Of a stretch of 64,000 bases of DNA, positions 1 to 64,000 are shown one piece after another. Every line of letters starts with the position of its first letter. Positions within the stretch are counted from its first letter, which is position 1. The DNA lies in assembly GCA_019636475.1 (NCBI GenBank), contig JAHBXN010000004.1, forward strand, positions 372,001 to 436,000, in the 5' to 3' direction. The position numbers and the translations under genes were made by a program. The DNA is from Phycisphaerae bacterium. GTDB taxonomy: Bacteria; Planctomycetota; Phycisphaerae; UBA1845; UTPLA1. Below the pieces are notes generated by a model, which saw only the letters and a program-made list of their open reading frames with translations, ran no database searches and was not told where the DNA came from.

Positions 1-239
1 CATTGAGTGTTGCCCGACATGCCGCCCAGTTATAGAATCGGAGGCGGTGTCCAGCACATTCGAGAGTCCGCCGAACCGAATTTTAAGCATTGATGTCCGA
101 GCCATCCGATCACATGGCGGAAAGGCCCCGTCCGGCGGCGCGAATCGACCACGGCGGCCTCCGCCAGCGTCGGTCGTCATTCGACGACACCCGGGCCGGC
201 GGATGGATCGTTAACGCCACGCAGGGACGGAGGAACGGG

Positions 240-3200
240 ATGGCTTTCGTCAGTGGAGCATGGAGCCGGTTGCTCGGCGATCTTCAGATCTCCGAATGGC
301 TGGAGGCGCCGTCGCGCGCCGTAATCCATGCTTTCCGGCCGCCGTCGCCGGTGATTGAACTTTGCGACGACATCCTCCATCAGAACACATATCGCCTGCA
401 TCATCACCCGGCAGTGACTTTGCCCTCGCCCTTCACCTGGGACGAGGATCCGCTTGGCGACCGGAACTGGCAGATGTGGCATCATTCGCTGCTGCACGTC
501 AGTTACCTTGTGCAGGCCCACAGAATGGGCGGCAGCCTCGCCTACCTCGATCGGGCCGCGGCAATTGTCGAATCATGGATTCAGTCGTTCATCCACGAAG
601 GGCGCGAACACCCGATGGCATGGCACGACCATGCCATCGCCCAGCGGACGCTCGTCCTGCTCGAATTTGCCGAATCATGGCGGCGGTCCCATGCGATGGA
701 CATACCGGCCGCCCGTCGACTGCTGGGTGCGCTGTATCACCACGGCGCATTGCTGACAGAACCGCATGTCTATCGGCTTCGACACAATCATGGTATCGAA
801 CAGGATCGCGCGCTGCTTGAACTGGCGATTCTGGTGCCGCAATGGCCCGAATCGGAGGCCTGGCGACAACTTGCCTGGTCGCGTTTGCTTGAACAGGTTC
901 GCGCTGCCATCTCGCTGGAGGGCATTTTTTTCGAGCATTCGCCAAATTACGAGGGCGCCGTCTGCCTGATGCTCTCGCAGACGCGAGACTTTCTGGCCGC
1001 ACACGGCCGGCCGCACGACGAAATTACTCACGCGATCGAGAGCCTCGCTGAAAAGATCGCGTTTTCCGTCCGGCCTGACGGGACGTGGCCGCCCATCGGA
1101 GATTCGGTGTCCGATCGCAGTGATGAACTCGTGGAGTATTTGCGCCGCAATCCCTCCCACGGTGAACACGCGCTCTACGCGCTGACGGGCGGGAGCGAGG
1201 GTGCAGCACCGACATCGACTCATCTGATCCTTCCGACGGACGGCTGCGCGATCATACGCGAGCGATGGGACCGCGAGGCATTGTGCGATTCGATTCATTG
1301 CTATTTCACTGCCGCATTCAACACGCGGACGCACAAGCATCATGATGACCTTTCATTCACGCTCTTTGCTTTTGGTCGCGAAATCCTGACTGACGCCGGT
1401 CGCCATTCCTACAATTATGCCGATCCGCATCGACGCTACTGCGAGTCGGTATTCGGTCACAACGTGGTAATCGTCGATCAGGCCGATACCGATACCCGGC
1501 GGCTGAACATCGGGAAGTCGGGCATCACATCGACTTTTACAGGCAGGAATCTTGTCGGTGTTGACGCGGTCCACTATCTCTATCGAAATGTGGAGTGCCG
1601 TCGCTTACTGCTTTACTTTCGGCCCAATGTGCTGGTCGTCTTTGATCGGCTGAATTCGAGCGATGAGATCACGGCCACGCAGCAGTTTCTCTTCTCTCCA
1701 GAATGGCGGGTGGAGGCATTCGGCGACAGTTGCGAAATTCGTGCGACCCCGATCGACTCCAGCGGTCCGACGCCGTTGGTGCGCATGTTTCAATTGCAGG
1801 CGGACGCGGGCGCGCCGTGCGTAATTCGTGGTCGGAGTGACCCGCTCATCGGCTGGGTCTCACGACGCCATGGCGAGTTCGAGCCGACTGACGCCGTGCA
1901 TTCACGGTCGCGCGGCGCCGCGCCGGCGTTTGTGACGGCATTCGTGCTGGATCCGGATGAGCGAAATGCAAAATCCGTCTCGGGTCAGTCGAACTGGAAT
2001 GGGCACGAGCTGGTTTGCAATCTGTCCATCGGCGAGCAAACGGTCGAATTCCGCTATCTTCATGATGCTGCGCGTGCAAGCCTCGTGCATGCGGACGGCG
2101 TCTATCGATCCAGGGTGTGGCCGACACCGTTTGAGTATCGAACGCGCCGATCGCTGGCGATCCCGCGCGGCGGCATGACTGCTGCTGCGCCGGTCGGGGC
2201 GGAGCGTGAAGCGCTGATGTCAGGCTCCGGCGCCGGCCCGAAATTGGCGGAGCAGTTAAACGTCATCGCCTCACAGGTCGAGCAGGTTGAGGCCGGCCAG
2301 CGGCAGACAGTGGAAAGCCTGCATCGGCAGCTACATCAAATGCAGAGCGGGCTTCGGACGATTCAGAACAAACTGAATGGCTCGTCGTTCCTTCGAATTG
2401 AGAAGCTGGAGGCGGTCAACAACGACCTCGGGAAGCAGGTTCGGTATTTGAGCCGTCAGATCGCTCGGAGCGAGCGGCAGAACCGGGCCTTGCGTCTCAA
2501 GGTTGATCGATTGAACTATTCGACCGCGTCCTTGCGAGCGCTGGCCGCCAGCCGCCGGACCGAGGCGGCCTCGCTTAAAGCGGCGATGAAGAAGCTGCGT
2601 GAGTCCTCCGAGGACTTCAGACAGAAGCTCGAGCGTGCGAAGGAGCAGCATCGCGTTGAGCGGGGGCGATTCCTGCATTCCCAGGCACAGTTGCATGATC
2701 TGCTCGGATCGGTGCGCTGGCGCATCGGGCATGCCTTTATTCTGGCACTCCGCCCTTCATTGGACACGATCAAGCTGCCGTTCCGACTTATCGGGCTGTT
2801 GTTCGACGGTCTTAAGCGCCGCGCCGAGCGCAAGCGACTGGGCCACTCGCCGATGACTATGCCGTCGATTGCACTGGAATCAAAGGCCCCTAGTCCGGCT
2901 GAAAAATCGACCCCCGCGCCCCATGTGGTCAGCGACATCGTCGAGGTATCTCGCCGAATGGCGCCGCAGCCTCGGCGTGACGTGCGCGTCGCATGCGTTC
3001 TGGACGAGTTTTCTCACGAGTGCTTCGCGCCCGAGGCGGATTGGAAACAGATTCTTCCCCAGGACTGGCAGCGGCAGATTGAGGAGTTCCAGCCTGAGAT
3101 ACTCTTTGTCGAATCCGCATGGAAGGGGATTGGCGAGCAATGGCGGCACCTGGTCTCGACGGATCGACGCGAACGCGACGGACCGCTCAAATCGCTTGTT

Positions 3201-4670
3201 GATCATTGCCGCGCGAAGAACATCCCGACCGTGTTCTGGAACAAGGAGGACCCCGCCAACTACCAGCACTTTATCGGGTCCGCCATCTGGTTCGACTACA
3301 TACTCACCACCGATTCGGACTGCATCGAACGCTATGCGAAGGCCGCCGGTCACCGTCGAATCGGCGTTCTTCCCTTTGCTGCGCAGCCACGGATTCATAA
3401 TCCCATTGCCCGTCGCGGTGGCGATCTGGGTAATGTCTGTTTCGCAGGCACCTGGTACGCCAACAAACATGACGGCCGCGCGGACGACGCGCGCCTCGTG
3501 CTCCAGCCCGCGATCGAATTCGGCCTTCACATCTATGACCGGATGCACGGCTACGACGGCCCCGGCTGGCAGAATTATCTTTATCCGCCGGAGTACCAGG
3601 ATTGCATTCGAGGCGGCCTGCCGTATGAGCAGATGCTCGACGCATACAAGCGCTATCATGTGTTTTTGAATGTGAACTCGGTACGCAACAGTCCCACGAT
3701 GTGCTCGCGCCGTGTTTTCGAGATTCTCGCGTGCGGCACAAATGTCGTCAGTGCCTATGCCCCGTCACTAGAACACCTGATCGGCAACGATTGCGTCTTT
3801 CTCTCCCGAACGGCCGGGCAGACGCGCGACTACCTTCGCGACCTGCTTACTACGCATGAGCTTCGAAACCGTACCAGCGTTCGCGCCATTCGCAGAATGA
3901 TGACCGACCACACCTATGCCCATCGGTTCGCCGAGGTTCTGACGATGCTCGGGATGAGTGGTCGGGTGGATGCCCCGACCGTCGCGGCGATTTTCCCCGT
4001 TACGTCCGAATCCGATATGGCACGCGGTCGGGCGTTCATCGAGGCGGCGTCGTATCTCAATATCGAGCCGACCTGGATTGTCACCGACTCGAGTCTACCT
4101 GCGTCCTTGCCCGGGAGAGTCGTATCGGCGTCGCCGGAGTCTTTGTCCGGGGCCATCGCAGAGGAGATCGCGTCCTGCTGCAACGACTACCTTTTCATCT
4201 GGCAGGGCGACAGGCCGCTCGCGGTTGATTCGTTGGCGGATCTAATCCATGCGTTCGCCTACTTTGGCGGTCAAGCGGTCACGAAGCCGACAAATGTCGG
4301 TGCGGATAACCTCATTTACTCACTGACACAGGATGCGGCGTTTGGTAGAACCCTGCTGCGAACTTCAGCCGCGAAGCGCCTCCCCTCGTCGGCGTTTGTG
4401 AACGCCGAGGCATTCCAGGCCGCCCTGCGCGAATCGGAAATGAGCGTCCTCGCGACTGACACCGTGGACGATCCGATTGCCCTCGTCCGGCCGTGTTCTG
4501 GAATCGACAGCGTGAGTGCCGACGATTCGAACGGCTCGCATCTGGCGAATGCCGCTGCCAATGGAAACGGAGATGGCATGACCGGTGCGTTGGTCGAAGA
4601 ATCCACCGTGTCCGAGGAATCGACCATCAAGCAACCCGCGCGAACGCCCAGCACACCGCTTACGGCCTGA
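240..4670 (+). CDS. Heparinase II/III-family lyase fused through a coiled coil to a CgeB-like glycosyltransferase
   Basis: This is a three-part protein of about 1476 residues. The first ~650 residues resemble heparinase II/III-family polysaccharide lyases: a helical N-terminal part, then a beta-rich part with the NTRTHKHHDD segment near residue 363 and a following GRHSYNY. A charged coiled coil follows (about residues 665-820). From about residue 905 to 1235 there is a CgeB/DUF3880-like GT-B glycosyltransferase, with NVNSVRNSPTMCSRRVFE and an ACG motif typical of the donor-binding half. The last ~240 residues resemble a degraded GT-A fold and end in a low-complexity tail. The ATG at 240 has GGAGG seven bases upstream. 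In-frame starts at 93 and 114 would add up to 49 residues but lack such a site. There is no clear signal peptide. A role in cutting or building uronic-acid polysaccharide is inferred; the domain fusion is seen directly. Confidence 0.75.
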   Translation: MAFVSGAWSRLLGDLQISEWLEAPSRAVIHAFRPPSPVIELCDDILHQNTYRLHHHPAVTLPSPFTWDEDPLGDRNWQMWHHSLLHVSYLVQAHRMGGSLAYLDRAAAIVESWIQSFIHEGREHPMAWHDHAIAQRTLVLLEFAESWRRSHAMDIPAARRLLGALYHHGALLTEPHVYRLRHNHGIEQDRALLELAILVPQWPESEAWRQLAWSRLLEQVRAAISLEGIFFEHSPNYEGAVCLMLSQTRDFLAAHGRPHDEITHAIESLAEKIAFSVRPDGTWPPIGDSVSDRSDELVEYLRRNPSHGEHALYALTGGSEGAAPTSTHLILPTDGCAIIRERWDREALCDSIHCYFTAAFNTRTHKHHDDLSFTLFAFGREILTDAGRHSYNYADPHRRYCESVFGHNVVIVDQADTDTRRLNIGKSGITSTFTGRNLVGVDAVHYLYRNVECRRLLLYFRPNVLVVFDRLNSSDEITATQQFLFSPEWRVEAFGDSCEIRATPIDSSGPTPLVRMFQLQADAGAPCVIRGRSDPLIGWVSRRHGEFEPTDAVHSRSRGAAPAFVTAFVLDPDERNAKSVSGQSNWNGHELVCNLSIGEQTVEFRYLHDAARASLVHADGVYRSRVWPTPFEYRTRRSLAIPRGGMTAAAPVGAEREALMSGSGAGPKLAEQLNVIASQVEQVEAGQRQTVESLHRQLHQMQSGLRTIQNKLNGSSFLRIEKLEAVNNDLGKQVRYLSRQIARSERQNRALRLKVDRLNYSTASLRALAASRRTEAASLKAAMKKLRESSEDFRQKLERAKEQHRVERGRFLHSQAQLHDLLGSVRWRIGHAFILALRPSLDTIKLPFRLIGLLFDGLKRRAERKRLGHSPMTMPSIALESKAPSPAEKSTPAPHVVSDIVEVSRRMAPQPRRDVRVACVLDEFSHECFAPEADWKQILPQDWQRQIEEFQPEILFVESAWKGIGEQWRHLVSTDRRERDGPLKSLVDHCRAKNIPTVFWNKEDPANYQHFIGSAIWFDYILTTDSDCIERYAKAAGHRRIGVLPFAAQPRIHNPIARRGGDLGNVCFAGTWYANKHDGRADDARLVLQPAIEFGLHIYDRMHGYDGPGWQNYLYPPEYQDCIRGGLPYEQMLDAYKRYHVFLNVNSVRNSPTMCSRRVFEILACGTNVVSAYAPSLEHLIGNDCVFLSRTAGQTRDYLRDLLTTHELRNRTSVRAIRRMMTDHTYAHRFAEVLTMLGMSGRVDAPTVAAIFPVTSESDMARGRAFIEAASYLNIEPTWIVTDSSLPASLPGRVVSASPESLSGAIAEEIASCCNDYLFIWQGDRPLAVDSLADLIHAFAYFGGQAVTKPTNVGADNLIYSLTQDAAFGRTLLRTSAAKRLPSSAFVNAEAFQAALRESEMSVLATDTVDDPIALVRPCSGIDSVSADDSNGSHLANAAANGNGDGMTGALVEESTVSEESTIKQPARTPSTPLTA

Positions 4671-4694
4671 GTTCGCTCGACGGTTAATCGGGAA

Positions 4695-6194
4695 TTACTC
4701 GCCGAGTCGCTGTGGCATGTCTGCGATGATATAGGAAATCGTTGCCATCGCCGCGACACACTCCGAGAGGTCACGCGGATCCACCTTGTCCAGCGTATCT
4801 GCGTGTGAATGGTGATAGTCAAAGTAGCGGTCGCCGGCGACGTCAAACCCCATGAGCAGGACGCCCGCGGGTTTCATCGGCCCGATGTCAGCGCCGCCGC
4901 CGCCCTCAGTGGCCCGCATTGGTCCGAACCGGGCCAGCAGGCTCAGGATGTCGCGAAGCTGTGCCGCAGCCTTGGCACGTCGCGACTCATCTGAACAGTC
5001 TACGCCCAGGCCGTGCGGGGTGAAGACGCCTGAATCCATTTCGATCGCCCCGACATGGTTCGGCAATTCGTTCGCGTGATCGATCGCATATTGTCGGCCG
5101 CCGGCCAGCCCGTTCTCCTCGTTAGTCCAAAGCACGACGCGAATCGTGCGCCGCGGCCGCAGGTTAAGCTTGCGCAGCACGTTGATGGCCTCCATCGCGA
5201 CGACGCAACCGCCCGCATCGTCGTGTGCCCCATGACCGGTATCCCACGAGTCGATATGGCCTCCGATGACGAGCACCTCGTCGGGTAATTCGCGACCCCG
5301 CAGTTCTCCGACGACATTGGCTGACGGCGACATGCCTTCGTCGCGCGCCTCCATCTTGAGCAGCACCCGGACATCCTCACCGGCTGCCGTCAGGCGAGAG
5401 ATCATGTCGGCGTCTTCCGTGGAGATCGCGGCCGCTGGAATCGGAGTCGTGCCCTCTTCATATCGGGTGGCACCGGTGTGCGGTGAGCGCAGGCTCCGGG
5501 CTGTCACGCTGCGTACGAAGCATGCGACCGCACCGCGTCGAGATGCCATGGACGGTCCCCGACTGCGAAAACGAACAGCCGTTCCGTATCCGGCGCCGCG
5601 CTCGGGGTCATACTCTGGCATGAGGTTGTTGAACAGCACAATCTTGCCACGAACACTTTCGCCTAACGCTTCAAACTCTTCCTCATCGCGGACACTGACC
5701 ACACTGGCCGTTAAACCTTCCGGCGGTGTCCCGACCGACATACCCAGGCCCAGCATGTGCAGATCATATTCGCGCGGTGCGATCATGACGGCTGCTTCAC
5801 GACCTCGCACCCATTTCGGCACCATCACGGGTTCGGTGCGAACGTTTTCCTGTCCATCCGCCTTCATGGAGTCGGCCGCCCACTCGATCGCGCGTGCAAG
5901 CTGTGGCGATCCACTCAGGCGGTGGCCGATTCCGTCGCAGATCTGCCTCATTTTTTCGTATGCGTCATTTCGGGCCAGGGTGGCTTCGATGATTCGATTC
6001 GCGACGTCTGAATACTGATCGGCGATTGGCGTCGGCTCATTGGTCGATGCGATCGGCCCACCTTCAGTGCTCCTCGGCGCGGACTTTGGCGCTGATTCCG
6101 GCTTGCACGCTGAAATGAGCGGGACCGCGAGACACGCCACCAGAATATTGAAACGTCTTTTCCATGCGATTGGATTGTTTTCGAGCACAGTCAT
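4695..6194 (-). CDS. M28-family zinc aminopeptidase/carboxypeptidase Q-like, exported lipoprotein
   Basis: This is a peptidase of the M28 family, which removes residues from peptide ends with two zinc ions. About 499 residues. The N-terminus has a positive n-region, a hydrophobic stretch and a LISAC lipobox, so it is probably a lipid-anchored exported protein. A PA-like insert covers roughly residues 170-290. The metal and catalytic residues are visible in order: GHIDSWD, HDDAGG, the NEENG pair of glutamates, EMDSG and HHSHADTLD. I placed the start at 6194 because GAGG lies just upstream there and the signal peptide follows at once; the longer frame to 6287 adds an unlikely 31-residue leader. 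It ends 24 bases from the convergent fusion gene and lies downstream of a terminator that follows another exported peptidase. Confidence 0.9.
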   Translation of the reverse strand: MTVLENNPIAWKRRFNILVACLAVPLISACKPESAPKSAPRSTEGGPIASTNEPTPIADQYSDVANRIIEATLARNDAYEKMRQICDGIGHRLSGSPQLARAIEWAADSMKADGQENVRTEPVMVPKWVRGREAAVMIAPREYDLHMLGLGMSVGTPPEGLTASVVSVRDEEEFEALGESVRGKIVLFNNLMPEYDPERGAGYGTAVRFRSRGPSMASRRGAVACFVRSVTARSLRSPHTGATRYEEGTTPIPAAAISTEDADMISRLTAAGEDVRVLLKMEARDEGMSPSANVVGELRGRELPDEVLVIGGHIDSWDTGHGAHDDAGGCVVAMEAINVLRKLNLRPRRTIRVVLWTNEENGLAGGRQYAIDHANELPNHVGAIEMDSGVFTPHGLGVDCSDESRRAKAAAQLRDILSLLARFGPMRATEGGGGADIGPMKPAGVLLMGFDVAGDRYFDYHHSHADTLDKVDPRDLSECVAAMATISYIIADMPQRLGE

Positions 6195-6286
6195 TGGATA
6201 CCTCGTGGATTGGTTCCGTATTTTTTTATCCGCGGAAGCCTGTTCTGTGAAGCGGCCCGCGTCCAGTCGACGGTCCGCGCATGACA

Positions 6287-6317
6287 AAGGCCCCGTGCGT
6301 TGTCACATCGGGGCCTT
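6287..6317 (-). terminator. Intrinsic terminator-like hairpin after the DUF5117-type metalloprotease
   Basis: AAGGCCCCG (6287-6295) pairs perfectly with CGGGGCCTT (6309-6317) around a 13-base loop. It lies 81 bases past the stop of the metalloprotease on the minus strand, before the M28 gene. The U-tract on that strand is weak. Confidence 0.6.
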
Positions 6318-6397
6318 CGTCTTGACTCATCTGGCTGCGATCCCGGTCGCGGACCGAATCCGCTTCGGAATCGGAATTCAGGGTTCCAATCCGGTCC

Positions 6398-9220
6398 TCA
6401 TCGATTGGGGAGCACCGGAATCGGGCGCGGCGATTCCTCGCCTTGCTTCTTTTCGGCCGGCCGGAAGAACAGGAAGCCCATTCCGCCACCGTAGCCGCCG
6501 CCGAGGCTGTAATTCGCTTCGAGGGCCTTGTCGATACGGGTCCTGACGTCCGTGAGGTGCGCTTCTGTCGCGACGTCGAGCTTGGCGTTTTTCAGCGTTT
6601 CGCCGATCTGCTTGGAAAGCTTCGCCGCGGTCAGTCGCGAAATGGCATTCGCGTCGGCGGGTACCATGCCGCCCGGGTCGCTCAGGACGTTGTCGAGCAA
6701 CTGCTGGACATGATTCCGCTGAAGATTCCGACGGAAGCTGTTGATGAAGGGTTTCGCATCCGAGCCCTCGCGGCGGGTATCGTTCAACTCGGACCAGATC
6801 GAGTCGGTGATGCCGTTAATGTGCTCGGCCAGCGAGTACACTTCGTCGCCCTTGGGGAACTTCACCTGGTTGTCATGGATGCGGCCGATGGTGAACGGAT
6901 TCATCATCGTGGAAAGCACTTCGAACTGCGCGGCAGCGACGTAGTCGTGGACATTGAAATCCACGAAGAAGTCGTATTCGTCCGAATCCCAGTGGCCATA
7001 GCGTCCGGGTGCAAGGTGACTGAGCAATTCAGGATCGAATTCGTAGGAATTCTCGGCAAAGACGTTTTCGCAGACGAATCGCAGCGCATCACGCTGTTCC
7101 TTCGCCGGAACAACCGTCACAGGTGTGCGGGCATTCGGGTCCGACTTGTGGTCCCGGTTGATGACCTGGCCGCCCGGGAACCGAGCAACGAATCCGACCG
7201 ACCGCGCCTTCTGTCCCATGATGGAGGTGAATGCTCGTCGTAGCCGGGTGTAGCTTTCGCCATCCTTCACAGCCCACTTGCTGACATCCTCGAGGAGGCT
7301 GTTGATGAGCTTGATCTGAGATTCGGCGTAGGCGACCACATCCTTACCCATGTCAAACCGATTGGAGTAAGGATCCGGAGAAAGGAATCCCATCGTGTCT
7401 TCGTCGGTCGCATAGTCCAGACCGGCCTCCGCCACGCGCGATGCAATCTTCGACAACATCTCTTTCTCATCGGAATAGGGCTTGCCGACGGTGCGATAGC
7501 CATACTCGATCGCCCAATAGTCGTAGGGGCCGATCGTGCGGGTGGTGAAGTTGCCTTGCTGCTGTCCTCGGGGAGAGATGATCGCGGGGTTGTAGTCCAT
7601 GACGGACCCCACATTGGCTTCCGTGACCGAACTGCTGGCGATCTCCTTCATTGGGAGCCATGTACTGGCCTTGAAGTTGTGCCGCAGTCCCAGGCAATGG
7701 CCCACTTCGTGCATCACGACTTCCTTGATGATCTGGCCGATGAATTCATCGCTGTTTCGACCGAGACCCGAGGCCTCCATCGCCAGACCGGCGAACTGAA
7801 GCTGATGTGCCATGCCCGATGCACATTCGCACATCGGTTGACCGCGCTCCTGCATTCGTCGCATGAGTGCGTGGAGGAATTTGGTATCCGGATCGTCCTG
7901 CACGGTCACATTCGGCAGGAGATTCTGGCGGGGGGAGCGATACTGGAACTGCGGAAAGTTCTGATAGAAGTCCTCCAGGTAAGGATTGAACGCTTCCCAC
8001 TTCTCTTCACCACCGGTCAGGCGGTCATAGCTCATGACATAGGATCGGGCCATCGAATCATCGAATACGATGTCGGCGTCGAAGATCTGTCCGGTGAGAG
8101 GATGTGCACGCGACGGGCCCATCGCGAAGGCGCGGCCGGTGACGATCCAGCGGAAGAAGTTGTACCGCACATCCTCGGGGTCAAGGTCCTTTGTGCGCGG
8201 ATCGTAATCTTCCTGTTGAATGACTTCGATTGCATCAAGGAAACCGCACTTCTCGAACGCCTTGTTCCATTCGAGTATGCCTTCCTTCGCCCAGCGCCGG
8301 TACTTCAGCGGCACGGTTTTTTCGATGTACCAGACGATCGGCGTCTTCGGAGCGGAGAGTTCGGCCGTCGGATCGCGCTTTTCGAGTCGCCATCGGTTGA
8401 TGTATCGATTGAACAGCGTCGTCGCATTGTGCTCCTTCGCCCAGTCCTTTCGGACCGTCAGGAAGTAGCCGATTCGATCATCCGAAGCGCGCGGCTGGTA
8501 GCCGTTGGCCGATTCGGGAACCTTGGACAGGCTGTAGTGGAATCGCATGCGTTTGCCGCCGTCGCGATTCATGAATGCCAGGTCTACCGAGAGTTCGACG
8601 TTTTCGGGGAAGGCCTTCATCTTGGACCATTTGCTGAGATCGGGGCTGATGCCGCCGCCCATCCAACCGCCGATGCCCGAGAAATCGCCTTTGAACAGGG
8701 CGTCGAGATCGATGACCGGATCGCCGCCGTTCATCGTGATGATCGGAATCTTCCGCATGATGATGTCGCCGCCGTAGCTTCGCTTGATGACGTCCGCCAT
8801 CACGTTGCCGGCGCCTTCGACATAGCGGGGATCGACCTGCATGAGCACCAGGTCTTTGTTCATTCTTTCGAAGTAGGCGAGGAAATGATCGAGCTGGAAG
8901 CCGGTCGCGACGGGACCGCCGGACATACTCGTCGCCACGAGGAACTGCTGACCGACCAGCCCGGCAGGAATCTGGGCTCGAAGCGAATCGGTCTTCTTGT
9001 TGTGCCACAGGGTGATGAACGGCGTTTCGGCCGTTGGAATCTGTGTGAATTCCTTCATCACTTCATCGAAAGGCGGAAAATCCGGCTTCGGCTTCTCGGG
9101 GGCCGGCTTGTTTGCCGCCGCCGGTGGGGCGGCCGGTGCGGGCGGCCCATCGGCGCGCACGACGGAGGTCGTGACGAGCGCAAGGCCTAGTGCGAGGGGA
9201 ACGGCGTGACGAGACGACAT
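6398..9220 (-). CDS. Large exported zinc metalloprotease (DUF5117/DUF4953 type)
   Basis: This is a 940-residue secreted metalloprotease of the DUF5117/DUF4953 class, common in Bacteroidota and Planctomycetota. It has a cleavable-looking signal peptide ending near VVRADG, then a proline/alanine-rich linker and the long N-terminal DUF5117-like region. The metzincin zinc motif HEVGHCLGLRH is at about residue 505. A downstream SVMDYNP segment serves as the Met-turn. The start at 9220 has a near-perfect AAGGAG seven bases upstream; the reading frame continues 10 codons further up to 9250 without such a site. The physiological substrate of this family is not known to me. The next gene downstream is a second exported peptidase, so the pair may feed on extracellular protein, which is inference. 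Confidence 0.9.
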   Translation of the reverse strand: MSSRHAVPLALGLALVTTSVVRADGPPAPAAPPAAANKPAPEKPKPDFPPFDEVMKEFTQIPTAETPFITLWHNKKTDSLRAQIPAGLVGQQFLVATSMSGGPVATGFQLDHFLAYFERMNKDLVLMQVDPRYVEGAGNVMADVIKRSYGGDIIMRKIPIITMNGGDPVIDLDALFKGDFSGIGGWMGGGISPDLSKWSKMKAFPENVELSVDLAFMNRDGGKRMRFHYSLSKVPESANGYQPRASDDRIGYFLTVRKDWAKEHNATTLFNRYINRWRLEKRDPTAELSAPKTPIVWYIEKTVPLKYRRWAKEGILEWNKAFEKCGFLDAIEVIQQEDYDPRTKDLDPEDVRYNFFRWIVTGRAFAMGPSRAHPLTGQIFDADIVFDDSMARSYVMSYDRLTGGEEKWEAFNPYLEDFYQNFPQFQYRSPRQNLLPNVTVQDDPDTKFLHALMRRMQERGQPMCECASGMAHQLQFAGLAMEASGLGRNSDEFIGQIIKEVVMHEVGHCLGLRHNFKASTWLPMKEIASSSVTEANVGSVMDYNPAIISPRGQQQGNFTTRTIGPYDYWAIEYGYRTVGKPYSDEKEMLSKIASRVAEAGLDYATDEDTMGFLSPDPYSNRFDMGKDVVAYAESQIKLINSLLEDVSKWAVKDGESYTRLRRAFTSIMGQKARSVGFVARFPGGQVINRDHKSDPNARTPVTVVPAKEQRDALRFVCENVFAENSYEFDPELLSHLAPGRYGHWDSDEYDFFVDFNVHDYVAAAQFEVLSTMMNPFTIGRIHDNQVKFPKGDEVYSLAEHINGITDSIWSELNDTRREGSDAKPFINSFRRNLQRNHVQQLLDNVLSDPGGMVPADANAISRLTAAKLSKQIGETLKNAKLDVATEAHLTDVRTRIDKALEANYSLGGGYGGGMGFLFFRPAEKKQGEESPRPIPVLPNR

Positions 9221-9866
9221 GCTTTGCTCCTTTATGGAAATGTGGGTCAATCAACCGGGATCAGTCGGCTTCGACGTTGACACGGACTTTCGTGCGCGGT
9301 GTGTCCGACCGCGCGCTGGTTTCTGACACGTTCTGGTTTGGGTCGATCAAATGTTACACCGACCCGGCACTCGCGCCGCACCGCCGAGGCATGACCTGCG
9401 ATTCAGCGACACGTCGCGGCCGTTTCTCAATTCACCAATCGTGGCGCAACTTCCGATCCTGCCATGCTCTTATGTCGGATATTTTCGATCGTGGACCGCA
9501 GACCGGACAATCCGGTATTCCGATGCGTACTAAACACGTAATACGCTATGAGAACGGAGGATAGCTCAGGTTCTCACGCGAAAGTTGCAGCCCGCCACTT
9601 GACTCACCGCGCTATGATTTGCTCGAATGTCCCGCGAATCTCGCCGACGAGAAGTGCAAAGGTGACAGGTTCGGCTCGAATTGACACCCGACAGACCGCG
9701 TGCTAGTTTCCAAAGTCCCTCCGATTCAAGTTCGCGGTTTTCGATTGGAGAAGTCGAGTCGAGAGGTCGATATGCGACCGAGGAATCGTCCAAGGTTGCA
9801 TTTCACAGGCGTCCATGCAAGGGTGCCAGCTCAGAAATGCAGTGATAGAAAAAGGTTAAAGCGAGA
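9221..9866. other. Intergenic region between divergent metalloprotease and topA
   Basis: No convincing gene is visible in these ~650 bases. The region must hold promoters for both flanking genes. It contains a small perfect hairpin, ACCGGA-CAA-TCCGGT at 9502-9516, and a sigma70-like element listed separately. Short open frames here lack ribosome sites and recognisable composition. Confidence 0.6.
9681..9709 (+). promoter_or_regulatory. Candidate sigma70-type promoter upstream of topA
   Basis: A perfect TTGACA (9681-9686) is followed after exactly 17 bases by TAGTTT (9704-9709), a three-of-six match to TATAAT. It sits about 160 bases before the topA start and points toward it. No experimental support. 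Confidence 0.4.
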
Positions 9867-12800
9867 ATGGCTAAAAAGGCCACCAAGTCCGCGCCACGAA
9901 AAGCCCGTAAAACCGCCGACGACGGACCCAAATTCGGGCGTCAGCTCGTCATAGTCGAGTCGCCTGCCAAAGCCAAAACCATCAACAAGTACCTCGGACG
10001 CGATTACGTCGTTCGGGCCAGCCGCGGCCATGTACGGGATCTGCCTCAGCACCAGTATGGCATCGATCCGGGGCGCAATTTTGAGCCTAGCTACGAGATA
10101 CTCCCCAAGAATAAGAAGATCGTGGACGAGTTGCGGAAGTTGGCGGATGACGCGGATACCGTCTTCCTGGCAACCGACCTCGACCGTGAAGGGGAGGCGA
10201 TTGCCTGGCATCTGACGCAGGCGCTCGACTTGCCCGAATCGAAAATCCGGCGCGTCGTATTCAATGAGATCACCAAGTCCGCCATCAGGGCCGCCTTCGA
10301 TCATCCGCACGAAATCGACATGGCCAAGGTGGATGCCCAGCAGGCCCGTCGCGTTCTGGATCGAGTGGTCGGATACGAGCTGTCACCGTTGCTGTGGAAA
10401 AAGGTCGCCAAGGGGCTCAGTGCCGGCCGGGTGCAGTCTGTCGCGGTCCGGCTGATCGTCGAACGAGAACGGGAGATCCGGGCGTTCGAGCCACAGGAGT
10501 TCTGGTCGATCGACGGCATCTTTGCGACCGATCGTGCGAACGTCGAGAATCTGGCCGAGCAGTGGCGAGCTTTCCTCGCAACGCCGGGCGAGAAGGGAGA
10601 CGGTCCTTCGAAGCGCGATCGTCTGGCCTGGCTTGCCGATCATGGCGCGTTTCAATCGGAACTGGTTGAACTATCCGGGAAGTCCTTCAAGGCAGAAGGC
10701 CGGCTCGAGAAGCCGTCGAAAGGTGGGCAGCCGCGGTTTCAGAGCGCGGTTGAGACCGTTCGCGAACTTTCCACGTCGCTCGGATTCAATGTGGACTCGC
10801 TTCAGGAAGGCGAGTGGGAGGAATACAGCCATCTTGGTTTGCGCCAGATTCGGCTGGTTGGCCGCCTGGCGTCGGGTTCGTCACCCGCGTTCCACGTCAA
10901 GTCAATTGAAACGAAGCGGACAACCACGAAGCCGCACGCGCCCTTCACAACCGCGACTTTACAACAGGCCGCCGCCAATCAACTGCATTTTGCCGCGTCC
11001 CGCACGATGCGAATCGCGCAGGGTCTGTACGAAGGCGTCGATATTCAGACCGGTGAAGGCAACGTCGGACTCATCACCTACATGCGAACCGATTCGCGAA
11101 ATCTGTCCGCCGAGTCAATCAACGCCGCACGCGGATTCATCAACGGCCGGTACGGCGACAAGTATCTGCCCGGGAAGCCGAACTTCTATGCCAGCGCGAA
11201 GAAGGCGCAGGAGGCTCACGAGGCGATTCGTCCGACGGATGTAACACGCACTCCCGATTCATTGCGCGGCCATCTCTCGCCGGAGCAACTGAAGCTATAC
11301 ACCCTCATCTGGAATCGCTTTGTCGCCTGTCAGATGACGCCGGCGGAGTGGGACGCAACGTCCGTGCTTGTTTCCGCAGCAACGCAACAGGGCGAAGCCG
11401 TGTTCAAAGCGACCGGCCGAATCCTGGTGTTCGACGGGTTTTACAAGGTCATGGGGGTGCCGAAGAGTGCCGAAGACCAGACGCTGCCAAACCTGATGGA
11501 AGGTCAGGCGGTGTTTCCACTTGATATCGCGCCGGAACAGAAATTCACATCGCCGCCAGCTCGATTCACCGAAGCCTCGCTTGTAAAGACGCTGGAAGCC
11601 GAAGGCATCGGCAGGCCGAGCACGTATGCCGCGATCATTCAAACGGTCCAGGATCGTGGGTACGTCGAGCAGGAAGACCGGAAGTTTCATCCGACTCCGC
11701 GCGGCGAAGTGGTGACGGACAAGCTCGTCGCGCACTTTCCGAAAGTGATGGACGTTCGCTTCACCAGCCATGTTGAAGACGAACTGGACAAGATCGAGGA
11801 GGCGCACGTGGACTGGCATCACGTGCTGCATGAATTCTATGAACCCTTCAAGGAGTCGCTGGCGCGCGCCCATGACGAAATGGACAAAGTCAAGGCGGAA
11901 CCGAGCGACTATGTCTGTGACAAATGCGGCAAGCCGATGGTCTATCGCCTCGGGAAGAACGGGCGATTCCTGTCATGCACCGGCTATCCCGAATGCACCG
12001 GCACGCAGAATGTCGACAAGAGCGGTAAGCCGGTTGCGACAGTGAAAGTCGATGTGCAATGCGAGTTGTGCGGCAAGGACATGACGCTTCGCCGCAGCAA
12101 GCGCGGACCGTTTCTCGGTTGCAGCGGCTATCCGGATTGCGGCGGCACGATGCCGTGCAGCGAATCCGGCGAGCCCCTCAGGAAGGTCAGTGCCGAATCC
12201 GTGGCACAGCCTTGCCCGGAGTGCGGGTCAAGGATGGAAGTCCGGTTCGCGCGCGGCAAGACCTTCCTCGGCTGCACCGGCTATCCGAAGTGCAAGGCGA
12301 CGGGCCAGTTGCCCGAAGGCGTTTATGTGGAGAAACCGAAGCCCGAAGCGGCCGGCGCTCGCTGTGAGAAATGCGGCCGGGCGATGGTCATTCGCAAAAG
12401 TCGACGCGGGCCATTCCTGAGCTGCTCCGGTTTCCCGAAATGTCGCAACGCGATGCCGATGGAGAAGCTCGATCACCTCAAGGCGCTCGAAGCCGAAGGC
12501 AAGATTCCGGAACCGCCTGTGGAAAGTAGCGCCGGCCGGGGCGTCGGCACTTCCGCTCGGGGCGCAAAGGTACGGCCCAAGCGGCTGACCAAGGACGAGA
12601 TCAAGGCGCTGGGCGCGCCGCCTGCGGGATTTGCGTGGACGCTCACCGGTCGGCCGGTCGTGGAGGTGATGCCCTCCAGCGGTCTGAACTGCTTTAGCTG
12701 CGGCGAGGAAATGACCCTCCGAAATGGTCGATTCGGACCGTTCTTCAGTTGCAACAATCGCAAGTGCAAGGCTGTCGCGAATCTGCGCGGCGAGGCGAAG

Positions 12801-13007
12801 AAAATCGCCGAGGAAACTTTTGGCGAAACGCGATCGAAGCCGATCGAGACGGACATCACCTGCCCGGACTGCGGCAAGAAGATGCTGCTACGCATGGGTC
12901 GCACCGGCCGGTTTCTTGGTTGCAGCGGCTATCCTTCCTGCAAGAAGACGATGGAACCGCCGCCGGGCCTGCTCCGCGAAATCGCGGAAACGGCGGGCGT
13001 TACGTGA
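9867..13007 (+). CDS. topA: DNA topoisomerase I with six C-terminal zinc ribbons
   Basis: Type IA topoisomerase that relaxes negative supercoils by passing one strand through a transient break. 1046 residues, longer than the ~865 of E. coli TopA. The TOPRIM domain starts near residue 27 (LVIVESPAKAKTI), with the acidic DLDREGEAIAWH motif. The catalytic tyrosine is Tyr405 in ITYMRTDSR. Between FLATPGEKG and the PFTTATLQQ motif there is an insertion of roughly 80 residues relative to E. coli TopA. The C-terminus carries six topoisomerase-type zinc ribbons between about 684 and 1035. Five have the CxxC...CxGxPxC pattern and the fifth is a degenerate C..C...CNNRKC form. The lysine-rich N-terminus and the ATG at 9867 give the start. 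Confidence 0.97.
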   Translation: MAKKATKSAPRKARKTADDGPKFGRQLVIVESPAKAKTINKYLGRDYVVRASRGHVRDLPQHQYGIDPGRNFEPSYEILPKNKKIVDELRKLADDADTVFLATDLDREGEAIAWHLTQALDLPESKIRRVVFNEITKSAIRAAFDHPHEIDMAKVDAQQARRVLDRVVGYELSPLLWKKVAKGLSAGRVQSVAVRLIVEREREIRAFEPQEFWSIDGIFATDRANVENLAEQWRAFLATPGEKGDGPSKRDRLAWLADHGAFQSELVELSGKSFKAEGRLEKPSKGGQPRFQSAVETVRELSTSLGFNVDSLQEGEWEEYSHLGLRQIRLVGRLASGSSPAFHVKSIETKRTTTKPHAPFTTATLQQAAANQLHFAASRTMRIAQGLYEGVDIQTGEGNVGLITYMRTDSRNLSAESINAARGFINGRYGDKYLPGKPNFYASAKKAQEAHEAIRPTDVTRTPDSLRGHLSPEQLKLYTLIWNRFVACQMTPAEWDATSVLVSAATQQGEAVFKATGRILVFDGFYKVMGVPKSAEDQTLPNLMEGQAVFPLDIAPEQKFTSPPARFTEASLVKTLEAEGIGRPSTYAAIIQTVQDRGYVEQEDRKFHPTPRGEVVTDKLVAHFPKVMDVRFTSHVEDELDKIEEAHVDWHHVLHEFYEPFKESLARAHDEMDKVKAEPSDYVCDKCGKPMVYRLGKNGRFLSCTGYPECTGTQNVDKSGKPVATVKVDVQCELCGKDMTLRRSKRGPFLGCSGYPDCGGTMPCSESGEPLRKVSAESVAQPCPECGSRMEVRFARGKTFLGCTGYPKCKATGQLPEGVYVEKPKPEAAGARCEKCGRAMVIRKSRRGPFLSCSGFPKCRNAMPMEKLDHLKALEAEGKIPEPPVESSAGRGVGTSARGAKVRPKRLTKDEIKALGAPPAGFAWTLTGRPVVEVMPSSGLNCFSCGEEMTLRNGRFGPFFSCNNRKCKAVANLRGEAKKIAEETFGETRSKPIETDITCPDCGKKMLLRMGRTGRFLGCSGYPSCKKTMEPPPGLLREIAETAGVT

Positions 13008-13040
13008 TGTCCGCGTAAACTGTGCGTGAAGGTGAGCGAG

Positions 13041-13721
13041 ATGCCGCCTGAGGATAATCGCGAAGAATCTCCGCGCGATCGGCGATCCTTCTTTCGTGAA
13101 GCGCTGTTTCGGGCGATGCGGCCTGCCGCAGAATACCTCGAAGGCAGGCTCCCACCTGAAATTCGTAATGAACTGCTCGGCGGCGATCAGGGTGATGTGA
13201 ACCATTTATCGCCGCTGCTGCGTCCGCCTGGCGCGCTGGCGGAGCGAGAATTTCTCGATACGTGCCATCGCTGTGGCCGATGCGCTGAGCATTGTCCGGC
13301 CGACGCGATCGCACTGGTTCGCGCCAATGACCCGCGCGCCATGGCCGACGAATCGGCGGCCGGGACACCCTTCATTGATCCGGACCAGCGGGCCTGCGTG
13401 ATCTGCGATGACCTTTCCTGCATGAAAGCATGCCCAAGCGGCGCGCTTCAACTGGTCGACCGCTTCGCCATTCGCGTTGGCTTTGCCATTGTCGATCACG
13501 CGGTGTGTGTCCGCTCCCGCGGCGACGATTGCACGGCTTGCATCGAATTCTGTCCGATCGGGAATGAGGCGATACGGATCGGCGCCGATGGCCGCGTGGA
13601 TGTGATTGACCCGTCCTGCACGGGTACGGGCTGTACCGGCTGCGGCAAGTGTCAGGAGGTTTGCCCGACGAGACCGACACGCGCGATCCGGATCCGCGCC
13701 TACTCGGAACGGCGGATTTGA
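13041..13721 (+). CDS. NapG/MauM-like ferredoxin with four [4Fe-4S] motifs
   Basis: An iron-sulfur protein of about 226 residues related to NapG/MauM ferredoxins, which pass electrons in quinol or methylamine oxidation. Four cysteine clusters are visible: CHRCGRCAEHCP, CVICDDLSCMKACP, CTACIEFCP with a preceding cysteine, and CTGCGKCQEVCP. The N-terminus has DRRSFFREALF, which resembles a twin-arginine motif, but no hydrophobic core follows, so export is doubtful. A GTG at 13026 is possible, but the ATG at 13041 has AAGGTG eight bases upstream. The start is only 33 bases after the topA stop. No nap, mau or quinone-dehydrogenase partner (NapH, NapC) is nearby, so its partner is unknown. Confidence 0.8.
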   Translation: MPPEDNREESPRDRRSFFREALFRAMRPAAEYLEGRLPPEIRNELLGGDQGDVNHLSPLLRPPGALAEREFLDTCHRCGRCAEHCPADAIALVRANDPRAMADESAAGTPFIDPDQRACVICDDLSCMKACPSGALQLVDRFAIRVGFAIVDHAVCVRSRGDDCTACIEFCPIGNEAIRIGADGRVDVIDPSCTGTGCTGCGKCQEVCPTRPTRAIRIRAYSERRI

Positions 13722-13738
13722 TCCGCGTCTGAGCCTGC

Positions 13739-14761
13739 TCAGGCTGCTGCATCGATGCGTGTGGGCGTTTTATCAACAATTTCCTGCAATACCGCTTCGG
13801 ATTCAATGCCCTCTGCCTGGGCCTCAAAATTCAGAAGCACGCGATGTCTCAACGCGGGGAAAACGCTCTTTCTGATGTCATCGAAGCTCACGTTGAACCG
13901 TCCATCCAGTAGTGCATTGACCTTGGCTGCAAGTGTCAGCGCCTGGGCGCCTCGAGGCGAACTGCCCCAACGCACATAACGATTGGTCTGCTCTGTTGCG
14001 AACTCTCCGCGGGGATGCGTGGCGAGTACGAGTCGTATCGCGTAATCCTTCACATGGTTCGCGACGATCACTCGCTGCACAAGTCGCTGCGCACCGATGA
14101 TCTGGCTGGCGCTCATTACCGCCTTGATCTCGGGCTTGTGGCCGGTCGTCGTTCGATCGAGGATCGTGCTCAGTTGCTCCCGCGTGGAGTACTTCACGAC
14201 CAGCTTGAAGAAGAAGCGATCAAGCTGTGCCTCCGGCAGGGGATAGGTGCCTTCCTGTTCGATCGGATTTTGGGTGGCCATGACGAAAAACGGCTGCTCC
14301 AGCTCGTAATGAGAGCCGCTGGTCGTCACGGTTTTTTCCTGCATTGCTTCCAGCAGTGCGGATTGCGTTTTTGGCGTGGCCCGGTTCACCTCGTCCGCCA
14401 GCACCAACTGGGCGAACAAGGGGCCATGCTGAAACTCGAATCCGCGTCGTCCTGTCTCGGCATTTTCCACGATGATGTTGGTTCCAATGATGTCGGCCGG
14501 CATAAGGTCCGGTGTGAATTGGATGCGGGAGAACCGGAGGCTCAGCGCCTCGGACATGCTTCGGATGAGATAGGTCTTGCCAAGTCCGGGCACTCCCTCG
14601 AGCAGTGCATGTCCGCCGGTGAACAGACAGGTCAGCACGCCGTGAATGATGTCTTCGTGGCCGACGATGGCTTTGCCGATCTCCTCGCGAACGGCCTTGA
14701 ACCGTTCTCGGAATTCGTCGGTGGCCTTCTGGATTGCAGGATCGATCTGAACTTGTGTCAT
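13739..14761 (-). CDS. MoxR-family AAA+ ATPase
   Basis: A 340-residue MoxR-type AAA+ ATPase. Members act as chaperones that mature or insert metal cofactors or remodel VWA-domain proteins. Walker A is GVPGLGKTYL, Walker B is LVLADEVNRA and sensor 1 is MATQNPIEQEG, with the AAA lid domain after about residue 230. The ATG at 14761 has GGAG six bases upstream; an in-frame TTG at 14779 is less likely. MoxR genes normally precede DUF58 and VWA-domain genes, but none follows: the gene ends convergently 17 bases from the ferredoxin. The target therefore cannot be read from context. Confidence 0.93.
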   Translation of the reverse strand: MTQVQIDPAIQKATDEFRERFKAVREEIGKAIVGHEDIIHGVLTCLFTGGHALLEGVPGLGKTYLIRSMSEALSLRFSRIQFTPDLMPADIIGTNIIVENAETGRRGFEFQHGPLFAQLVLADEVNRATPKTQSALLEAMQEKTVTTSGSHYELEQPFFVMATQNPIEQEGTYPLPEAQLDRFFFKLVVKYSTREQLSTILDRTTTGHKPEIKAVMSASQIIGAQRLVQRVIVANHVKDYAIRLVLATHPRGEFATEQTNRYVRWGSSPRGAQALTLAAKVNALLDGRFNVSFDDIRKSVFPALRHRVLLNFEAQAEGIESEAVLQEIVDKTPTRIDAAA

Positions 14762-14811
14762 TGGATACTCCGACGCCAATCCGGCATTGTGGTTCCGATG
14801 GGGGCGGGGCG

Positions 14812-15852
14812 CTAGGTGAGTGCGTTTCGCACGGCCTGTACGGCTCGTTCCGGTCCATCTTCGGGGATGTCCATATGGGTCACCGCGCGAAACTGACTCG
14901 GATTGACCAATGGGCTGAATCGCACACCAGATTCCGCGAGTTTTCCGAACAGCTCGGTACGCATGCGCTTCGTGCCGGCCATATCAACAATCACGATATT
15001 CGACTCGACCGCATCCACATTCACCGCAAGCCCGGGAATTTCGGCAAGTCCGCCGGCCAAGCGCTTCGCCTTCGCATGATCGTCGGCGAGGCGTTCGACA
15101 TGGTTTTCGAGGGCGTAAATTCCTGCGGCCGCGATAATGCCGGCCTGCCGCATCGCGCCGCCGAACGTGTGTTTATATCGCCACGCCTCTTCGATGAACG
15201 CCTTCGAGCCGGCCAACACGCCGCCAATCGGACATCCGAGGCCCTTGCTCAGGTCGATCCAGCAGGAATCGAAGTGCTCGCAGTAGGCCAGTGCGCTCGT
15301 GCCCGAAGCCACCACGGCGTTCATCAACCGCGCGCCATCCAGATGCAGCATCAAGCCGTGCTTTCTCGCGCAGGCTGCAACCGCCCGAACCGCCGTTAAC
15401 GGCCAGACACGGCCTCCGCGCAGATTGCAGGTGTTCTCGACGCAGACGAGCCGGCTTCGCGGAAAGTGTGGATCATTCGGGCGTATCGCCGACTCAACCT
15501 GTTCCGGCGTGTAGATGCCGCTCTCGCTATCGATGAGGCGCAGCGACGCCCGGCTATGCACGGCCGGCCCGCCGCCCTCAAAATTCACAGGGTGATACGA
15601 CGCTTCGATTATGATTTCATCGCCGGGGCGACAATGGATCAGATGTGCGATCAGATTGCACATGGTTCCGGTTGGCAACAGCAGGGCCGCCTCCTTGCCT
15701 GTCAGTTCCGCCACCATTTCCTGAAGGCGATTCACGCAAGGATCTTCGCGCTTCTGTTCGTCTCCCACGTCCGCCTCGGCAATGGCCCGGCGCATGCCCG
15801 GCGATGGACGCGTTTGCGTGTCGCTCGACAAGTCGACTGGAAATCGGTTCAT
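14812..15852 (-). CDS. ltaE: Low-specificity L-threonine aldolase-type PLP enzyme
   Basis: A PLP-dependent fold-type I enzyme of the beta-eliminating lyase group, 346 residues, close to the size of low-specificity threonine aldolases, which split threonine to glycine and acetaldehyde. Visible landmarks are DLSSDTQTRPSPGMR at the N-terminus, HLDGARLMNA for the aspartate that contacts the cofactor, and WIDLSKGLGCPIGG with the Schiff-base lysine. The start at 15852 precedes the conserved N-terminal segment directly. It lies 50 bases upstream of the MoxR start on the same strand, so co-transcription is possible but has no obvious functional logic. Closely related enzymes act on other beta-hydroxy amino acids. 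Confidence 0.88.
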   Translation of the reverse strand: MNRFPVDLSSDTQTRPSPGMRRAIAEADVGDEQKREDPCVNRLQEMVAELTGKEAALLLPTGTMCNLIAHLIHCRPGDEIIIEASYHPVNFEGGGPAVHSRASLRLIDSESGIYTPEQVESAIRPNDPHFPRSRLVCVENTCNLRGGRVWPLTAVRAVAACARKHGLMLHLDGARLMNAVVASGTSALAYCEHFDSCWIDLSKGLGCPIGGVLAGSKAFIEEAWRYKHTFGGAMRQAGIIAAAGIYALENHVERLADDHAKAKRLAGGLAEIPGLAVNVDAVESNIVIVDMAGTKRMRTELFGKLAESGVRFSPLVNPSQFRAVTHMDIPEDGPERAVQAVRNALT

Positions 15853-16039
15853 TCAAGCATCCCGGTCCGTTGCGACTACTCCGGCCAACGCCCCCTTGTA
15901 GTGCGGAATTAGTCACAGAGGATGATACGCCCATCCGTCCGATCGGAAAAGCACTTTGATGCGGGTTCGCGGCAGGTGAGCACCCTTTTAGGTCGGCGCG
16001 GTCTGAATGGGTGGGCGTACTGTCCAATGGCGTAAAAAC

Positions 16040-16068
16040 AAACGCGACCGCATTGAGCGATCGCGTTT
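16040..16068 (-). terminator. Intrinsic terminator of the PEP-CTERM gene
   Basis: AAACGCGA (16040-16047) and TCGCGTTT (16061-16068) pair perfectly over a 13-base loop. On the minus strand the hairpin is followed by a T-rich run. It lies 57 bases past the stop of the PEP-CTERM gene. Confidence 0.75.
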
Positions 16069-16124
16069 CTTTCCCCTCCGAAAAGGAGTCAAGCGCTAAT
16101 TGGACTGAGTCCGAAGGCGATGAA

Positions 16125-16880
16125 TCAGCGAGTGTTGCGGCGTCGATTGCGACGTACGCTTGTCATCATCAGGCCGGCTGCAAGCAGCGTGAGTGCGCCC
16201 GGCTCCGGCACGACGAAGACAAGATTGGCCTCGAACGATGCGGTCGAGGAAGAGCCGTTCGGATTGTGTTCGCCAGAGACAAGGATCTCTGAAAGTGCAT
16301 AGCCGTAAATGGCATACTCCCCCGGCTCCAATTCCAACAAGGTTGCCGGGACGGACTGCGCGCTGGTACCGAAAACGTTGAGGCTTGCCAGGTAGGTGTT
16401 CGTGTCCTTGTTGACGAAGTCCAGTCCAGCGGAGGAAGAGTAGAGACCTTCGCCCTGGGTGAAAACCGCGGCGTCGAATGAATAGATTCCGGCTTCATCG
16501 ATGGTGAATACGTATTGAAAACTTGACGACGACTGGGCGTCGCCGATGACGAAATTCACGGGCTGAATCGACGCGCTCGTCTGGCCGGCCACGTGGATTT
16601 CGAGGGTATCCATGGACGAAGCCTGAGTGGCGAGCGCGCTCGCGCTTTCCGGCAGAAGAGTCGGAGTCGCCTGGACGCTCGAATTGAACGGCAGGAAATC
16701 CGACGCGCTGTCAAAATCGCTCTGGTTGGCGAAGGACTCGGTGTTGATCGTGGCATCGACGGAAACTTCGCGGATCTGTGCCGACGAGATGATGGAAGCA
16801 CTTGCGAATTGAGGTGACAAACCAGCGAGAAATACGGCGGATAATGCCGCGAGCGCGCGGCATCCTGCGATTCGTCCCAT
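16125..16880 (-). CDS. PEP-CTERM sorted exported protein
   Basis: A 251-residue exported protein with a signal peptide (ALAALSAVFLAGL, cut near FASA) and a C-terminal PEP-CTERM tail: VPEPGALTLLAAG, a hydrophobic stretch, then an arginine-rich end. Such tails are recognised by exosortase and mark proteins for the cell surface or exopolysaccharide. The body is Ser/Ala-rich, beta-type and without a domain I recognise. The start at 16880 has a strong GGAGGAGAGGG site directly upstream; the longer frame to 17096 runs through untypical sequence. No exosortase is in the window. Transcription ends at the hairpin at 16040-16068. Confidence 0.88.
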   Translation of the reverse strand: MGRIAGCRALAALSAVFLAGLSPQFASASIISSAQIREVSVDATINTESFANQSDFDSASDFLPFNSSVQATPTLLPESASALATQASSMDTLEIHVAGQTSASIQPVNFVIGDAQSSSSFQYVFTIDEAGIYSFDAAVFTQGEGLYSSSAGLDFVNKDTNTYLASLNVFGTSAQSVPATLLELEPGEYAIYGYALSEILVSGEHNPNGSSSTASFEANLVFVVPEPGALTLLAAGLMMTSVRRNRRRNTR

Positions 16881-17108
16881 TTCCCTCTCCTCCTCCGTGG
16901 TGGACAATCGGCGGCTTTCCGCATAGCTGCGACCGCGTTGTCCGGCATTCCCATCCGGATATTCAGGGCGGTGCCTGTCGCCAACCCTGAATATGGGACG
17001 AATCCTAATAGCCGTCGAACGCAGTTCAAGAAAAAAATCTGTTATTTTGTTTCGGTTCGGCAACCACCTATTCGAGGCAGGATCGCATGAGGTCATTCCA
17101 AAATAAGA

Positions 17109-17140
17109 CGAGGCCCCGCGTCATTTGACTCAGGGCCTCG
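17109..17140 (-). terminator. Intrinsic terminator of the nonaheme cytochrome gene
   Basis: CGAGGCCC (17109-17116) pairs with GGGCCTCG (17133-17140); on the minus strand it is followed by TCTTATTTT. It is 77 bases after the cytochrome stop codon. Confidence 0.75.
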
Positions 17141-17216
17141 CCACAGAATTTCAGATCCTATCGTGATTTCCGATCAGGCGTTTTTCGACTTTCGAATCCC
17201 GATCAGAAAGTTAGAT

Positions 17217-18632
17217 CTACAGTCCCTCGCCATCGAGCAGGCTTTCGGCGACATCCAACATACCTTCGACGTACGGTGGGTTGTGAATACCCAGGCTGCC
17301 GTCGCCGACGATGTAGGCGTGGATGAATCGCACCTTTCGTACGGCCTCCGGGATTGCGTTCTGTCCGCCGCCAGCCGGTCCGCCTTCGGAAGTGTAATTC
17401 CAGCCGTTGTTTGGATAGACCGCCTCCATGCGATCGACGAGGGCGTCAAGCCGGGCCTGGATCTCGGCACGGTAGGTGCTGGCGCGATTCTCGATACTCT
17501 CTGCCGTTGTGTGGCACCCGGACGCGACGCAGCCTTCGAAGCTGACGGCGAAACTGTGTCCTGCAATCGCCGGTGCGTTCGCATCTTCGAAATCCTTGCG
17601 GTACATGTGGCACGTCGCGCACTGTTCAGGTGCCTCATAGTGCTTCGCGAGGCGACTGGGTGCCAGTGGCGTCACGATGCCATCGGAGTCGGGCATGGCC
17701 ATTTCGCCGGTGTACACGTTTGCCTGAACGCTGTGGTGCGGGCCGCGGGAATTGTCCGCCCAAGTGCGTCCTCGGCCATGATGGCACTGGCCGCAGATAT
17801 TGAACCGAGCTGCATTGGTGGTCGCGTCGATAGTATTGGTGGGCGTCGGGAAAGCGACCTCGGGGAAACGAAGCTGGAAGTCGCGGCCATCACCCGGATC
17901 GGGCGCATTACCGGTCCGCATGTGCGGATCGTGGCAGATTGCGCAGGTGATGCCGGTCTGCTGTGAGCGGGGCACACCCAGCAGGGCGTCATCGGCGACG
18001 GTTTCGTTATTGAGTATCGCCTTGTAGAAGAAATCGCCGGAGTGGCACTTTCCGCAACTGTTCAGGCTCGTGCCGTCTTCAAAGCGCGTCGCCAGTTCTT
18101 CATTCACAAGTGCGTGCTTTGATTCTTTCCATTCATCAAAGTTGGGATGGTGCGAACCTGTGTGGCAAGCGCCGCAGACGCTGGCCGAGATGTTCTTGGG
18201 CGGCCGGAGGGATGCGTCCTGGACATTCTCGACGTGGGCGCGGCCCGGACCGTGGCAGGCCTCGCAGCCGACGCCGGCAAGGTCATTGGTCGTCGCGCGA
18301 CTGGCGAATCCGTCGGCGGATTTGTATCCGACGACGTGGCAGGGCAGGCATTGAGAATTCTCACCCTGCCCGATCGCTTCCAGCGTTTCCAATGCGCCGG
18401 CATGCAGCGTCTGGCTCCAGTTTGAGTGGACACTTGAATGGCACTGGGAACACCGCGTGGACCCGACGAACTGACCAGTGATTCCGCTGTTGCCGGTCGT
18501 TGGTTGGCTGGTCGGCGGTTGGATAAGAAACGGACATTCCATGCCCGTCTGGCCGAGGCTCAGGACGAGGAGTCCGAAACCTCCTAGGAACGCAATTCGG
18601 CTGTTTGTGAGTCGGGCCAATTGATGGGACAT
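17217..18632 (-). CDS. Exported nonaheme c-type cytochrome, cytochrome c554-like
   Basis: A periplasmic or extracellular electron carrier of 471 residues. Eight CxxCH sites are visible (CSQCH, CLPCH, CEACH, CGACH, CGKCH, CAICH, CGQCH, CATCH) plus one CX4CH site, CVASGCH, giving nine predicted c-haems. The first part, from FVGSTRCSQCH to GVGCEACHGPG, matches the cytochrome c554-type pattern. Many extra histidines could act as distal ligands. The N-terminus is a signal sequence (IAFLGGFGLLVLSLG); a cysteine follows soon after but not in a good lipobox. AGGAG lies nine bases before the ATG at 18632. The gene is divergent from the membrane cytochrome genes. The redox partner is not shown; a terminal reductase role is also possible, since multihaem reductases share this look. 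Confidence 0.9.
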   Translation of the reverse strand: MSHQLARLTNSRIAFLGGFGLLVLSLGQTGMECPFLIQPPTSQPTTGNSGITGQFVGSTRCSQCHSSVHSNWSQTLHAGALETLEAIGQGENSQCLPCHVVGYKSADGFASRATTNDLAGVGCEACHGPGRAHVENVQDASLRPPKNISASVCGACHTGSHHPNFDEWKESKHALVNEELATRFEDGTSLNSCGKCHSGDFFYKAILNNETVADDALLGVPRSQQTGITCAICHDPHMRTGNAPDPGDGRDFQLRFPEVAFPTPTNTIDATTNAARFNICGQCHHGRGRTWADNSRGPHHSVQANVYTGEMAMPDSDGIVTPLAPSRLAKHYEAPEQCATCHMYRKDFEDANAPAIAGHSFAVSFEGCVASGCHTTAESIENRASTYRAEIQARLDALVDRMEAVYPNNGWNYTSEGGPAGGGQNAIPEAVRKVRFIHAYIVGDGSLGIHNPPYVEGMLDVAESLLDGEGL

Positions 18633-19234
18633 ACCGCGGCTCTCCTAAAGAAATGATGACGTGGACCTTTTTCATTCGGCGTCCGGCAGGACGTGACAAG
18701 AACATGACACCTTCCATCGCTATCCGGTTGGCGCGAAGCCCGTTGAGTGGCTCAGCGCGGTGCCGCCGAGGTGTCCGTACCTGTGACGTCGATGCACGAT
18801 GCCGCCGCAAATCACTAGCGGGTAGGCTAGCAAATAATGGACCAAAATCAACAGAATCATGCAGTACTTTGCCATAAATTTCCGGCATGCTCCGATTGTG
18901 GCGAGCCCATACGTTGAGAGGTGTGCCGCGTTCGCGACGCCATTGATCCGGAACCGAGGAAGATTCTGCAAGATGAGGAAAGTTCCCCAATAAACTTGTG
19001 GCTTCCATTTCACGATCGATGCGGTTGAAATGTGTATGACAACGGCTTGCCTCCGGCAGTGTGGCATCGTTTGATGGGCGTTGGCATGGACGGGCACGCA
19101 GGTTGCGATCGACTCGTCGGTCTGCTCGCGATGCGGTATCGTGTGCGGACGAGCACGAATTCGGTACTCAGAAAAGGATTGCTCCAGCTGCCGTGAAATC
19201 AGTACCAGATCAGTTCGGTATTCCCGCCGCGCGG
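18633..19234. other. Divergent control region between two cytochrome units
   Basis: About 600 bases separate the nonaheme cytochrome and the CbcL-like gene. I see no credible gene; the open frames across it on both strands have no ribosome site or family signature. It should contain the promoters of both cytochrome units, but I could not identify a clear operator. If the CbcL-like gene instead starts at the GTG at 19061, this region is 174 bases shorter. Confidence 0.5.
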
Positions 19235-21133
19235 ATGACGCGAAATTCCGCTCCTTTGCGGACAGGTGTGCGGAGAATTGCACTGGTTATCATCATCGGA
19301 CTTGCGGGGGCAGCCTCATCGATTGCGATCTGGCCCGCCCCGGTGCTCGCCGACGATCCGGACAACTGCCTGATGTGCCACCAGTTTCGCGGACTGGGAC
19401 GCTTCGACGAAGCCGCGAATCAGGTTCACATCTATTTCACAAATCCCGATTACACGACACGTCGGCTTGGCCCGCATTCGCGTCTTGCTTGCACCGATTG
19501 CCATACAAGATCAGAGGTCGTCACGGTCCCGCATCAGACCGTATCCAAAGTCGATTGCACTCGGCAGTGTCACCTCGGCAGTTCCACCGGACTTGAACGA
19601 ACGTTCAGTCATGCCAACGTCAGCGAGATGCTCAAGCAGAGTGCCCACACGCCGGAACTTCTCGGAAAGCTTGAGTTTGAGGGCGGTCCACTCCTGAATC
19701 GCGGACAGACGAATTGTTTGTATTGTCACGACGAGCCGCTGTTTCGTGAGCCGATCGAAGTCATGCCGCGCTTTCGCGAGCTGACCAATCGCGCGTTTGA
19801 TCGATGCGATGTGTGCCACTCCGAGACCGTGCCGATCGACATCCAGTATTACCTGCGACATATCGCATCGCGGTTCGAGCCGGCCCGCAACACACTTGAG
19901 ACCGCACAGGTCTGCTCGGTCTGCCATAGCGATCCGAAGATTCAGCAGGACTACAACCTGCCGGATTCGGTCACCAGCTTTGTTCGCAGCTTCCATGGAA
20001 AGGCCGCACTCCTCGGCGATCAGACCACGGCGAACTGCCTGTCATGCCATGTAAAGGCCGGCGAAAACGCCCATTTCATGCTCGGCCATCGAGACCCGCT
20101 CTCTTCGGTGAGTTCGGTCAACGTCGGCGATACGTGTCGAAGCACGGCCTGTCATCCGGGCGCCGACCAGCGAATTGCCGATGCCGCGGTGCATCTTGAT
20201 CTACCAAAGGCGCATGGGTCGATTGAGTTCATCATTGCCGCGATTTTCATTGTGCTGACGGTGCTGACGTTCGGGCCGTCCGCCATGATCGTCGTGCTCG
20301 AACTCATTCATAACGTTCTGGGTCGAGAAGAGCACCACGATACGAAGAAAAAGGGCCTCGTGCTGGCGATTCTCAACCACCCCGAAGGGCGAGAGCGCCT
20401 GACACGGTTCAAGATCCGGCACCGCGTGTCACACTGGATCCTGACGATCCTCTTCACGCTGCTGGTGCTCACCGGCTTTCCGCTCAAGTTTGCCGAGACG
20501 GCGTGGGCGTCGGCGTTGATCGGCATGTTCGGCGGGTTGTCGATTGCACGACAGTTGCACCATTGGTCGGGCATTCTTCTGGTCGGCGGATTCATGCTTC
20601 ACATGGTGGACGTCTTTATTGTCTTCCTGCTGAGGGCGAAATCCATCCCGCCGGCGACGGGACGGGGTCGATATCTCGAGGCGTGGGTTTCCATGCCGCT
20701 CTGGATTTCGATCAACGATGTCAGGAAGACAATCCAGCTCTTTGCCTATCTGCTGTTTCTCCGAAAGGATCGACCCACCTTCGGCCGCTTCAGCCCGCCG
20801 GAGAAGTTTGAGTATCTGGGCGTCTTCTGGGGAACAATGCTGCTCGGTGTGACCGGCGCGCTGCTCTGGGGCGAGCAGTACAGTTCGCGATTTCTCTCCG
20901 GCCGCGCGAGCAATATTGCAACCATTGCTCACACCTATGAGGCGTTTCTTGCGTTGATCCATGTCGGCATTCTTCACATCTACAACGTGATTCTGGCCCC
21001 GAAGGTGTTCCCGCTCTCGCTTGCCACCATCACCGGCGAAACACCGATCGCCAAGCTCGAAGAGGAGCATGGCGAGATGATTGACGAAATCGCCCGTGAT
21101 CTTGGCGTGGAGGGTCAGAATGGCGGCGCCTAA
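19235..21133 (+). CDS. CbcL-like fusion: octaheme c-type domain plus diheme b-type membrane domain
   Basis: A membrane protein that joins a periplasmic multihaem domain to a quinone-reactive cytochrome b. After a signal-anchor (RRIALVIIIGLAG) come eight haem sites: CLMCH, CTDCH, CTRQCH (CX3CH), CLYCH, CDVCH, CSVCH, CLSCH and CRSTACH (CX4CH). The C-terminal half (about residues 330-590) has five hydrophobic segments with histidines suited to b-haem binding: RVSHW, LHHWSG, MLHMVD, AHTYEAF and LIHVG. This matches the FdnI/HydC-type diheme b fold. The layout is that of Geobacter CbcL, an inner-membrane quinol oxidase for low-potential extracellular electron transfer. The start is uncertain: ATG 19235 fits the signal peptide, GTG 19061 would add 58 residues. 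It overlaps the next cytochrome gene by 14 bases. Confidence 0.85.
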   Translation: MTRNSAPLRTGVRRIALVIIIGLAGAASSIAIWPAPVLADDPDNCLMCHQFRGLGRFDEAANQVHIYFTNPDYTTRRLGPHSRLACTDCHTRSEVVTVPHQTVSKVDCTRQCHLGSSTGLERTFSHANVSEMLKQSAHTPELLGKLEFEGGPLLNRGQTNCLYCHDEPLFREPIEVMPRFRELTNRAFDRCDVCHSETVPIDIQYYLRHIASRFEPARNTLETAQVCSVCHSDPKIQQDYNLPDSVTSFVRSFHGKAALLGDQTTANCLSCHVKAGENAHFMLGHRDPLSSVSSVNVGDTCRSTACHPGADQRIADAAVHLDLPKAHGSIEFIIAAIFIVLTVLTFGPSAMIVVLELIHNVLGREEHHDTKKKGLVLAILNHPEGRERLTRFKIRHRVSHWILTILFTLLVLTGFPLKFAETAWASALIGMFGGLSIARQLHHWSGILLVGGFMLHMVDVFIVFLLRAKSIPPATGRGRYLEAWVSMPLWISINDVRKTIQLFAYLLFLRKDRPTFGRFSPPEKFEYLGVFWGTMLLGVTGALLWGEQYSSRFLSGRASNIATIAHTYEAFLALIHVGILHIYNVILAPKVFPLSLATITGETPIAKLEEEHGEMIDEIARDLGVEGQNGGA

Positions 21134-22289
21134 GAAACAAAAGGTCTCGCTCAGGGCGAAGATGCTGCGGCTGGCCGCGATGATTCGGCGTGGCTGGAGA
21201 GTGGTTCTGTCCCTCCTGCCTCGCGCCTATTCGCTCGCGATACTGCTACTCGTCTGCTGGCTTACCTACCGCTCGGTGCGATACCTCGTGGTTTCCCTGC
21301 TCGTGCCGTCTTCGGTGCCGTCGCAGATTGCCGGGCTTCCGACGCGCCTGAACGAATCGATGCTTCGTACCGATCGAACCGCTTTTCCGGCGCTGGAAAT
21401 GTCGGAGGTGCCGCGAACGCCGTTGTCACACTATCACCGGCTCGACGTGTGGTTCGAACCGGATCCGAAGAACGACTGTACGCGCTCGGGCTGTCATGCA
21501 CCGTTGCCACACACCAAACGAAAGGAAGTTCGCGCGTTTCTGAACATGCACGCGACCAGTATTCACTGCGGCGTCTGTCATTTTGACAATCGCGAGACGC
21601 CGGTTTCGGTCGGCTGGTATGCGCTGGACACGGGTCAGCTGCGTGGGGCGCCGGCGATCCTTCAAGCATACGGGCTGTTGACTTCCCCGGAGCACGCGGC
21701 ACGCGTCGAATCGCCCGATCCCGCGTTTCAGGGAGAACTGGCGAATCTTCTTGCAGCGGCGGCCAAAGAGGCAAATCATCCTTCGGCGCTCGGCGAATTG
21801 GCAGATCATGTGCGCGCGGTTCGGCCGGGCAGCAAGGCCTTTGCCCAACTATTGATTGCGGTGCGCGAGACCTTGCCAAAACACTTTCGGGGAGAATACG
21901 GCACCAAGCTGGCCGTCAGGTCGCCGTCCGGCGACGGACTGCTTCTGGGACATCCTCAGACTGATCGGTTTGTTGAGAGCTTCCTCCGTCGTCGAGACGC
22001 CATCCGCGAACCTGAGCGAAGCAATCTGCTCAAGCAGATCCATCCTTTGAAGCGGCCGGAGCCATTGACCTGTTCGGACTGTCATCGCGTGGAAGGCTCG
22101 CTGATCGACTTTCGTGCGGCCGGATATCCTGCAGCGCGGGCCGCGGCGCTGTATCATCCGATCGTGGCGCAGATGATCGAGAACATCAACAAAGGAACGC
22201 CATTCAAAATGCCGGAGTTTCTGTCGCCTCGAAGCGAGCCGCAGGCTCCGGGCGAGACCACGGATCGGAACAATCCCTCTCAGAACTGA
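21120..22289 (+). CDS. Membrane-anchored triheme c-type cytochrome
   Basis: About 389 residues: a basic N-terminus, one long hydrophobic segment (about 33-59) as an uncleaved anchor, and a periplasmic part with three haem sites, CTRSGCH (CX4CH, near 120), CGVCH (near 150) and CSDCH (near 319). A long helical stretch separates the second and third sites. The ATG at 21120 lies inside the end of the CbcL-like gene and has GGAGGG just upstream, so the two are translationally coupled and probably form one complex. I do not recognise a named family. The most likely job is to take electrons from the octaheme domain and hand them to a soluble cytochrome, which is inference. Confidence 0.8.
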   Translation: MAAPKKQKVSLRAKMLRLAAMIRRGWRVVLSLLPRAYSLAILLLVCWLTYRSVRYLVVSLLVPSSVPSQIAGLPTRLNESMLRTDRTAFPALEMSEVPRTPLSHYHRLDVWFEPDPKNDCTRSGCHAPLPHTKRKEVRAFLNMHATSIHCGVCHFDNRETPVSVGWYALDTGQLRGAPAILQAYGLLTSPEHAARVESPDPAFQGELANLLAAAAKEANHPSALGELADHVRAVRPGSKAFAQLLIAVRETLPKHFRGEYGTKLAVRSPSGDGLLLGHPQTDRFVESFLRRRDAIREPERSNLLKQIHPLKRPEPLTCSDCHRVEGSLIDFRAAGYPAARAAALYHPIVAQMIENINKGTPFKMPEFLSPRSEPQAPGETTDRNNPSQN

Positions 22290-22325
22290 ATCACGCAGAC
22301 GGTGCCGAAGAGCGCCCCATCAGCA

Positions 22326-23459
22326 ATGGCTCAACGCGATCAGGACGATATCCGTTTTATGCACCGCGCCATCCGCCTCTCATTGCGCGGCCAGGGGCGC
22401 GTTGAGCCCAATCCGATGGTGGGCTGTGTCATCGTGCGCCGCGGCAAAATCGTCGGCGAAGGCTGGCACCAGCAGTTCGGCGGCCCTCATGCGGAGGTGA
22501 GGGCGCTGGCCCAGGCCGGTGCCGCCGCGCGGGGAGCGACGGCGTATGTGTCGCTCGAACCGTGCAGCCATTTCGGCAAGACGCCGCCCTGTGCCGATGC
22601 GCTCATTGCCGCTGGCATCGGGCGGGTGGTCGCCGCAGTGCGGGATCCAAATCCGCTCGTATCTGGAAAGGGCTTCGCGAAGCTGCGCCGTGCAGGCGTT
22701 CAGGTCGATTCCGGCCTGTGCAGGTCGGAAGCCTCGGATGTGCTCGCGCCGTTTCTGCTGCGGCAGCATTCGCACCGACCCTACTTTATTCTGAAATGGG
22801 CACAGTCCATTGACGGGAGGATCGCCACGCGCACCGGCGACTCGAAATGGATCACGTCGCTCGAGAGTCGCCGCAGAGCCCACGCACTGCGTGCCCGCGT
22901 CGATGCGATCGTCGTCGGAATTGGAACGATTCTCGCCGATGATCCGGAATTGACCGCGCGCTTCGTCAAGCCAAGGCGAATCGCGACGCGCGTCGTTATC
23001 GATCGTTACGCGCGAACGCCGTTGAATGCGCGGGTCGTGATCACGGCGTCCGTTACACCCACGATCATCGCCATCGGGCCGCGTCCGAGTCGGGACGCCC
23101 GCGCATTTGATCGCCGCGTCCACGCGCTCAAAAAGACGGGCTGCGCGCTTCGCCAGATCGCCGCGGTGGGCGATTTGCTCGATGTCCGCGCCCTCGCGGC
23201 CGATCTGCACTCAATCGGCTTCACGAACGTGATGGTGGAGGGCGGTGGGCGCGTACTGGGTTCATTCGTTGACGAAGGATTGGCGGACGAGGCGTGGATC
23301 TTTGTGGCTCCGATCCTGATCGGCGGCGTTCAGGCTGCGGGACCTTTGAATGGGTTGGGTCCCGCTCGAATTGCGGATGCATCCGCAAATCTGCGAATTC
23401 GCCGCCGCAATTCCGGGCGCGACCTGTGGTATAAAGTACTGTTTGACTTCGCGAAGTGA
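22326..23459 (+). CDS. ribD: Bifunctional riboflavin biosynthesis deaminase/reductase RibD
   Basis: Carries out two successive steps of riboflavin synthesis: deamination of the pyrimidine ring and NADPH-dependent reduction of the ribosyl side chain. The deaminase zinc site is complete: HAEV (His55, Glu57) and PCSHFGKTPPC (Cys80, Cys89). The reductase domain begins near FILKWAQSIDGRIA and contains WITSLESRRRAH and the MVEGGG motif. Counted from the ATG at 22326 it has 377 residues, normal for RibD; a GTG at 22302 would add eight. It follows the triheme cytochrome by 36 bases on the same strand and may share its transcript. Other rib genes are not in the window. Confidence 0.95.
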   Translation: MAQRDQDDIRFMHRAIRLSLRGQGRVEPNPMVGCVIVRRGKIVGEGWHQQFGGPHAEVRALAQAGAAARGATAYVSLEPCSHFGKTPPCADALIAAGIGRVVAAVRDPNPLVSGKGFAKLRRAGVQVDSGLCRSEASDVLAPFLLRQHSHRPYFILKWAQSIDGRIATRTGDSKWITSLESRRRAHALRARVDAIVVGIGTILADDPELTARFVKPRRIATRVVIDRYARTPLNARVVITASVTPTIIAIGPRPSRDARAFDRRVHALKKTGCALRQIAAVGDLLDVRALAADLHSIGFTNVMVEGGGRVLGSFVDEGLADEAWIFVAPILIGGVQAAGPLNGLGPARIADASANLRIRRRNSGRDLWYKVLFDFAK

Positions 23460-23660
23460 GCGCGCCCGTTAAGGCTCGTTGAAGTAGTAATCCCGCCCAG
23501 TTTTCCCGGTGATTGAATTTGCTTCTGAATCGCGGTGGTGACTGGCGATATTGTATTTGGCGGGGTATTTGTTTGCGAATTCAGAATCACGCATCGCCAG
23601 AAAACCCTGCAAACCGTCTCACAACTGTTTTTGACTTAGTATTGCTGGAGGTCTTACCGA

Positions 23661-24947
23661 ATGATGTTTACATGCTTGAAGTCCCGGCAGGTCGCGGTCG
23701 CAATGTGCCTGATGCTCGGGTCACTCTCGTCACAGGTTTTCGCTGACCCGGCCGCTCCCCGATCGATCTACGAGATTCTGGCGAAGGCGCAGGACGCTGC
23801 TTCCGACCTGCGATCGCTGGCGTACGAGGCGGAGCTGTTCGGGGAAGGTCGCCTCGCCGGTGCGATGACCGGCTATGCCGGAAGTGTTCGGCTGCGATTC
23901 GGCGAAACACCGGGCCGATTGCACATCCGTATCGACGGTGAACGCCGCACGTCCAAGCTCAAGGAGCCGGCCGGATTCACTTTCGCTGACGACAGTCAAA
24001 ATGCGTGCCTGCTTGATCGCAACGCTCGAACTTTCGCCAAAGGGATTTCTTCGGAGGGCCGCGTCCCCGAACGCGAGTCCATCCTGCCGATCAACTATCT
24101 CGGGAATTCAGCATACGAAAGCGAATTGCAGGCAGCCGCTTTGATCTATGGCGGTGTTGTCGAGTCCGACGGCGAACCCTGCGACGTGGTGGAAGTTCAT
24201 TACGACGAGGCAGGACGTCGGCGCTCCAGGCTGTTCATCTCCCAGAGCGATCGAATTCTTCGCCGGATCGAACGACCCATTCTTGTGGACGCAGCCAAGT
24301 CGGATGATCAGGCGTTCAATGCGACGGTGGTGCTGGCGATCCGGAACGTGGTTCGAAATCCGCGCGTCGATGATTCACTGTTTCAACTGGACAAGCCGGA
24401 GGAATTTCGCAATACCCGATTCCAGATGCCGAGATTCGCTCCCCGGCCTCCGTCCGGCGGCAGCGGCTCGCGATCGACAGAGCCGGAGCAGCCGGCCGCG
24501 CGCCCGGCGCAGACCCCAACGAGTGATGCAGGAGCAGTCAAGTCTTCAGGCTGGACGCTCCGAAGCGCCAGCGGCGAAGACGTCACTCTCGGCAGCCTTC
24601 GCGGCAAGGTGGTGGTGCTCGATTTCTGGGCGACGTGGTGCTTCCCGTGCCGAATGGCCATGCCCTCCGTGCAGGAGATTCATGAGAAGTACCGAGGACG
24701 TCCGGTGGCCGTCTTTGGTGTGAATTGCATGGAGCGGGGTAACGGCGCGGACCCTCTTGCGGTTATTAAGGAAAAACACTGCACTTATGGTCAATTGCTG
24801 GACGGCAACAGCGTCGCGAATTTGTACGGCGTTAGGGCGCTGCCGACGTTTGTTGTGATCGGCAAGGATGGCCGCGTCATTATGAACAAGGCGGGGTTTG
24901 ACGCCGCGGCGATCCAGTCCGCGATAGAGACGGGTCTGAGGGAGTAA
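23661..24947 (+). CDS. Exported DUF2092/LolA-like domain fused to TlpA-type thioredoxin (WCFPC)
   Basis: A 428-residue secreted protein. A signal peptide (VAVAMCLMLGSLSSQVFA) is followed by an outer-membrane-lipoprotein-sorting-like beta domain of the DUF2092 sort (about 35-250), a proline/serine-rich linker, and a C-terminal TlpA/redoxin domain. The active site is FWATWCFPCRMAMP and the cis-proline is in RALPTFVVIG. The ATG is preceded by GGAGG. TlpA proteins use a reduced CxxC pair to reduce disulfides outside the cytoplasm, for example in apocytochrome c. The front domain probably binds a hydrophobic ligand or polymer, but its role in such fusions is not established. It is the first of three thioredoxin-fold genes and is followed by its own terminator. 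Confidence 0.82.
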   Translation: MMFTCLKSRQVAVAMCLMLGSLSSQVFADPAAPRSIYEILAKAQDAASDLRSLAYEAELFGEGRLAGAMTGYAGSVRLRFGETPGRLHIRIDGERRTSKLKEPAGFTFADDSQNACLLDRNARTFAKGISSEGRVPERESILPINYLGNSAYESELQAAALIYGGVVESDGEPCDVVEVHYDEAGRRRSRLFISQSDRILRRIERPILVDAAKSDDQAFNATVVLAIRNVVRNPRVDDSLFQLDKPEEFRNTRFQMPRFAPRPPSGGSGSRSTEPEQPAARPAQTPTSDAGAVKSSGWTLRSASGEDVTLGSLRGKVVVLDFWATWCFPCRMAMPSVQEIHEKYRGRPVAVFGVNCMERGNGADPLAVIKEKHCTYGQLLDGNSVANLYGVRALPTFVVIGKDGRVIMNKAGFDAAAIQSAIETGLRE

Positions 24948-24958
24948 CCGGTCCCTTC

Positions 24959-24990
24959 GTCGGGGTTATGGCGTTTCCCCCGGCCCCGAC
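24959..24990 (+). repeat. Inverted repeat after the first TlpA fusion gene
   Basis: GTCGGGG (24959-24965) and CCCCGAC (24984-24990) form a 7-bp stem with an 18-base loop, 12 bases past the stop. There is no T-run, so it may be an RNA 3'-end structure rather than a terminator. Confidence 0.4.
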
Positions 24991-25100
24991 GCAACCTACT
25001 TCCATATATCCCAAAGAATTGCGCCTTCGTGGGAACGCGCGCGCCGGATTTTACGTTATAAAACCTGGGTTCAGTTCCAGACCCTTGGTGGGTCAGAGCG

Positions 25101-25134
25101 CCCGCCGGCATCAGAGTTGAGCGGCGGGTTTTTT
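25101..25134 (+). terminator. Strong intrinsic terminator between TlpA genes
   Basis: CCCGCCG (25101-25107) pairs with CGGCGGG (25122-25128), followed directly by six T. It separates the first TlpA fusion gene from the second. Confidence 0.85.
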
Positions 25135-25177
25135 CAAACCTGGGGCGGATCGATTCGACCACCTCGAGGAGTCTTCA

Positions 25178-26203
25178 GTGAAGCGAGTAATGTTCCCATC
25201 AGTCGTCATGTCTCTAATCCTGCCGATCCAGGCTGCAACCGCTGGTCTCAAGGTTGGAGATCCTGCGCCGGTCTTAACCATTAAGCAGTGGGTCAAGGGC
25301 GAAGCATACGACCTGACGAAAGCGAAGTCGGGTGATGTAACCGTTGTGGAGTTCTGGGCGACGTGGTGCGGGCCGTGCGTCATGGGCATCCCGCACATCT
25401 CGGAGATGCAGGACCACTTCAAGAGCAAGGGTGTCACGTTTATTGGCGTGAGCGACGAGAAATCCGAGACGGTCGAAAAGTTTCTCAAGCGCGGCTTCGA
25501 CTCCAAGATGCGCTATCGTGTTGCAATCGACGATGGGGGTAAAACCAACGCGGCGTGGATGAAGGCCGCCGGCCAAAACGGCATCCCCTGCGCGTTCGTC
25601 GTGAAAGACGGCAAGATCGCATGGATCGGCCACCCGATGGACGGCATGGACACGAAGGTCGCGGAACTCTGCGGCGACAAGGCCTACATCGAGCGGAAGG
25701 ACAAGCTCGAAGCGATCGGCAAACGAATTCAGGAAAGCGCCGAGGCTGAGAAATGGGAAGATTTCCGGGCTGCAATGGAGGATTATCTGAAGCTCGATCC
25801 GACGAGCGTGCAGCACCAGATCGCGCTGTATCACGTGCTCCTGACCAAGCTCAAGAAGGCTGACGACGCCGCGGCGCATGGCAAGGCGTTTGTCTCCGGC
25901 ACGGATGATGTTGATGGTCTCAATACCCTCGCCTGGGTCATCTCAAAGCACGGGGATTTCGAAGGCGTTCGGGATCTGTCACTCGCACTGAGCGCCGCGA
26001 AAAAGGCAATGACGATCACAAAAGAGGAATCCTCGGATGTCCTGGATACCTACGCCCTCGTGCTGGCTGAAAGCGGCAAGATTGACGAGGCCATCAAGGC
26101 CCAGCAGAAAGCCGTCGACAAATGTGACGACGGGGATGAGCGCATGAAGCGTGAGTTGACCGCGCGGTTGGAAGAGTACAAGAAGCAGCAGAAGGGCGGC
26201 TGA
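25178..26203 (+). CDS. Exported TlpA-type thioredoxin with TPR-like C-terminus (WCGPC)
   Basis: A 341-residue exported redoxin. The GTG start at 25178 has GAGGAG seven bases upstream. A signal peptide ends near QAATAG. The TlpA/AhpC-like domain covers about 22-165 with the active site FWATWCGPCVMGIP and the cis-proline region NGIPCAFVVKDGK. The C-terminal half is helical with TPR-type repeats (KADDAAAHGKAF, KIDEAIKAQQKAV), which may dock a partner. Unlike its two neighbours it lacks the DUF2092-like domain. It begins after a strong terminator and is followed 25 bases later by the third TlpA gene, so these two probably share a transcript. Confidence 0.88.
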   Translation: MKRVMFPSVVMSLILPIQAATAGLKVGDPAPVLTIKQWVKGEAYDLTKAKSGDVTVVEFWATWCGPCVMGIPHISEMQDHFKSKGVTFIGVSDEKSETVEKFLKRGFDSKMRYRVAIDDGGKTNAAWMKAAGQNGIPCAFVVKDGKIAWIGHPMDGMDTKVAELCGDKAYIERKDKLEAIGKRIQESAEAEKWEDFRAAMEDYLKLDPTSVQHQIALYHVLLTKLKKADDAAAHGKAFVSGTDDVDGLNTLAWVISKHGDFEGVRDLSLALSAAKKAMTITKEESSDVLDTYALVLAESGKIDEAIKAQQKAVDKCDDGDERMKRELTARLEEYKKQQKGG

Positions 26204-26228
26204 TCAGGCAGCGGTGGATCACGCAACA

Positions 26229-27446
26229 ATGCGCATGAAACACATTGAAATCCTCTTGCTCCAGTCATTGGTCATCGTCTGCGCGCCGTGCGCGGCGGCG
26301 CTGGCTCAGGACGAGCGGGCACTTGAGATACTGAAACTGGCGGATACCGCGACGCGCACGGTCAAGGCCTGCACATACGATGCGGAGTTCACCTGCGAAG
26401 GCGGCTTCGCGGACCGTTTGCCGCGGATTTCCGGCCGGTTCATGGCACGGGAGGAGCGTGTCGGCTTTCTGAAGAAGGTGTTCGGCGACGAAGTCGTTCG
26501 CACGCCGGCCATGAGGGCGACGGTGACGCTGACCCCCGTCGGAGGCAAGGAACCAGAAAAGCGGCTTGACGTCGCGACGGATGGTCGCGTGATCACTTTC
26601 ATGGACCTGGGTGAGAAGCATTGGATGACCCAGGACGCACGAAGCGGCGATGTCCTGCTCGATACCGCCCGCCAGCTTTACATGCTCGAGTTCTTTCATC
26701 CGACGCCTTTCGCCGACGAGATTGGCGGCCTGGGGCAGGCCTACGAGGGACAGCAGGACGTCGGCGGAGTGAAGTGCGACGTCGTTTATGTAAAGTACAG
26801 GCAGATGGGGCTGGAGGCCCGCTGGTACTTCGGGGCGAACGACCACTTGCCGCGGCGTGTTGATCGGGTTTTTCCGCTCGGGATGATCACGGGTGTTCGT
26901 ACCCTGTCTATCTCCAATTTGAATACGCGCCCTGAGATCCGCAGTTGTGATTTTCGGCCCGCTTGCCCCGAGAATTTCACCAAGCGGCAACTCTCACAAA
27001 GTCTGAATCGCGATTTGCTCGCACGAGGAACCCAGGCTCCGAATTGGGAGCTACCCACGTCCGACGGCCGGATGCTCAAGTTGTCGGATCTTCGCGGGCA
27101 GGTTGTCGTAATGAGTTTCTGGGCGACCTGGTGCGACTTCTGCAAGCAATCGATGCCTGCGGTTCAGAAGGTGCGAGATGCCTGCACGGATAAGCCGGTG
27201 AAGTTCATCGCGGTGCACTGCTGGGATCCCAATGGAGACCCGCTCGCGTTCCTCAAGGCGAGGAAACTCAGCTTTGATGCGGTCGTTCGAGGCGACAAGA
27301 TTGCAGAGAGTTACAAGGTCTCCGGGCTGCCGACCTATTACGTAATCGATGCCGACGGAAAAATCATTTTCGGAGCTACCGGCGCCAATCAGCTTGCCGA
27401 CCTCGCGAAAGTGATCGAAGGCGCGCTGGAGCAACACGGAAAGTGA
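26229..27446 (+). CDS. Exported DUF2092-like domain fused to TlpA-type thioredoxin (WCDFC)
   Basis: About 405 residues with the same plan as the gene at 23661: signal peptide (ILLLQSLVIVCAPCAAALA), a DUF2092/LolA-like beta domain (about 25-245), then a TlpA domain with FWATWCDFCKQSMP and the cis-proline in SGLPTYYVID. The CxxC dipeptide (DF) differs from its neighbours (FP, GP), so the redox potential probably differs as well. ATG codons at 26229 and 26235 and a GTG at 26214 are all possible starts; none has a strong ribosome site. It ends 12 bases from the convergent methyltransferase gene. Confidence 0.8.
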   Translation: MRMKHIEILLLQSLVIVCAPCAAALAQDERALEILKLADTATRTVKACTYDAEFTCEGGFADRLPRISGRFMAREERVGFLKKVFGDEVVRTPAMRATVTLTPVGGKEPEKRLDVATDGRVITFMDLGEKHWMTQDARSGDVLLDTARQLYMLEFFHPTPFADEIGGLGQAYEGQQDVGGVKCDVVYVKYRQMGLEARWYFGANDHLPRRVDRVFPLGMITGVRTLSISNLNTRPEIRSCDFRPACPENFTKRQLSQSLNRDLLARGTQAPNWELPTSDGRMLKLSDLRGQVVVMSFWATWCDFCKQSMPAVQKVRDACTDKPVKFIAVHCWDPNGDPLAFLKARKLSFDAVVRGDKIAESYKVSGLPTYYVIDADGKIIFGATGANQLADLAKVIEGALEQHGK

Positions 27447-27458
27447 TTCGCCGGTCGA

Positions 27459-28187
27459 TCAGTGAAGCGGGGGTCGTGACTCCTCACTGGGCTGCCCCCG
27501 CGATCCCCCCGAATAATCCGATCGCCGACAGGTGAAAATTCTTCCGCGCAATATACGGCCGTCAATCTCATCCGGGCGTTGAATCGCGCGGCATTTCACT
27601 GGGGTGATTTCCGTCGAGAATCCGAAGCCGCGCGCCGATTCAATGACGTCATCCGCGATCGCGCGGTTCTGATCCGCGAGGATCGCAGCGCCCCGGTGAT
27701 GAAGGCACGACCGGAGCAAACCCAGCACGCCGATCTGATGATCCTTCTCGTACAAGACGTCCGCGCCGAGGATCATCCGAAAGACCGCAGGCGGGGGCTT
27801 TCGCCAGTCGACAGGCCGAACCTCGAATAGTTCGATGTCGTTAAGGTCCGCGCTGGCCTGAACGAATTGCAGCGCGTCGCGATCGTAGTCCGTAATCACC
27901 ACCCGATGGCCGAACGCCGATAGCGCCAGCCCGGCCAGTCCCAGCCCCGCACCCAGCTCCAGGATCGGCTCCTCGTCTGCCGGATGATGTGCAATGACAT
28001 ACTCCGCAAGCATGACCGCGCCGGGCCACGGTGTGGACCAATAAGGCGAGTAGCCGTCCGCGCGGTTTCGCTTCACGTTGCCAGGCTCGGTGAACAGCGA
28101 CCACGGATCGCGCGGACCGAGCAGTCGAAATGTTCGTCCGGCGATGGGTATCGGATATTCGATGGTGTCATAGCCTGCGATCTTCAT
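27459..28187 (-). CDS. Class I SAM-dependent methyltransferase, Nnt1/METTL-like
   Basis: About 242 residues with a Rossmann methyltransferase core: motif I LELGAGLGLAGL, the acidic VVITDYD at strand 2, and ILGADVLYEKDH at strand 4. The arrangement resembles the Nnt1/METTL21 group of small protein-lysine or N-terminal methyltransferases, which is a guess at subfamily level. The ATG at 28187 precedes the conserved N-terminal part (IPIAGRTFRLLGPRDP); the frame continues to 28352 but that part would overlap the divergent radical SAM promoter. The C-terminal ~20 residues are arginine- and serine-rich. Substrate unknown. Confidence 0.75.
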   Translation of the reverse strand: MKIAGYDTIEYPIPIAGRTFRLLGPRDPWSLFTEPGNVKRNRADGYSPYWSTPWPGAVMLAEYVIAHHPADEEPILELGAGLGLAGLALSAFGHRVVITDYDRDALQFVQASADLNDIELFEVRPVDWRKPPPAVFRMILGADVLYEKDHQIGVLGLLRSCLHHRGAAILADQNRAIADDVIESARGFGFSTEITPVKCRAIQRPDEIDGRILRGRIFTCRRSDYSGGSRGQPSEESRPPLH

Positions 28188-28290
28188 AAGCTGTCGTTTC
28201 GAGCGAGGGGTGCCGCAGACCTTTTTGCATCGCGCGCCAGGCATAGTGTACCGCGGGGAGGGCACGCAACCGAACTGCCTGATTCCCGAA

Positions 28291-29427
28291 ATGATTGACA
28301 TCCTAACAAAATCCGAATATGATCCGCTGCCGATGCTCCGACGAGTCAACAATCCACGGAATCCTTATTTGAGCGAATCGCGTGAATGGCTGGAGCCTCC
28401 GCCAGCCGCGGAACTGGAAGTGTACGAGGAGTCGGCCAAATCGATTCTCTCGGAAAATGACAGCCCGGACATCCCGTTCCGCTGGTCGCTCAATCCCTAT
28501 CGCGGCTGCCAGCATGCCTGCGCATACTGCTACGCTCGGACCACGCATGAGTATCTGGGCATGGGGGCCGGGACCGACTTCGACACGCGGCTTGTCGCCA
28601 AAATAAATGCGCCGGATTTGCTCCGGGCGGCCTTTTCGAAGCGCGGCTGGTCACGCGAATCCATCTGTTTCTCCGGCGTCACGGATTGCTACCAGCCGAT
28701 CGAGGCGGTCTATCGACTCACACGCCGCTGCCTGGAGGTCTGTCTCGAGTTTCGAAATCCCGTATCGATCGTGACGAAAGGATGTCTCGTCCTCCGAGAT
28801 CTCGAACTCCTGGTGGAATTGCAGCGCCAAGCCGGTGCAAGGCTGTATCAGAGCGTTGCCTTCGCGGACGATCGAATGGCAAGACTCATCGAACCGCAGG
28901 CTCCGCCGCCTTCAAAGCGTTTTGAGGTCATGGCAAGGTTGCGCGAAGCGGGAATCCCCGTTGGCGTTATGGTCGCGCCGATCATTCCGGGCCTGAATGA
29001 CACGCAGGTTCCACAAATCCTGGAGGCTGCGGCTCGGTCGGGGGCTGCCTCCGCTGCCTACACGTCCTTGCGTTTGGCGCGGAATGTTGCTCCGGTTTTC
29101 CTTGATCGGATTCGCGAGTCGTTACCGCAGCGGGCCGATCGAATCGAGTCGAGGATTCGGGAAATGCGTTCGGGCCAGTTGAATGACCCGGCGTTCGGCG
29201 ATCGAATGAGCGGCCGAGGCGTCTATTGGGAGAGTATTGAGCGCCTGTTTCGCGTTTCTGCGGAGAAGTACGGCCTCGCATTGCCTGGAGATCGCCCAAA
29301 GCAAGCCCAGACTAAATCGCGCGGTTCCGGAAACGAGCCGGGTCGAAGAGGCCGGCCGCGTCGGTCGCGAGGAAATGACAGGTCGCTTCCTCTGTTTCCG
29401 GATCACCTGGGACCACCGCCCAGTTGA
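28291..29427 (+). CDS. PA0069-family radical SAM protein (SplB-like)
   Basis: A radical SAM enzyme of about 378 residues. The [4Fe-4S] motif is CQHACAYCYAR (CX3CX2C), preceded by NPYRGC as in the PA0069/SplB-related family. Further landmarks are ICFSGVTDCYQPIE, VSIVTKGCLVLRD and VGVMVAPIIPGLND. The last ~40 residues form a basic, Arg/Gly-rich tail, which may bind nucleic acid. Family members are widespread but their reaction is not established. Several starts are possible (28210, 28291, 28333); 28291 leaves the divergent methyltransferase promoter free. Confidence 0.82.
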   Translation: MIDILTKSEYDPLPMLRRVNNPRNPYLSESREWLEPPPAAELEVYEESAKSILSENDSPDIPFRWSLNPYRGCQHACAYCYARTTHEYLGMGAGTDFDTRLVAKINAPDLLRAAFSKRGWSRESICFSGVTDCYQPIEAVYRLTRRCLEVCLEFRNPVSIVTKGCLVLRDLELLVELQRQAGARLYQSVAFADDRMARLIEPQAPPPSKRFEVMARLREAGIPVGVMVAPIIPGLNDTQVPQILEAAARSGAASAAYTSLRLARNVAPVFLDRIRESLPQRADRIESRIREMRSGQLNDPAFGDRMSGRGVYWESIERLFRVSAEKYGLALPGDRPKQAQTKSRGSGNEPGRRGRPRRSRGNDRSLPLFPDHLGPPPS

Positions 29428-29620
29428 AGTGAATGCAGCGCCATCAGCCCGCAGCGCCGCGATCAGATGGGCGAAAGATGCCGATCTATCGGCACTTTTC
29501 CTGCGGCACTGGCGCCGCATCCTTGCTACTTTGCGCGATTCAAAATAGGCGCGAACCCCAAAACCGAAAGAGGTTTATCGCGGTTTCGCAAGAGTTGCAT
29601 GGGTGTCGTTGACGTGTCAA

Positions 29621-29694
29621 TGGGCGTTACAGGACTCGAACCTGTGACCTCGTGGATGTCGACCACGCGCTCTAGCCAACTGAGCTAAACGCCC
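29621..29694 (-). tRNA. tRNA-Val (anticodon GAC)
   Basis: The minus strand folds into a full cloverleaf. The acceptor arms GGGCGTT and AACGCCC pair with discriminator A, the D-stem is GCTC/GAGC, and the anticodon stem CGTGG/CCACG has loop TCGACAT (anticodon GAC). The T-arm is ACAGG-TTCGAGT-CCTGT. The 3' CCA is not encoded. Confidence 0.95.
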
Positions 29695-29992
29695 GATGAG
29701 ACCGATCGCGTCGGCCAAATCGACAGACCAAGCAGTGTCCCGTGCGGACGCTCTTCTGTCAACCAGTCCGTTCGCCCCGGCGAGTTTTCTCGCGAGAATA
29801 CTGGGTGCCGAATCCGTTCTGCGATCTCCATAGCCGCATGAAACGGCGATCCTCGCACGGCGCCAGATGCCCACCGGCGTCGGCTTGCGGAATTCAATGC
29901 GTACGTTGCCTCTTGCGGCGGCTTGACGGTTATCGCTCGATCGGTAACATAGATGATTCGTCGAGTGTTGCCCCCGGGCGTCGCTCGCGACC

Positions 29993-30065
<73 letters not shown>

Positions 30066-30277
30066 TCCGGCTAGAGCCATCTCCGTCTGGTTCGATACTT
30101 GCCGACTGCCTTTCCGCGTTTAAGTCCGCGGCGGGCGGGTGCCAGGCTTCCCTTACAGTTAAGATTGTCCGCATCAGCCGACCGATTTCATATGCCCGCC
30201 CTCATCGCTCTTTTCCCGCTCAGTCGATCAATTCCGCTACGAAGGCACCGATCGCCGCGAATGAGGTACGCACTCAT

Positions 30278-31519
30278 TTGAGAAATCCGTCAGGGAAAAC
30301 GGGGCTCTGGCTCGTAGGCGCCGCCGGCAATGTCGCCGCAACCGTGGCGGTCGGTCTGTCCGCGATGCGACTGAAACTTACTCCTCCCCTCGGTCTTGCG
30401 ACGGAATCTGCTCCGGTAGATCAACTCGATCTGGCACCACTGGACCGAATTGTTCTGGGCGGCCACGAGATCAGTAGTCGCACGGCCTTCGAAGCCGCGA
30501 ACGAACTGGCTGAGCGCAGCGGCGTTTTTACGGCGAAGATGCTTCGAGTCGTCGGGCCTGACTTGCGGCGTTTCGACCGGGAGATTCGCACGGGCCGGGT
30601 GGTACGCTCAGGTTCGGCGATCGGCCGGCTGGCCACGCGAGCCGGTGCGAGCCGCGCGTCCTCGGCTCGGTCAATAATCGATTCATTGCGTGCCGATTTA
30701 CGATCATTTGCCACCCGGAACCGGCTTGATCGGGTGGTCGTGGTGCATGTCGCATCGACTGAACCGCCGTTCCCATTGAAGCGCGTGCATTCGCGCTGGT
30801 CCAGCCTTAACAAAGCGCTGTCCGGTGTTGAGAGTCCACTGCCGGCGAGCAGCCTTTATGCCGTCGCCGCGATAGAGGAAGGCATGCCGTTCGTCGGGTT
30901 CACGCCGTCGCTGGGGTGCGATGTGCCCGGAATCATCGAATTGGCGGCCGCGCGCGGCGTGGGAATCATCGGGAGTGACGGCAAGACCGGTGAGACGCTG
31001 CTCAAGTCGGTGCTGGCACCGATGTTTCGAGATCGTCATTTCGAAATCGCGAGTTGGGTGGGGCACAACATCCTGGGAAATGGCGATGGCGCGGTTCTGG
31101 ATTCGGCCGCCAACAAGGCCTCCAAGCTGCGAAAGAAAGACAGCGTCATCGGATCAATCGTCGGCGGATCGCCGCGGACGCGCACGACGATCGAATATGT
31201 CGAGTCTCTGCATGATTGGAAAACGGCGTGGGATCATGTTCATTTCCGCGGCTTTCTCGGCGTGAAGATGATCCTGCAATTCATCTGGCAGGGGTGCGAT
31301 TCGATTCTCGCCGCGCCGCTCGTGATCGATCTGGCTCGTCTGGCCGAGTATCATGCTCGAAAGGGCCGTGCCGGAATCATGGCACATCTTGCCTGCTTCT
31401 TCAAATCGCCGATGGGCTCGACAGAGCACGATTTTTCGCGGCAGATGCACCTATTGCACGACTATGTGAAGGCTGACCTGGCTTCGAAACCGCGCAAGGC
31501 GTCAACAAAACACCGTTAA
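30278..31519 (+). CDS. ino1: Inositol-3-phosphate synthase
   Basis: Converts glucose 6-phosphate to 1L-myo-inositol 3-phosphate with NAD, the first step to inositol lipids and inositol-based solutes. The Rossmann motif is GAAGNVAATVAVGL; other family landmarks are GSDGKTGETLLKSVLAP with the catalytic lysine region, NILGNGDGAVLD, and HVHFRGFLGVKM. The frame is open from 30008, but that would overlap tRNA-Lys. The most plausible start is the TTG at 30278, with GAGG about 11 bases upstream and the conserved GLWLVGAAGN soon after, giving 413 residues. That start is tentative. No downstream inositol monophosphatase or phosphatidylinositol synthase gene is adjacent. Confidence 0.88.
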   Translation: MRNPSGKTGLWLVGAAGNVAATVAVGLSAMRLKLTPPLGLATESAPVDQLDLAPLDRIVLGGHEISSRTAFEAANELAERSGVFTAKMLRVVGPDLRRFDREIRTGRVVRSGSAIGRLATRAGASRASSARSIIDSLRADLRSFATRNRLDRVVVVHVASTEPPFPLKRVHSRWSSLNKALSGVESPLPASSLYAVAAIEEGMPFVGFTPSLGCDVPGIIELAAARGVGIIGSDGKTGETLLKSVLAPMFRDRHFEIASWVGHNILGNGDGAVLDSAANKASKLRKKDSVIGSIVGGSPRTRTTIEYVESLHDWKTAWDHVHFRGFLGVKMILQFIWQGCDSILAAPLVIDLARLAEYHARKGRAGIMAHLACFFKSPMGSTEHDFSRQMHLLHDYVKADLASKPRKASTKHR

Positions 31520-31532
31520 GCACGGTTGATCG

Positions 31533-31571
31533 GCCGGCCTGTCGGCCCATCGGCTCAGGGGTCGGGCCGGC
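31533..31571. terminator. Possible shared terminator stem between convergent ino1 and the Cys/Met enzyme
   Basis: GCCGGCC (31533-31539) pairs with GGCCGGC (31565-31571) in the 62-base gap between two convergent stops. The loop is long (25 bases) and there is no clear T-run, so support is weak. Confidence 0.3.
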
Positions 31572-31581
31572 GTAAGGCAGT

Positions 31582-32748
31582 TCACGCACCCACGCGTGCC
31601 GCGCCCGCCACATGAGAGAACGCCTGATCGAGGTCATCGATCAGGTCTTCCGCATCCTCGATGCCGATGCTCAGCCGCAGCAGGCCCCCGGTGATTCCTC
31701 TGGCCTCGCGCTCGGCAGCCGGAATGCTGGCGTGCGTCATGGTCGCCGGATGGCCGATCAGGCTTTCGACGCCTCCCAGGCTTTCAGCGAGTGCGAAGAG
31801 ACGGGTCTTACCGGCGATTTGCCGGGCCGCTGCTTCGCCGCCGCGGATCACGAAAGAGACCATTCCGCCGAAACCGCGCATCTGTCGCCGTGCGAGCGCA
31901 TGCTGCGGATGCGATGCAAGGCCGGGGTAAATGACTTTTTCGACGGCCGGGTGATTCGCGAGAAATTCGGCCACGCGCATCGCATGATTACAATGCGCTT
32001 CCATCCGGACTGCCAGCGTCTTCACACCGCGCAGAACAAGCCATGAATCGAATGCGCCGGGCACTGCACCCACCGCATTCTGATGGTATTTGATGGTTGA
32101 ATAGTGATTCGCGTCGTTCAGGCAGACCGCGCCGCCCACCACGTCCGAATGACCACCGACGTATTTCGTCGTGCTGTGCACCACGATGTCAGCGCCGAGT
32201 TCCAGGGGCTGCTGCAAATAGGGGCTCGCGAATGTGTTATCGACGACCACAATCGCCCCGGCTTTCTTGGCCGCATCCGCGACCGCGGCGATATCGACGA
32301 GACTCAGAAGCGGGTTGGTTGGCGTCTCGATCCAGATCATCCGGGTTCGCGGCGTGATTGCGCGGCGAACATTGTCCAGTTGCGTCATGTCCACCCACGA
32401 ATAGCTGATGCCATAACGCTTGAGCACCAGTTCAAAGAGGCGATAGGTGCCCCCGTAGACGTCATCGGCGCAGATCACATGATCGCCCGGATTCAGCAGC
32501 TTCATGACGCAGTCGGCTGCGGCGGTGCCGGAGGCAAAGGCCAGTCCGTGCGCGGCGCCTTCCAGCGAGGCGAGGCACGTCTCGAGTGCCGCACGCGTCG
32601 GATTGCCCGTCCGTGAATACTCGAATCCCTTGTGCTGGCCGATGCCGTCCTGGGTGTAGGTGGACGTCTGGTAGATCGGAACGATCGTGGCGCCGGTCGC
32701 GGGATCTGCTTCCTGACCGGCATGAATGGCGCGTGTCGCGAATTTCAT
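31582..32748 (-). CDS. Cystathionine gamma-synthase/gamma-lyase family PLP enzyme
   Basis: A 388-residue enzyme of the Cys/Met metabolism PLP family. Visible are the YSRTGNPTR motif that binds the cofactor phosphate of a neighbouring subunit, the stacking tyrosine in ADDVYGGTYR, VVDNTFASPYLQQP, and the Schiff-base lysine in HSTTKYVGGHSDVVGG. GGGAG lies eight bases before the ATG at 32748. Sequence alone does not separate gamma-synthase (MetB) from gamma-lyase (MccB), which share these motifs; the C-terminal EREARGITGGLLRLSIGIED is common to both. It converges on ino1. Role in transsulfuration is well supported, direction is not. Confidence 0.9.
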   Translation of the reverse strand: MKFATRAIHAGQEADPATGATIVPIYQTSTYTQDGIGQHKGFEYSRTGNPTRAALETCLASLEGAAHGLAFASGTAAADCVMKLLNPGDHVICADDVYGGTYRLFELVLKRYGISYSWVDMTQLDNVRRAITPRTRMIWIETPTNPLLSLVDIAAVADAAKKAGAIVVVDNTFASPYLQQPLELGADIVVHSTTKYVGGHSDVVGGAVCLNDANHYSTIKYHQNAVGAVPGAFDSWLVLRGVKTLAVRMEAHCNHAMRVAEFLANHPAVEKVIYPGLASHPQHALARRQMRGFGGMVSFVIRGGEAAARQIAGKTRLFALAESLGGVESLIGHPATMTHASIPAAEREARGITGGLLRLSIGIEDAEDLIDDLDQAFSHVAGAARVGA

Positions 32749-32883
32749 TAGAGAGTCTCCCGGGTCAAACCCTGTTGTTGCATCATATCAGCCGCTGAAG
32801 GCTCGTGCGAGTGTGCCCGGGGCGATCGATTGCATGATTTCCGCACACGGCGTCATCGGAACGTGGCGTTACAATGTCGGATC

Positions 32884-33273
32884 ATGGCGGCAGGATTGGA
32901 CAAATGGAGGAAACATCGATTAAGCGGGCGCAAGGCTTTTGCCCGCGTATTTTCCGCGCGACATTCGGCGGCGAATCGCAGCGTCGTGGTCTATGCACTG
33001 TGCAACGACGTGGGTCGCACGCGGATGGGCATCTCGATCGGCCGCAAATGTGGAGGGGCGGTCGTGCGGAACCGAATCAAGCGTTGGTTTCGTGAGGCGT
33101 TTCGCGCGCGGTACGACGAATTGCCGCGAGGAGTTGATTTGATCGTAATCCCTCGGCCCGGCGCGATTCAAAAGCTCGAGGACTGCGTCCGGTCGTTGCT
33201 TTCAGTCGCGGACCGGGCGGTCCAGCGGCAGGCTCGTTCCGCCGGCGGCTTGAAGGCTGAGCCGCTTGACTGA
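32884..33273 (+). CDS. rnpA: Ribonuclease P protein component
   Basis: The small basic protein subunit of RNase P, which helps the RNA subunit mature tRNA 5' ends. About 129 residues from the ATG at 32884 (MAAGLDKWRKHRLSG). The family signature is clear: HRLSGRKAFARVF at the N-terminus and the RNR region in GISIGRKCGGAVVRNRIKRWFREAFR. An upstream ATG at 32830 would add 18 untypical residues. In most bacteria rnpA follows rpmH and precedes yidC; neither is here. A terminator follows about 240 bases downstream. Confidence 0.92.
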   Translation: MAAGLDKWRKHRLSGRKAFARVFSARHSAANRSVVVYALCNDVGRTRMGISIGRKCGGAVVRNRIKRWFREAFRARYDELPRGVDLIVIPRPGAIQKLEDCVRSLLSVADRAVQRQARSAGGLKAEPLD

Positions 33274-33576
33274 GTGAGGGGAGGAGCGGTGGCGGTCCGC
33301 CTTTCGCCGAGTTCCATTTTCTCGGACGCACAGCGGGACATGGCCCGTTGAATCGCGAGACTTTAGTTAAGTCGCGCCGAAGCGGAACCGATTTGGATAT
33401 CGGGTTTCGGCGATTCGACTTTTTTCGCAGCCGAATCGGCGAAATTCCGAACAATCAAGCCCACTAACCGCTGCCGCGTCCTTGTTGATGCGGACTTGCG
33501 GTCTTCCCACCAGGCCGCGGCCTCTTCATTGAGGTCGCGGCTTTTCTTCAAATCGGATTCCTTCGACCGGAGATTA
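33274..33576. other. Non-coding stretch after rnpA with hairpins
   Basis: No convincing gene. It holds a near-perfect 12-bp inverted repeat (33406-33417 with 33432-33443, one mismatch) and the terminator at 33514-33548. A 62-codon minus-strand frame at 33363-33551 has no ribosome site and reads through the terminator stem. Confidence 0.55.
33514..33548 (+). terminator. Intrinsic terminator downstream of rnpA
   Basis: GCCGCGGCCTC (33514-33524) pairs with GAGGTCGCGGC (33531-33541), 11 bp with one G-U, loop TTCATT, followed by TTTTCTT. It points in the direction of rnpA. Confidence 0.75.
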
Positions 33577-34797
33577 TCAATCGTGTCGCAGCGCCTCGAT
33601 CGGGTTCAGCCCCGCGGCCCGACGAGCCGGAAGCAATCCGAATATCACACCGACGCCCGCACTGAAGACAAATGCGATGATGACGATCGCAGGCGAAAGG
33701 AGTGGATGTACTCCGATTTGATTCGAGATGCCGATCGCTCCGGCAATTCCCAGTGCGATTCCGACGGCGCCGCCGGCTGTCGAGATGACCGATGCCTCAA
33801 TGAGAAACTGGCGATTGATCGCCTTGGTGGACGCTCCGATCGCCATGCGGATCCCGATCTCGCGCGTGCGTTCGGTGACACTGACGAGCATGATGTTCAT
33901 GATGCCCACGCCGCCGACGAGCAGACTGACCAGGGCAAGAAAGAACATCAGCAGCGTCATCTGATCGCTGATCTGGCGTGCCTGTTCTTCCTTCTCCTTG
34001 AGCGTCGTGACCTTGAAGTCCTGCTCGTCACCTTCGGCGATGCGATGTCGTTGGCGCAGTAGATCGGTAATCTGCTGCACGGCGATCTCGACTTCTTCGT
34101 CGCTTCGGGCGGAACAGAGAATGGCGTTCGGTTCCGGCACGTTCCGCAGGTCGCGCAGTACGATCGGCAGCGGAATGATAATCGCATTGTCCTCATCCAT
34201 GCCGAGCGGATTGACGCCTTTGCCTTCAAGTATGCCGACAACCTTGAACGAGAGCTGGCCGATGCGAACCGTGCGGTTGATCGGGTTTCGGTCGCCGAAC
34301 AAATCGCGCAGGGCCGTCTGCCCGAGGAGGCAGACCCGCCGAGGTGCGACGATGTCGAACGGCTCCAGATCGCGCCCTTCGGAAACGCTCCAGTTGCGAA
34401 TGGCTGTGTATTCGTGGTTGGCGCCGGTCAGGCTCACAACCGCGTTTCCGTATTCGCTGACGATCGGCATGGTTCCGCCTTCGACGCCGGTGGTCATTGC
34501 GACGGCATCACACTCCAGCGCGATGGCCTCTGCATCAGCGCGGGAAATCGTGCTCGCTGATCGCACGCCGGTGGTTCGGTTCCGGCCGGTCTGCTCGCTC
34601 ACGACGAACATCATGTTCTTGCCGGCTTTGCGGATGTCCCCGATGAGCGAGTCTTTCACGCCCTGCACCACGCATACGCAGATGATTACAACCGAGACCC
34701 CCATGATCATGCCGATCATCGTGAGAAAGCTTCGCAGGCGGTGACGCCACAGTTCGCGAAGCCCCATCTTGAAGCATTCGATCCAGAGCGTGAACAT
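33577..34797 (-). CDS. MacB-type ABC transporter permease
   Basis: A 406-residue inner-membrane permease of the FtsX/MacB superfamily. One transmembrane segment near residues 20-45 (SFLTMIGMIMGVSVVIICVC), a large periplasmic domain (about 50-280), then three segments near the C-terminus, with VTERTREIGIRMAIGAS between the first two of them. It starts four bases after the ATPase gene; its AGGAG site lies inside the end of that gene. With the ATPase and the HlyD-like protein it forms a MacAB-type exporter that could expel a small molecule, peptide or lipoprotein. No TolC-type outer membrane gene is adjacent. Confidence 0.92.
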   Translation of the reverse strand: MFTLWIECFKMGLRELWRHRLRSFLTMIGMIMGVSVVIICVCVVQGVKDSLIGDIRKAGKNMMFVVSEQTGRNRTTGVRSASTISRADAEAIALECDAVAMTTGVEGGTMPIVSEYGNAVVSLTGANHEYTAIRNWSVSEGRDLEPFDIVAPRRVCLLGQTALRDLFGDRNPINRTVRIGQLSFKVVGILEGKGVNPLGMDEDNAIIIPLPIVLRDLRNVPEPNAILCSARSDEEVEIAVQQITDLLRQRHRIAEGDEQDFKVTTLKEKEEQARQISDQMTLLMFFLALVSLLVGGVGIMNIMLVSVTERTREIGIRMAIGASTKAINRQFLIEASVISTAGGAVGIALGIAGAIGISNQIGVHPLLSPAIVIIAFVFSAGVGVIFGLLPARRAAGLNPIEALRHD

Positions 34798-34800
34798 CGG

Positions 34801-35610
34801 CTAGATCTCCTGCATCGAAAGGGCGCGAACGTCCGGCACGTTCGGACCGCCGCGGCGGGGCGTGGGTCGGTCGTAGATGATGCGACCATCCTTCAGAATG
34901 ATCGTCCGTTCGGCGACGGTCGCGACGCCGGGGTCGTGCGTGACAAGGATGATCGTGATCTTCTCCTGTTCATGCAGATTGGCCATGATTTTCAGAATCT
35001 CGGCGCTGGTGTGACTGTCCAGATTGCCCGTCGGCTCGTCGGCAAGCAGAACGCGAGGGTTGTTCACCAGCGAACGCGCGATGGCCACACGCTGCTGTTG
35101 CCCGCCGGAAAGCTCCGATGGCAGGTGGTTGGCACGATCAGCAAGGTGCACCTTGTCGAGCGCGGCCAGTGCGGCGTCACGCCGTTTCCGGGTCGGCACA
35201 CCGGCGTAAATCATGGGCAGTTCGACATTCTCCACCGCAGTGCTGCGCGCCAGCAGGTTGAAATTCTGAAAAATGAAGCCGATGTACTCATTCCTTAGCG
35301 CGGCCAGCTCATCCTTGCTCAACCGGCTGGTGAGCCGGCCGGCGATCTTGAATGTGCCGCGGGTCGGGACATCCAGCGCACCGAGGATGTTGAGCAGGGT
35401 TGATTTGCCGGAACCGCTGGCCCCCATGATGGCGACATATTCGCCCTCAACAATGTCCACATCCAGGCCGCGAAGCGCGTGAACCGCGTTCGCGCCGCTT
35501 TCATAAATCTTGTGGAGCTCGCGCAGCGCCACCATGACCGGAAGCGATGGGTCGCTGACAGTGGAGATGATCTTGTCGCCGGCTGTCGTTGAAGAAGCGG
35601 ACTTGGACAC
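34801..35610 (-). CDS. MacB/LolD-type ABC transporter ATP-binding protein
   Basis: The ATPase subunit, 269 residues. Walker [11 protein letters not shown]-loop IFQNFNLL, signature [12 protein letters not shown], Walker [13 protein letters not shown] and the H-loop THD are all intact. The subfamily (MacB/LolD) is set by the long [22 protein letters not shown] region. GTG start at 35610 with AGG six bases upstream. The ~25-residue N-terminus before the conserved part is unusual for LolD. It is the middle gene of a three-gene unit: HlyD-like protein, ATPase, permease. Confidence 0.93.
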
Positions 35611-35679
35611 GGGTACCTTTTCACATCGGCGGCGGCCGGGCGATTGATGCGCGACGTACGCCCTTCGGTTGGCCGCAGG

Positions 35680-37086
35680 CTAGTTCAGGGAACGATTGCT
35701 CGGGTTTGCCTGGCGCAGCGCTTCCTTGAAGTCGAAACCGCCGGAGGCCTTCTGTACGAACTTGGTTACGTAGGAATCTCCAGCCGCGCCGCCCGCGAGG
35801 ATCTCGGTGAACACGTTGTCAGTAATGCCGACCCACATGGGGACGACCTTCCAGCCGGCCGTGCCGACGTCGTATTTCCAGGCAATCTCCTTCGCGCAGT
35901 AATTCATTTTTTGGCCGTCGCTGGTCCTCGGTTCCGGTGGATAGACAGCCGCATCGAGAAGCTTGCGGATATCCTGCGGCGGCAGCGGCGGTTTGAACCG
36001 CAGGGCCGAGTTGGGCACGCGCGCCGTGCTGGGCCGCACCTCGCATTCGATGACGACGTTAACAGACATGCCGGGCAGTAGTGTGTGCCGCGCGTCGTTC
36101 TGGACTTCCATCGTGACGGTGTAGGTCGTCACACCCTGGACATTCTCGGGGTGGTTGCGCTTGTGCAGAATCGTGCCGTCGAACTCCGCGGTCTGTTTGC
36201 CTTCGACCTTGAACTTGGCCTTCTGTCCCACATCAATGTGAACGATGTCCGTTTCGCTCACCTTCGCGTTGACCCGGACGCGATCGAGGCTGGGGGCCAG
36301 CAGGAAAAGCGGCGGCGTTGTCAAAGCCGCGATGACCGTCGCGCCCTTTTCTTCGAATCGCTTCAGGACGATCCCGTCGATCGGAGATCGAATGATGCAC
36401 CTTTCCACGCGGGCTTCGGTGGTCTCAAAATTCGCCTGCGCCAGCGCCGCTGCCGCGCGAGCCTGCTCAAGTGCCTGCTCCGCGCGCCGGACGAGGAATA
36501 TCTCATTACTCTTCGCCTGATTGTATCGAGCCTCGGCCAGGCGCGTGTTGGCATCGGACTGAAGGAACGATGCCTTGGCGACGATCATTTCATACTCCGG
36601 GGCGTTGCTCTCATCATAGAGCCTTTTCGTTCGTTCCCAGCCGAATTTTGCCTGATCCAGAGCTGCAAGGGTTTGGTCCCACTGGGCTTTGGCCTGGGCC
36701 GTGAGCACCGGCAAAATCGCTTTCTGCTCTTCAAGCACGACTGTCGCATCGGCGACCAGGCTTCGGGTGCGCTCCAGTTCAGCCAGGGACTTGGCGTGAT
36801 CCGCGTTGGCCAATTCCGGATCGATACGGCATATGATCTGGTCTTTCGTCACCGGGTCGTCGTGATCCACCGTCATTTCGATGATTTTGCCGGTCGTTTC
36901 GCAACCGACGACGACGCTGGTCAGAGGCTCGATGTTTCCGAGCGTCTCGATCGTCATCGTGACTGATCCGGTATCCACATCAACCGTCGTCACATCGAAT
37001 TCGGGGCCGGACTTCCCGAAGACCTGAAAGGCAAACACCGCGAGGCCTATCAGGACCGTCGCCACAATCCACTTCCAATATCGCAT
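35680..37086 (-). CDS. HlyD/MacA-type membrane fusion protein
   Basis: Periplasmic adaptor that links the ABC permease to an outer membrane channel. About 468 residues. The N-terminal anchor is WKWIVATVLIGLAVFAF, then a lipoyl-like half (GNIEPLTSVVVGCETTGKI), a long coiled-coil hairpin (about 100-215), the second lipoyl half (IIRSPIDGIVLKR) and a beta-barrel domain. The C-terminus has an added ~70-residue part after SALRFKPPLPP. The ATG at 37086 comes directly before the anchor; a frame extension to 37125 is possible. First gene of the exporter operon. Confidence 0.9.
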   Translation of the reverse strand: MRYWKWIVATVLIGLAVFAFQVFGKSGPEFDVTTVDVDTGSVTMTIETLGNIEPLTSVVVGCETTGKIIEMTVDHDDPVTKDQIICRIDPELANADHAKSLAELERTRSLVADATVVLEEQKAILPVLTAQAKAQWDQTLAALDQAKFGWERTKRLYDESNAPEYEMIVAKASFLQSDANTRLAEARYNQAKSNEIFLVRRAEQALEQARAAAALAQANFETTEARVERCIIRSPIDGIVLKRFEEKGATVIAALTTPPLFLLAPSLDRVRVNAKVSETDIVHIDVGQKAKFKVEGKQTAEFDGTILHKRNHPENVQGVTTYTVTMEVQNDARHTLLPGMSVNVVIECEVRPSTARVPNSALRFKPPLPPQDIRKLLDAAVYPPEPRTSDGQKMNYCAKEIAWKYDVGTAGWKVVPMWVGITDNVFTEILAGGAAGDSYVTKFVQKASGGFDFKEALRQANPSNRSLN

Positions 37087-37383
37087 GTAGGCAGATTCCA
37101 AATCGCCGACAGCCGGTCGATGCACCGGTCGCCATTCGACGGGGCATCGCCAGTTGATGTCGGCAACGGAGTTTAATTCAAGGATGGGGGGTCGCCAACC
37201 GGTGCGGCCGACGCAGGCGACAAATCAGCGTGCCGCCGTTGGAAAAGGCTATGTGAATTAGTCACCGACGCGGTGCAGGACGCATGAAATCCGAACGAGC
37301 CGTGGAACCAAGCCCGATTCGATCCGATCCGACGCGGCGCGCCGGCCGGGCGGCTGCCGATCGCAGTTTCGAACATACTCCGA

Positions 37384-38226
37384 TCAGGGCACAGCCGAAG
37401 CGTGCGCGATTGAATCGATTGATGGCCCTTTTGCGGGCGGTGACTCATGCGATTCTGCCGAAGCCTGCGAGGAATCATCGAGCGATCCGGTCGGACGCGC
37501 GGACCGTTCGCGCGTCGGGACGATGTGCTTCGCCAACTCGCCGGCGACAAATCGGCGGTTGACGCAATCTGCGTGACCGCCGGTCCAGCCGAGCGAAACA
37601 TACTGGCGACTCCATCCGATGTTCTTGATCCGGCCGCTCGAATAGCCGGGTCCGCTCAGACCCACGAGGCCCGCAGAATCGTCATAAGTGCCGTCGATGG
37701 TGCCGAGCAGTCGGACGGGGCCGCTCAAAACCGGGTCGTTGGGCGAGTAATAAACATAGACATGGCCGCGTATATTGGCGAGCGCCTTTCGCATGTCGTA
37801 TTTACTGGACAGGCTCGATCCCACGAGGATTAGATTGTTAACCTTGTAAGGCGGTTCAATATTCTCCACGGCCCAGACGCAGACGCCCGTGCCGGCCGAT
37901 AGAGAGATGATGTTCGCATCCGCGGTGGGGTATCTCTTCAGGTAGGCGGTAATTTCCTTCCCGAGGTTGCGGCCCGATCCTTTTGCAATAAAACGAAGCG
38001 TCTGGTCGAGTGCGGGGTTGAACGTGAGCGACCAGCGATGATTGGTCACCGCGCCTTGATAGCCCTTTTCCTGCAACCCGGTCGGGACATCAACCAGGCC
38101 GAAGCCCCAGTTGCCGGCGCCGTCAATGTACCAAGTTCGACCGAACTGCTCCTTCGGGTCCGTGCAGCCGGCGACGCCCGCGGCAAAAACCAGTACCAGC
38201 ATCCATTGTGTCAAGAGTCGTGACAT
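37384..38226 (-). CDS. Lipoprotein with alpha/beta-hydrolase-like fold
   Basis: About 280 residues. A lipoprotein signal (MLVLVFAAGVAGC) is seen at once after the ATG at 38226; a GTG five codons upstream is also possible. The middle resembles a serine hydrolase: SLSAGTG could be the nucleophile elbow (with Ser instead of the first Gly of GxSxG), SPNDPVL could carry the acid, and WTGGHADCV the histidine. The C-terminal ~50 residues are low-complexity. I do not recognise the exact family, and enzyme activity is not certain. It lies between the exporter operon and mutS, all on the minus strand but with separate gaps. Confidence 0.6.
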   Translation of the reverse strand: MSRLLTQWMLVLVFAAGVAGCTDPKEQFGRTWYIDGAGNWGFGLVDVPTGLQEKGYQGAVTNHRWSLTFNPALDQTLRFIAKGSGRNLGKEITAYLKRYPTADANIISLSAGTGVCVWAVENIEPPYKVNNLILVGSSLSSKYDMRKALANIRGHVYVYYSPNDPVLSGPVRLLGTIDGTYDDSAGLVGLSGPGYSSGRIKNIGWSRQYVSLGWTGGHADCVNRRFVAGELAKHIVPTRERSARPTGSLDDSSQASAESHESPPAKGPSIDSIAHASAVP

Positions 38227-38482
38227 GAAGCCTACTCGCACGCTTTAATACTGGAGGTCCCCGAGTGAGGATCCCTGAATCCCGAACGACACCAATTGTA
38301 CCCACCAAAGGCGATCTGCAAAAGGGGAGGCAGCTCGACTTGTTCGGGTGAAGCAGTCGTATCGCCCTCCTCTATGAGGTTAAACGGGTTTTGACCCGAA
38401 ACCCCTTGCAAACGCCCGGCATTTTTTTCCGGCCCCAGGACCTCGACGCGCATTCTCGGGCCATTGCAGCCGGCGTTGCAGC

Positions 38483-41410
38483 TCAATCAATTGTCCCTTC
38501 GCTGCTGGATTGGATGCGTTTGAGCGTTTGGAGGATACGCAGCGCCTCAAGCGGCGTCGTCTGATTCACATCAACCCGGCCGATGGCGTCGACCAGTTCG
38601 CGCCACCAAGCCGGAAGAGACGTGGAGGCGTTATCAAACAGCATCAACTGGCTTCGATCAGCCTGGCGGCTGCGAACGCCCGTCTTGCGTCGGCCGCCCG
38701 CGATGTGGTGATCGCGCTCCAGCTCTTCGAGGAGCAACTCCGCCCGCTTCACGATGTTCGCCGGCATGCCCGCCATCGAGGCAACATGAACACCATAACT
38801 GCGATCGGCCGCTCCCCGAACAATTTTATGGAGGAATACCACGTCCCGGCCTGTTCCGTCGGGACGAAGTTGCTCATGAACCGCCACGTTGTAATTCGCG
38901 ACGCCCTCTATTTGTCCGGGCAGGTCGGTCAATTCGTGATAGTGCGTGGCAAAGAGGGCTCGGCAGCGGACTCGTTGTGCGACGTGTTCTGTGATCGCCC
39001 AGGCGATGGAGAGACCGTCGTATGTGCTGGTTCCCCTTCCGATTTCATCCAGGATCACCAGGGATCGCGGCGTTGCATTATTCAAAATGCGGGCCGTCTC
39101 GACCATCTCAACCATGAATGTCGAAAGTCCGCGCGACAGTTCATCACTCGCGCCGACCCGGGCGAAGATGCGATCCACCGGCGACCAGCGCATCGACCGC
39201 GCCGGTACATAGCTGCCCGTGTGGGCCAGCAGCGTCAGCAAGGCCACTTGTCGAATATAGGTCGATTTACCCGCCATGTTCGGGCCGGTGATGATGATGA
39301 ATCGATCGCCATCCGGACGCAGTTCGCAATCGTTCGGCACGAAACGCTCGCGCTCTGATAAATCCAGCACAGGATGCCGACCGTCCTCAAAAACCAGCAA
39401 CGGAGATGGCGTCGAACATCTCGCGTCCGTCTTTTCAGGTGATTCCGCATCGGCGACCAGTTCAGGCCGGCAATAGCCCCGCGTCCGCGCCAACTCGGCG
39501 AACGATGCCAGCACATCGAGCATCGCCAGCGCATCGGACGCGCCGCGAATCTCCATAAGCGATTCAGCCGCCTTCGCGCGAATCTGATCGAAGAGGGTGT
39601 ATTCGAGCTGCTTGGCCCGATCGGCGGCTCCGAGGACTTCGTCCTCGTGGCGTTTGAGGTCCTCGGTGATGTAGCGCTCCGCATTTCGCACCGTCTGCTT
39701 TCGCACGTACTCCGGTGGGATCTTGTCGCGATGCTGATGGGTGATCTCGATGTAGTAGCCGAATACGGAATTGAAACCGACCTTCAACGTTGGAATGCCT
39801 GTCCGCTCCGACTCGCGGGCCTGATAGGCCGCAAGCCACTTCTGACCGTCGGCCCCGATGTGCCGCAGGCGGTCGAGATCGGCACTAAATCCGTCCGCGA
39901 TGAATCCGGCATCGCGAAGCACCGGCGGGGCATCATCGTTGAGTGCGGCGGTCAGGTAAGTCCCGAGGGACGTCAGTCCCATCAGGCGTGCGCGTATGTC
40001 CGAGAGTAGGTCAGCCCCCGATTGCGACGACGGATCATGCGAAACCGGCGACAGGCCCGGGCCAATCGTCTCGGCGAGCCGATCGCATGAAATCAGGGCA
40101 CGTCCCAGCACGACCACATCGCGCGGCGTCGCACGGCCGATACCCAGCCGGGCGACAATTCGTTCGACATCGCCGATCGAGCGGAGCACGTCGCGCACCG
40201 CGCGGAGCTTTTCCGGTTGCGACAGAAACGCTGCGACGGCATTCTGTCTCGAGACGATCTCAATGGGCTCAATCAGTGGAAAACAAAGCCACTCGCGCAG
40301 GCGGCGGGCGCCCATCGCATTGACTGTCAGATCGACGGCATGAAGCAGGGAGCCTTCGCGCGCGTTGTCACGGAGCGTTCGCTCGATCTCCAGCGAGCGA
40401 AGCGTCACGGAGTCGATCATCACGCAGCGATCGGAGTGCCGCGGCGTCAGACTCGTCAGGTGCGATAGCGCCGTCCGCTGGGTTTCGGCGAGATAATCAA
40501 GCAATGCGGCCGCTGCCGCGAGCGACGAATCAAACGCATCGAATCCGAAGCCGGACAGGCTTCTGACGCCGAAGTGCTTGTGGAGCGACTGCTCGGCCAT
40601 GTGCGAGCTGAAAACATAGGCCGGTCGGGCGGTGATCACCGTGCCGAGCGATTCGCGAATTTCCTCGAGGGATGTTTGATCGACGTCAATTGCGGATTCC
40701 GGAACGAGAATCTCGGCGGGTCGCACGCGGGAGAGTTCGTCGGAAAGGCGCTCCGCCGGAAGCATTTCAGCGACGAACCGCCCGCTCGAAAGTTCGATTA
40801 TGGCCAATCCAACCTGACCGGATTTCCAGTTTCCGCCGCCGGGGCACAGTGCAACAAGGTGGTTTGGGGCCCGCTCATCGAGCAGTGTCTCATCCGTGAG
40901 CGTGCCGGGTGTGATGATGCGCTGCACCGCTCGCTTGACGACACCCTTGGCCGTCTTCGGGTCTTCGATCTGTTCGCTGATGGCGACCTTGTATCCGGCG
41001 CGCACGAGTTTGGCGACATACGCATCGACGCTGTGATAGGGAACGCCGGCGAGCGGAATGGGCGTATCAGCGTGTTTGCTTCGGGCGGTCAGGGTGAGGT
41101 TCAGGACGCGGGCGATCGTTTTCGCATCGTCATAGAAGGTTTCGTAGAAATCGCCCATGCGAAACAGAAGCAGGGCGTCCTTGACCTGTGCCTTTTGCTC
41201 CACGTATTGTCGCATTGCGGGCGTCAGGTCGCTTATATCCGCAATGACCGGTGTCTGCGTCGGCGGCTGAGACGCGAACTCTGCCCCATCCGGCGACTGT
41301 GGGGAGCGACCGGTCGGCGACAGGCGGGATTCGGCCTCTTCCTTTCCCGCCGCTTCGGTCGGCGTTTTCGCCTGTTTGCGATTCGAGCCGGATGTGAGTG
41401 TGTCCGCCAT
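38483..41410 (-). CDS. mutS: DNA mismatch repair protein MutS
   Basis: Recognises mismatches and small loops and starts mismatch repair. 975 residues, ~100 more than typical MutS. Domain I carries the mismatch-reading motif GDFYETF; the ATPase domain has GPNMAGKST (about 708), DEIGRGTSTYDG and the FATHYHELTDL segment. The N-terminal ~60 residues are low-complexity, rich in Ser, Thr, Pro and Glu, ahead of the conserved TPAMRQYVEQKAQ. The start at 41410 is the first ATG of the frame; a later start would remove the extension but I see no better ribosome site. No mutL is nearby. Confidence 0.96.
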   Translation of the reverse strand: MADTLTSGSNRKQAKTPTEAAGKEEAESRLSPTGRSPQSPDGAEFASQPPTQTPVIADISDLTPAMRQYVEQKAQVKDALLLFRMGDFYETFYDDAKTIARVLNLTLTARSKHADTPIPLAGVPYHSVDAYVAKLVRAGYKVAISEQIEDPKTAKGVVKRAVQRIITPGTLTDETLLDERAPNHLVALCPGGGNWKSGQVGLAIIELSSGRFVAEMLPAERLSDELSRVRPAEILVPESAIDVDQTSLEEIRESLGTVITARPAYVFSSHMAEQSLHKHFGVRSLSGFGFDAFDSSLAAAAALLDYLAETQRTALSHLTSLTPRHSDRCVMIDSVTLRSLEIERTLRDNAREGSLLHAVDLTVNAMGARRLREWLCFPLIEPIEIVSRQNAVAAFLSQPEKLRAVRDVLRSIGDVERIVARLGIGRATPRDVVVLGRALISCDRLAETIGPGLSPVSHDPSSQSGADLLSDIRARLMGLTSLGTYLTAALNDDAPPVLRDAGFIADGFSADLDRLRHIGADGQKWLAAYQARESERTGIPTLKVGFNSVFGYYIEITHQHRDKIPPEYVRKQTVRNAERYITEDLKRHEDEVLGAADRAKQLEYTLFDQIRAKAAESLMEIRGASDALAMLDVLASFAELARTRGYCRPELVADAESPEKTDARCSTPSPLLVFEDGRHPVLDLSERERFVPNDCELRPDGDRFIIITGPNMAGKSTYIRQVALLTLLAHTGSYVPARSMRWSPVDRIFARVGASDELSRGLSTFMVEMVETARILNNATPRSLVILDEIGRGTSTYDGLSIAWAITEHVAQRVRCRALFATHYHELTDLPGQIEGVANYNVAVHEQLRPDGTGRDVVFLHKIVRGAADRSYGVHVASMAGMPANIVKRAELLLEELERDHHIAGGRRKTGVRSRQADRSQLMLFDNASTSLPAWWRELVDAIGRVDVNQTTPLEALRILQTLKRIQSSSEGTID

Positions 41411-41634
41411 GCGGGCATTGTAACGAACAAATTTCGAATCGACATTGGCGGGCAGGGAGCCGCTCGTTATTCTGCCAGCGGCGCTGTGAATTGTAAGTAC
41501 TCAACCGTGCGGCGAGGATCCCGCGAATTAAAACCAACTCCGAACAAAGCAATCTGAATGCGATCGCGGCGGCCGTTGAACAGGCCGGCGCAGCGCAAAG
41601 CGAGGTTGCAGGCCCGGTTGGGAACGATCAGCGG

Positions 41635-42846
41635 ATGAGCCACGGCGCCGCCGAGGCGACGCGGTTTCAACTCGTTTGCGCGGCGATTGTCATTCTGATG
41701 ACTGCGTTGAATCTTCCCAGCATCGGCATTCCGCGCCTCGAGAACGACGAGCGGATTTACTGGTCTCTCGCTGAGAACTGGATCGAGTCTCGCGCCTATT
41801 CGCTTCGCGGAACGGAAATACTCGATTCGCTTCCGCCGGCGATGTACGACAAGCCGCTATTTCACCATCCGCCATTGCTCATGTTTCTTCTCATTCCATT
41901 TGCCTGGATGGATGCCGAACGGGCAGCCGTCGTGGTGTCATGGCTTGGGCATGCAGCGGCAGTCGCGGGCGTGGCGATGATGTCATGGACATGGAGGCGG
42001 CCCGGTCGTCGCGCGGCCGATTTCCTGTTGTGGCTGCCGGTCCTCGCGATGGCGGCCGATCCGGTCTTCCTGTTCGCGGGACGCAGGATCTGGCCGGATA
42101 CGCTGGTCGGCGGATTCGGTGCACTGGCGGTCGGCGCGTGTGCCTTCGCTTCAGGTCATGGTCGAGCGGGCTGGGCGGCAGCCGGCGGAGTTTTCGCCGC
42201 GTTCGCGGGCCTGGCAAAGCTGACCGGACTGCTGGCTCTGCCGATTGGCATACTCGTGCTGGCGGCCGGCGCTCGGTCATTGCGAGAACGCCTCGTTGAG
42301 TGCGGCCTGTTCCTCCTGCCATGTGTCGTTCTCGTGGCGCCGTGGTTTTTCGTGTTTTATCGAGAATATGCCTGCCTGTTGCCCTCATGGATTCAACCGG
42401 ATGACGTACTGCTCAGGTCGAATCCGCATATCGCCCGGGCAATGGTTCGACCCATTGGTTTCTACTTCTACGAGCTGCCGATGGTGGTCCCCGTCGTCCT
42501 CGTGGCAACGGTCCAGATGGCCTACGGTTTGAGTCGAGGCGCAATCCGAAGTTTTGTCGCGCCCGCTTGCTGGGGCGTCGGAGGTCTGATCGCCATGACG
42601 TTTCTGCAAGCCGGGCACGGCGCGCACCTGCGATTCCTCACGCCTGCGATTCCTGGATTCTACGCGGCGCTGGCTGCCGGGCCGGCCCTACCGAATTCCG
42701 TCCGGCGTGTCGTCGGACTGGCAGCGACGATCGCGATGCTCTACGGCGTCAGTTCGATCGGGTTCTACCTCGTCGAGGGAATTGGCTACGACGACATCGT
42801 CTCGGTTCCCGAGAAGCTGTATCGCGCCTGGTACACGGCGCAGTGA
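41635..42846 (+). CDS. ArnT/PMT-type membrane glycosyltransferase (GT39/GT83-like)
   Basis: An integral membrane protein of 403 residues with about ten hydrophobic segments. The first periplasmic loop has NDERIYWSLAENW, which fits the acidic catalytic pair of the PMT/ArnT superfamily; these enzymes move a sugar from a polyprenyl-phosphate donor to protein or lipid A. The acceptor is unknown. The ATG at 41635 is the only good start. The gene stands alone between mutS (opposite strand) and a non-coding gap. A second member of the superfamily lies at 44976. Confidence 0.82.
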   Translation: MSHGAAEATRFQLVCAAIVILMTALNLPSIGIPRLENDERIYWSLAENWIESRAYSLRGTEILDSLPPAMYDKPLFHHPPLLMFLLIPFAWMDAERAAVVVSWLGHAAAVAGVAMMSWTWRRPGRRAADFLLWLPVLAMAADPVFLFAGRRIWPDTLVGGFGALAVGACAFASGHGRAGWAAAGGVFAAFAGLAKLTGLLALPIGILVLAAGARSLRERLVECGLFLLPCVVLVAPWFFVFYREYACLLPSWIQPDDVLLRSNPHIARAMVRPIGFYFYELPMVVPVVLVATVQMAYGLSRGAIRSFVAPACWGVGGLIAMTFLQAGHGAHLRFLTPAIPGFYAALAAGPALPNSVRRVVGLAATIAMLYGVSSIGFYLVEGIGYDDIVSVPEKLYRAWYTAQ

Positions 42847-43212
42847 CCGCCTCTTCTGAAACTCATTCCAGCGCCCGGTGCCTTCGTAAAAGACCATAAA
42901 ACTGACCGCAGCCCGGTCGATTGGGCCTTATCAGCGCCTGATTTTGAGATTTTTTCTGCCAGTGTGCCAATCAGTGTGGCACACCTGGCTGGTAGGTGGA
43001 TTGAATTTGGTCTCGGAATTGTGCATTCTTGAGCTACGAGAGTGGACTCATTCTCTCGGGCCGATTCGCGGCGCCATGTCGCCGCTGAAAAACGCCGGGG
43101 GCGCGGGTGAGGTCGGTCAAGCGCCCGAGACCGCCTCGCCCGTGGTCCTCGAGCGTTCCTCGCATCTCAGACGGACCGAACCCCAGCCCGTTAATTCGGT
43201 TATACTGCCTGA
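42847..43212. other. Intergenic region before the aminotransferase gene
   Basis: No gene is supported here. It holds a perfect 8-bp inverted repeat at 42962-42984, listed separately, about 230 bases before the aminotransferase start. Confidence 0.6.
42962..42984. repeat. Perfect palindrome GTGTGCCA-7-TGGCACAC, operator-like
   Basis: Both arms are complete 8-mers around ATCAGTG. The short arms with a 7-base spacer look like a binding site for a dimeric regulator, or a short RNA hairpin; there is no T-run after it. Confidence 0.5.
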
Positions 43213-44412
43213 ATGGCGGAGACAAACCGAATTCGGCGATTCATTTCTGACAAGGCCGCCCGTTTCGAGGAATCGGTCATCCGGCGAATGACGCAGGTCT
43301 GCCTCTCTCACGGCGGGGTCAACCTCGCTCAGGGATTTCCGGATTTTCCGGCCCCGGCCGAGCTTCAGGATGCTGCATGCCAGGCCATTCGTGACGGATA
43401 CAACCAATATGCCCGAACCTGGGGCGCGCCGGCAATGGTGGATGCGCTCGCTGAAAAAGTGCGGTGGTTTCAGGGGATGGATATTGACCCCGCACGCCAG
43501 ACAACCATCTGTTGCGGCACCACCGAAGCGATGATCGCGGCGCTGCTGGCAACCATCAATCCCGGGGACGAAGTCGTGGTAACCTCGCCGTTTTATGAGA
43601 ACTACGGCGCGGATACGATTCTCTGTGGGGCCACTCCGCGCTATGTCACACTTCATCCGACGCCTGACGGGAGCTTTCGCTTTGACCTTGACGAACTTCG
43701 CGACGCCTTCAACCCGCGTACGCGCGGCATCATCGTGAATACGCCGAACAACCCCACTGGCAAGGTCTATTCACGCGACGATCTTGCTTTTATCGCGGAA
43801 CTTTGCATCAAACACGATGTTCTCGCATTTACGGATGAGATTTACGAACACATCCTGTATGACGGCCGCGAGCACATCGCCCTCGCCACGCTGCCGGGCA
43901 TGGCGGATCGAACCATTACAATCGGCGGGTTGTCCAAGACTTACAGCGTCACGGGGTGGCGGGTCGCGTGGGCGATCGCTTCTGCCGAGATCACGGCGGC
44001 GATCCGCAAAGTACATGATTTCCTGACTGTCGGCGCGCCGCACCCGATGCAGATCGCCGGTGCGGCGGCGCTGCGAATGCCCCGCGGTTTCTACGATCGA
44101 CTTGCCGAGGAGTACGGCCGCCGTCGGACCCTGATGTGGGAAGCACTCCGTGATGCCGGATTTGAGGGGTTTTATCCGGAGGGTGCTTATTACATGATGG
44201 TGAACATTGATCGATTCAAACGCGCCGGCGAGGACGATACCGACTTCGCCCTGCGGCTAGTCAAGGAGGCCGGCGTGGCCACCGTACCGGGCAGCAGCTT
44301 TTACAATCCGCCCAGCCTCGGACACCACCTCATCCGATTCTGCTTCTGCAAGAAGGATGAAACCCTCCGGGACGCCGGTCATCGGCTCAGGAAGTGGTCG
44401 TCGGCCCAATGA
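43213..44412 (+). CDS. Class I/II aminotransferase (aspartate/kynurenine aminotransferase-like)
   Basis: A fold-type I PLP aminotransferase of 399 residues. Landmarks are NLAQGFPDFPAP near the N-terminus, TNGATEAI-like CGTTEAMIAAL, NTPNNPTGKVYSRDD, FTDEIYEHILYDG, and the Schiff-base lysine in GLSKTYSVTGWRVAW. The C-terminal RFCFCKKDETL binds the substrate carboxylate through Arg. The overall pattern (FPDF, VPGSSFY) resembles the kynurenine/methionine aminotransferase branch, but the substrate cannot be fixed from sequence. The ATG at 43213 fits the family start. Confidence 0.9.
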   Translation: MAETNRIRRFISDKAARFEESVIRRMTQVCLSHGGVNLAQGFPDFPAPAELQDAACQAIRDGYNQYARTWGAPAMVDALAEKVRWFQGMDIDPARQTTICCGTTEAMIAALLATINPGDEVVVTSPFYENYGADTILCGATPRYVTLHPTPDGSFRFDLDELRDAFNPRTRGIIVNTPNNPTGKVYSRDDLAFIAELCIKHDVLAFTDEIYEHILYDGREHIALATLPGMADRTITIGGLSKTYSVTGWRVAWAIASAEITAAIRKVHDFLTVGAPHPMQIAGAAALRMPRGFYDRLAEEYGRRRTLMWEALRDAGFEGFYPEGAYYMMVNIDRFKRAGEDDTDFALRLVKEAGVATVPGSSFYNPPSLGHHLIRFCFCKKDETLRDAGHRLRKWSSAQ

Positions 44413-44975
44413 TCTGACAATCGCTGCATCGCCAAGACGAACAGGCCGGGTGAATTCAGCCTGAACGGCAGAAGGCGCCTGGTGACGAATCCGAACTCCC
44501 TGATGCTCGATTCGCTGCCGATCATGCACCAATCATGCCTGATCAATCGATGATCTCCCGTCGTTTCAGGATGCGCCCGATGCCGGTCGGCACCGTTGAT
44601 TGATCGAAATCGGCCGGGATGAAAAAAATTCCCGACCCCGCCGAACCGAATCGCGTCTCATTGCGTAACAAGCTCATACGAGACATAAGCTTGGTCCGTG
44701 CAAAAGGCCCCTCTCTGCCGCGAGGGGCCTTCTGCTTTTTTGCGCCGTTCGTTCGTCCGGGACGCTGAGCAAGCCTTCAAAAATGAGAGGCATCCAATGG
44801 AGGTTCCCGATTTGCGGGATTTTTAACTTGGCTTGCGTCGCATCCGCGAGGCGGGCACACTGGCCAAGCAGCCGGGTGATTCACCGCGCACTGCGGCGGC
44901 CCGTGCGCTCGCCGGAGCCGCCTTAATGTGCCGAGCAACTCCGGATCTGGTGGTCTTGCAGGGGAAATCCGATTC
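44413..44975. other. Non-coding region with a strong terminator, possible small RNA
   Basis: I see no protein gene in these ~560 bases. The plus-strand terminator at 44704-44741 lies about 290 bases past the aminotransferase stop. An imperfect hairpin GGCCGGGA...TCCCGACC lies near 44609-44637. This could be a long 3' UTR or a short independent RNA. Confidence 0.45.
44704..44741 (+). terminator. Strong intrinsic terminator
   Basis: AAGGCCCCTC (44704-44713) pairs perfectly with GAGGGGCCTT (44722-44731), loop TCTGCCGC, followed by CTGC and six T (44736-44741). Confidence 0.9.
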
Positions 44976-47309
44976 ATGAACACGGTTGTCAGCCAAGATC
45001 GGTCGCCCCAGTTCGGCACGGACACCGCGGGAGACGGCAACGCTGAACGGACTGAATCGGCCGAATCCTACTTCAATTCGGTGGTGATCGAACCTCAAAT
45101 AAGGCGACGCCGCATCCGCTTCCTGGCGTTGTCGGCCAGCTTTTTGATTGCGGTGCTGCTCGATCTGTTCCTTTTTACGGGTTACTACGCCTCGGACGAT
45201 AAAGAGTATTTCTTCGGCGCGGCCCGAGTCGTGGACTCCGGCTCCCTTGCGAAATGGCCGCTGATCGGTCATACGCGACTGACCGTGCTGGCGTGGAATG
45301 CGGTGGTCGGCTGGCTGACGAATTTCGACGTCAGCATGATGGCTGCGTCATACGTTCTTGTGCATGCTTTCCTGGTTTACCTGATTTTTCGGCTGGCGAG
45401 CCGCGTGGCGGGTGAGTCAGCGGGCCTGCTGGCGGCGTACACATCGGCGGTCTTTCCGCTCTTTTCGGTATTCAGCACCGGGCTTTATCCGGATTTGTTC
45501 ATCGCCTGCGGGTTTTTGCTGGCCATGCTGGCGTTTCTTCGGGTCTATGAACTGCGTGATCAGGGGCGCCGGCTGGCGGCGGCGGGGCTCATGTTTGTGG
45601 CGGGCGTTGCTGTCGGCGTCGCCTACATGGCGAAGGAATCCGGATTGGTGGCGCTTCCGTTCTATTTTGCGGCGTGGTTCATCACGGAATGGAAAGACTG
45701 GTCTCGGTCGCGGAAAGACCATTCCGCGCGGGGCCGGCGCGACCCGATGGCCGGAGGAGTTGTCGAGCGGACGAACGGCCGTGCGGGCTGTCCTTTGTTC
45801 ATCCGCCTGGCAACCGGGCTTTGCTTTGCGCTGGGATTCTTCGCAATTTTCGGATTCGAGTACAAGTCGCTCCAGGCCTTGTCGGGGAATTCGGAGTTCT
45901 TCCGACTCGGTTGGACGGAGAAGGAGGAGGATCTGGATTCGATCGGGAATTTCCATCTCGACGGCGGCTACCATCCGTGGCGTCGATTGAATGCGTCTTT
46001 CGATCGGTTGAGTCTTGAGTACTGGCCCACGCTGCTGAAATACTGTTTTGTCACCGGGCTGATCGTCTACCCCTTCACGCCGCGGCGAAGCTGGCCGGTG
46101 TTCTTTTTCGGGCTCTGGATTTACGCATTCCTGACATGGGGCACCTACAGCTTCAAGCACTACTATCCTCCGAGGATTCAAGCGCGATACTACATTCCGG
46201 CATTTCCGTTTCTGATTGTGGTGTTTTCCGCGTCCGCGACGTGGCTGCTGGAGCATTTTCTCTCCTTTTTTACGGTGGATAATCGGCGGCGATGGGCTGT
46301 GAGGGTGGTTGTTGCTGCCATTGTTGTGTCACCTATCTTGTATCTTCGCGGGCCGAATTCGATCGCCGGCCGGCTCTATCGCGCTGACCTCGTGGCGAAT
46401 CTGCAACGGGCGACCGGCGATGCTCTCGCGGCCGGATCGCGCCTGATTGTCGTCGAGAATCGGCTTGCCAACCGCGTGAGCCCGATCTGGTATGCGGGTC
46501 CGCCTGCACAGCCTTATGCACGACGGCCGGCGGCGATGATCTCGGCAGGGGAACTGGCGGGCGCCGCCGAATCAAAGATGACTGACGGCCCATTCTCCTA
46601 TATCAGCGTGCCACCGGCCGGTCAGGAAGTGGGGATCTCCACCGCATCCAGAAACGTGATGGACCCGTTGGCGGCTGGGATTGCGAATCAATGGGTGGTC
46701 GTGCAGGCGGCCCGGCCACGGACCGGATCGGCCGCGGGTCTGCCGGACGGGACGGTGATTTTCAGTTCGATCGAGCCTGGCGCGGTGGGGGTTCCCCGAC
46801 GGGGGGCATATGACTGGAACATCGACGATGAGCACGTTTACCGCAAGACTTTCCGTTCGAGAACCCGGCAGTTGCTGGCCTGGATGAGGGGAGTGAATGA
46901 GATTCCGCCGAAGCAGTCAGTCAGCACGGGGCCTCTGTGCCTATATCGTGTCACCCCCGTGCGTACAACTCTGGCTGTGGAGTCCGAGGCCGGCCTGGAT
47001 TCAACCGGAGCCGCCGTGGAACTGGCCCCGGGCCGACGATTCCGTCTTCGATTGGCTGCGAACGCGCCGATGGGCTGCCGCGTCCGACTCCGCCTGCGAT
47101 TCATGGCCGCGTCCGGCGAGTCCGGTTCACCGGTCCGCGATGTGGCCATTGAACTCGCGGATGGCGTGAATGACATCTATTTCCAAACGTCATCGGAGCG
47201 CCGATTTCTGTCCATGTCAATCGACTCGTCGGGCGACGGATTCTGTGGTGTCAGGCAGGCGACATTGACGACCTACCAAGTGGCCGACTGGTCGGGGACC
47301 GTAGAGTAG
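44976..47309 (+). CDS. Large PMT/ArnT-type membrane glycosyltransferase
   Basis: About 777 residues. After a ~50-residue cytoplasmic N-terminus come about ten hydrophobic segments (roughly 50-450). The first periplasmic loop has YYASDDKEYFFGAARVV, with the acidic residues expected for dolichyl/polyprenyl-phosphate sugar transferases. The last ~330 residues form a soluble, probably periplasmic domain, beta-rich near the end. The ATG at 44976 has AGGGG about ten bases upstream; an in-frame start at 44928 would add 16 residues. It shares its superfamily with the gene at 41635 but is much longer. Donor and acceptor are unknown. Confidence 0.8.
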   Translation: MNTVVSQDRSPQFGTDTAGDGNAERTESAESYFNSVVIEPQIRRRRIRFLALSASFLIAVLLDLFLFTGYYASDDKEYFFGAARVVDSGSLAKWPLIGHTRLTVLAWNAVVGWLTNFDVSMMAASYVLVHAFLVYLIFRLASRVAGESAGLLAAYTSAVFPLFSVFSTGLYPDLFIACGFLLAMLAFLRVYELRDQGRRLAAAGLMFVAGVAVGVAYMAKESGLVALPFYFAAWFITEWKDWSRSRKDHSARGRRDPMAGGVVERTNGRAGCPLFIRLATGLCFALGFFAIFGFEYKSLQALSGNSEFFRLGWTEKEEDLDSIGNFHLDGGYHPWRRLNASFDRLSLEYWPTLLKYCFVTGLIVYPFTPRRSWPVFFFGLWIYAFLTWGTYSFKHYYPPRIQARYYIPAFPFLIVVFSASATWLLEHFLSFFTVDNRRRWAVRVVVAAIVVSPILYLRGPNSIAGRLYRADLVANLQRATGDALAAGSRLIVVENRLANRVSPIWYAGPPAQPYARRPAAMISAGELAGAAESKMTDGPFSYISVPPAGQEVGISTASRNVMDPLAAGIANQWVVVQAARPRTGSAAGLPDGTVIFSSIEPGAVGVPRRGAYDWNIDDEHVYRKTFRSRTRQLLAWMRGVNEIPPKQSVSTGPLCLYRVTPVRTTLAVESEAGLDSTGAAVELAPGRRFRLRLAANAPMGCRVRLRLRFMAASGESGSPVRDVAIELADGVNDIYFQTSSERRFLSMSIDSSGDGFCGVRQATLTTYQVADWSGTVE

Positions 47310-47744
47310 GCCGATTTTCGATTGAATCGCGATTCGTCCCGAATTCGCCGACAATTCAATGCCAACCGGGAACCGTTACCGGCACGAAGTGGAACGTCGG
47401 ATCCTCCGCCCGGCCGTATCGATGATTTCCACCGCAGCGATACCGCCTGGGTTCAGGGCCCGGGGGCGCCTGGCAGGCCGCCAGGAAACTCAGGCTGACA
47501 GTTCGTTTCCACATTCTTTTCGCTTTTCCAACCGTCATCCGGCATCTTATTGAGAACTCGCCCGCTGCTTGATTAATCGAAGCGGATGACCCCGCGGAAC
47601 AAGGTTCTCCAAATGAAACGTATGAAATTAATCACGGCCGTCCGTCGCGCGTCCACTCATGATGCGACTCTCCTTGAAGGAATGCGGGGATTGTGGGCGC
47701 TCTAAACCAAGATTCATTAAGAACAAGGAGGGTTCTTCCGCGGC
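47310..47744. other. Gap between convergent glycosyltransferase and histidine kinase genes
   Basis: No gene is supported. It holds small hairpins only: CCTGGC-AGGCC-GCCAGG near 47468-47484 and AAGAAC-7-GTTCTT near 47717-47735. The second may end the kinase transcript, but without a T-run. Confidence 0.5.
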
Positions 47745-49220
47745 CTAGGATGGGCTTCGTTTCTTTGAGAGTGGAAGTCGGATTGTGAATTCGCATCCGC
47801 CTTCGGGGCGGTTTCCGGCCACCGCGGACCCGCCGTGCAATTGTGCGATGCCTCTCACGATGGTCAGCCCGAGGCCGACCCCCTTGAAGGCCCCGTCCTT
47901 CTCAGGCACACGAAAAAAGCGGTCAAAAATGCGGTCGATATACTCGGGCGGGATACCCGGTCCGCAGTCTCGCACCGCGACGAGCGCCGCGCCCGGCTCC
48001 AGTTTCACCACGATGTCAATCGCCGCGCCCCTCGGTGTGTAGCGGATTGCATTGCGAATGAGATTCGCGAACATCAGCCGGAGCAGGTCGCCGTCGCCAA
48101 TGATCGTTGATTCCGGATCGTCGCCGACCGGCAGCGCCAGATGCGGCACGATCCGCACTTCGTGGGTGCGCGCCTGAGGCTGACATTGTTCCACGGCCTC
48201 GATGATCACCTCATTGAGCGACACTTCATCGGCCGTCGACATGGGAAGACCTGCCTCAGCGCGAGCGAGCGTCAGGACGCTGTCAACCATTTGGGCAAGC
48301 GAGCGGACTTCTTCCTGAACGCTGCCGACAAAACGCTCGTACTCTTCCACCGACCTCGCTTTCTGGATGATGACCTGCGATTCGCCCAGCAACACCGAAA
48401 GCGGTGTCTTCAACTCGTGTGATGCATGGGCAATGAAGCGCTCCTGCGCCATAAATGCGTCATGAAGGCGATCAAGCATCTTGTTGATGGTCTCGACCAT
48501 GACGGCCACTTCATCGCGGCCCGGGGGCTGCTCAAAGCGCTGTGAGAGATCCTGCACACTGAGGCTTTCCGCAATTTGCCGCACCTTGTGCAGCGGCCGG
48601 AGCGAACGGCCCGCCAGAAACCATGATGCCACGGCGGCGACAAAGAGACCGCTTGGCACCAGGGCAAGAAACAATCGCCGCAGATCCGCGACCGCTTCAT
48701 TCACGGAACGGCGATTGACGGCGACTTGAAGAAAGAACGGCGTCCTCTGCGATTCCCGGTAGATCGTGAGCAGCCGGACCTCACCGGGGTTGCCGATCAA
48801 CGCAGCGGCATCCGCGTCGCGCAGCGTCACGAATACCGGCGAACCCGCCAATCGGGCAGCGGCCATGTCATCATTCCAGGGAAGTTGAACACGGCCGAGA
48901 TTCGGCGAGCGATATTCGATCTTCCCGTTATCGCGGCGTAGTTGAAAATAGTAACCCGGAAATCGGAACGGATTGATCAGTTCAAGCGGATTCTCAGCCG
49001 GAATACCGGAAGTCGATTCGGACGAAACCTCCTCGCTCCGCTTTTCGATTTTGTCCACCATGGCCTCGGCGGCAGTCTGTAAACGACTGTCAAAGTCGCG
49101 TCGCAGATTGCCCTGGGAGATGTTCAGGATGATGGCCGTCAGCGTTGTGAGAATTGCGCTGAATACCAGCAGGTACAGTCCGGCGAGCTTGAATCGAAGT
49201 GTCTGGACGTGGCGCCACAC
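47745..49220 (-). CDS. Membrane sensor histidine kinase (CusS-like)
   Basis: A 491-residue kinase. Two transmembrane segments (about 10-30 and 185-208) flank a ~150-residue periplasmic sensor. A HAMP domain follows, then the dimerisation helix with the phosphorylated His268 in HASHELKTPLS. The ATPase part has the N-box NLIRNAIRYT, DCGPGIPPEY, FDRFFRVPEK and GVGLGLTIVRGI. The closest general type is the heavy-metal sensor kinases (CusS), but no metal-binding motif is obvious in the sensor. GTG start at 49220 with GGAG ten bases upstream. It lies 72 bases after its response regulator. Confidence 0.92.
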   Translation of the reverse strand: MWRHVQTLRFKLAGLYLLVFSAILTTLTAIILNISQGNLRRDFDSRLQTAAEAMVDKIEKRSEEVSSESTSGIPAENPLELINPFRFPGYYFQLRRDNGKIEYRSPNLGRVQLPWNDDMAAARLAGSPVFVTLRDADAAALIGNPGEVRLLTIYRESQRTPFFLQVAVNRRSVNEAVADLRRLFLALVPSGLFVAAVASWFLAGRSLRPLHKVRQIAESLSVQDLSQRFEQPPGRDEVAVMVETINKMLDRLHDAFMAQERFIAHASHELKTPLSVLLGESQVIIQKARSVEEYERFVGSVQEEVRSLAQMVDSVLTLARAEAGLPMSTADEVSLNEVIIEAVEQCQPQARTHEVRIVPHLALPVGDDPESTIIGDGDLLRLMFANLIRNAIRYTPRGAAIDIVVKLEPGAALVAVRDCGPGIPPEYIDRIFDRFFRVPEKDGAFKGVGLGLTIVRGIAQLHGGSAVAGNRPEGGCEFTIRLPLSKKRSPS

Positions 49221-49292
49221 GATGCAATAACTCCGGCGGCGTTGGGCCGCTCCGGGGTGTGACCGCCGCCTAGTGCGGCCGCGGCGAGGTGA

Positions 49293-49976
49293 TCATTCCT
49301 CAGATTCTTCGAGACTCAGCTTGTAACCGGTGCCGACAACCGTCTGGATCAGCTTTCGAGTGAAGCCCTTGTCGATTTTTCGTCGCAGCATGCTGACATA
49401 AACATCGATCACGTTGCTGTCGCTATCGAAGTTCATGTCCCAGACGTGCTCGCCGATGTTGGTGCGAGTGAGGACTCGTTCGGGGTGCCGCATGAAATAC
49501 TCAAGCAGGGCGAATTCCTTGGACGTCAGCTTGATCTTTTGTCCGGCGCGTGTGACCGATCTCTTCAGCAGATCAAGTTCGAGGTCATCGAATTTAAGCG
49601 CGCTGGACTCCTGTGCCTGTCCGCGACGGAGCATGGCTCGAATTCGCGCGATCAATTCGTCGAACTCGAAGGGCTTCGTGAGGTAGTCATCCGCTCCGGC
49701 GTCGAGCCCCTGGACTTTGTCGCCCGTTGTCGAGAGCGCTGTGAGCATCAGCACGGGCACTTTCACGCCGCGCCGCCGAATGTTGCGACAGGCCGAGACG
49801 CCGTCCTGTTCCGGAAGCATCACATCAAGAACGATCAGGTCGTATGGTTCGGTACAGGCCATCTCCTCGCCGTCAGTGCCCGATGCGGCAACGTCCACTG
49901 CATAGCCATGTTCCACGAGCCCTTGGCGAATGAATCGGGCCATCTTCTGATTGTCTTCGACCAGCAGGATGCGCAT
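49293..49976 (-). CDS. OmpR/PhoB-family response regulator
   Basis: DNA-binding partner of the kinase, 227 residues. The receiver domain has the acidic pair ED, phospho-acceptor Asp51 in VLDVMLP, and Lys in LTKPFEFDELIARI. The winged-helix domain includes LTSKEFALLEYFMRHPERVLTR and VDVYVSMLRRKID. The closest type is CusR/CopR. The target genes are not indicated; no metal efflux gene lies nearby. It follows the membrane methyltransferase by 78 bases on the same strand. Confidence 0.95.
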   Translation of the reverse strand: MRILLVEDNQKMARFIRQGLVEHGYAVDVAASGTDGEEMACTEPYDLIVLDVMLPEQDGVSACRNIRRRGVKVPVLMLTALSTTGDKVQGLDAGADDYLTKPFEFDELIARIRAMLRRGQAQESSALKFDDLELDLLKRSVTRAGQKIKLTSKEFALLEYFMRHPERVLTRTNIGEHVWDMNFDSDSNVIDVYVSMLRRKIDKGFTRKLIQTVVGTGYKLSLEESEE

Positions 49977-50054
49977 GAATCGCTATTGTCGCAAAAGGGG
50001 TATGGGCCGCAAGGACAGTGCAAAGGCCGGCACCGCTCGGCAATCCGGCATCGA

Positions 50055-50837
50055 TCAGAAAAACCAGAAGGTTCGTTTCTTCCACGCGCGGTAAGGCTCG
50101 CCGAAGGCCTCTTCGAGCACTTCATCCTCGACCTTGCTTCGGTAGAGCTGCATCGCAACGAAGGCGGCATAGAATGCCCACCAGACGACATGCCGGTTGG
50201 CAAGAAACAGCCAAACGCCGCCTTGCGCGATGATCTGCCCCAGATAAACCGGGTGGCGTACGAGACGGTACGGTCCCGAGATCTTCAGCTCGCGCGGTTC
50301 GGCGACAATGCTCAGCGACCGGCACAGCACTGCATAGGCCCACACGTCCAGCGCATTCCCGACAATAATACAGATAACGCCGCCCAGGAAGCGACCGGCG
50401 GTCCAATCGCCGTAGTCAAACAGAAACGCCTCGTACCGCCCGGCCGCATCGGAGGCAAATCGAGCGATCGTCGTCTGAACTGCAAACGGGGCGAACGGCC
50501 AGAAGGCCGCGATGAGCGGGATGATGATCTGCCGGGGTTCGGACGCGCGGGTCTTCGGTGTTGTTCGAATGAGAAAAGAGACCGCGATCAGTGTGAACGT
50601 CACGAGAACGAGCAGCCGTCCCCACGGAGCATAAAGCATGCGCCCGTCGGGCGAGGTGTAGTGAGGTCCGAATTTCTGCAGGGCGCCGGTCAGGCCGTCG
50701 GGCGTTTCCGTCAGTAATCGGTAGAACGCCGCGAATTCCGAACCGAGCAGGAGAATGAACAAACCCGCGCCCAGCGCGCGAAAGACCCAGTCGGGAGTCG
50801 CCATCCAGGCGCGATGGACAATGCTCCGCTCGCTCAC
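50055..50837 (-). CDS. ICMT/PEMT-like integral membrane methyltransferase
   Basis: A 260-residue membrane protein with about six hydrophobic segments. The C-terminal part carries the isoprenylcysteine-carboxyl-methyltransferase-type SAM-binding features: GPYRLVRHPVYLGQI and EEAFGEPYRAWKKR. Bacterial members methylate lipids or small hydrophobic molecules; the substrate here is unknown. The start codon GTG overlaps the paaN stop in GTGA, so the two are translationally coupled. Confidence 0.8.
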   Translation of the reverse strand: MSERSIVHRAWMATPDWVFRALGAGLFILLLGSEFAAFYRLLTETPDGLTGALQKFGPHYTSPDGRMLYAPWGRLLVLVTFTLIAVSFLIRTTPKTRASEPRQIIIPLIAAFWPFAPFAVQTTIARFASDAAGRYEAFLFDYGDWTAGRFLGGVICIIVGNALDVWAYAVLCRSLSIVAEPRELKISGPYRLVRHPVYLGQIIAQGGVWLFLANRHVVWWAFYAAFVAMQLYRSKVEDEVLEEAFGEPYRAWKKRTFWFF

Positions 50838-52501
50838 GCGGGGACTCGCGATTGCACGATTCGAAAGCGATTGGCGACAAATGCGCCGTCACAGAGCGTG
50901 GCGTTGCCGGACGGATTGCAGCCGCTGACATGAAAATCACTGAATGCTGCGGCCTGGTTCACCCAGATTTGCCCCGTGAGGTTGCAGGAAACGGGCACGC
51001 CGGCCTCGGTCATCATATTGTCCGCATCGGCGAGCACGGCTGCGTCCGTCGAGTAGATCGCGCAGGTAATTGCGCCCTTCTCGCGGGCACTCTCCGCCGC
51101 AAGCTTGATGCTCTGCTGTGTTGAGTCCGTCGCGATCAGATAAACAATGGGTCCGAACATCTCGCGGAAGTAGAGGTCCTTGCGGCCCGCGTCGGTCTTC
51201 ATGATCACCGGCGTTCGGACCCGCGCTTCGGGAAACGCCTCGTTGACCACCGGCGCGCTCTTGCGGAGTACCTCCGCCCCTTCGGCCGAAGCCTGGTCAA
51301 TGCGCTTCAAAGTCGCTTCGTTCTGGATCGCGCCGAGAACCTCGGCTGCCCGCTTTGGATCACCCAGGAACCAATCGACCGCGCCGACCAGTGCCTTCGC
51401 CACGTCATCAAAACTCCGCGTCTCGGCCCCAACCTTGATTCCGTTCTTGGGGATGAAGATGTTCTGCGGCGTCGTGCACATTTGTCCGCTGTAGAGACTG
51501 AGCGAGAATGCGATATTCCCGGTGACGGACTTCAGATCGGAAACGCTGTCCAGGATGATTGAGTTCACGCCGGCCTTCTCGGTGTAAACCACGGCCTGTG
51601 TCGCGTTCTTCTCGATCCACTCGCCGAATGACGAACTGCCCGTGTAATCGACAATCCGGATCTCCGGGCGAATCACGAGTTCCTTCGCGATGGGCGAGGC
51701 AATCGAGTCGGCCGCAAGTGTGATCAGATTCGGGTCGAAGCCGTTTTCCTTCAGAACGGATCGCGCGATATCGACCGAAATGGCCAGCGGCAGGATTGCG
51801 CCGGGGTGCGGCTTAACGACGACGGCGTTGCCGGTCGCAAGGCTCGCGAAGATGCCTGGATAGCCGTTCCACGTCGGAAAGGTTGAACACCCGATCACCA
51901 CGCCGACGCCGCGCGGCATGATGCGATAACTCTTCTTCAGCGTAACGAACTCCTCCTTGCCGACCTGTTTTCTCCACGTTGTTTGGCCGGGCGTGCGGCT
52001 CATCTCGTCGTACGCATACACGACGGCTTCGAGGCCGCGATCCTGTGCGTGTGGTCCGCCCGCCTGAAACGCCATCATGAAGCCTTGTCCGGTTGTGTGC
52101 ATCACGGCATTGGCGAACTCAAAGCTGCGCCGATTGATTCGTGCAAGTATCTCGAGGCACACACCGACACGGGCTTCGATGCCTGCGTCTCGCCATTTCG
52201 GCATGGCCGATTGCGCGGCGGGCAGGAGCACATCCAGATCCGCTTTCGGGTAGGTGATGCCCAGCTTGAATCCGAACGGCGACACCTCGTCACCGACTCG
52301 GCCGTTTGTGCCAGGCTGATCGATTTCAAACGGCTTGTTGAGGCGTGCCTGAAACGCCGTCAGCCCGTCATCTTTGGCGGTTTCGCCGTAAACCTTCCCG
52401 CTCGGCACTTCCGGATAAGCGCTCCAGTAGCCTCGCTCTCGGACGGCTTTTCGGGCGTTTTCGAGTGTGCCGTGATGCTTTTCAAATAAGGGATGGGACA
52501 C
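50834..52501 (-). CDS. paaN: PaaN-type aldehyde dehydrogenase (phenylacetic acid degradation)
   Basis: An aldehyde dehydrogenase-superfamily protein of 555 residues that follows the PaaN (type 2) pattern throughout: HPLFEKHHGTLENA, RGYWSAYPEVPSGKVYGE, VMHTTGQGFMMAFQAGGPHAQDRG, GCSTFPTWNGYPG and VYTEKAGVNSI. The catalytic cysteine is in SGQMCTTPQN. PaaN acts on the ring-opening branch of phenylacetyl-CoA breakdown. The GTG at 52501 has AAGGAG seven bases upstream, so I prefer it to the ATG at 52564. The rest of a paa operon is absent; it is instead coupled to a membrane methyltransferase. The real substrate aldehyde may therefore differ. Confidence 0.85.
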   Translation of the reverse strand: MSHPLFEKHHGTLENARKAVRERGYWSAYPEVPSGKVYGETAKDDGLTAFQARLNKPFEIDQPGTNGRVGDEVSPFGFKLGITYPKADLDVLLPAAQSAMPKWRDAGIEARVGVCLEILARINRRSFEFANAVMHTTGQGFMMAFQAGGPHAQDRGLEAVVYAYDEMSRTPGQTTWRKQVGKEEFVTLKKSYRIMPRGVGVVIGCSTFPTWNGYPGIFASLATGNAVVVKPHPGAILPLAISVDIARSVLKENGFDPNLITLAADSIASPIAKELVIRPEIRIVDYTGSSSFGEWIEKNATQAVVYTEKAGVNSIILDSVSDLKSVTGNIAFSLSLYSGQMCTTPQNIFIPKNGIKVGAETRSFDDVAKALVGAVDWFLGDPKRAAEVLGAIQNEATLKRIDQASAEGAEVLRKSAPVVNEAFPEARVRTPVIMKTDAGRKDLYFREMFGPIVYLIATDSTQQSIKLAAESAREKGAITCAIYSTDAAVLADADNMMTEAGVPVSCNLTGQIWVNQAAAFSDFHVSGCNPSGNATLCDGAFVANRFRIVQSRVPA

Positions 52502-52701
52502 GGATGGCTCCTTCCTGGGTGGCTGAACTCGGTCAGGGGTGTTTGTCGCTTTCAACGTCGGCAATATGATAGCGGCATCTGCTCAAACGGCGAACCCCGC
52601 TGAACATGGACGCGTCGTGCGGCAACCTGTTCCGGGCGGGAAAGCTTTCATGGCGGAATTCCGCGAAACGAGCGGCAAGTCCGCAGTCAGTGCGGGTGAT
52701 C

Positions 52702-53907
52702 ATGCGTTTTGTAGAGTCGTTCAAATGCATCAAGTGCGGCGAGCTTGCGCCATCGCCGAAATCCGCCGGCACCTGTCCGGTTTGTGTGGATCCTTTTTCG
52801 ATTCTTGATATTCAGTTCGATCTTTCGCGAGTAGCCAAGAGCATGACCCGCGAATCGCTGGCAAACCGCCCCCCGAACCACTGGCGGTATCACGAGTTGC
52901 TGCCGATCGAACTCGACGACGAGGCATTCTCCTGGCCCGTCGGTTGGACGCCGATCGTCGAGGCGCCACGGCTTGCTGCATGGGCCGGGGTGTCGCGGCT
53001 GCGACTGAAGGATGACGGTCGGAACCCGACGAGCAGCTTCAAAGATCGCGCGTCGAGCGTCGGCGTCCTGCTCGCCAAACAGCAAAACGCCCAACGCATC
53101 GCATGCGCATCGACCGGCAACGCCGCAAGCAGTTGTGCCGGCTACGCGGCGATGGCGGGGATTGCATCCACCATCTTCGTGCCGCAGCGCGCGCCCGAAC
53201 CGAAGGTCGCACAACTCATGATCTACGGAGCGGACGTCCGCCGCGTTCGAGGCACCTACGCACAGGCCTATGAGCTATGCTCGCGTGAGTGCATCGCCCA
53301 TGGCTGGTACAACCGCAACTGCGCAATCAATCCGTACCTGGTCGAGGGAAAGAAAACCTGCGGCCTCGAAATTGCCGAACAAACGGCCGGGCGCGAGCCG
53401 GACTGGGTCGTGGTAAGCGTTGGTGACGGGTGCACCATTGCTGGCATCGCGAAAGGCCTGATCGAAATGCACAAGCTCGGGTACATTTCACGCGTGCCAC
53501 GTGTGCTGGGAGTCCAGGCCGCCGGAATGGATCCGATCGTTCGGGCTTTCGAGGGCGATGGCAAGCTACCGGAGGATGTGCGCGGGCAGACGATCGCCGA
53601 CAGCATCGACGTGCCGGTGCCGCGCAACTGGCGCAAGGCGCTGAAGTATGTTCGGGAAACCGGCGGCTCATTCATTCGAGCTTCTGATGATGAAATTACG
53701 GATGCAATGAAAGCGACGGGGCGATTGGCCGGAATGTTTGCCGAACCGGCGGCTGCCGCGGCGGTCGCGGGTGTGAAAGCCGCCGTGTCGAGCGGCGTCA
53801 TCGCTCCGCACGAGGACGCGCTCGCGGTGATTACGGGCAACGGGTTGAAGGACATTCGCACGGCCATCGCCATCGTCGGACAGCCAACCGACGTGGACCC
53901 CGAATAA
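52702..53907 (+). CDS. thrC: Threonine synthase
   Basis: PLP-dependent enzyme that makes threonine from O-phosphohomoserine. About 401 residues from the ATG at 52702. The N-terminus has a rubredoxin-like CIKCG...CPVC pair seen in many threonine synthases. The PLP lysine is in NPTSSFKDRAS and the phosphate-binding loop in ASTGNAASS; GDGCTIAGIAKGL lies further on. An upstream start at 52606 would add 32 untypical residues. It stands divergent from paaN; no hom or thrB gene is present. Confidence 0.9.
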   Translation: MRFVESFKCIKCGELAPSPKSAGTCPVCVDPFSILDIQFDLSRVAKSMTRESLANRPPNHWRYHELLPIELDDEAFSWPVGWTPIVEAPRLAAWAGVSRLRLKDDGRNPTSSFKDRASSVGVLLAKQQNAQRIACASTGNAASSCAGYAAMAGIASTIFVPQRAPEPKVAQLMIYGADVRRVRGTYAQAYELCSRECIAHGWYNRNCAINPYLVEGKKTCGLEIAEQTAGREPDWVVVSVGDGCTIAGIAKGLIEMHKLGYISRVPRVLGVQAAGMDPIVRAFEGDGKLPEDVRGQTIADSIDVPVPRNWRKALKYVRETGGSFIRASDDEITDAMKATGRLAGMFAEPAAAAAVAGVKAAVSSGVIAPHEDALAVITGNGLKDIRTAIAIVGQPTDVDPE

Positions 53908-53933
53908 ATCGCCGATGCCCCTTGCGAACGGCT

Positions 53934-55199
53934 TTACCGCTTGCGCGTTTTGAAGTTCGGCTGGGATGGCCGGGCATACTGCCGCAAGGCCTCCAGCAGT
54001 TCCCGCATGTCCGATGCGAGCGGCGCCACCACCTCCAGCGGCTTGTTGGTGATCGGATGGGTCACCTTCAGACGATGGGCGTGGAGTAGCTGCCGCTTCC
54101 ACCGCAATTCATCGGAGTCCGTCGGCCTCCCCGTCGCATGCCGGAGTGAAATATTCCGTCCGCCGTAAAACGGATCGCCGACGATCGGATGCCTGATATG
54201 AGACATGTGGATGCGTAGCTGGTGAGTCCGTCCCGTCTTTGGATAGAGCTCGACAAGGCTGAATCCTGCAAAACGCTCAAGCACGCGATAGCGCGTGACG
54301 GCCTCCTTGAATAGCTTTTTCTCGAACTTGCCGCCCATCCGCTCGGCGAAACCCGTGGCGATATACCGATCATGAACGGTCGGATGCTGGCCGATCGGCA
54401 CGTCAATCACATCTTCGTCGAACTCGGGCGCGCCGTGGACAATCGCGACGTACACCTTCTCCGTTTCACGTCGTTCAAACTGAAGAGAGAGTCGCCAGTG
54501 CGCTTCATCGGTCTTCGCGACGATCATGATCCCGGTCGTGTTCTTATCAAGTCGATGCACGATACCCGGCCGAAATGGATCATCCGTCTTCGCCAGACTG
54601 CTTGAGTAGTACGCCAGTGCGTTTGCGACCGTGCCGCGCTGCTCGCGCCGCGCCGGGTGAACGATCATGCCGGCCGGCTTGTTGATCGCGATGATAAATT
54701 CATCCTCGAACACAATATCGAGAGGGATGTTCTCCGGCGTCACCTCATAGGGTTCCGGCGCCGGAAATGCCATATCGATGACATCACCCGCTTCCATTTC
54801 ATAGCTGTTCTTCGTGGGCTTCCCGTTGACGGTGATTTCGCCGCGTTTGATCTGACGCTGGATCATTGACCGCGAGATATGCCGAAACCGGCCGTGAAGA
54901 TATTTGTCCAGCCGCCGCCCGGGAAGTTTCCGCGCAATCACGATCCGGGCCCGCCGAGGGTCCGTCGTCATCGCCGGGCGGAATCGTTCAACCACATCGT
55001 CGTCATCGAGCCCCGCTTCGGCGGCAGCGCTCGCTTCGAGCGGGCCGGCGTCCGCGAAGGGATCGTCCACGGCGGCGTCGATGTCGCCGCGTGTCGCCGA
55101 CGCATCGGAGGGCCCATCGTCGCCACTGCTCACGATGTCGTCATCTTCCCATGCCTCCGCGTCGGAGCCGCGTTCCATTGGACCGGGTTCTTTTGCCAT
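53934..55199 (-). CDS. RluA/RluD-family pseudouridine synthase with acidic N-terminal extension
   Basis: Isomerises uridine to pseudouridine in RNA. About 421 residues. After ~85 acidic residues (EDDDIV, GLDDDDVV) comes an S4 RNA-binding domain (RLDKYLHGRFRHISRSMIQR), then the synthase with the catalytic Asp in HRLDKNTTGIMIV, followed by GRTHQLRIHM and the C-terminal HAHRLKVTHP. The RluD type is the best match but the rRNA position cannot be read. The start at 55199 is chosen because longer frames (to 55421) would overlap der, whose start is at 55288. Confidence 0.9.
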   Translation of the reverse strand: MAKEPGPMERGSDAEAWEDDDIVSSGDDGPSDASATRGDIDAAVDDPFADAGPLEASAAAEAGLDDDDVVERFRPAMTTDPRRARIVIARKLPGRRLDKYLHGRFRHISRSMIQRQIKRGEITVNGKPTKNSYEMEAGDVIDMAFPAPEPYEVTPENIPLDIVFEDEFIIAINKPAGMIVHPARREQRGTVANALAYYSSSLAKTDDPFRPGIVHRLDKNTTGIMIVAKTDEAHWRLSLQFERRETEKVYVAIVHGAPEFDEDVIDVPIGQHPTVHDRYIATGFAERMGGKFEKKLFKEAVTRYRVLERFAGFSLVELYPKTGRTHQLRIHMSHIRHPIVGDPFYGGRNISLRHATGRPTDSDELRWKRQLLHAHRLKVTHPITNKPLEVVAPLASDMRELLEALRQYARPSQPNFKTRKR

Positions 55200-55287
55200 G
55201 CGCTGATACAAACCTTTCGCAATCCAATCAGTATCGTCGGTCTGACTCAGCGTGCCAAGTTCGTCCCGGCGCGATAGAATCTCCGCC

Positions 55288-56637
55288 ATGTCACTGCCAA
55301 TGGTCGCCATCGTCGGTCGCCCCAACGTCGGGAAGAGTTCGCTTCTCAATCTGCTCGCCCGCGAGCGAATCAGCATCGTCGATCCGACCGCGGGCGTTAC
55401 GAGGGACCGTGTGGCCGCCATTATCGAGCACGAGGAGCGATACTTCGAACTCGTCGATACCGGCGGCTACGGCATCGAAGATCACGACAATCTGACCGAT
55501 CATGTGGAAGGGCAGATCCAGCTCGCAATCGCCGGCGCTTCGCTCGTGCTGTTTGTCGTCGATGTCATGGACGAAATCACGCCACTCGACAGCGAGGTGG
55601 CCCAGATGCTGCGTCACGTCAAACGACCGGTCCAGCTCGTCGTCAACAAGGTGGACGCGCCCCTGCACGAATCGCAGGCGGGCCGGTTCATCGCGCTGGG
55701 TTTCGGCGAACCGGTGTGTGTCTCGGCGCTGCATGGGCACAATCGGCGAGGGCTCCTTGATCGAATCCTGGAGAGACTTGGTGACCAGTCCGCGACCGAG
55801 CGGCCGAACCCGGTCATGCGCGTCGCGCTCGTCGGGCGGCGAAATGTCGGCAAAAGTTCATTCATCAATGCGCTGGCCGGAGTCGAGCGGGTCATTGTCA
55901 GCGAAGTGCCGGGAACCACGCGCGATTCGGTCGATGTCCGGTTTGAATTCGACGGCCAGGAGTTCATCGCAATTGACACCGCGGGAGTGAAGAAGAAGAG
56001 CAAGCACAAGACAGACATCGAGTTTTATGGATATACCCGCGCGACCGCATCAATCCGGCGGGCCGATGTCATTCTTTTCGTTGTCGATTCCACCGTCCCG
56101 ATCACGGATGTGGACAAGAAGTTGGCGGACATGATTGTGCAGGAATTCAAGCCCTGCGTGGTCGTTGTGAACAAGTGGGACCTCGCCAAAGGGCGCGCGT
56201 CGGCAGAGGATTACGCAGGCTACATCGAGAAGACCCTTCCACACATGGCCCATGCGCCGCTGGCGTTTACAACGGCGACCGAAGCCAGAAACACCAAAGC
56301 CGCGATCGAACTCGCTCGCAGCCTGTTCAAGCAGGCCTCCACGCGTGTGACCACCGGGCAACTCAATCGTGCAGTCGAGGAAGTGCTGATGGCGTCCCAG
56401 CCGCAGTCCGACAAGCATGGTGCGCAGCCGCGAATCTATTACGCCACCCAGGTATCTGTCTGTCCGCCGACCCTCGTGTTGTTCGTGAACAACCCCGCAC
56501 TCATGCGCGATCAGTATCGCCGGTTTGTCGAACGGCGAATCCGCGAAGCTTTACCCTTCGAGGAGATACCGGTACGATTGATCTGGAGAGCGAGGCAGTC
56601 CCACGAGACCGCCGGTCGCGGATCGCATCACGAGTGA
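55288..56637 (+). CDS. der: Ribosome-assembly GTPase Der
   Basis: A GTPase with two GTP-binding domains in tandem, needed for 50S subunit assembly. 449 residues. Domain 1: GRPNVGKSS, AGVTRDR, DTGGYG and NKVD. Domain 2: GRRNVGKSS, PGTTRDS, DTAGVKKKS and NKWD. A KH-like C-terminal domain follows, with YYATQVSVCPPTLVLFVNN. The ATG at 55288 lies 88 bases from the divergent pseudouridine synthase start. A longer frame to 55252 is less likely. Confidence 0.97.
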   Translation: MSLPMVAIVGRPNVGKSSLLNLLARERISIVDPTAGVTRDRVAAIIEHEERYFELVDTGGYGIEDHDNLTDHVEGQIQLAIAGASLVLFVVDVMDEITPLDSEVAQMLRHVKRPVQLVVNKVDAPLHESQAGRFIALGFGEPVCVSALHGHNRRGLLDRILERLGDQSATERPNPVMRVALVGRRNVGKSSFINALAGVERVIVSEVPGTTRDSVDVRFEFDGQEFIAIDTAGVKKKSKHKTDIEFYGYTRATASIRRADVILFVVDSTVPITDVDKKLADMIVQEFKPCVVVVNKWDLAKGRASAEDYAGYIEKTLPHMAHAPLAFTTATEARNTKAAIELARSLFKQASTRVTTGQLNRAVEEVLMASQPQSDKHGAQPRIYYATQVSVCPPTLVLFVNNPALMRDQYRRFVERRIREALPFEEIPVRLIWRARQSHETAGRGSHHE

Positions 56638-56691
56638 TTCGGTCATCCGGTCGTCGATTCGGGCGGCACTCCTCCATCGACGGAGTCTTCC

Positions 56692-57279
56692 GTGGCAATT
56701 GAATTTCACTGCGAACATTGCAACCACCTGATCCGGGCGACGGAGTCGGAAGCGGGACGAATGGGCGTGTGCCCTCACTGCAAAGGCCGGAACTATGTCC
56801 CGCGAGCGGAGGCCGAACTGGGCGAGATTCCACTCGCCCCCCTGGACGAAACTGAGGAGTTGCGGCGGCAAAGGTCCGCGCAGGAGGACGCCGCACTGCA
56901 AATGAAGCTCCTAAAGGAACGCGCCCGGGATCGCGATATGGCCGGCAAGCCTGCCTTCAAGCGACCGGATGGATTGCCGACCGAGTCCGCCGCTTCAACC
57001 CCATCGGGAGGTCGAGCATCCACCAGCGACAGCGGCGTGTACTCAACCGGCTCATCCAAAAAGCACCTTGCCGGACTGATCGTGTCATATGTCGAATCAA
57101 TGTGTTCGGCAAACCTCGAAAAAGCCGAAAAACTCGCCAGCCAGCTGGGGGCCGAGCGAAGGTTGGCCGCAATCCTCATCGACGAGATGTTGACGGAAGA
57201 CCTCACCGGGTATGGAATGCCCGCCTTACCTCGTCCGGTGCTGCTCGGATTTCTCAAGCAGCTGCGCGGTCGACTGTAA
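56692..57279 (+). CDS. Zinc-ribbon protein of unknown function
   Basis: 195 residues. The N-terminus is a four-cysteine zinc ribbon (Cys7-x2-Cys10, 16 residues, Cys27-x2-Cys30) with AGRMGVCPHCKG between. A charged helix (DETEELRRQRSAQEDAALQMKL), a disordered Ser/Thr-rich linker (about 95-120) and a helical C-terminal domain (about 124-195) follow. I do not recognise the C-terminal domain. The GTG start at 56692 has GGAG seven bases upstream. It follows der by 54 bases and precedes the kinase gene. The kinase at 57547 has a ribbon with the same spacing, which suggests they work together. Confidence 0.75.
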   Translation: MAIEFHCEHCNHLIRATESEAGRMGVCPHCKGRNYVPRAEAELGEIPLAPLDETEELRRQRSAQEDAALQMKLLKERARDRDMAGKPAFKRPDGLPTESAASTPSGGRASTSDSGVYSTGSSKKHLAGLIVSYVESMCSANLEKAEKLASQLGAERRLAAILIDEMLTEDLTGYGMPALPRPVLLGFLKQLRGRL

Positions 57280-57369
57280 GCCCCGGCCTTGCACAGGGAC
57301 GTGCCGACCCACCTGACACGTTCGGCTATCGGACGACGAGTGAATTACGGTTAATCCGGCACGCGTGAT

Positions 57370-57397
57370 CCGGAATTCGCGATTGACGCGATTCCGG
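57370..57397. repeat. Inverted repeat upstream of the kinase gene
   Basis: CCGGAATTCGCG (57370-57381) pairs with CGCGATTCCGG (57387-57397) with one bulged base around ATTGA. It lies 150 bases before the kinase start. No T-run follows; it may be a regulatory RNA fold or an operator. Confidence 0.4.
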
Positions 57398-57546
57398 CAC
57401 GTCCGATTCCACTTGAACGGTGCGAAGCGCCGGGCCCGAATGAGCGGGACTATGATCGAAAGGGGAGATCGTCCGAGGACGCTGAGCCCCGCGATCAAGG
57501 CCTGGCCTCTTTCGGCCGACGAACGATCCGGATCCGACAGCATACG

Positions 57547-58890
57547 ATGGACGCCGAGACCCAGACTGAACAACAGAAGCAGCCCGAGCGGCGAGTGGCG
57601 GTGATGTGTCCGCATTGCCGGCGCGGATACAAGATCGCGCCGAAGCTCCTCGGCAAGCGCCTCGTCTGCAAGGATTGTCGCCGCGAATGGCGCGCGGAGC
57701 GGGCCACCATGGAGGACCTTCGCGCTGCGCCGAACGCGCGCTCGGGTTCGGATCAACTCTCCGATATCGATCGATCCCCGTTCATCACCGATACCCGGCC
57801 GCACCGCGGCAGCTCTGATCTGCCGCCCACCGCCGGCGGCACAGTCGCAATCGACATGAGTTGGGCCGGCAAACGAATCGGTCGGTATCGGGCGCGTTCG
57901 CTGCTCGGCTACGGTGGAATGGGGGTCGTCTGGCGCGCCCACGATGACACGCTCCGGAGGGACGTGGCCCTGAAAATACTCTCCCGGCAGCGCGACGAGG
58001 CAAAGGGCGGCGGATTGAATCTGGACCTCTTCATGCAAGAGGCCCGCGCCGTCGCCAAGTTGCAGCATCCGTCGGTGGTGTCGATCTATGAGGTCTCAGA
58101 GCACGACGGGTATGTATTTCTCTCGCTCGAGTTGATGGAAGGCGGCACCCTCAAGGAGTTCGTCGACCGCGAGGGAATCATCGAACCCCGAAAGTTGTTC
58201 GGCTGGCTGGTCGGACCGGCCAAAGCGCTGGCGCTGGCCCATCGTCGCGGCGTGATACACCGCGACATCAAGCCCGGCAATCTCATGTTCGACGATCACG
58301 GTAATCTGAAGCTGATGGACTTCGGATTGGCGGACGTCGTAAACGAAGCGGTCAGCGAGCGACTTCGCGGCAAGGCGGTCGGCTCACTGGGATGGGTGGC
58401 ACCGGAAACGGCCAAGGGGCAAGCGACCACCGCCCAAAGTGATATCTATAGTTTCGGCCTGGTCATGCTTTTCGCGATGACCGGTCGGCCGCTGATCCAC
58501 GGCAAGTCGAAGAGCGAAGTCATCTCGCTGCATCAGAATCCGCCCGACCCGAAGCTCGAGGAAATCAAGGGGCTCACTGCGCGCGGACGCCAACTGTTGC
58601 GCAAGTGCCTGGCAATGGATCCGGCGCAGCGATTTCAGAACGCGGACGAGCTTGCGGCGGCGCTGCAGGCCTGCGCCGTTGAAGACCCGTTGCATCGGGT
58701 TAAGGCCGCGAAGAAAGGTGTGTCGATCGCCGTTCTGGCCGCCATCATCGGCGGTTTCATCGGTGTCGGCCTGACGATGTACTATCTGCTCGACCTGCTC
58801 AATCAGGAGCAGCAGTTCCGCACGCCGGGCGTGGGGCCTGCGGTTCGCCAGGTCCTGCCGGCCACACCAGCTCCCTCGAAGCCGGCTTGA
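57547..58890 (+). CDS. Transmembrane Ser/Thr protein kinase with N-terminal zinc ribbon
   Basis: A Hanks-type kinase of 447 residues. The N-terminus is a zinc ribbon (Cys21-x2-Cys24, 16 residues, Cys41-x2-Cys44). The kinase domain spans about 113-378, with the Gly-rich loop GYGGMGVVWRA, Lys143 in VALK, the catalytic HRDIKPGN with Asp240, and DFG with Asp258. All catalytic residues are intact. A transmembrane helix (about 393-418) follows, with only a short outside tail, so it has no large sensor domain. The likely input is therefore cytoplasmic, perhaps through the zinc ribbon or neighbouring proteins. The start ATG at 57547 lacks a strong ribosome site. Confidence 0.88.
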   Translation: MDAETQTEQQKQPERRVAVMCPHCRRGYKIAPKLLGKRLVCKDCRREWRAERATMEDLRAAPNARSGSDQLSDIDRSPFITDTRPHRGSSDLPPTAGGTVAIDMSWAGKRIGRYRARSLLGYGGMGVVWRAHDDTLRRDVALKILSRQRDEAKGGGLNLDLFMQEARAVAKLQHPSVVSIYEVSEHDGYVFLSLELMEGGTLKEFVDREGIIEPRKLFGWLVGPAKALALAHRRGVIHRDIKPGNLMFDDHGNLKLMDFGLADVVNEAVSERLRGKAVGSLGWVAPETAKGQATTAQSDIYSFGLVMLFAMTGRPLIHGKSKSEVISLHQNPPDPKLEEIKGLTARGRQLLRKCLAMDPAQRFQNADELAAALQACAVEDPLHRVKAAKKGVSIAVLAAIIGGFIGVGLTMYYLLDLLNQEQQFRTPGVGPAVRQVLPATPAPSKPA

Positions 58891-59357
58891 AAATCCACCG
58901 AAGAGCGGTCCGATTTCAAAAAATCCCCCGATTGCGGTGAACCGGCCGTCGGCCGGGACGCTCGGACCGGCCGGTCGTCAAGGCTTGTCAAAACGGATCA
59001 AATCTTGTCGAAGCCTGAGCATTCCTCCCTGCCGGGGTCAAAACAGCCGCCGTCACACCCCGAACAACTTGTCTCGAACGCGCAAATCTTGCCGGATTCG
59101 CGAGTATTGGCGGGCGCTGCATTCGTCCGATAAATGCTTAAATGGCCGTTGTTTGCTTCGGGATCGACCTGTTCTCGTTTTGCGCTCGCCTTTATCGGGC
59201 CAAACGGCCGTTGTGATAAGTGATTCTGGCGCGAGGTCCGGCCCCGGCGTAGCTCCGCCGAGCGGATGCGCAAACTGGTCGTTGGCAGGGACGTTCGCTC
59301 CACGGTCGAGCACGGATTGTTCGACCCGCGGTTCATCATGGATGAGGAATTCGGCCC
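58891..59357. other. Intergenic region between kinase and FHA genes
   Basis: No gene is supported. A GC-rich inverted repeat, ACCGGCCG (58941-58948) with CGGCCGGT (58968-58975), lies 50 bases after the kinase stop and could help end transcription, although there is no T-run. Confidence 0.5.
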
Positions 59358-62027
59358 GTGAGCACAACTCAGGAATTCACATCGGCGCTTTGCAGGGGAC
59401 TCCGTCTGGTTGCTTCAGGTGGAGGCGGGCCTCGACAGGCCTGCGAATTGAATCATGCCGTCTCGATTCTTGGATCGGGCGATTGGTGCGATGTCATACT
59501 CGAGGCACCGGATGTCGCCGATGCGCATGCGGCGATCGTCAAATACGCCGGCTCGGGCTACCTCTGTGATCTCGGAGCCCGTGGCGGCGCGATGCTTAAT
59601 GGAAGATTGGTGCGATGGGCAAGGCTGACCTCGGGCGACAAGGTCCAGGTCGGCCCCTTTGAGTTTCACGTCGAGATCGACGAAGAGGTCGCTCGCTCCG
59701 GAATGACGCAGCCGATCTTCGCACTGCGCGGAGACGATGAAATTGGACTTGTAACCAGTATCGATCCCGTGCTGCTGATCGGGAGCGACGGCGGTAGTGA
59801 TATTGTATTGAAGGATCCCGGCGTCATGCCGCGGCATTGCCTGATCGTCTGGAGCGATCATGGTCCGCTGGCACGCGATCTTACCGGCGATCGCCTTTCG
59901 TTCGTTAACGGCAGGCCGATTGCAACCGCGCTGCTGGCCGACGGCTGCACGGTTGGCGCTGGATCGTACGAGTTCGTTTTCGAAATTGAGAGCGAGCCGA
60001 CTTTGGAGCAGGCTGCCGGCGGACGATTCTCGGATGGCCTGGAGGCGGAACCCGCTCCGAAGCCGGGCACCCCCGGGTTGATCGCGGCGCGCTTTGCTGC
60101 CCGCGACGGCGACATGCCGGCGGAATCGACGGCACAGCCCGGCGAGAGTGACAGGGATTTCGAAAGTCTTCCGGGGCAGACGCATTCGCGAGAGACCGGA
60201 TTGGTCAAGACGAATCGCCCCAATTATTTCAATCGGATCGTTGAGACGGCCGGCGCCGATCTGGCCGAGATGGCCGAAATGGAGGCTCGCGCCGAGTGTG
60301 GGCCGGGTCGCGACGAATCTGCGGACGAGCAGGCTGCGAACGACGTACACGAGGTCGCCGGCGAAGTGCCGGAATCGACGACCGGCATGACGCCGGAAGC
60401 GATTCTTCGCAAGGCCGAACAACTCCAGCGAAAAACCGCCGAAATGCGTCGCCGTGTCGCGGACGCACAGAAAGCGCTCGACGCACGGGCGGAGAAGCAT
60501 CGCGAGGAAATCCTTCGCGAGCGCCATCGACTCCGCGAGAAGCGAGCCTTGCTTCAGATGCAGGCCAAGGCGCTCGTCGAAGCGGCCAGGTCCGGGAAGA
60601 AATCGGAGGATGATGCGCCCGGCAAGTCCGTCGCGTTGGATGGCCGGAGTGATTCAGGAAACGTGCTGGAAGTCCACGACGAGCCGGCGCAGCGGGCGTT
60701 CGTCGAATATGTGGCCAACGAGTCAAGCGTCCGGCGGCTGTTGAGCGGAGCTGCCGACCTTGAAGAACTGTCCGACTTCAATGCAAAGGAAACGGATCGA
60801 ATCTTGAACGACCCGCGCTCCTACGCGGAAGAGGAATCGCTCAAAACGCTGGAGGATCGGGTTGCCGAGTTGATTCGTGTTGCCCAGTCCGAACGCAAGG
60901 AAATTGAACGCGGCGAAGCGCTGGTCGAGACGCTCCGATTTGAAACGGAACGCCAGCGACGCACACTGACCCGGCGACAGGAAAAACTCCAATCTCGCGA
61001 AAAGTCGCTCGAAGATCGATTCCGCTCGCTCACCAAGGCTCGAGACGCCATCCGCAAGGAGCGCGCGCCGCTTCTCGCGAGGTTGAAAGCACTGGATGCC
61101 GACGAGGCCGTCATTCGCGACCGGCTCTCGGAAAGCGAGCGCCTGCATCAGGACCTCGTTCGGGAGGCCGAGGCGATCGACGAATTGCAGGAAGGCCTGG
61201 AGACCCGGGAGCGAGCCTTGCTGCACAAGCTGGAATTGGAACGCCAGCGATTGCTCGCCCGGCAGACCCAACTCAAGCGAAAAGCCGCCCAGCTCGCCAA
61301 GGCTGCTCGAGAAAAACGGCTCGCCATCGAAAAGGAAATGGTCCGTCAGCAGGCCGATCTGGAGGCTCGCGAGGCCGAATTGCGTGCCCAACGCATGGCG
61401 ATCGAGGAATCGGCGCGAGGCGAATTGGAAAAAACCGCCGGAAACATTGAGCAAGTACTTAGTGTGAGGCTGTCCGAAATAGAGGCCGAACTGGAGTCGC
61501 GGCGGATGGATCTCGACACCAAGGTGCAGGAACTGGCTGGCCTGAATCATGCGCATCTGAAGGCGGCCCGCGAGGCCAACGATCCGATCGATGCGTCCCT
61601 GCGGAGAATCGCTTCGGAATTCACGGGAATTTACCAGGCATCGGAAGAGGATGCCGAGGTCGATAGCCGTCATGGCTCGCTCGACACCCTGGCCGCGGAG
61701 ATTGACGCCTTCAGCAGGCGGAATGCGAAGACGACATCAATCGAATCGGACAACGATGAAGCGTCATCGAGCGACATGTCGAACGGCTGTGCTCAGTCGG
61801 ATTCCAATCTCAGGGTGCGGCCGTCGAGCGGACCGATTCTGAAGCTCGCGGACGAGGTCGGCGACGACGAACCGGCGGTTGCGCCGATCGACAATGAAGC
61901 GGAGTCGGCCGGTTGTTCGACGGTGGATGTCCTCGATGAGGCGATGTCGAATGACACGCCCGATGCGGAATCGAAGCGACAGACGACCAACAACGATAAG
62001 GATGCCGAAACGCCATCAAGGGACTGA
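59358..62027 (+). CDS. Tandem FHA-domain protein with a long coiled coil
   Basis: 889 residues. Two FHA-like domains lie in tandem at about 14-110 (ILGSGDWCDVILEA, HAAIVKY, LNGRLV) and 118-215 (LLIGSDGGSDIVLKD, MPRHCLIV, FVNGRPI). FHA domains bind phosphothreonine, so this is the likely reader of the kinase gene next door. A disordered linker (about 220-340) is followed by a long, charged coiled coil (about 344-740), dense in Arg, Glu and Ala. The tail is acidic and low-complexity. GTG start at 59358, with GAGGA about ten bases before. I recognise no named orthologue; a scaffold or filament role is inference. Confidence 0.82.
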   Translation: MSTTQEFTSALCRGLRLVASGGGGPRQACELNHAVSILGSGDWCDVILEAPDVADAHAAIVKYAGSGYLCDLGARGGAMLNGRLVRWARLTSGDKVQVGPFEFHVEIDEEVARSGMTQPIFALRGDDEIGLVTSIDPVLLIGSDGGSDIVLKDPGVMPRHCLIVWSDHGPLARDLTGDRLSFVNGRPIATALLADGCTVGAGSYEFVFEIESEPTLEQAAGGRFSDGLEAEPAPKPGTPGLIAARFAARDGDMPAESTAQPGESDRDFESLPGQTHSRETGLVKTNRPNYFNRIVETAGADLAEMAEMEARAECGPGRDESADEQAANDVHEVAGEVPESTTGMTPEAILRKAEQLQRKTAEMRRRVADAQKALDARAEKHREEILRERHRLREKRALLQMQAKALVEAARSGKKSEDDAPGKSVALDGRSDSGNVLEVHDEPAQRAFVEYVANESSVRRLLSGAADLEELSDFNAKETDRILNDPRSYAEEESLKTLEDRVAELIRVAQSERKEIERGEALVETLRFETERQRRTLTRRQEKLQSREKSLEDRFRSLTKARDAIRKERAPLLARLKALDADEAVIRDRLSESERLHQDLVREAEAIDELQEGLETRERALLHKLELERQRLLARQTQLKRKAAQLAKAAREKRLAIEKEMVRQQADLEAREAELRAQRMAIEESARGELEKTAGNIEQVLSVRLSEIEAELESRRMDLDTKVQELAGLNHAHLKAAREANDPIDASLRRIASEFTGIYQASEEDAEVDSRHGSLDTLAAEIDAFSRRNAKTTSIESDNDEASSSDMSNGCAQSDSNLRVRPSSGPILKLADEVGDDEPAVAPIDNEAESAGCSTVDVLDEAMSNDTPDAESKRQTTNNDKDAETPSRD

Positions 62028-62163
62028 CGATCAGACGCGGGTCTGTTTGTCTTGAATAGAGCAGGCGAATCCCTGTTTTGCGTGAGCAGTGATTCGCGGC
62101 AACTCGGCGCGATCGATCAAGTTTCTCCGTCGATCGCGTCGGTCACGCACGGAGCTGTTTTTC

Positions 62164-64000
62164 ATGGAGCAGGAGACTCGCCGAAAAACCGCCGGCGGCG
62201 CAACGCTGCCGTCCGCGGAAGCGACACCTCGTCCACGTTTCACAATTCCATCCGGCGAGTCCGTCGCCGCCGACAGCGTCCCCCAGGATGCGGCTCATCT
62301 CGCGGCTTCCCGGCCGAAGTCGGCGGATCGCAGCGGTCTGGCCTTCGGCGCGGGAGAGTCGGAACCAATCTCGCCGACCTCGCAGACCGTTTCCGGTTCC
62401 GGCGACGAGATTATGGAAGACCTCTCACGATTGAACGATGCGTCGCGTATGGTCGCAGGAATTCGCCAGTGGGTGGATTCGCAATCGACCGAAGAAGCGG
62501 CGATCCTGGCAAACCTGACGCGAGGGTCCGGCTTTTCCGTGCTCAAGGATCTCATGGGGTCAGATGAAGACGAAATGGATTCGCGTTCCATGCCGATCGC
62601 GGGCGCGCGTTTCCGGCCGCCGGCTGTTTCTGCGCGACAGTCGGAGGCGGCGAAGTTGGATCAGAACCCCCAATTAGGCCATGACCCCGATGCGGTTACG
62701 ACGGTAGAATCTCCGGGGCGAGAGGGGGCCCGGGGGGAGGTGCCGCAGGAACAATCGGCCACGGATTCGGACGAAGGCGTACTTGATATGGAAAGATCCC
62801 TCGACAAGCCCAAATCGCACGACCGCGGACCGTCGACCGATGTTGCCGCAAACGAAGGAGATCAATTCCTTCTGGCGGCCGAGCAGCGGCAGGCCCAGGA
62901 AGAATTGCGGCGAATCCGTGAGCGCGGTCCATCAGCAGGCCTCGTCGGCGGGGCGACCGGAATTCGGGGCGGGGACGAGCGCTCCGCGATGATCCGTGAT
63001 CGGGTCGCTCTGGCGCAGCGAGCACTCGATGAGAGGGCGCAAAAACTAAGTGAAGAACTTGCGCAGGAACGTGAGCGGCTCAAGGCCTATCGCGATCGTC
63101 TTCAAGCCAAGGCGCAGGAACTCCTCGAATCGACCCGGACACAGAAGCAGAAACTCGTCGAACAACGGGAAGAAATCGACCGGGCCGCGGCTGATCTGGC
63201 GGCGGCTCGTGCTGAATTCGAGGCCGCGCAATCACTTCTGGAAACAGAAAAATCCGCATTGGAATCGGCGCGCGCGGAACTGAGCGAACAGGCAGAGCTC
63301 GAGGCACGCAAAGCGACCGCGGAGCGATTTCACGAATTGGAATCGGAAGCAGCCCGCCGGCAGAGCGAGTATGAATCACGGCTTGCTCAGTTCGAAGCGG
63401 ACCGGGCGGCGTTCGAGAGCGAGAAGACGCGCGCTCGAGAGAAGCTGTTCGAGGAAATCGAGTCTGCTCGATCGGCTCGTATGCGCGAGGTGGAACTGGA
63501 GGCGGCGAATCGCGAAGCGGAATCAGCCGCTGCGCGAAGTCGGCTCGAAGCGGAAATTCGGGCGCTTGAGAATGAACGATCGCTCGCCGGCGAGAAGCTG
63601 CGGGACGAGATCGAAACAGCCCGCACGGCTCGGATGCGCGAGCTGGAACATGAAGCCGCCCAGCGCGAGGCGGAGTTCGCGGCCTCGCGAAACCGGCTTG
63701 TTTCGGAAATACAGGAATTTGAGGCTGAAAAGCAGCGGATTCGCGAAGCTACGTTGACGGAGGTCGAGCGTCTGAAGGCGCAACGCCTTGAGGAAGCTGA
63801 ACTTGAGCTTCGTCGAACCCGGGCGGATGCCGAGGCGGCTCGCGCGAATCTGGAGGATGCTCGGCGTGAATTTGAGGATGAAAAGCAGCGAATTCTCGAT
63901 CAACTGACATCGCAATCGGACGAGGCAACCCGAAATCGTCTGCGCGAACTGGACGAAGAATCGGCCAAACGGCGGACCGAGTTTGACAAGCGCGAGGCCG
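62164..64000 (+). CDS. Long coiled-coil protein, runs off the window
   Basis: An open frame of at least 612 codons that continues past the right edge. It starts at ATG 62164 (GGAG about ten bases upstream). The first ~270 residues are disordered and rich in Ser, Pro and acidic residues; from about 275 onward it is an almost unbroken coiled coil of Glu, Arg, Ala and Gln with segments such as ALDERAQKLSEELAQERERL. It resembles the coiled coil of the FHA protein and follows it by 136 bases, so the two may interact or be related by duplication. Its C-terminus is unseen. Confidence 0.75.
   Translation, partial: MEQETRRKTAGGATLPSAEATPRPRFTIPSGESVAADSVPQDAAHLAASRPKSADRSGLAFGAGESEPISPTSQTVSGSGDEIMEDLSRLNDASRMVAGIRQWVDSQSTEEAAILANLTRGSGFSVLKDLMGSDEDEMDSRSMPIAGARFRPPAVSARQSEAAKLDQNPQLGHDPDAVTTVESPGREGARGEVPQEQSATDSDEGVLDMERSLDKPKSHDRGPSTDVAANEGDQFLLAAEQRQAQEELRRIRERGPSAGLVGGATGIRGGDERSAMIRDRVALAQRALDERAQKLSEELAQERERLKAYRDRLQAKAQELLESTRTQKQKLVEQREEIDRAAADLAAARAEFEAAQSLLETEKSALESARAELSEQAELEARKATAERFHELESEAARRQSEYESRLAQFEADRAAFESEKTRAREKLFEEIESARSARMREVELEAANREAESAAARSRLEAEIRALENERSLAGEKLRDEIETARTARMRELEHEAAQREAEFAASRNRLVSEIQEFEAEKQRIREATLTEVERLKAQRLEEAELELRRTRADAEAARANLEDARREFEDEKQRILDQLTSQSDEATRNRLRELDEESAKRRTEFDKREA

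Follow-up and report, generated by a model that had tools for sequence, protein, structure and literature searches.

Two conserved gene clusters that meet in one Phycisphaerae genome, including a tandem-FHA protein and a giant coiled-coil membrane protein as a candidate envelope scaffold

RESULTS

Gene content of the window

The stretch of DNA analyzed here (the window) covers 64,000 nucleotides, positions 372001 to 436000 of contig C4, of a 4.4-Mb Phycisphaerae genome that is 95% complete. It was compared with 60 relatives, namely, 16 members of the same family (f1) and 44 genomes from seven other families of the order. Toward its end lie four successive plus-strand open reading frames (ORFs), at 56692 to 57279, 57547 to 58890, 59358 to 62027, and from 62089 or 62164 onward, preceded on the same strand by the gene for the double GTPase Der/EngA (55252 to 56637; two MMR_HSR1 domains and a KH_dom-like domain in Pfam), which gene order in relatives places at the head of a cluster with the next two genes. 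The first of the four, recognized by its ORF, Cys motif, and gene order, encodes a 195-residue zinc-ribbon protein with a CX2C-X16-CX2C motif at 56710 to 56781 and a conserved C-terminal region of about 70 residues; no Pfam family scored over the cutoff. The second, assigned to the same cluster by gene order, encodes a 447-residue Ser/Thr kinase (Pkinase, E = 4.9e-49) with an N-terminal zinc ribbon that is likewise CX2C-X16-CX2C (57607 to 57678), the motifs of an active kinase (VALKIL with the catalytic Lys, HRDIKPGN, MDFG, and APET), and one transmembrane (TM) helix at residues 391 to 409 (58717 to 58773), after which a tail of only 38 residues follows.

The third gene encodes an 889-residue protein in which an FHA fold is matched in two copies, FHA1 (59439 to 59672) and FHA2 (59772 to 59987), the best Pfam family being PF16697 (Yop-YscD_cpl; E = 2.6e-19), with PF00498 at 6.9e-19. 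A composition scan marks about 390 of its residues as coiled-coil-like, the main coiled coil spanning residues 458 to 727 (60729 to 61538) with periodicity in the heptad range. The fourth gene, referred to below as the giant, enters the window with its N-terminal part only (62164 to 64000) and was completed from the contig: it has 2,573 codons from the ATG at 62164, to which a GTG at 62089 would add 25, and ends at C4:441885, that is, at window position 69885. The kinase gene is separated from the FHA gene by 467 bp and the FHA gene from the giant by 61 bp, and a promoter and terminator scan returned signals no commoner than chance. A first-pass annotation had listed four successive plus-strand genes with these domains, two ribbons of identical spacing, a membrane kinase with almost no extracellular part, and a double FHA protein with a coiled coil of about 400 residues, all of which the sequence analysis confirmed. 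Its description of the last gene as another long coiled-coil protein was correct for the coiled coil, but the gene is cut by the end of the window and its product has, beyond the coiled coil, a periplasmic domain between two TM helices.

The window joins two independent clusters

Within f1, der is directly followed by the zinc-ribbon gene, and in most relatives the kinase gene comes next; the kinase orthologues, which are 50 to 64% identical, adjoin the zinc-ribbon gene and not the FHA gene. No gene for the zinc-ribbon protein, the kinase, or Der was found at the FHA loci of the f1 relatives, and the first two and last two window genes are never neighbors in the 16 same-family genomes. In all 15 relatives in which both sets were located, they are found on different contigs or at least 240 kb apart, the distances having been measured in the single-contig genomes G002, G013, and G014. 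As the two sets are apart in every informative relative, the four-gene "module" is therefore two clusters touching here: the window contains the point at which der-zinc ribbon-kinase and FHA-giant, each conserved independently of the other, abut in this genome only. Misassembly at the kinase-FHA junction may be the origin of this unique adjacency. The proposal of the first-pass annotation that all four genes form one signaling system thus fails on conservation of gene order, with kinase-FHA adjacency in none of the 15 informative relatives; of the regulated scaffold that it envisaged, the FHA protein and its coiled-coil partner stand (12 adjacent and 3 fused cases), whereas the kinase and zinc-ribbon protein belong elsewhere.

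The matching zinc ribbons were considered as a sign of partnership and rejected, since a DNA-level scan of the whole genome gave 43 hits each for the CX2C-X16-CX2C pattern and its reversed control, and the N terminus of a paralogous kinase (C12:47231) carries such a ribbon as well. It is possible that the zinc-ribbon protein encoded after der is an unrecognized partner of Der. Pairing of der with a gene for a zinc-ribbon protein of about 180 to 200 residues, with the conserved C-terminal domain and 27 to 50% identity, is also seen in families f2, f3, f5, and f8.

The FHA gene and the giant are conserved as a unit

Searches for the membrane part of the giant detected it throughout f1, in 16 of 16 relatives (with weak matches in G003, G009, and G011), and scarcely beyond that family; a phylum-wide search of 392 genomes recovered it in its own genome alone, together with one likely chance match to a coiled coil. 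The tandem-FHA gene is immediately upstream of the giant in 12 f1 genomes, with a gap of 12 to 175 bp where measured, and the two are linked in every f1 member that has both on one contig. The G005 assembly splits the giant, with its start on the same contig as the FHA gene and its end on another. Three relatives (G004, G009, and G011) encode the FHA domains and the membrane part in a single frame of 2,085 to 2,261 codons, and G003 has a shorter version of 802 residues without FHA. These one-gene fusions of FHA, coiled coil, and membrane part argue strongly for a joint function of the FHA protein and the giant.

In the window genome, a gene for a GT4 glycosyltransferase follows the giant after 79 bp and is itself followed by mraZ. 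GT4 and MraZ are likewise encoded downstream of the giant in the f1 relatives (in G003 and G010 as detected by tblastn), with exceptions in spacing: about 5.6 kb separate the giant from the GT4 gene in G010, and in G004 and G016 the region lies partly past the contig end. The genes next to the unit in G003, G009, and G011 are, in order, mraZ, rsmH, a LysM protein gene, and ftsI. A search for a GT4 equivalog gave none above the cutoff, and no Wzx, Wzy, or ABC exporter genes were seen at the locus of the giant. A GT4 gene immediately or almost immediately precedes mraZ in families f7 and f8 as well, there without a giant gene, so the association of GT4 with mraZ seems to predate insertion of the FHA-giant pair. 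A 769-residue protein encoded upstream of the GT4 gene in f8 was considered as a co-polymerase and rejected by a composition and hydropathy scan.

Degenerate phosphothreonine sites in the FHA domains

With the phosphothreonine-binding FHA domain of FhaA (PDB 3po8) as the reference, the Arg, Ser, and Asn positions of the ligand site are occupied by Ser, Ala, and Gly in FHA1 and by Ser, Met, and Arg in FHA2, the GR motif having become GS in both. None of 14 aligned FHA domains from seven f1 proteins, the three fused ones included, has the full set, the very residues on which the signaling proposal of the first-pass annotation depended, and the f1 FHA domains therefore appear, from these substitutions, incapable of reading phosphate. 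The soluble FHA-coiled-coil proteins of the wider order, which are 743 to 1,605 residues long, have no TM helix near the end, and are encoded at unrelated loci, provide an outgroup in families f2, f4, f6, and f8, where FHA2 keeps the Arg and Ser and, in some cases, the Asn. Judged by these alignments, loss of the phosphothreonine site appears to have accompanied the joining of the FHA unit to the membrane scaffold. Signaling from kinase to FHA is unlikely because no examined FHA domain of the family has the full Arg/Ser/Asn set, although the scaffold may still be phosphorylated by the window kinase or by another kinase.

Architecture and origin of the giant

By hydropathy, the giant is predicted to comprise a cytoplasmic coiled coil (residues ~267 to 1939), TM1 (~1992 to 2010), a periplasmic region of ~530 residues, and TM2 (~2542 to 2560); the flanks of the TM helices on the cytoplasmic side are Arg-rich, and both helices also appear in the AlphaFold2 (AF2) model. 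The coiled coil consists of 21% Glu, 17% Arg, 15% Ala, and 10% Leu, and its LIVMFYW residues recur with a period of 3.51 over 1,673 residues (power 24, against noise of about 1). At the standard helix rise of 0.1485 nm per residue, the ~1,670 residues would measure about 250 nm if fully extended.

A motif of ~52 residues (RVAxAQxALDERA...LLxAA) marks the start of the coiled coil in both the FHA proteins (60438 to 60593 in the window, by profile search) and the split giants (62989 to 63141; 53 bits and E = 1e-16 with a profile derived from the FHA proteins). One strong copy each is present in 13 FHA proteins and 12 split giants, and the FHA-derived profile matches the 12 giants with E values of 1e-11 to 1e-19, as well as the fused protein of G004. 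The sharing of this motif suggests that the pair arose from a single fused gene by duplication and partition. In a Der tree, the fused, dcw-linked genomes G009 and G011 are sister to the other f1 members, a position that is consistent with a fused ancestor, but the fused G004 falls within the split clade with weak support.

The membrane part resembles polysaccharide co-polymerases

The AF2 model of the membrane part (pLDDT 82) has the order TM-beta-helices-beta-beta-helix-long helices-beta-TM, and TM1 with the alpha/beta domain modeled alone reached a pLDDT of 86. The structural case was made via re-alignment of Foldseek candidates and by hhalign, the first Foldseek list for the membrane part having been dominated by coiled coils and Foldseek with the small alpha/beta domain having returned nothing significant. 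Upon re-alignment, Wzc provided the only listed matches spanning both TM helices (Z = 10.5 to 12.2), covering model residues 42 to 621 with a large rmsd owing to the long helices. For the alpha/beta domain alone, the six best rows were all KpsE (Z = 7.6 to 7.8; 99 to 150 residues aligned), and WzzE reached a Z of 5.9 over 166 residues. These scores are moderate and within the range of common arrangements, and helical bundles score highly too; it is the convergence of two models on one family, more than the Z values alone, that favors likeness to co-polymerases. Profile-profile comparison by hhalign with canonical Wzz-family proteins of the same genomes gave probabilities of 92% (local) and 94% (global), against at most 0.5% for 30 column-shuffled profiles. 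Pfam and NCBIfam co-polymerase models had no match in the giant, PF02706 matched other genes of this genome and not the giant, and the membrane region, when searched by sequence against PDB and Pfam, gave chance coiled-coil matches only. Hence, we say that the modeled membrane end resembles a co-polymerase and do not call it a member of the family.

Shorter co-polymerase-like proteins of this layout, 773 to 1,335 residues long, are encoded in family f4 (a cytoplasmic coiled coil of roughly 200 to 750 residues, a TM helix, about 530 residues, and a TM helix), which makes the giant look like an enlarged version of a type already present. In two f4 genomes (G025 and G035), one such gene adjoins genes for an RluD-like protein and a multi-TM protein.

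DISCUSSION

We propose, with a probability only slightly better than even (about 0.55), that the FHA protein and the giant are the two parts of a membrane scaffold for the assembly of envelope glycan, with a very long cytoplasmic coiled coil and a phosphate-blind FHA head; the zinc-ribbon and kinase genes are outside it. The glycan function is one that we infer. In such a scaffold, the periplasmic part would oligomerize, and the membrane part would organize the assembly or export of an envelope glycan to whose precursor the GT4 enzyme might contribute. The coiled coils would bundle into a long cytoplasmic rod, on which the FHA protein would dock via the shared coiled-coil motif, and the tandem FHA domains, at the distal end of the rod, would serve as a docking head independent of phosphorylation, binding a cytoplasmic partner. 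The assembly site could thereby be kept tied to that partner, perhaps the division or cell wall machinery that is encoded next door in the basal relatives.

The closest analogies are with Wzz (PCP-1), Wzc/GumC (PCP-2), and KpsE (PCP-3), which have two TM helices around a periplasmic alpha/beta domain with long helices, a layout also predicted for the giant, whose gene adjoins one for a glycosyltransferase. The giant differs from them in its cytoplasmic N-terminal coiled coil of more than 1,600 residues and its FHA partner or fused FHA head, and it has neither a tyrosine kinase domain nor a PF02706 match, with no exporter or polymerase gene seen at its locus. The inner-ring component SctD/YscD of type III secretion systems offers another parallel, since no Pfam family matches the tandem FHA region better than that of its cytoplasmic domain; in that protein, the FHA fold serves assembly and not phospho-reading, whereas here the tandem domains sit on a coiled coil and secretion system genes are absent.

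The mycobacterial FhaA/FhaB-PknA/PknB systems of cell wall signaling also combine an FHA protein with a Ser/Thr kinase, as does the window, and envelope or division genes lie nearby in the relatives; mycobacterial FHA proteins, however, are not known to have a long coiled coil, and here the kinase gene does not accompany the FHA gene in relatives and the phosphothreonine site is lost. A model of a kinase-regulated filament scaffold, with the FHA domains reading threonines that the membrane kinase has phosphorylated, draws on the adjacency and shared direction of the genes in the window genome, on kinase motifs that look active, and on the near-canonical FHA2 of the soluble proteins of the order. 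Against these stand the failure of that adjacency to recur in any informative relative, the incomplete ligand site of every family FHA domain examined, and the wide kinase-FHA gap beside the narrow FHA-giant one. We have rejected this module on gene order and FHA residues, and we now regard it as highly improbable.

The mraZ/dcw neighborhood raises the possibility that the giant is linked to the wall or division machinery, as does the failure to detect FtsZ in any of 21 genomes (controls positive in 13 of 14), in line with the reported loss of ftsZ, ftsA, and ftsB in Phycisphaerae (PMC12283558). The giant could accordingly be viewed as a cytoskeleton-like or division filament, a partial substitute for division or shape functions in bacteria lacking FtsZ, with the co-polymerase-like part a mere anchor and the FHA protein capping or cross-linking it. 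Its very long heptad coiled coil, the mraZ gene downstream with rsmH-LysM-ftsI beyond it in three relatives, and the precedent of bacterial coiled-coil proteins with intermediate-filament-like roles (PMC2680258) speak for such a filament. Yet the giant has no known polymerizing domain, is confined to one family at the sensitivity used, and keeps its GT4 neighbor more steadily than the dcw genes. As the sister-family genomes tested, which have no giant, likewise have no detectable FtsZ, it is not a general replacement for FtsZ. Crescentin and FilP share the long heptad coiled coil, but the giant is membrane anchored, several times longer, and equipped with a large folded periplasmic domain and an FHA partner; on balance, we think a filament unlikely. 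A tether without any glycan role, in which the FHA protein and the giant span the envelope and link the nucleoid or an internal membrane to the cell wall, would suit the topology of a long cytoplasmic rod, TM helix, and large periplasmic helical region, as well as the LysM protein encoded downstream of mraZ in the basal relatives. It leaves the constant GT4 partner and the co-polymerase-like alpha/beta domain without explanation, and we consider it quite unlikely.

Returning to the envelope-glycan scaffold, a bolder form of the idea, which we offer as speculation with the odds clearly against it, is an undescribed envelope machine in which a co-polymerase-like ring, a quarter-micrometer cable, and a phosphate-blind head position glycan or wall synthesis without FtsZ. 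No description of FHA combined with Wzz or another co-polymerase and a coiled coil, or of planctomycete giant coiled-coil proteins, was found in the open-access literature searched. The giant is a concrete, testable candidate for the spatial organization of envelope or wall synthesis in FtsZ-less planctomycetes. More generally, the FHA-giant family illustrates how phospho-binding FHA domains may shed their ligand residues once they become part of a structural scaffold, and the window shows how adjacency in a single genome can suggest a false signaling module.

Beyond the family, soluble tandem-FHA proteins with coiled coils of 300 to 1,200 residues are common across the order, and the named genomes matched by the FHA profile are metagenome-assembled genomes of uncultured planctomycetes, with four of the eight labeled Phycisphaerae or Phycisphaerales. 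In f8, some soluble tandem-FHA genes precede a gene for a conserved-looking protein of about 870 to 910 residues. Within f1, a conserved cluster encoding trigger factor, two ClpP proteins, and a small lipoprotein-like protein lies upstream of the FHA gene in most genomes.
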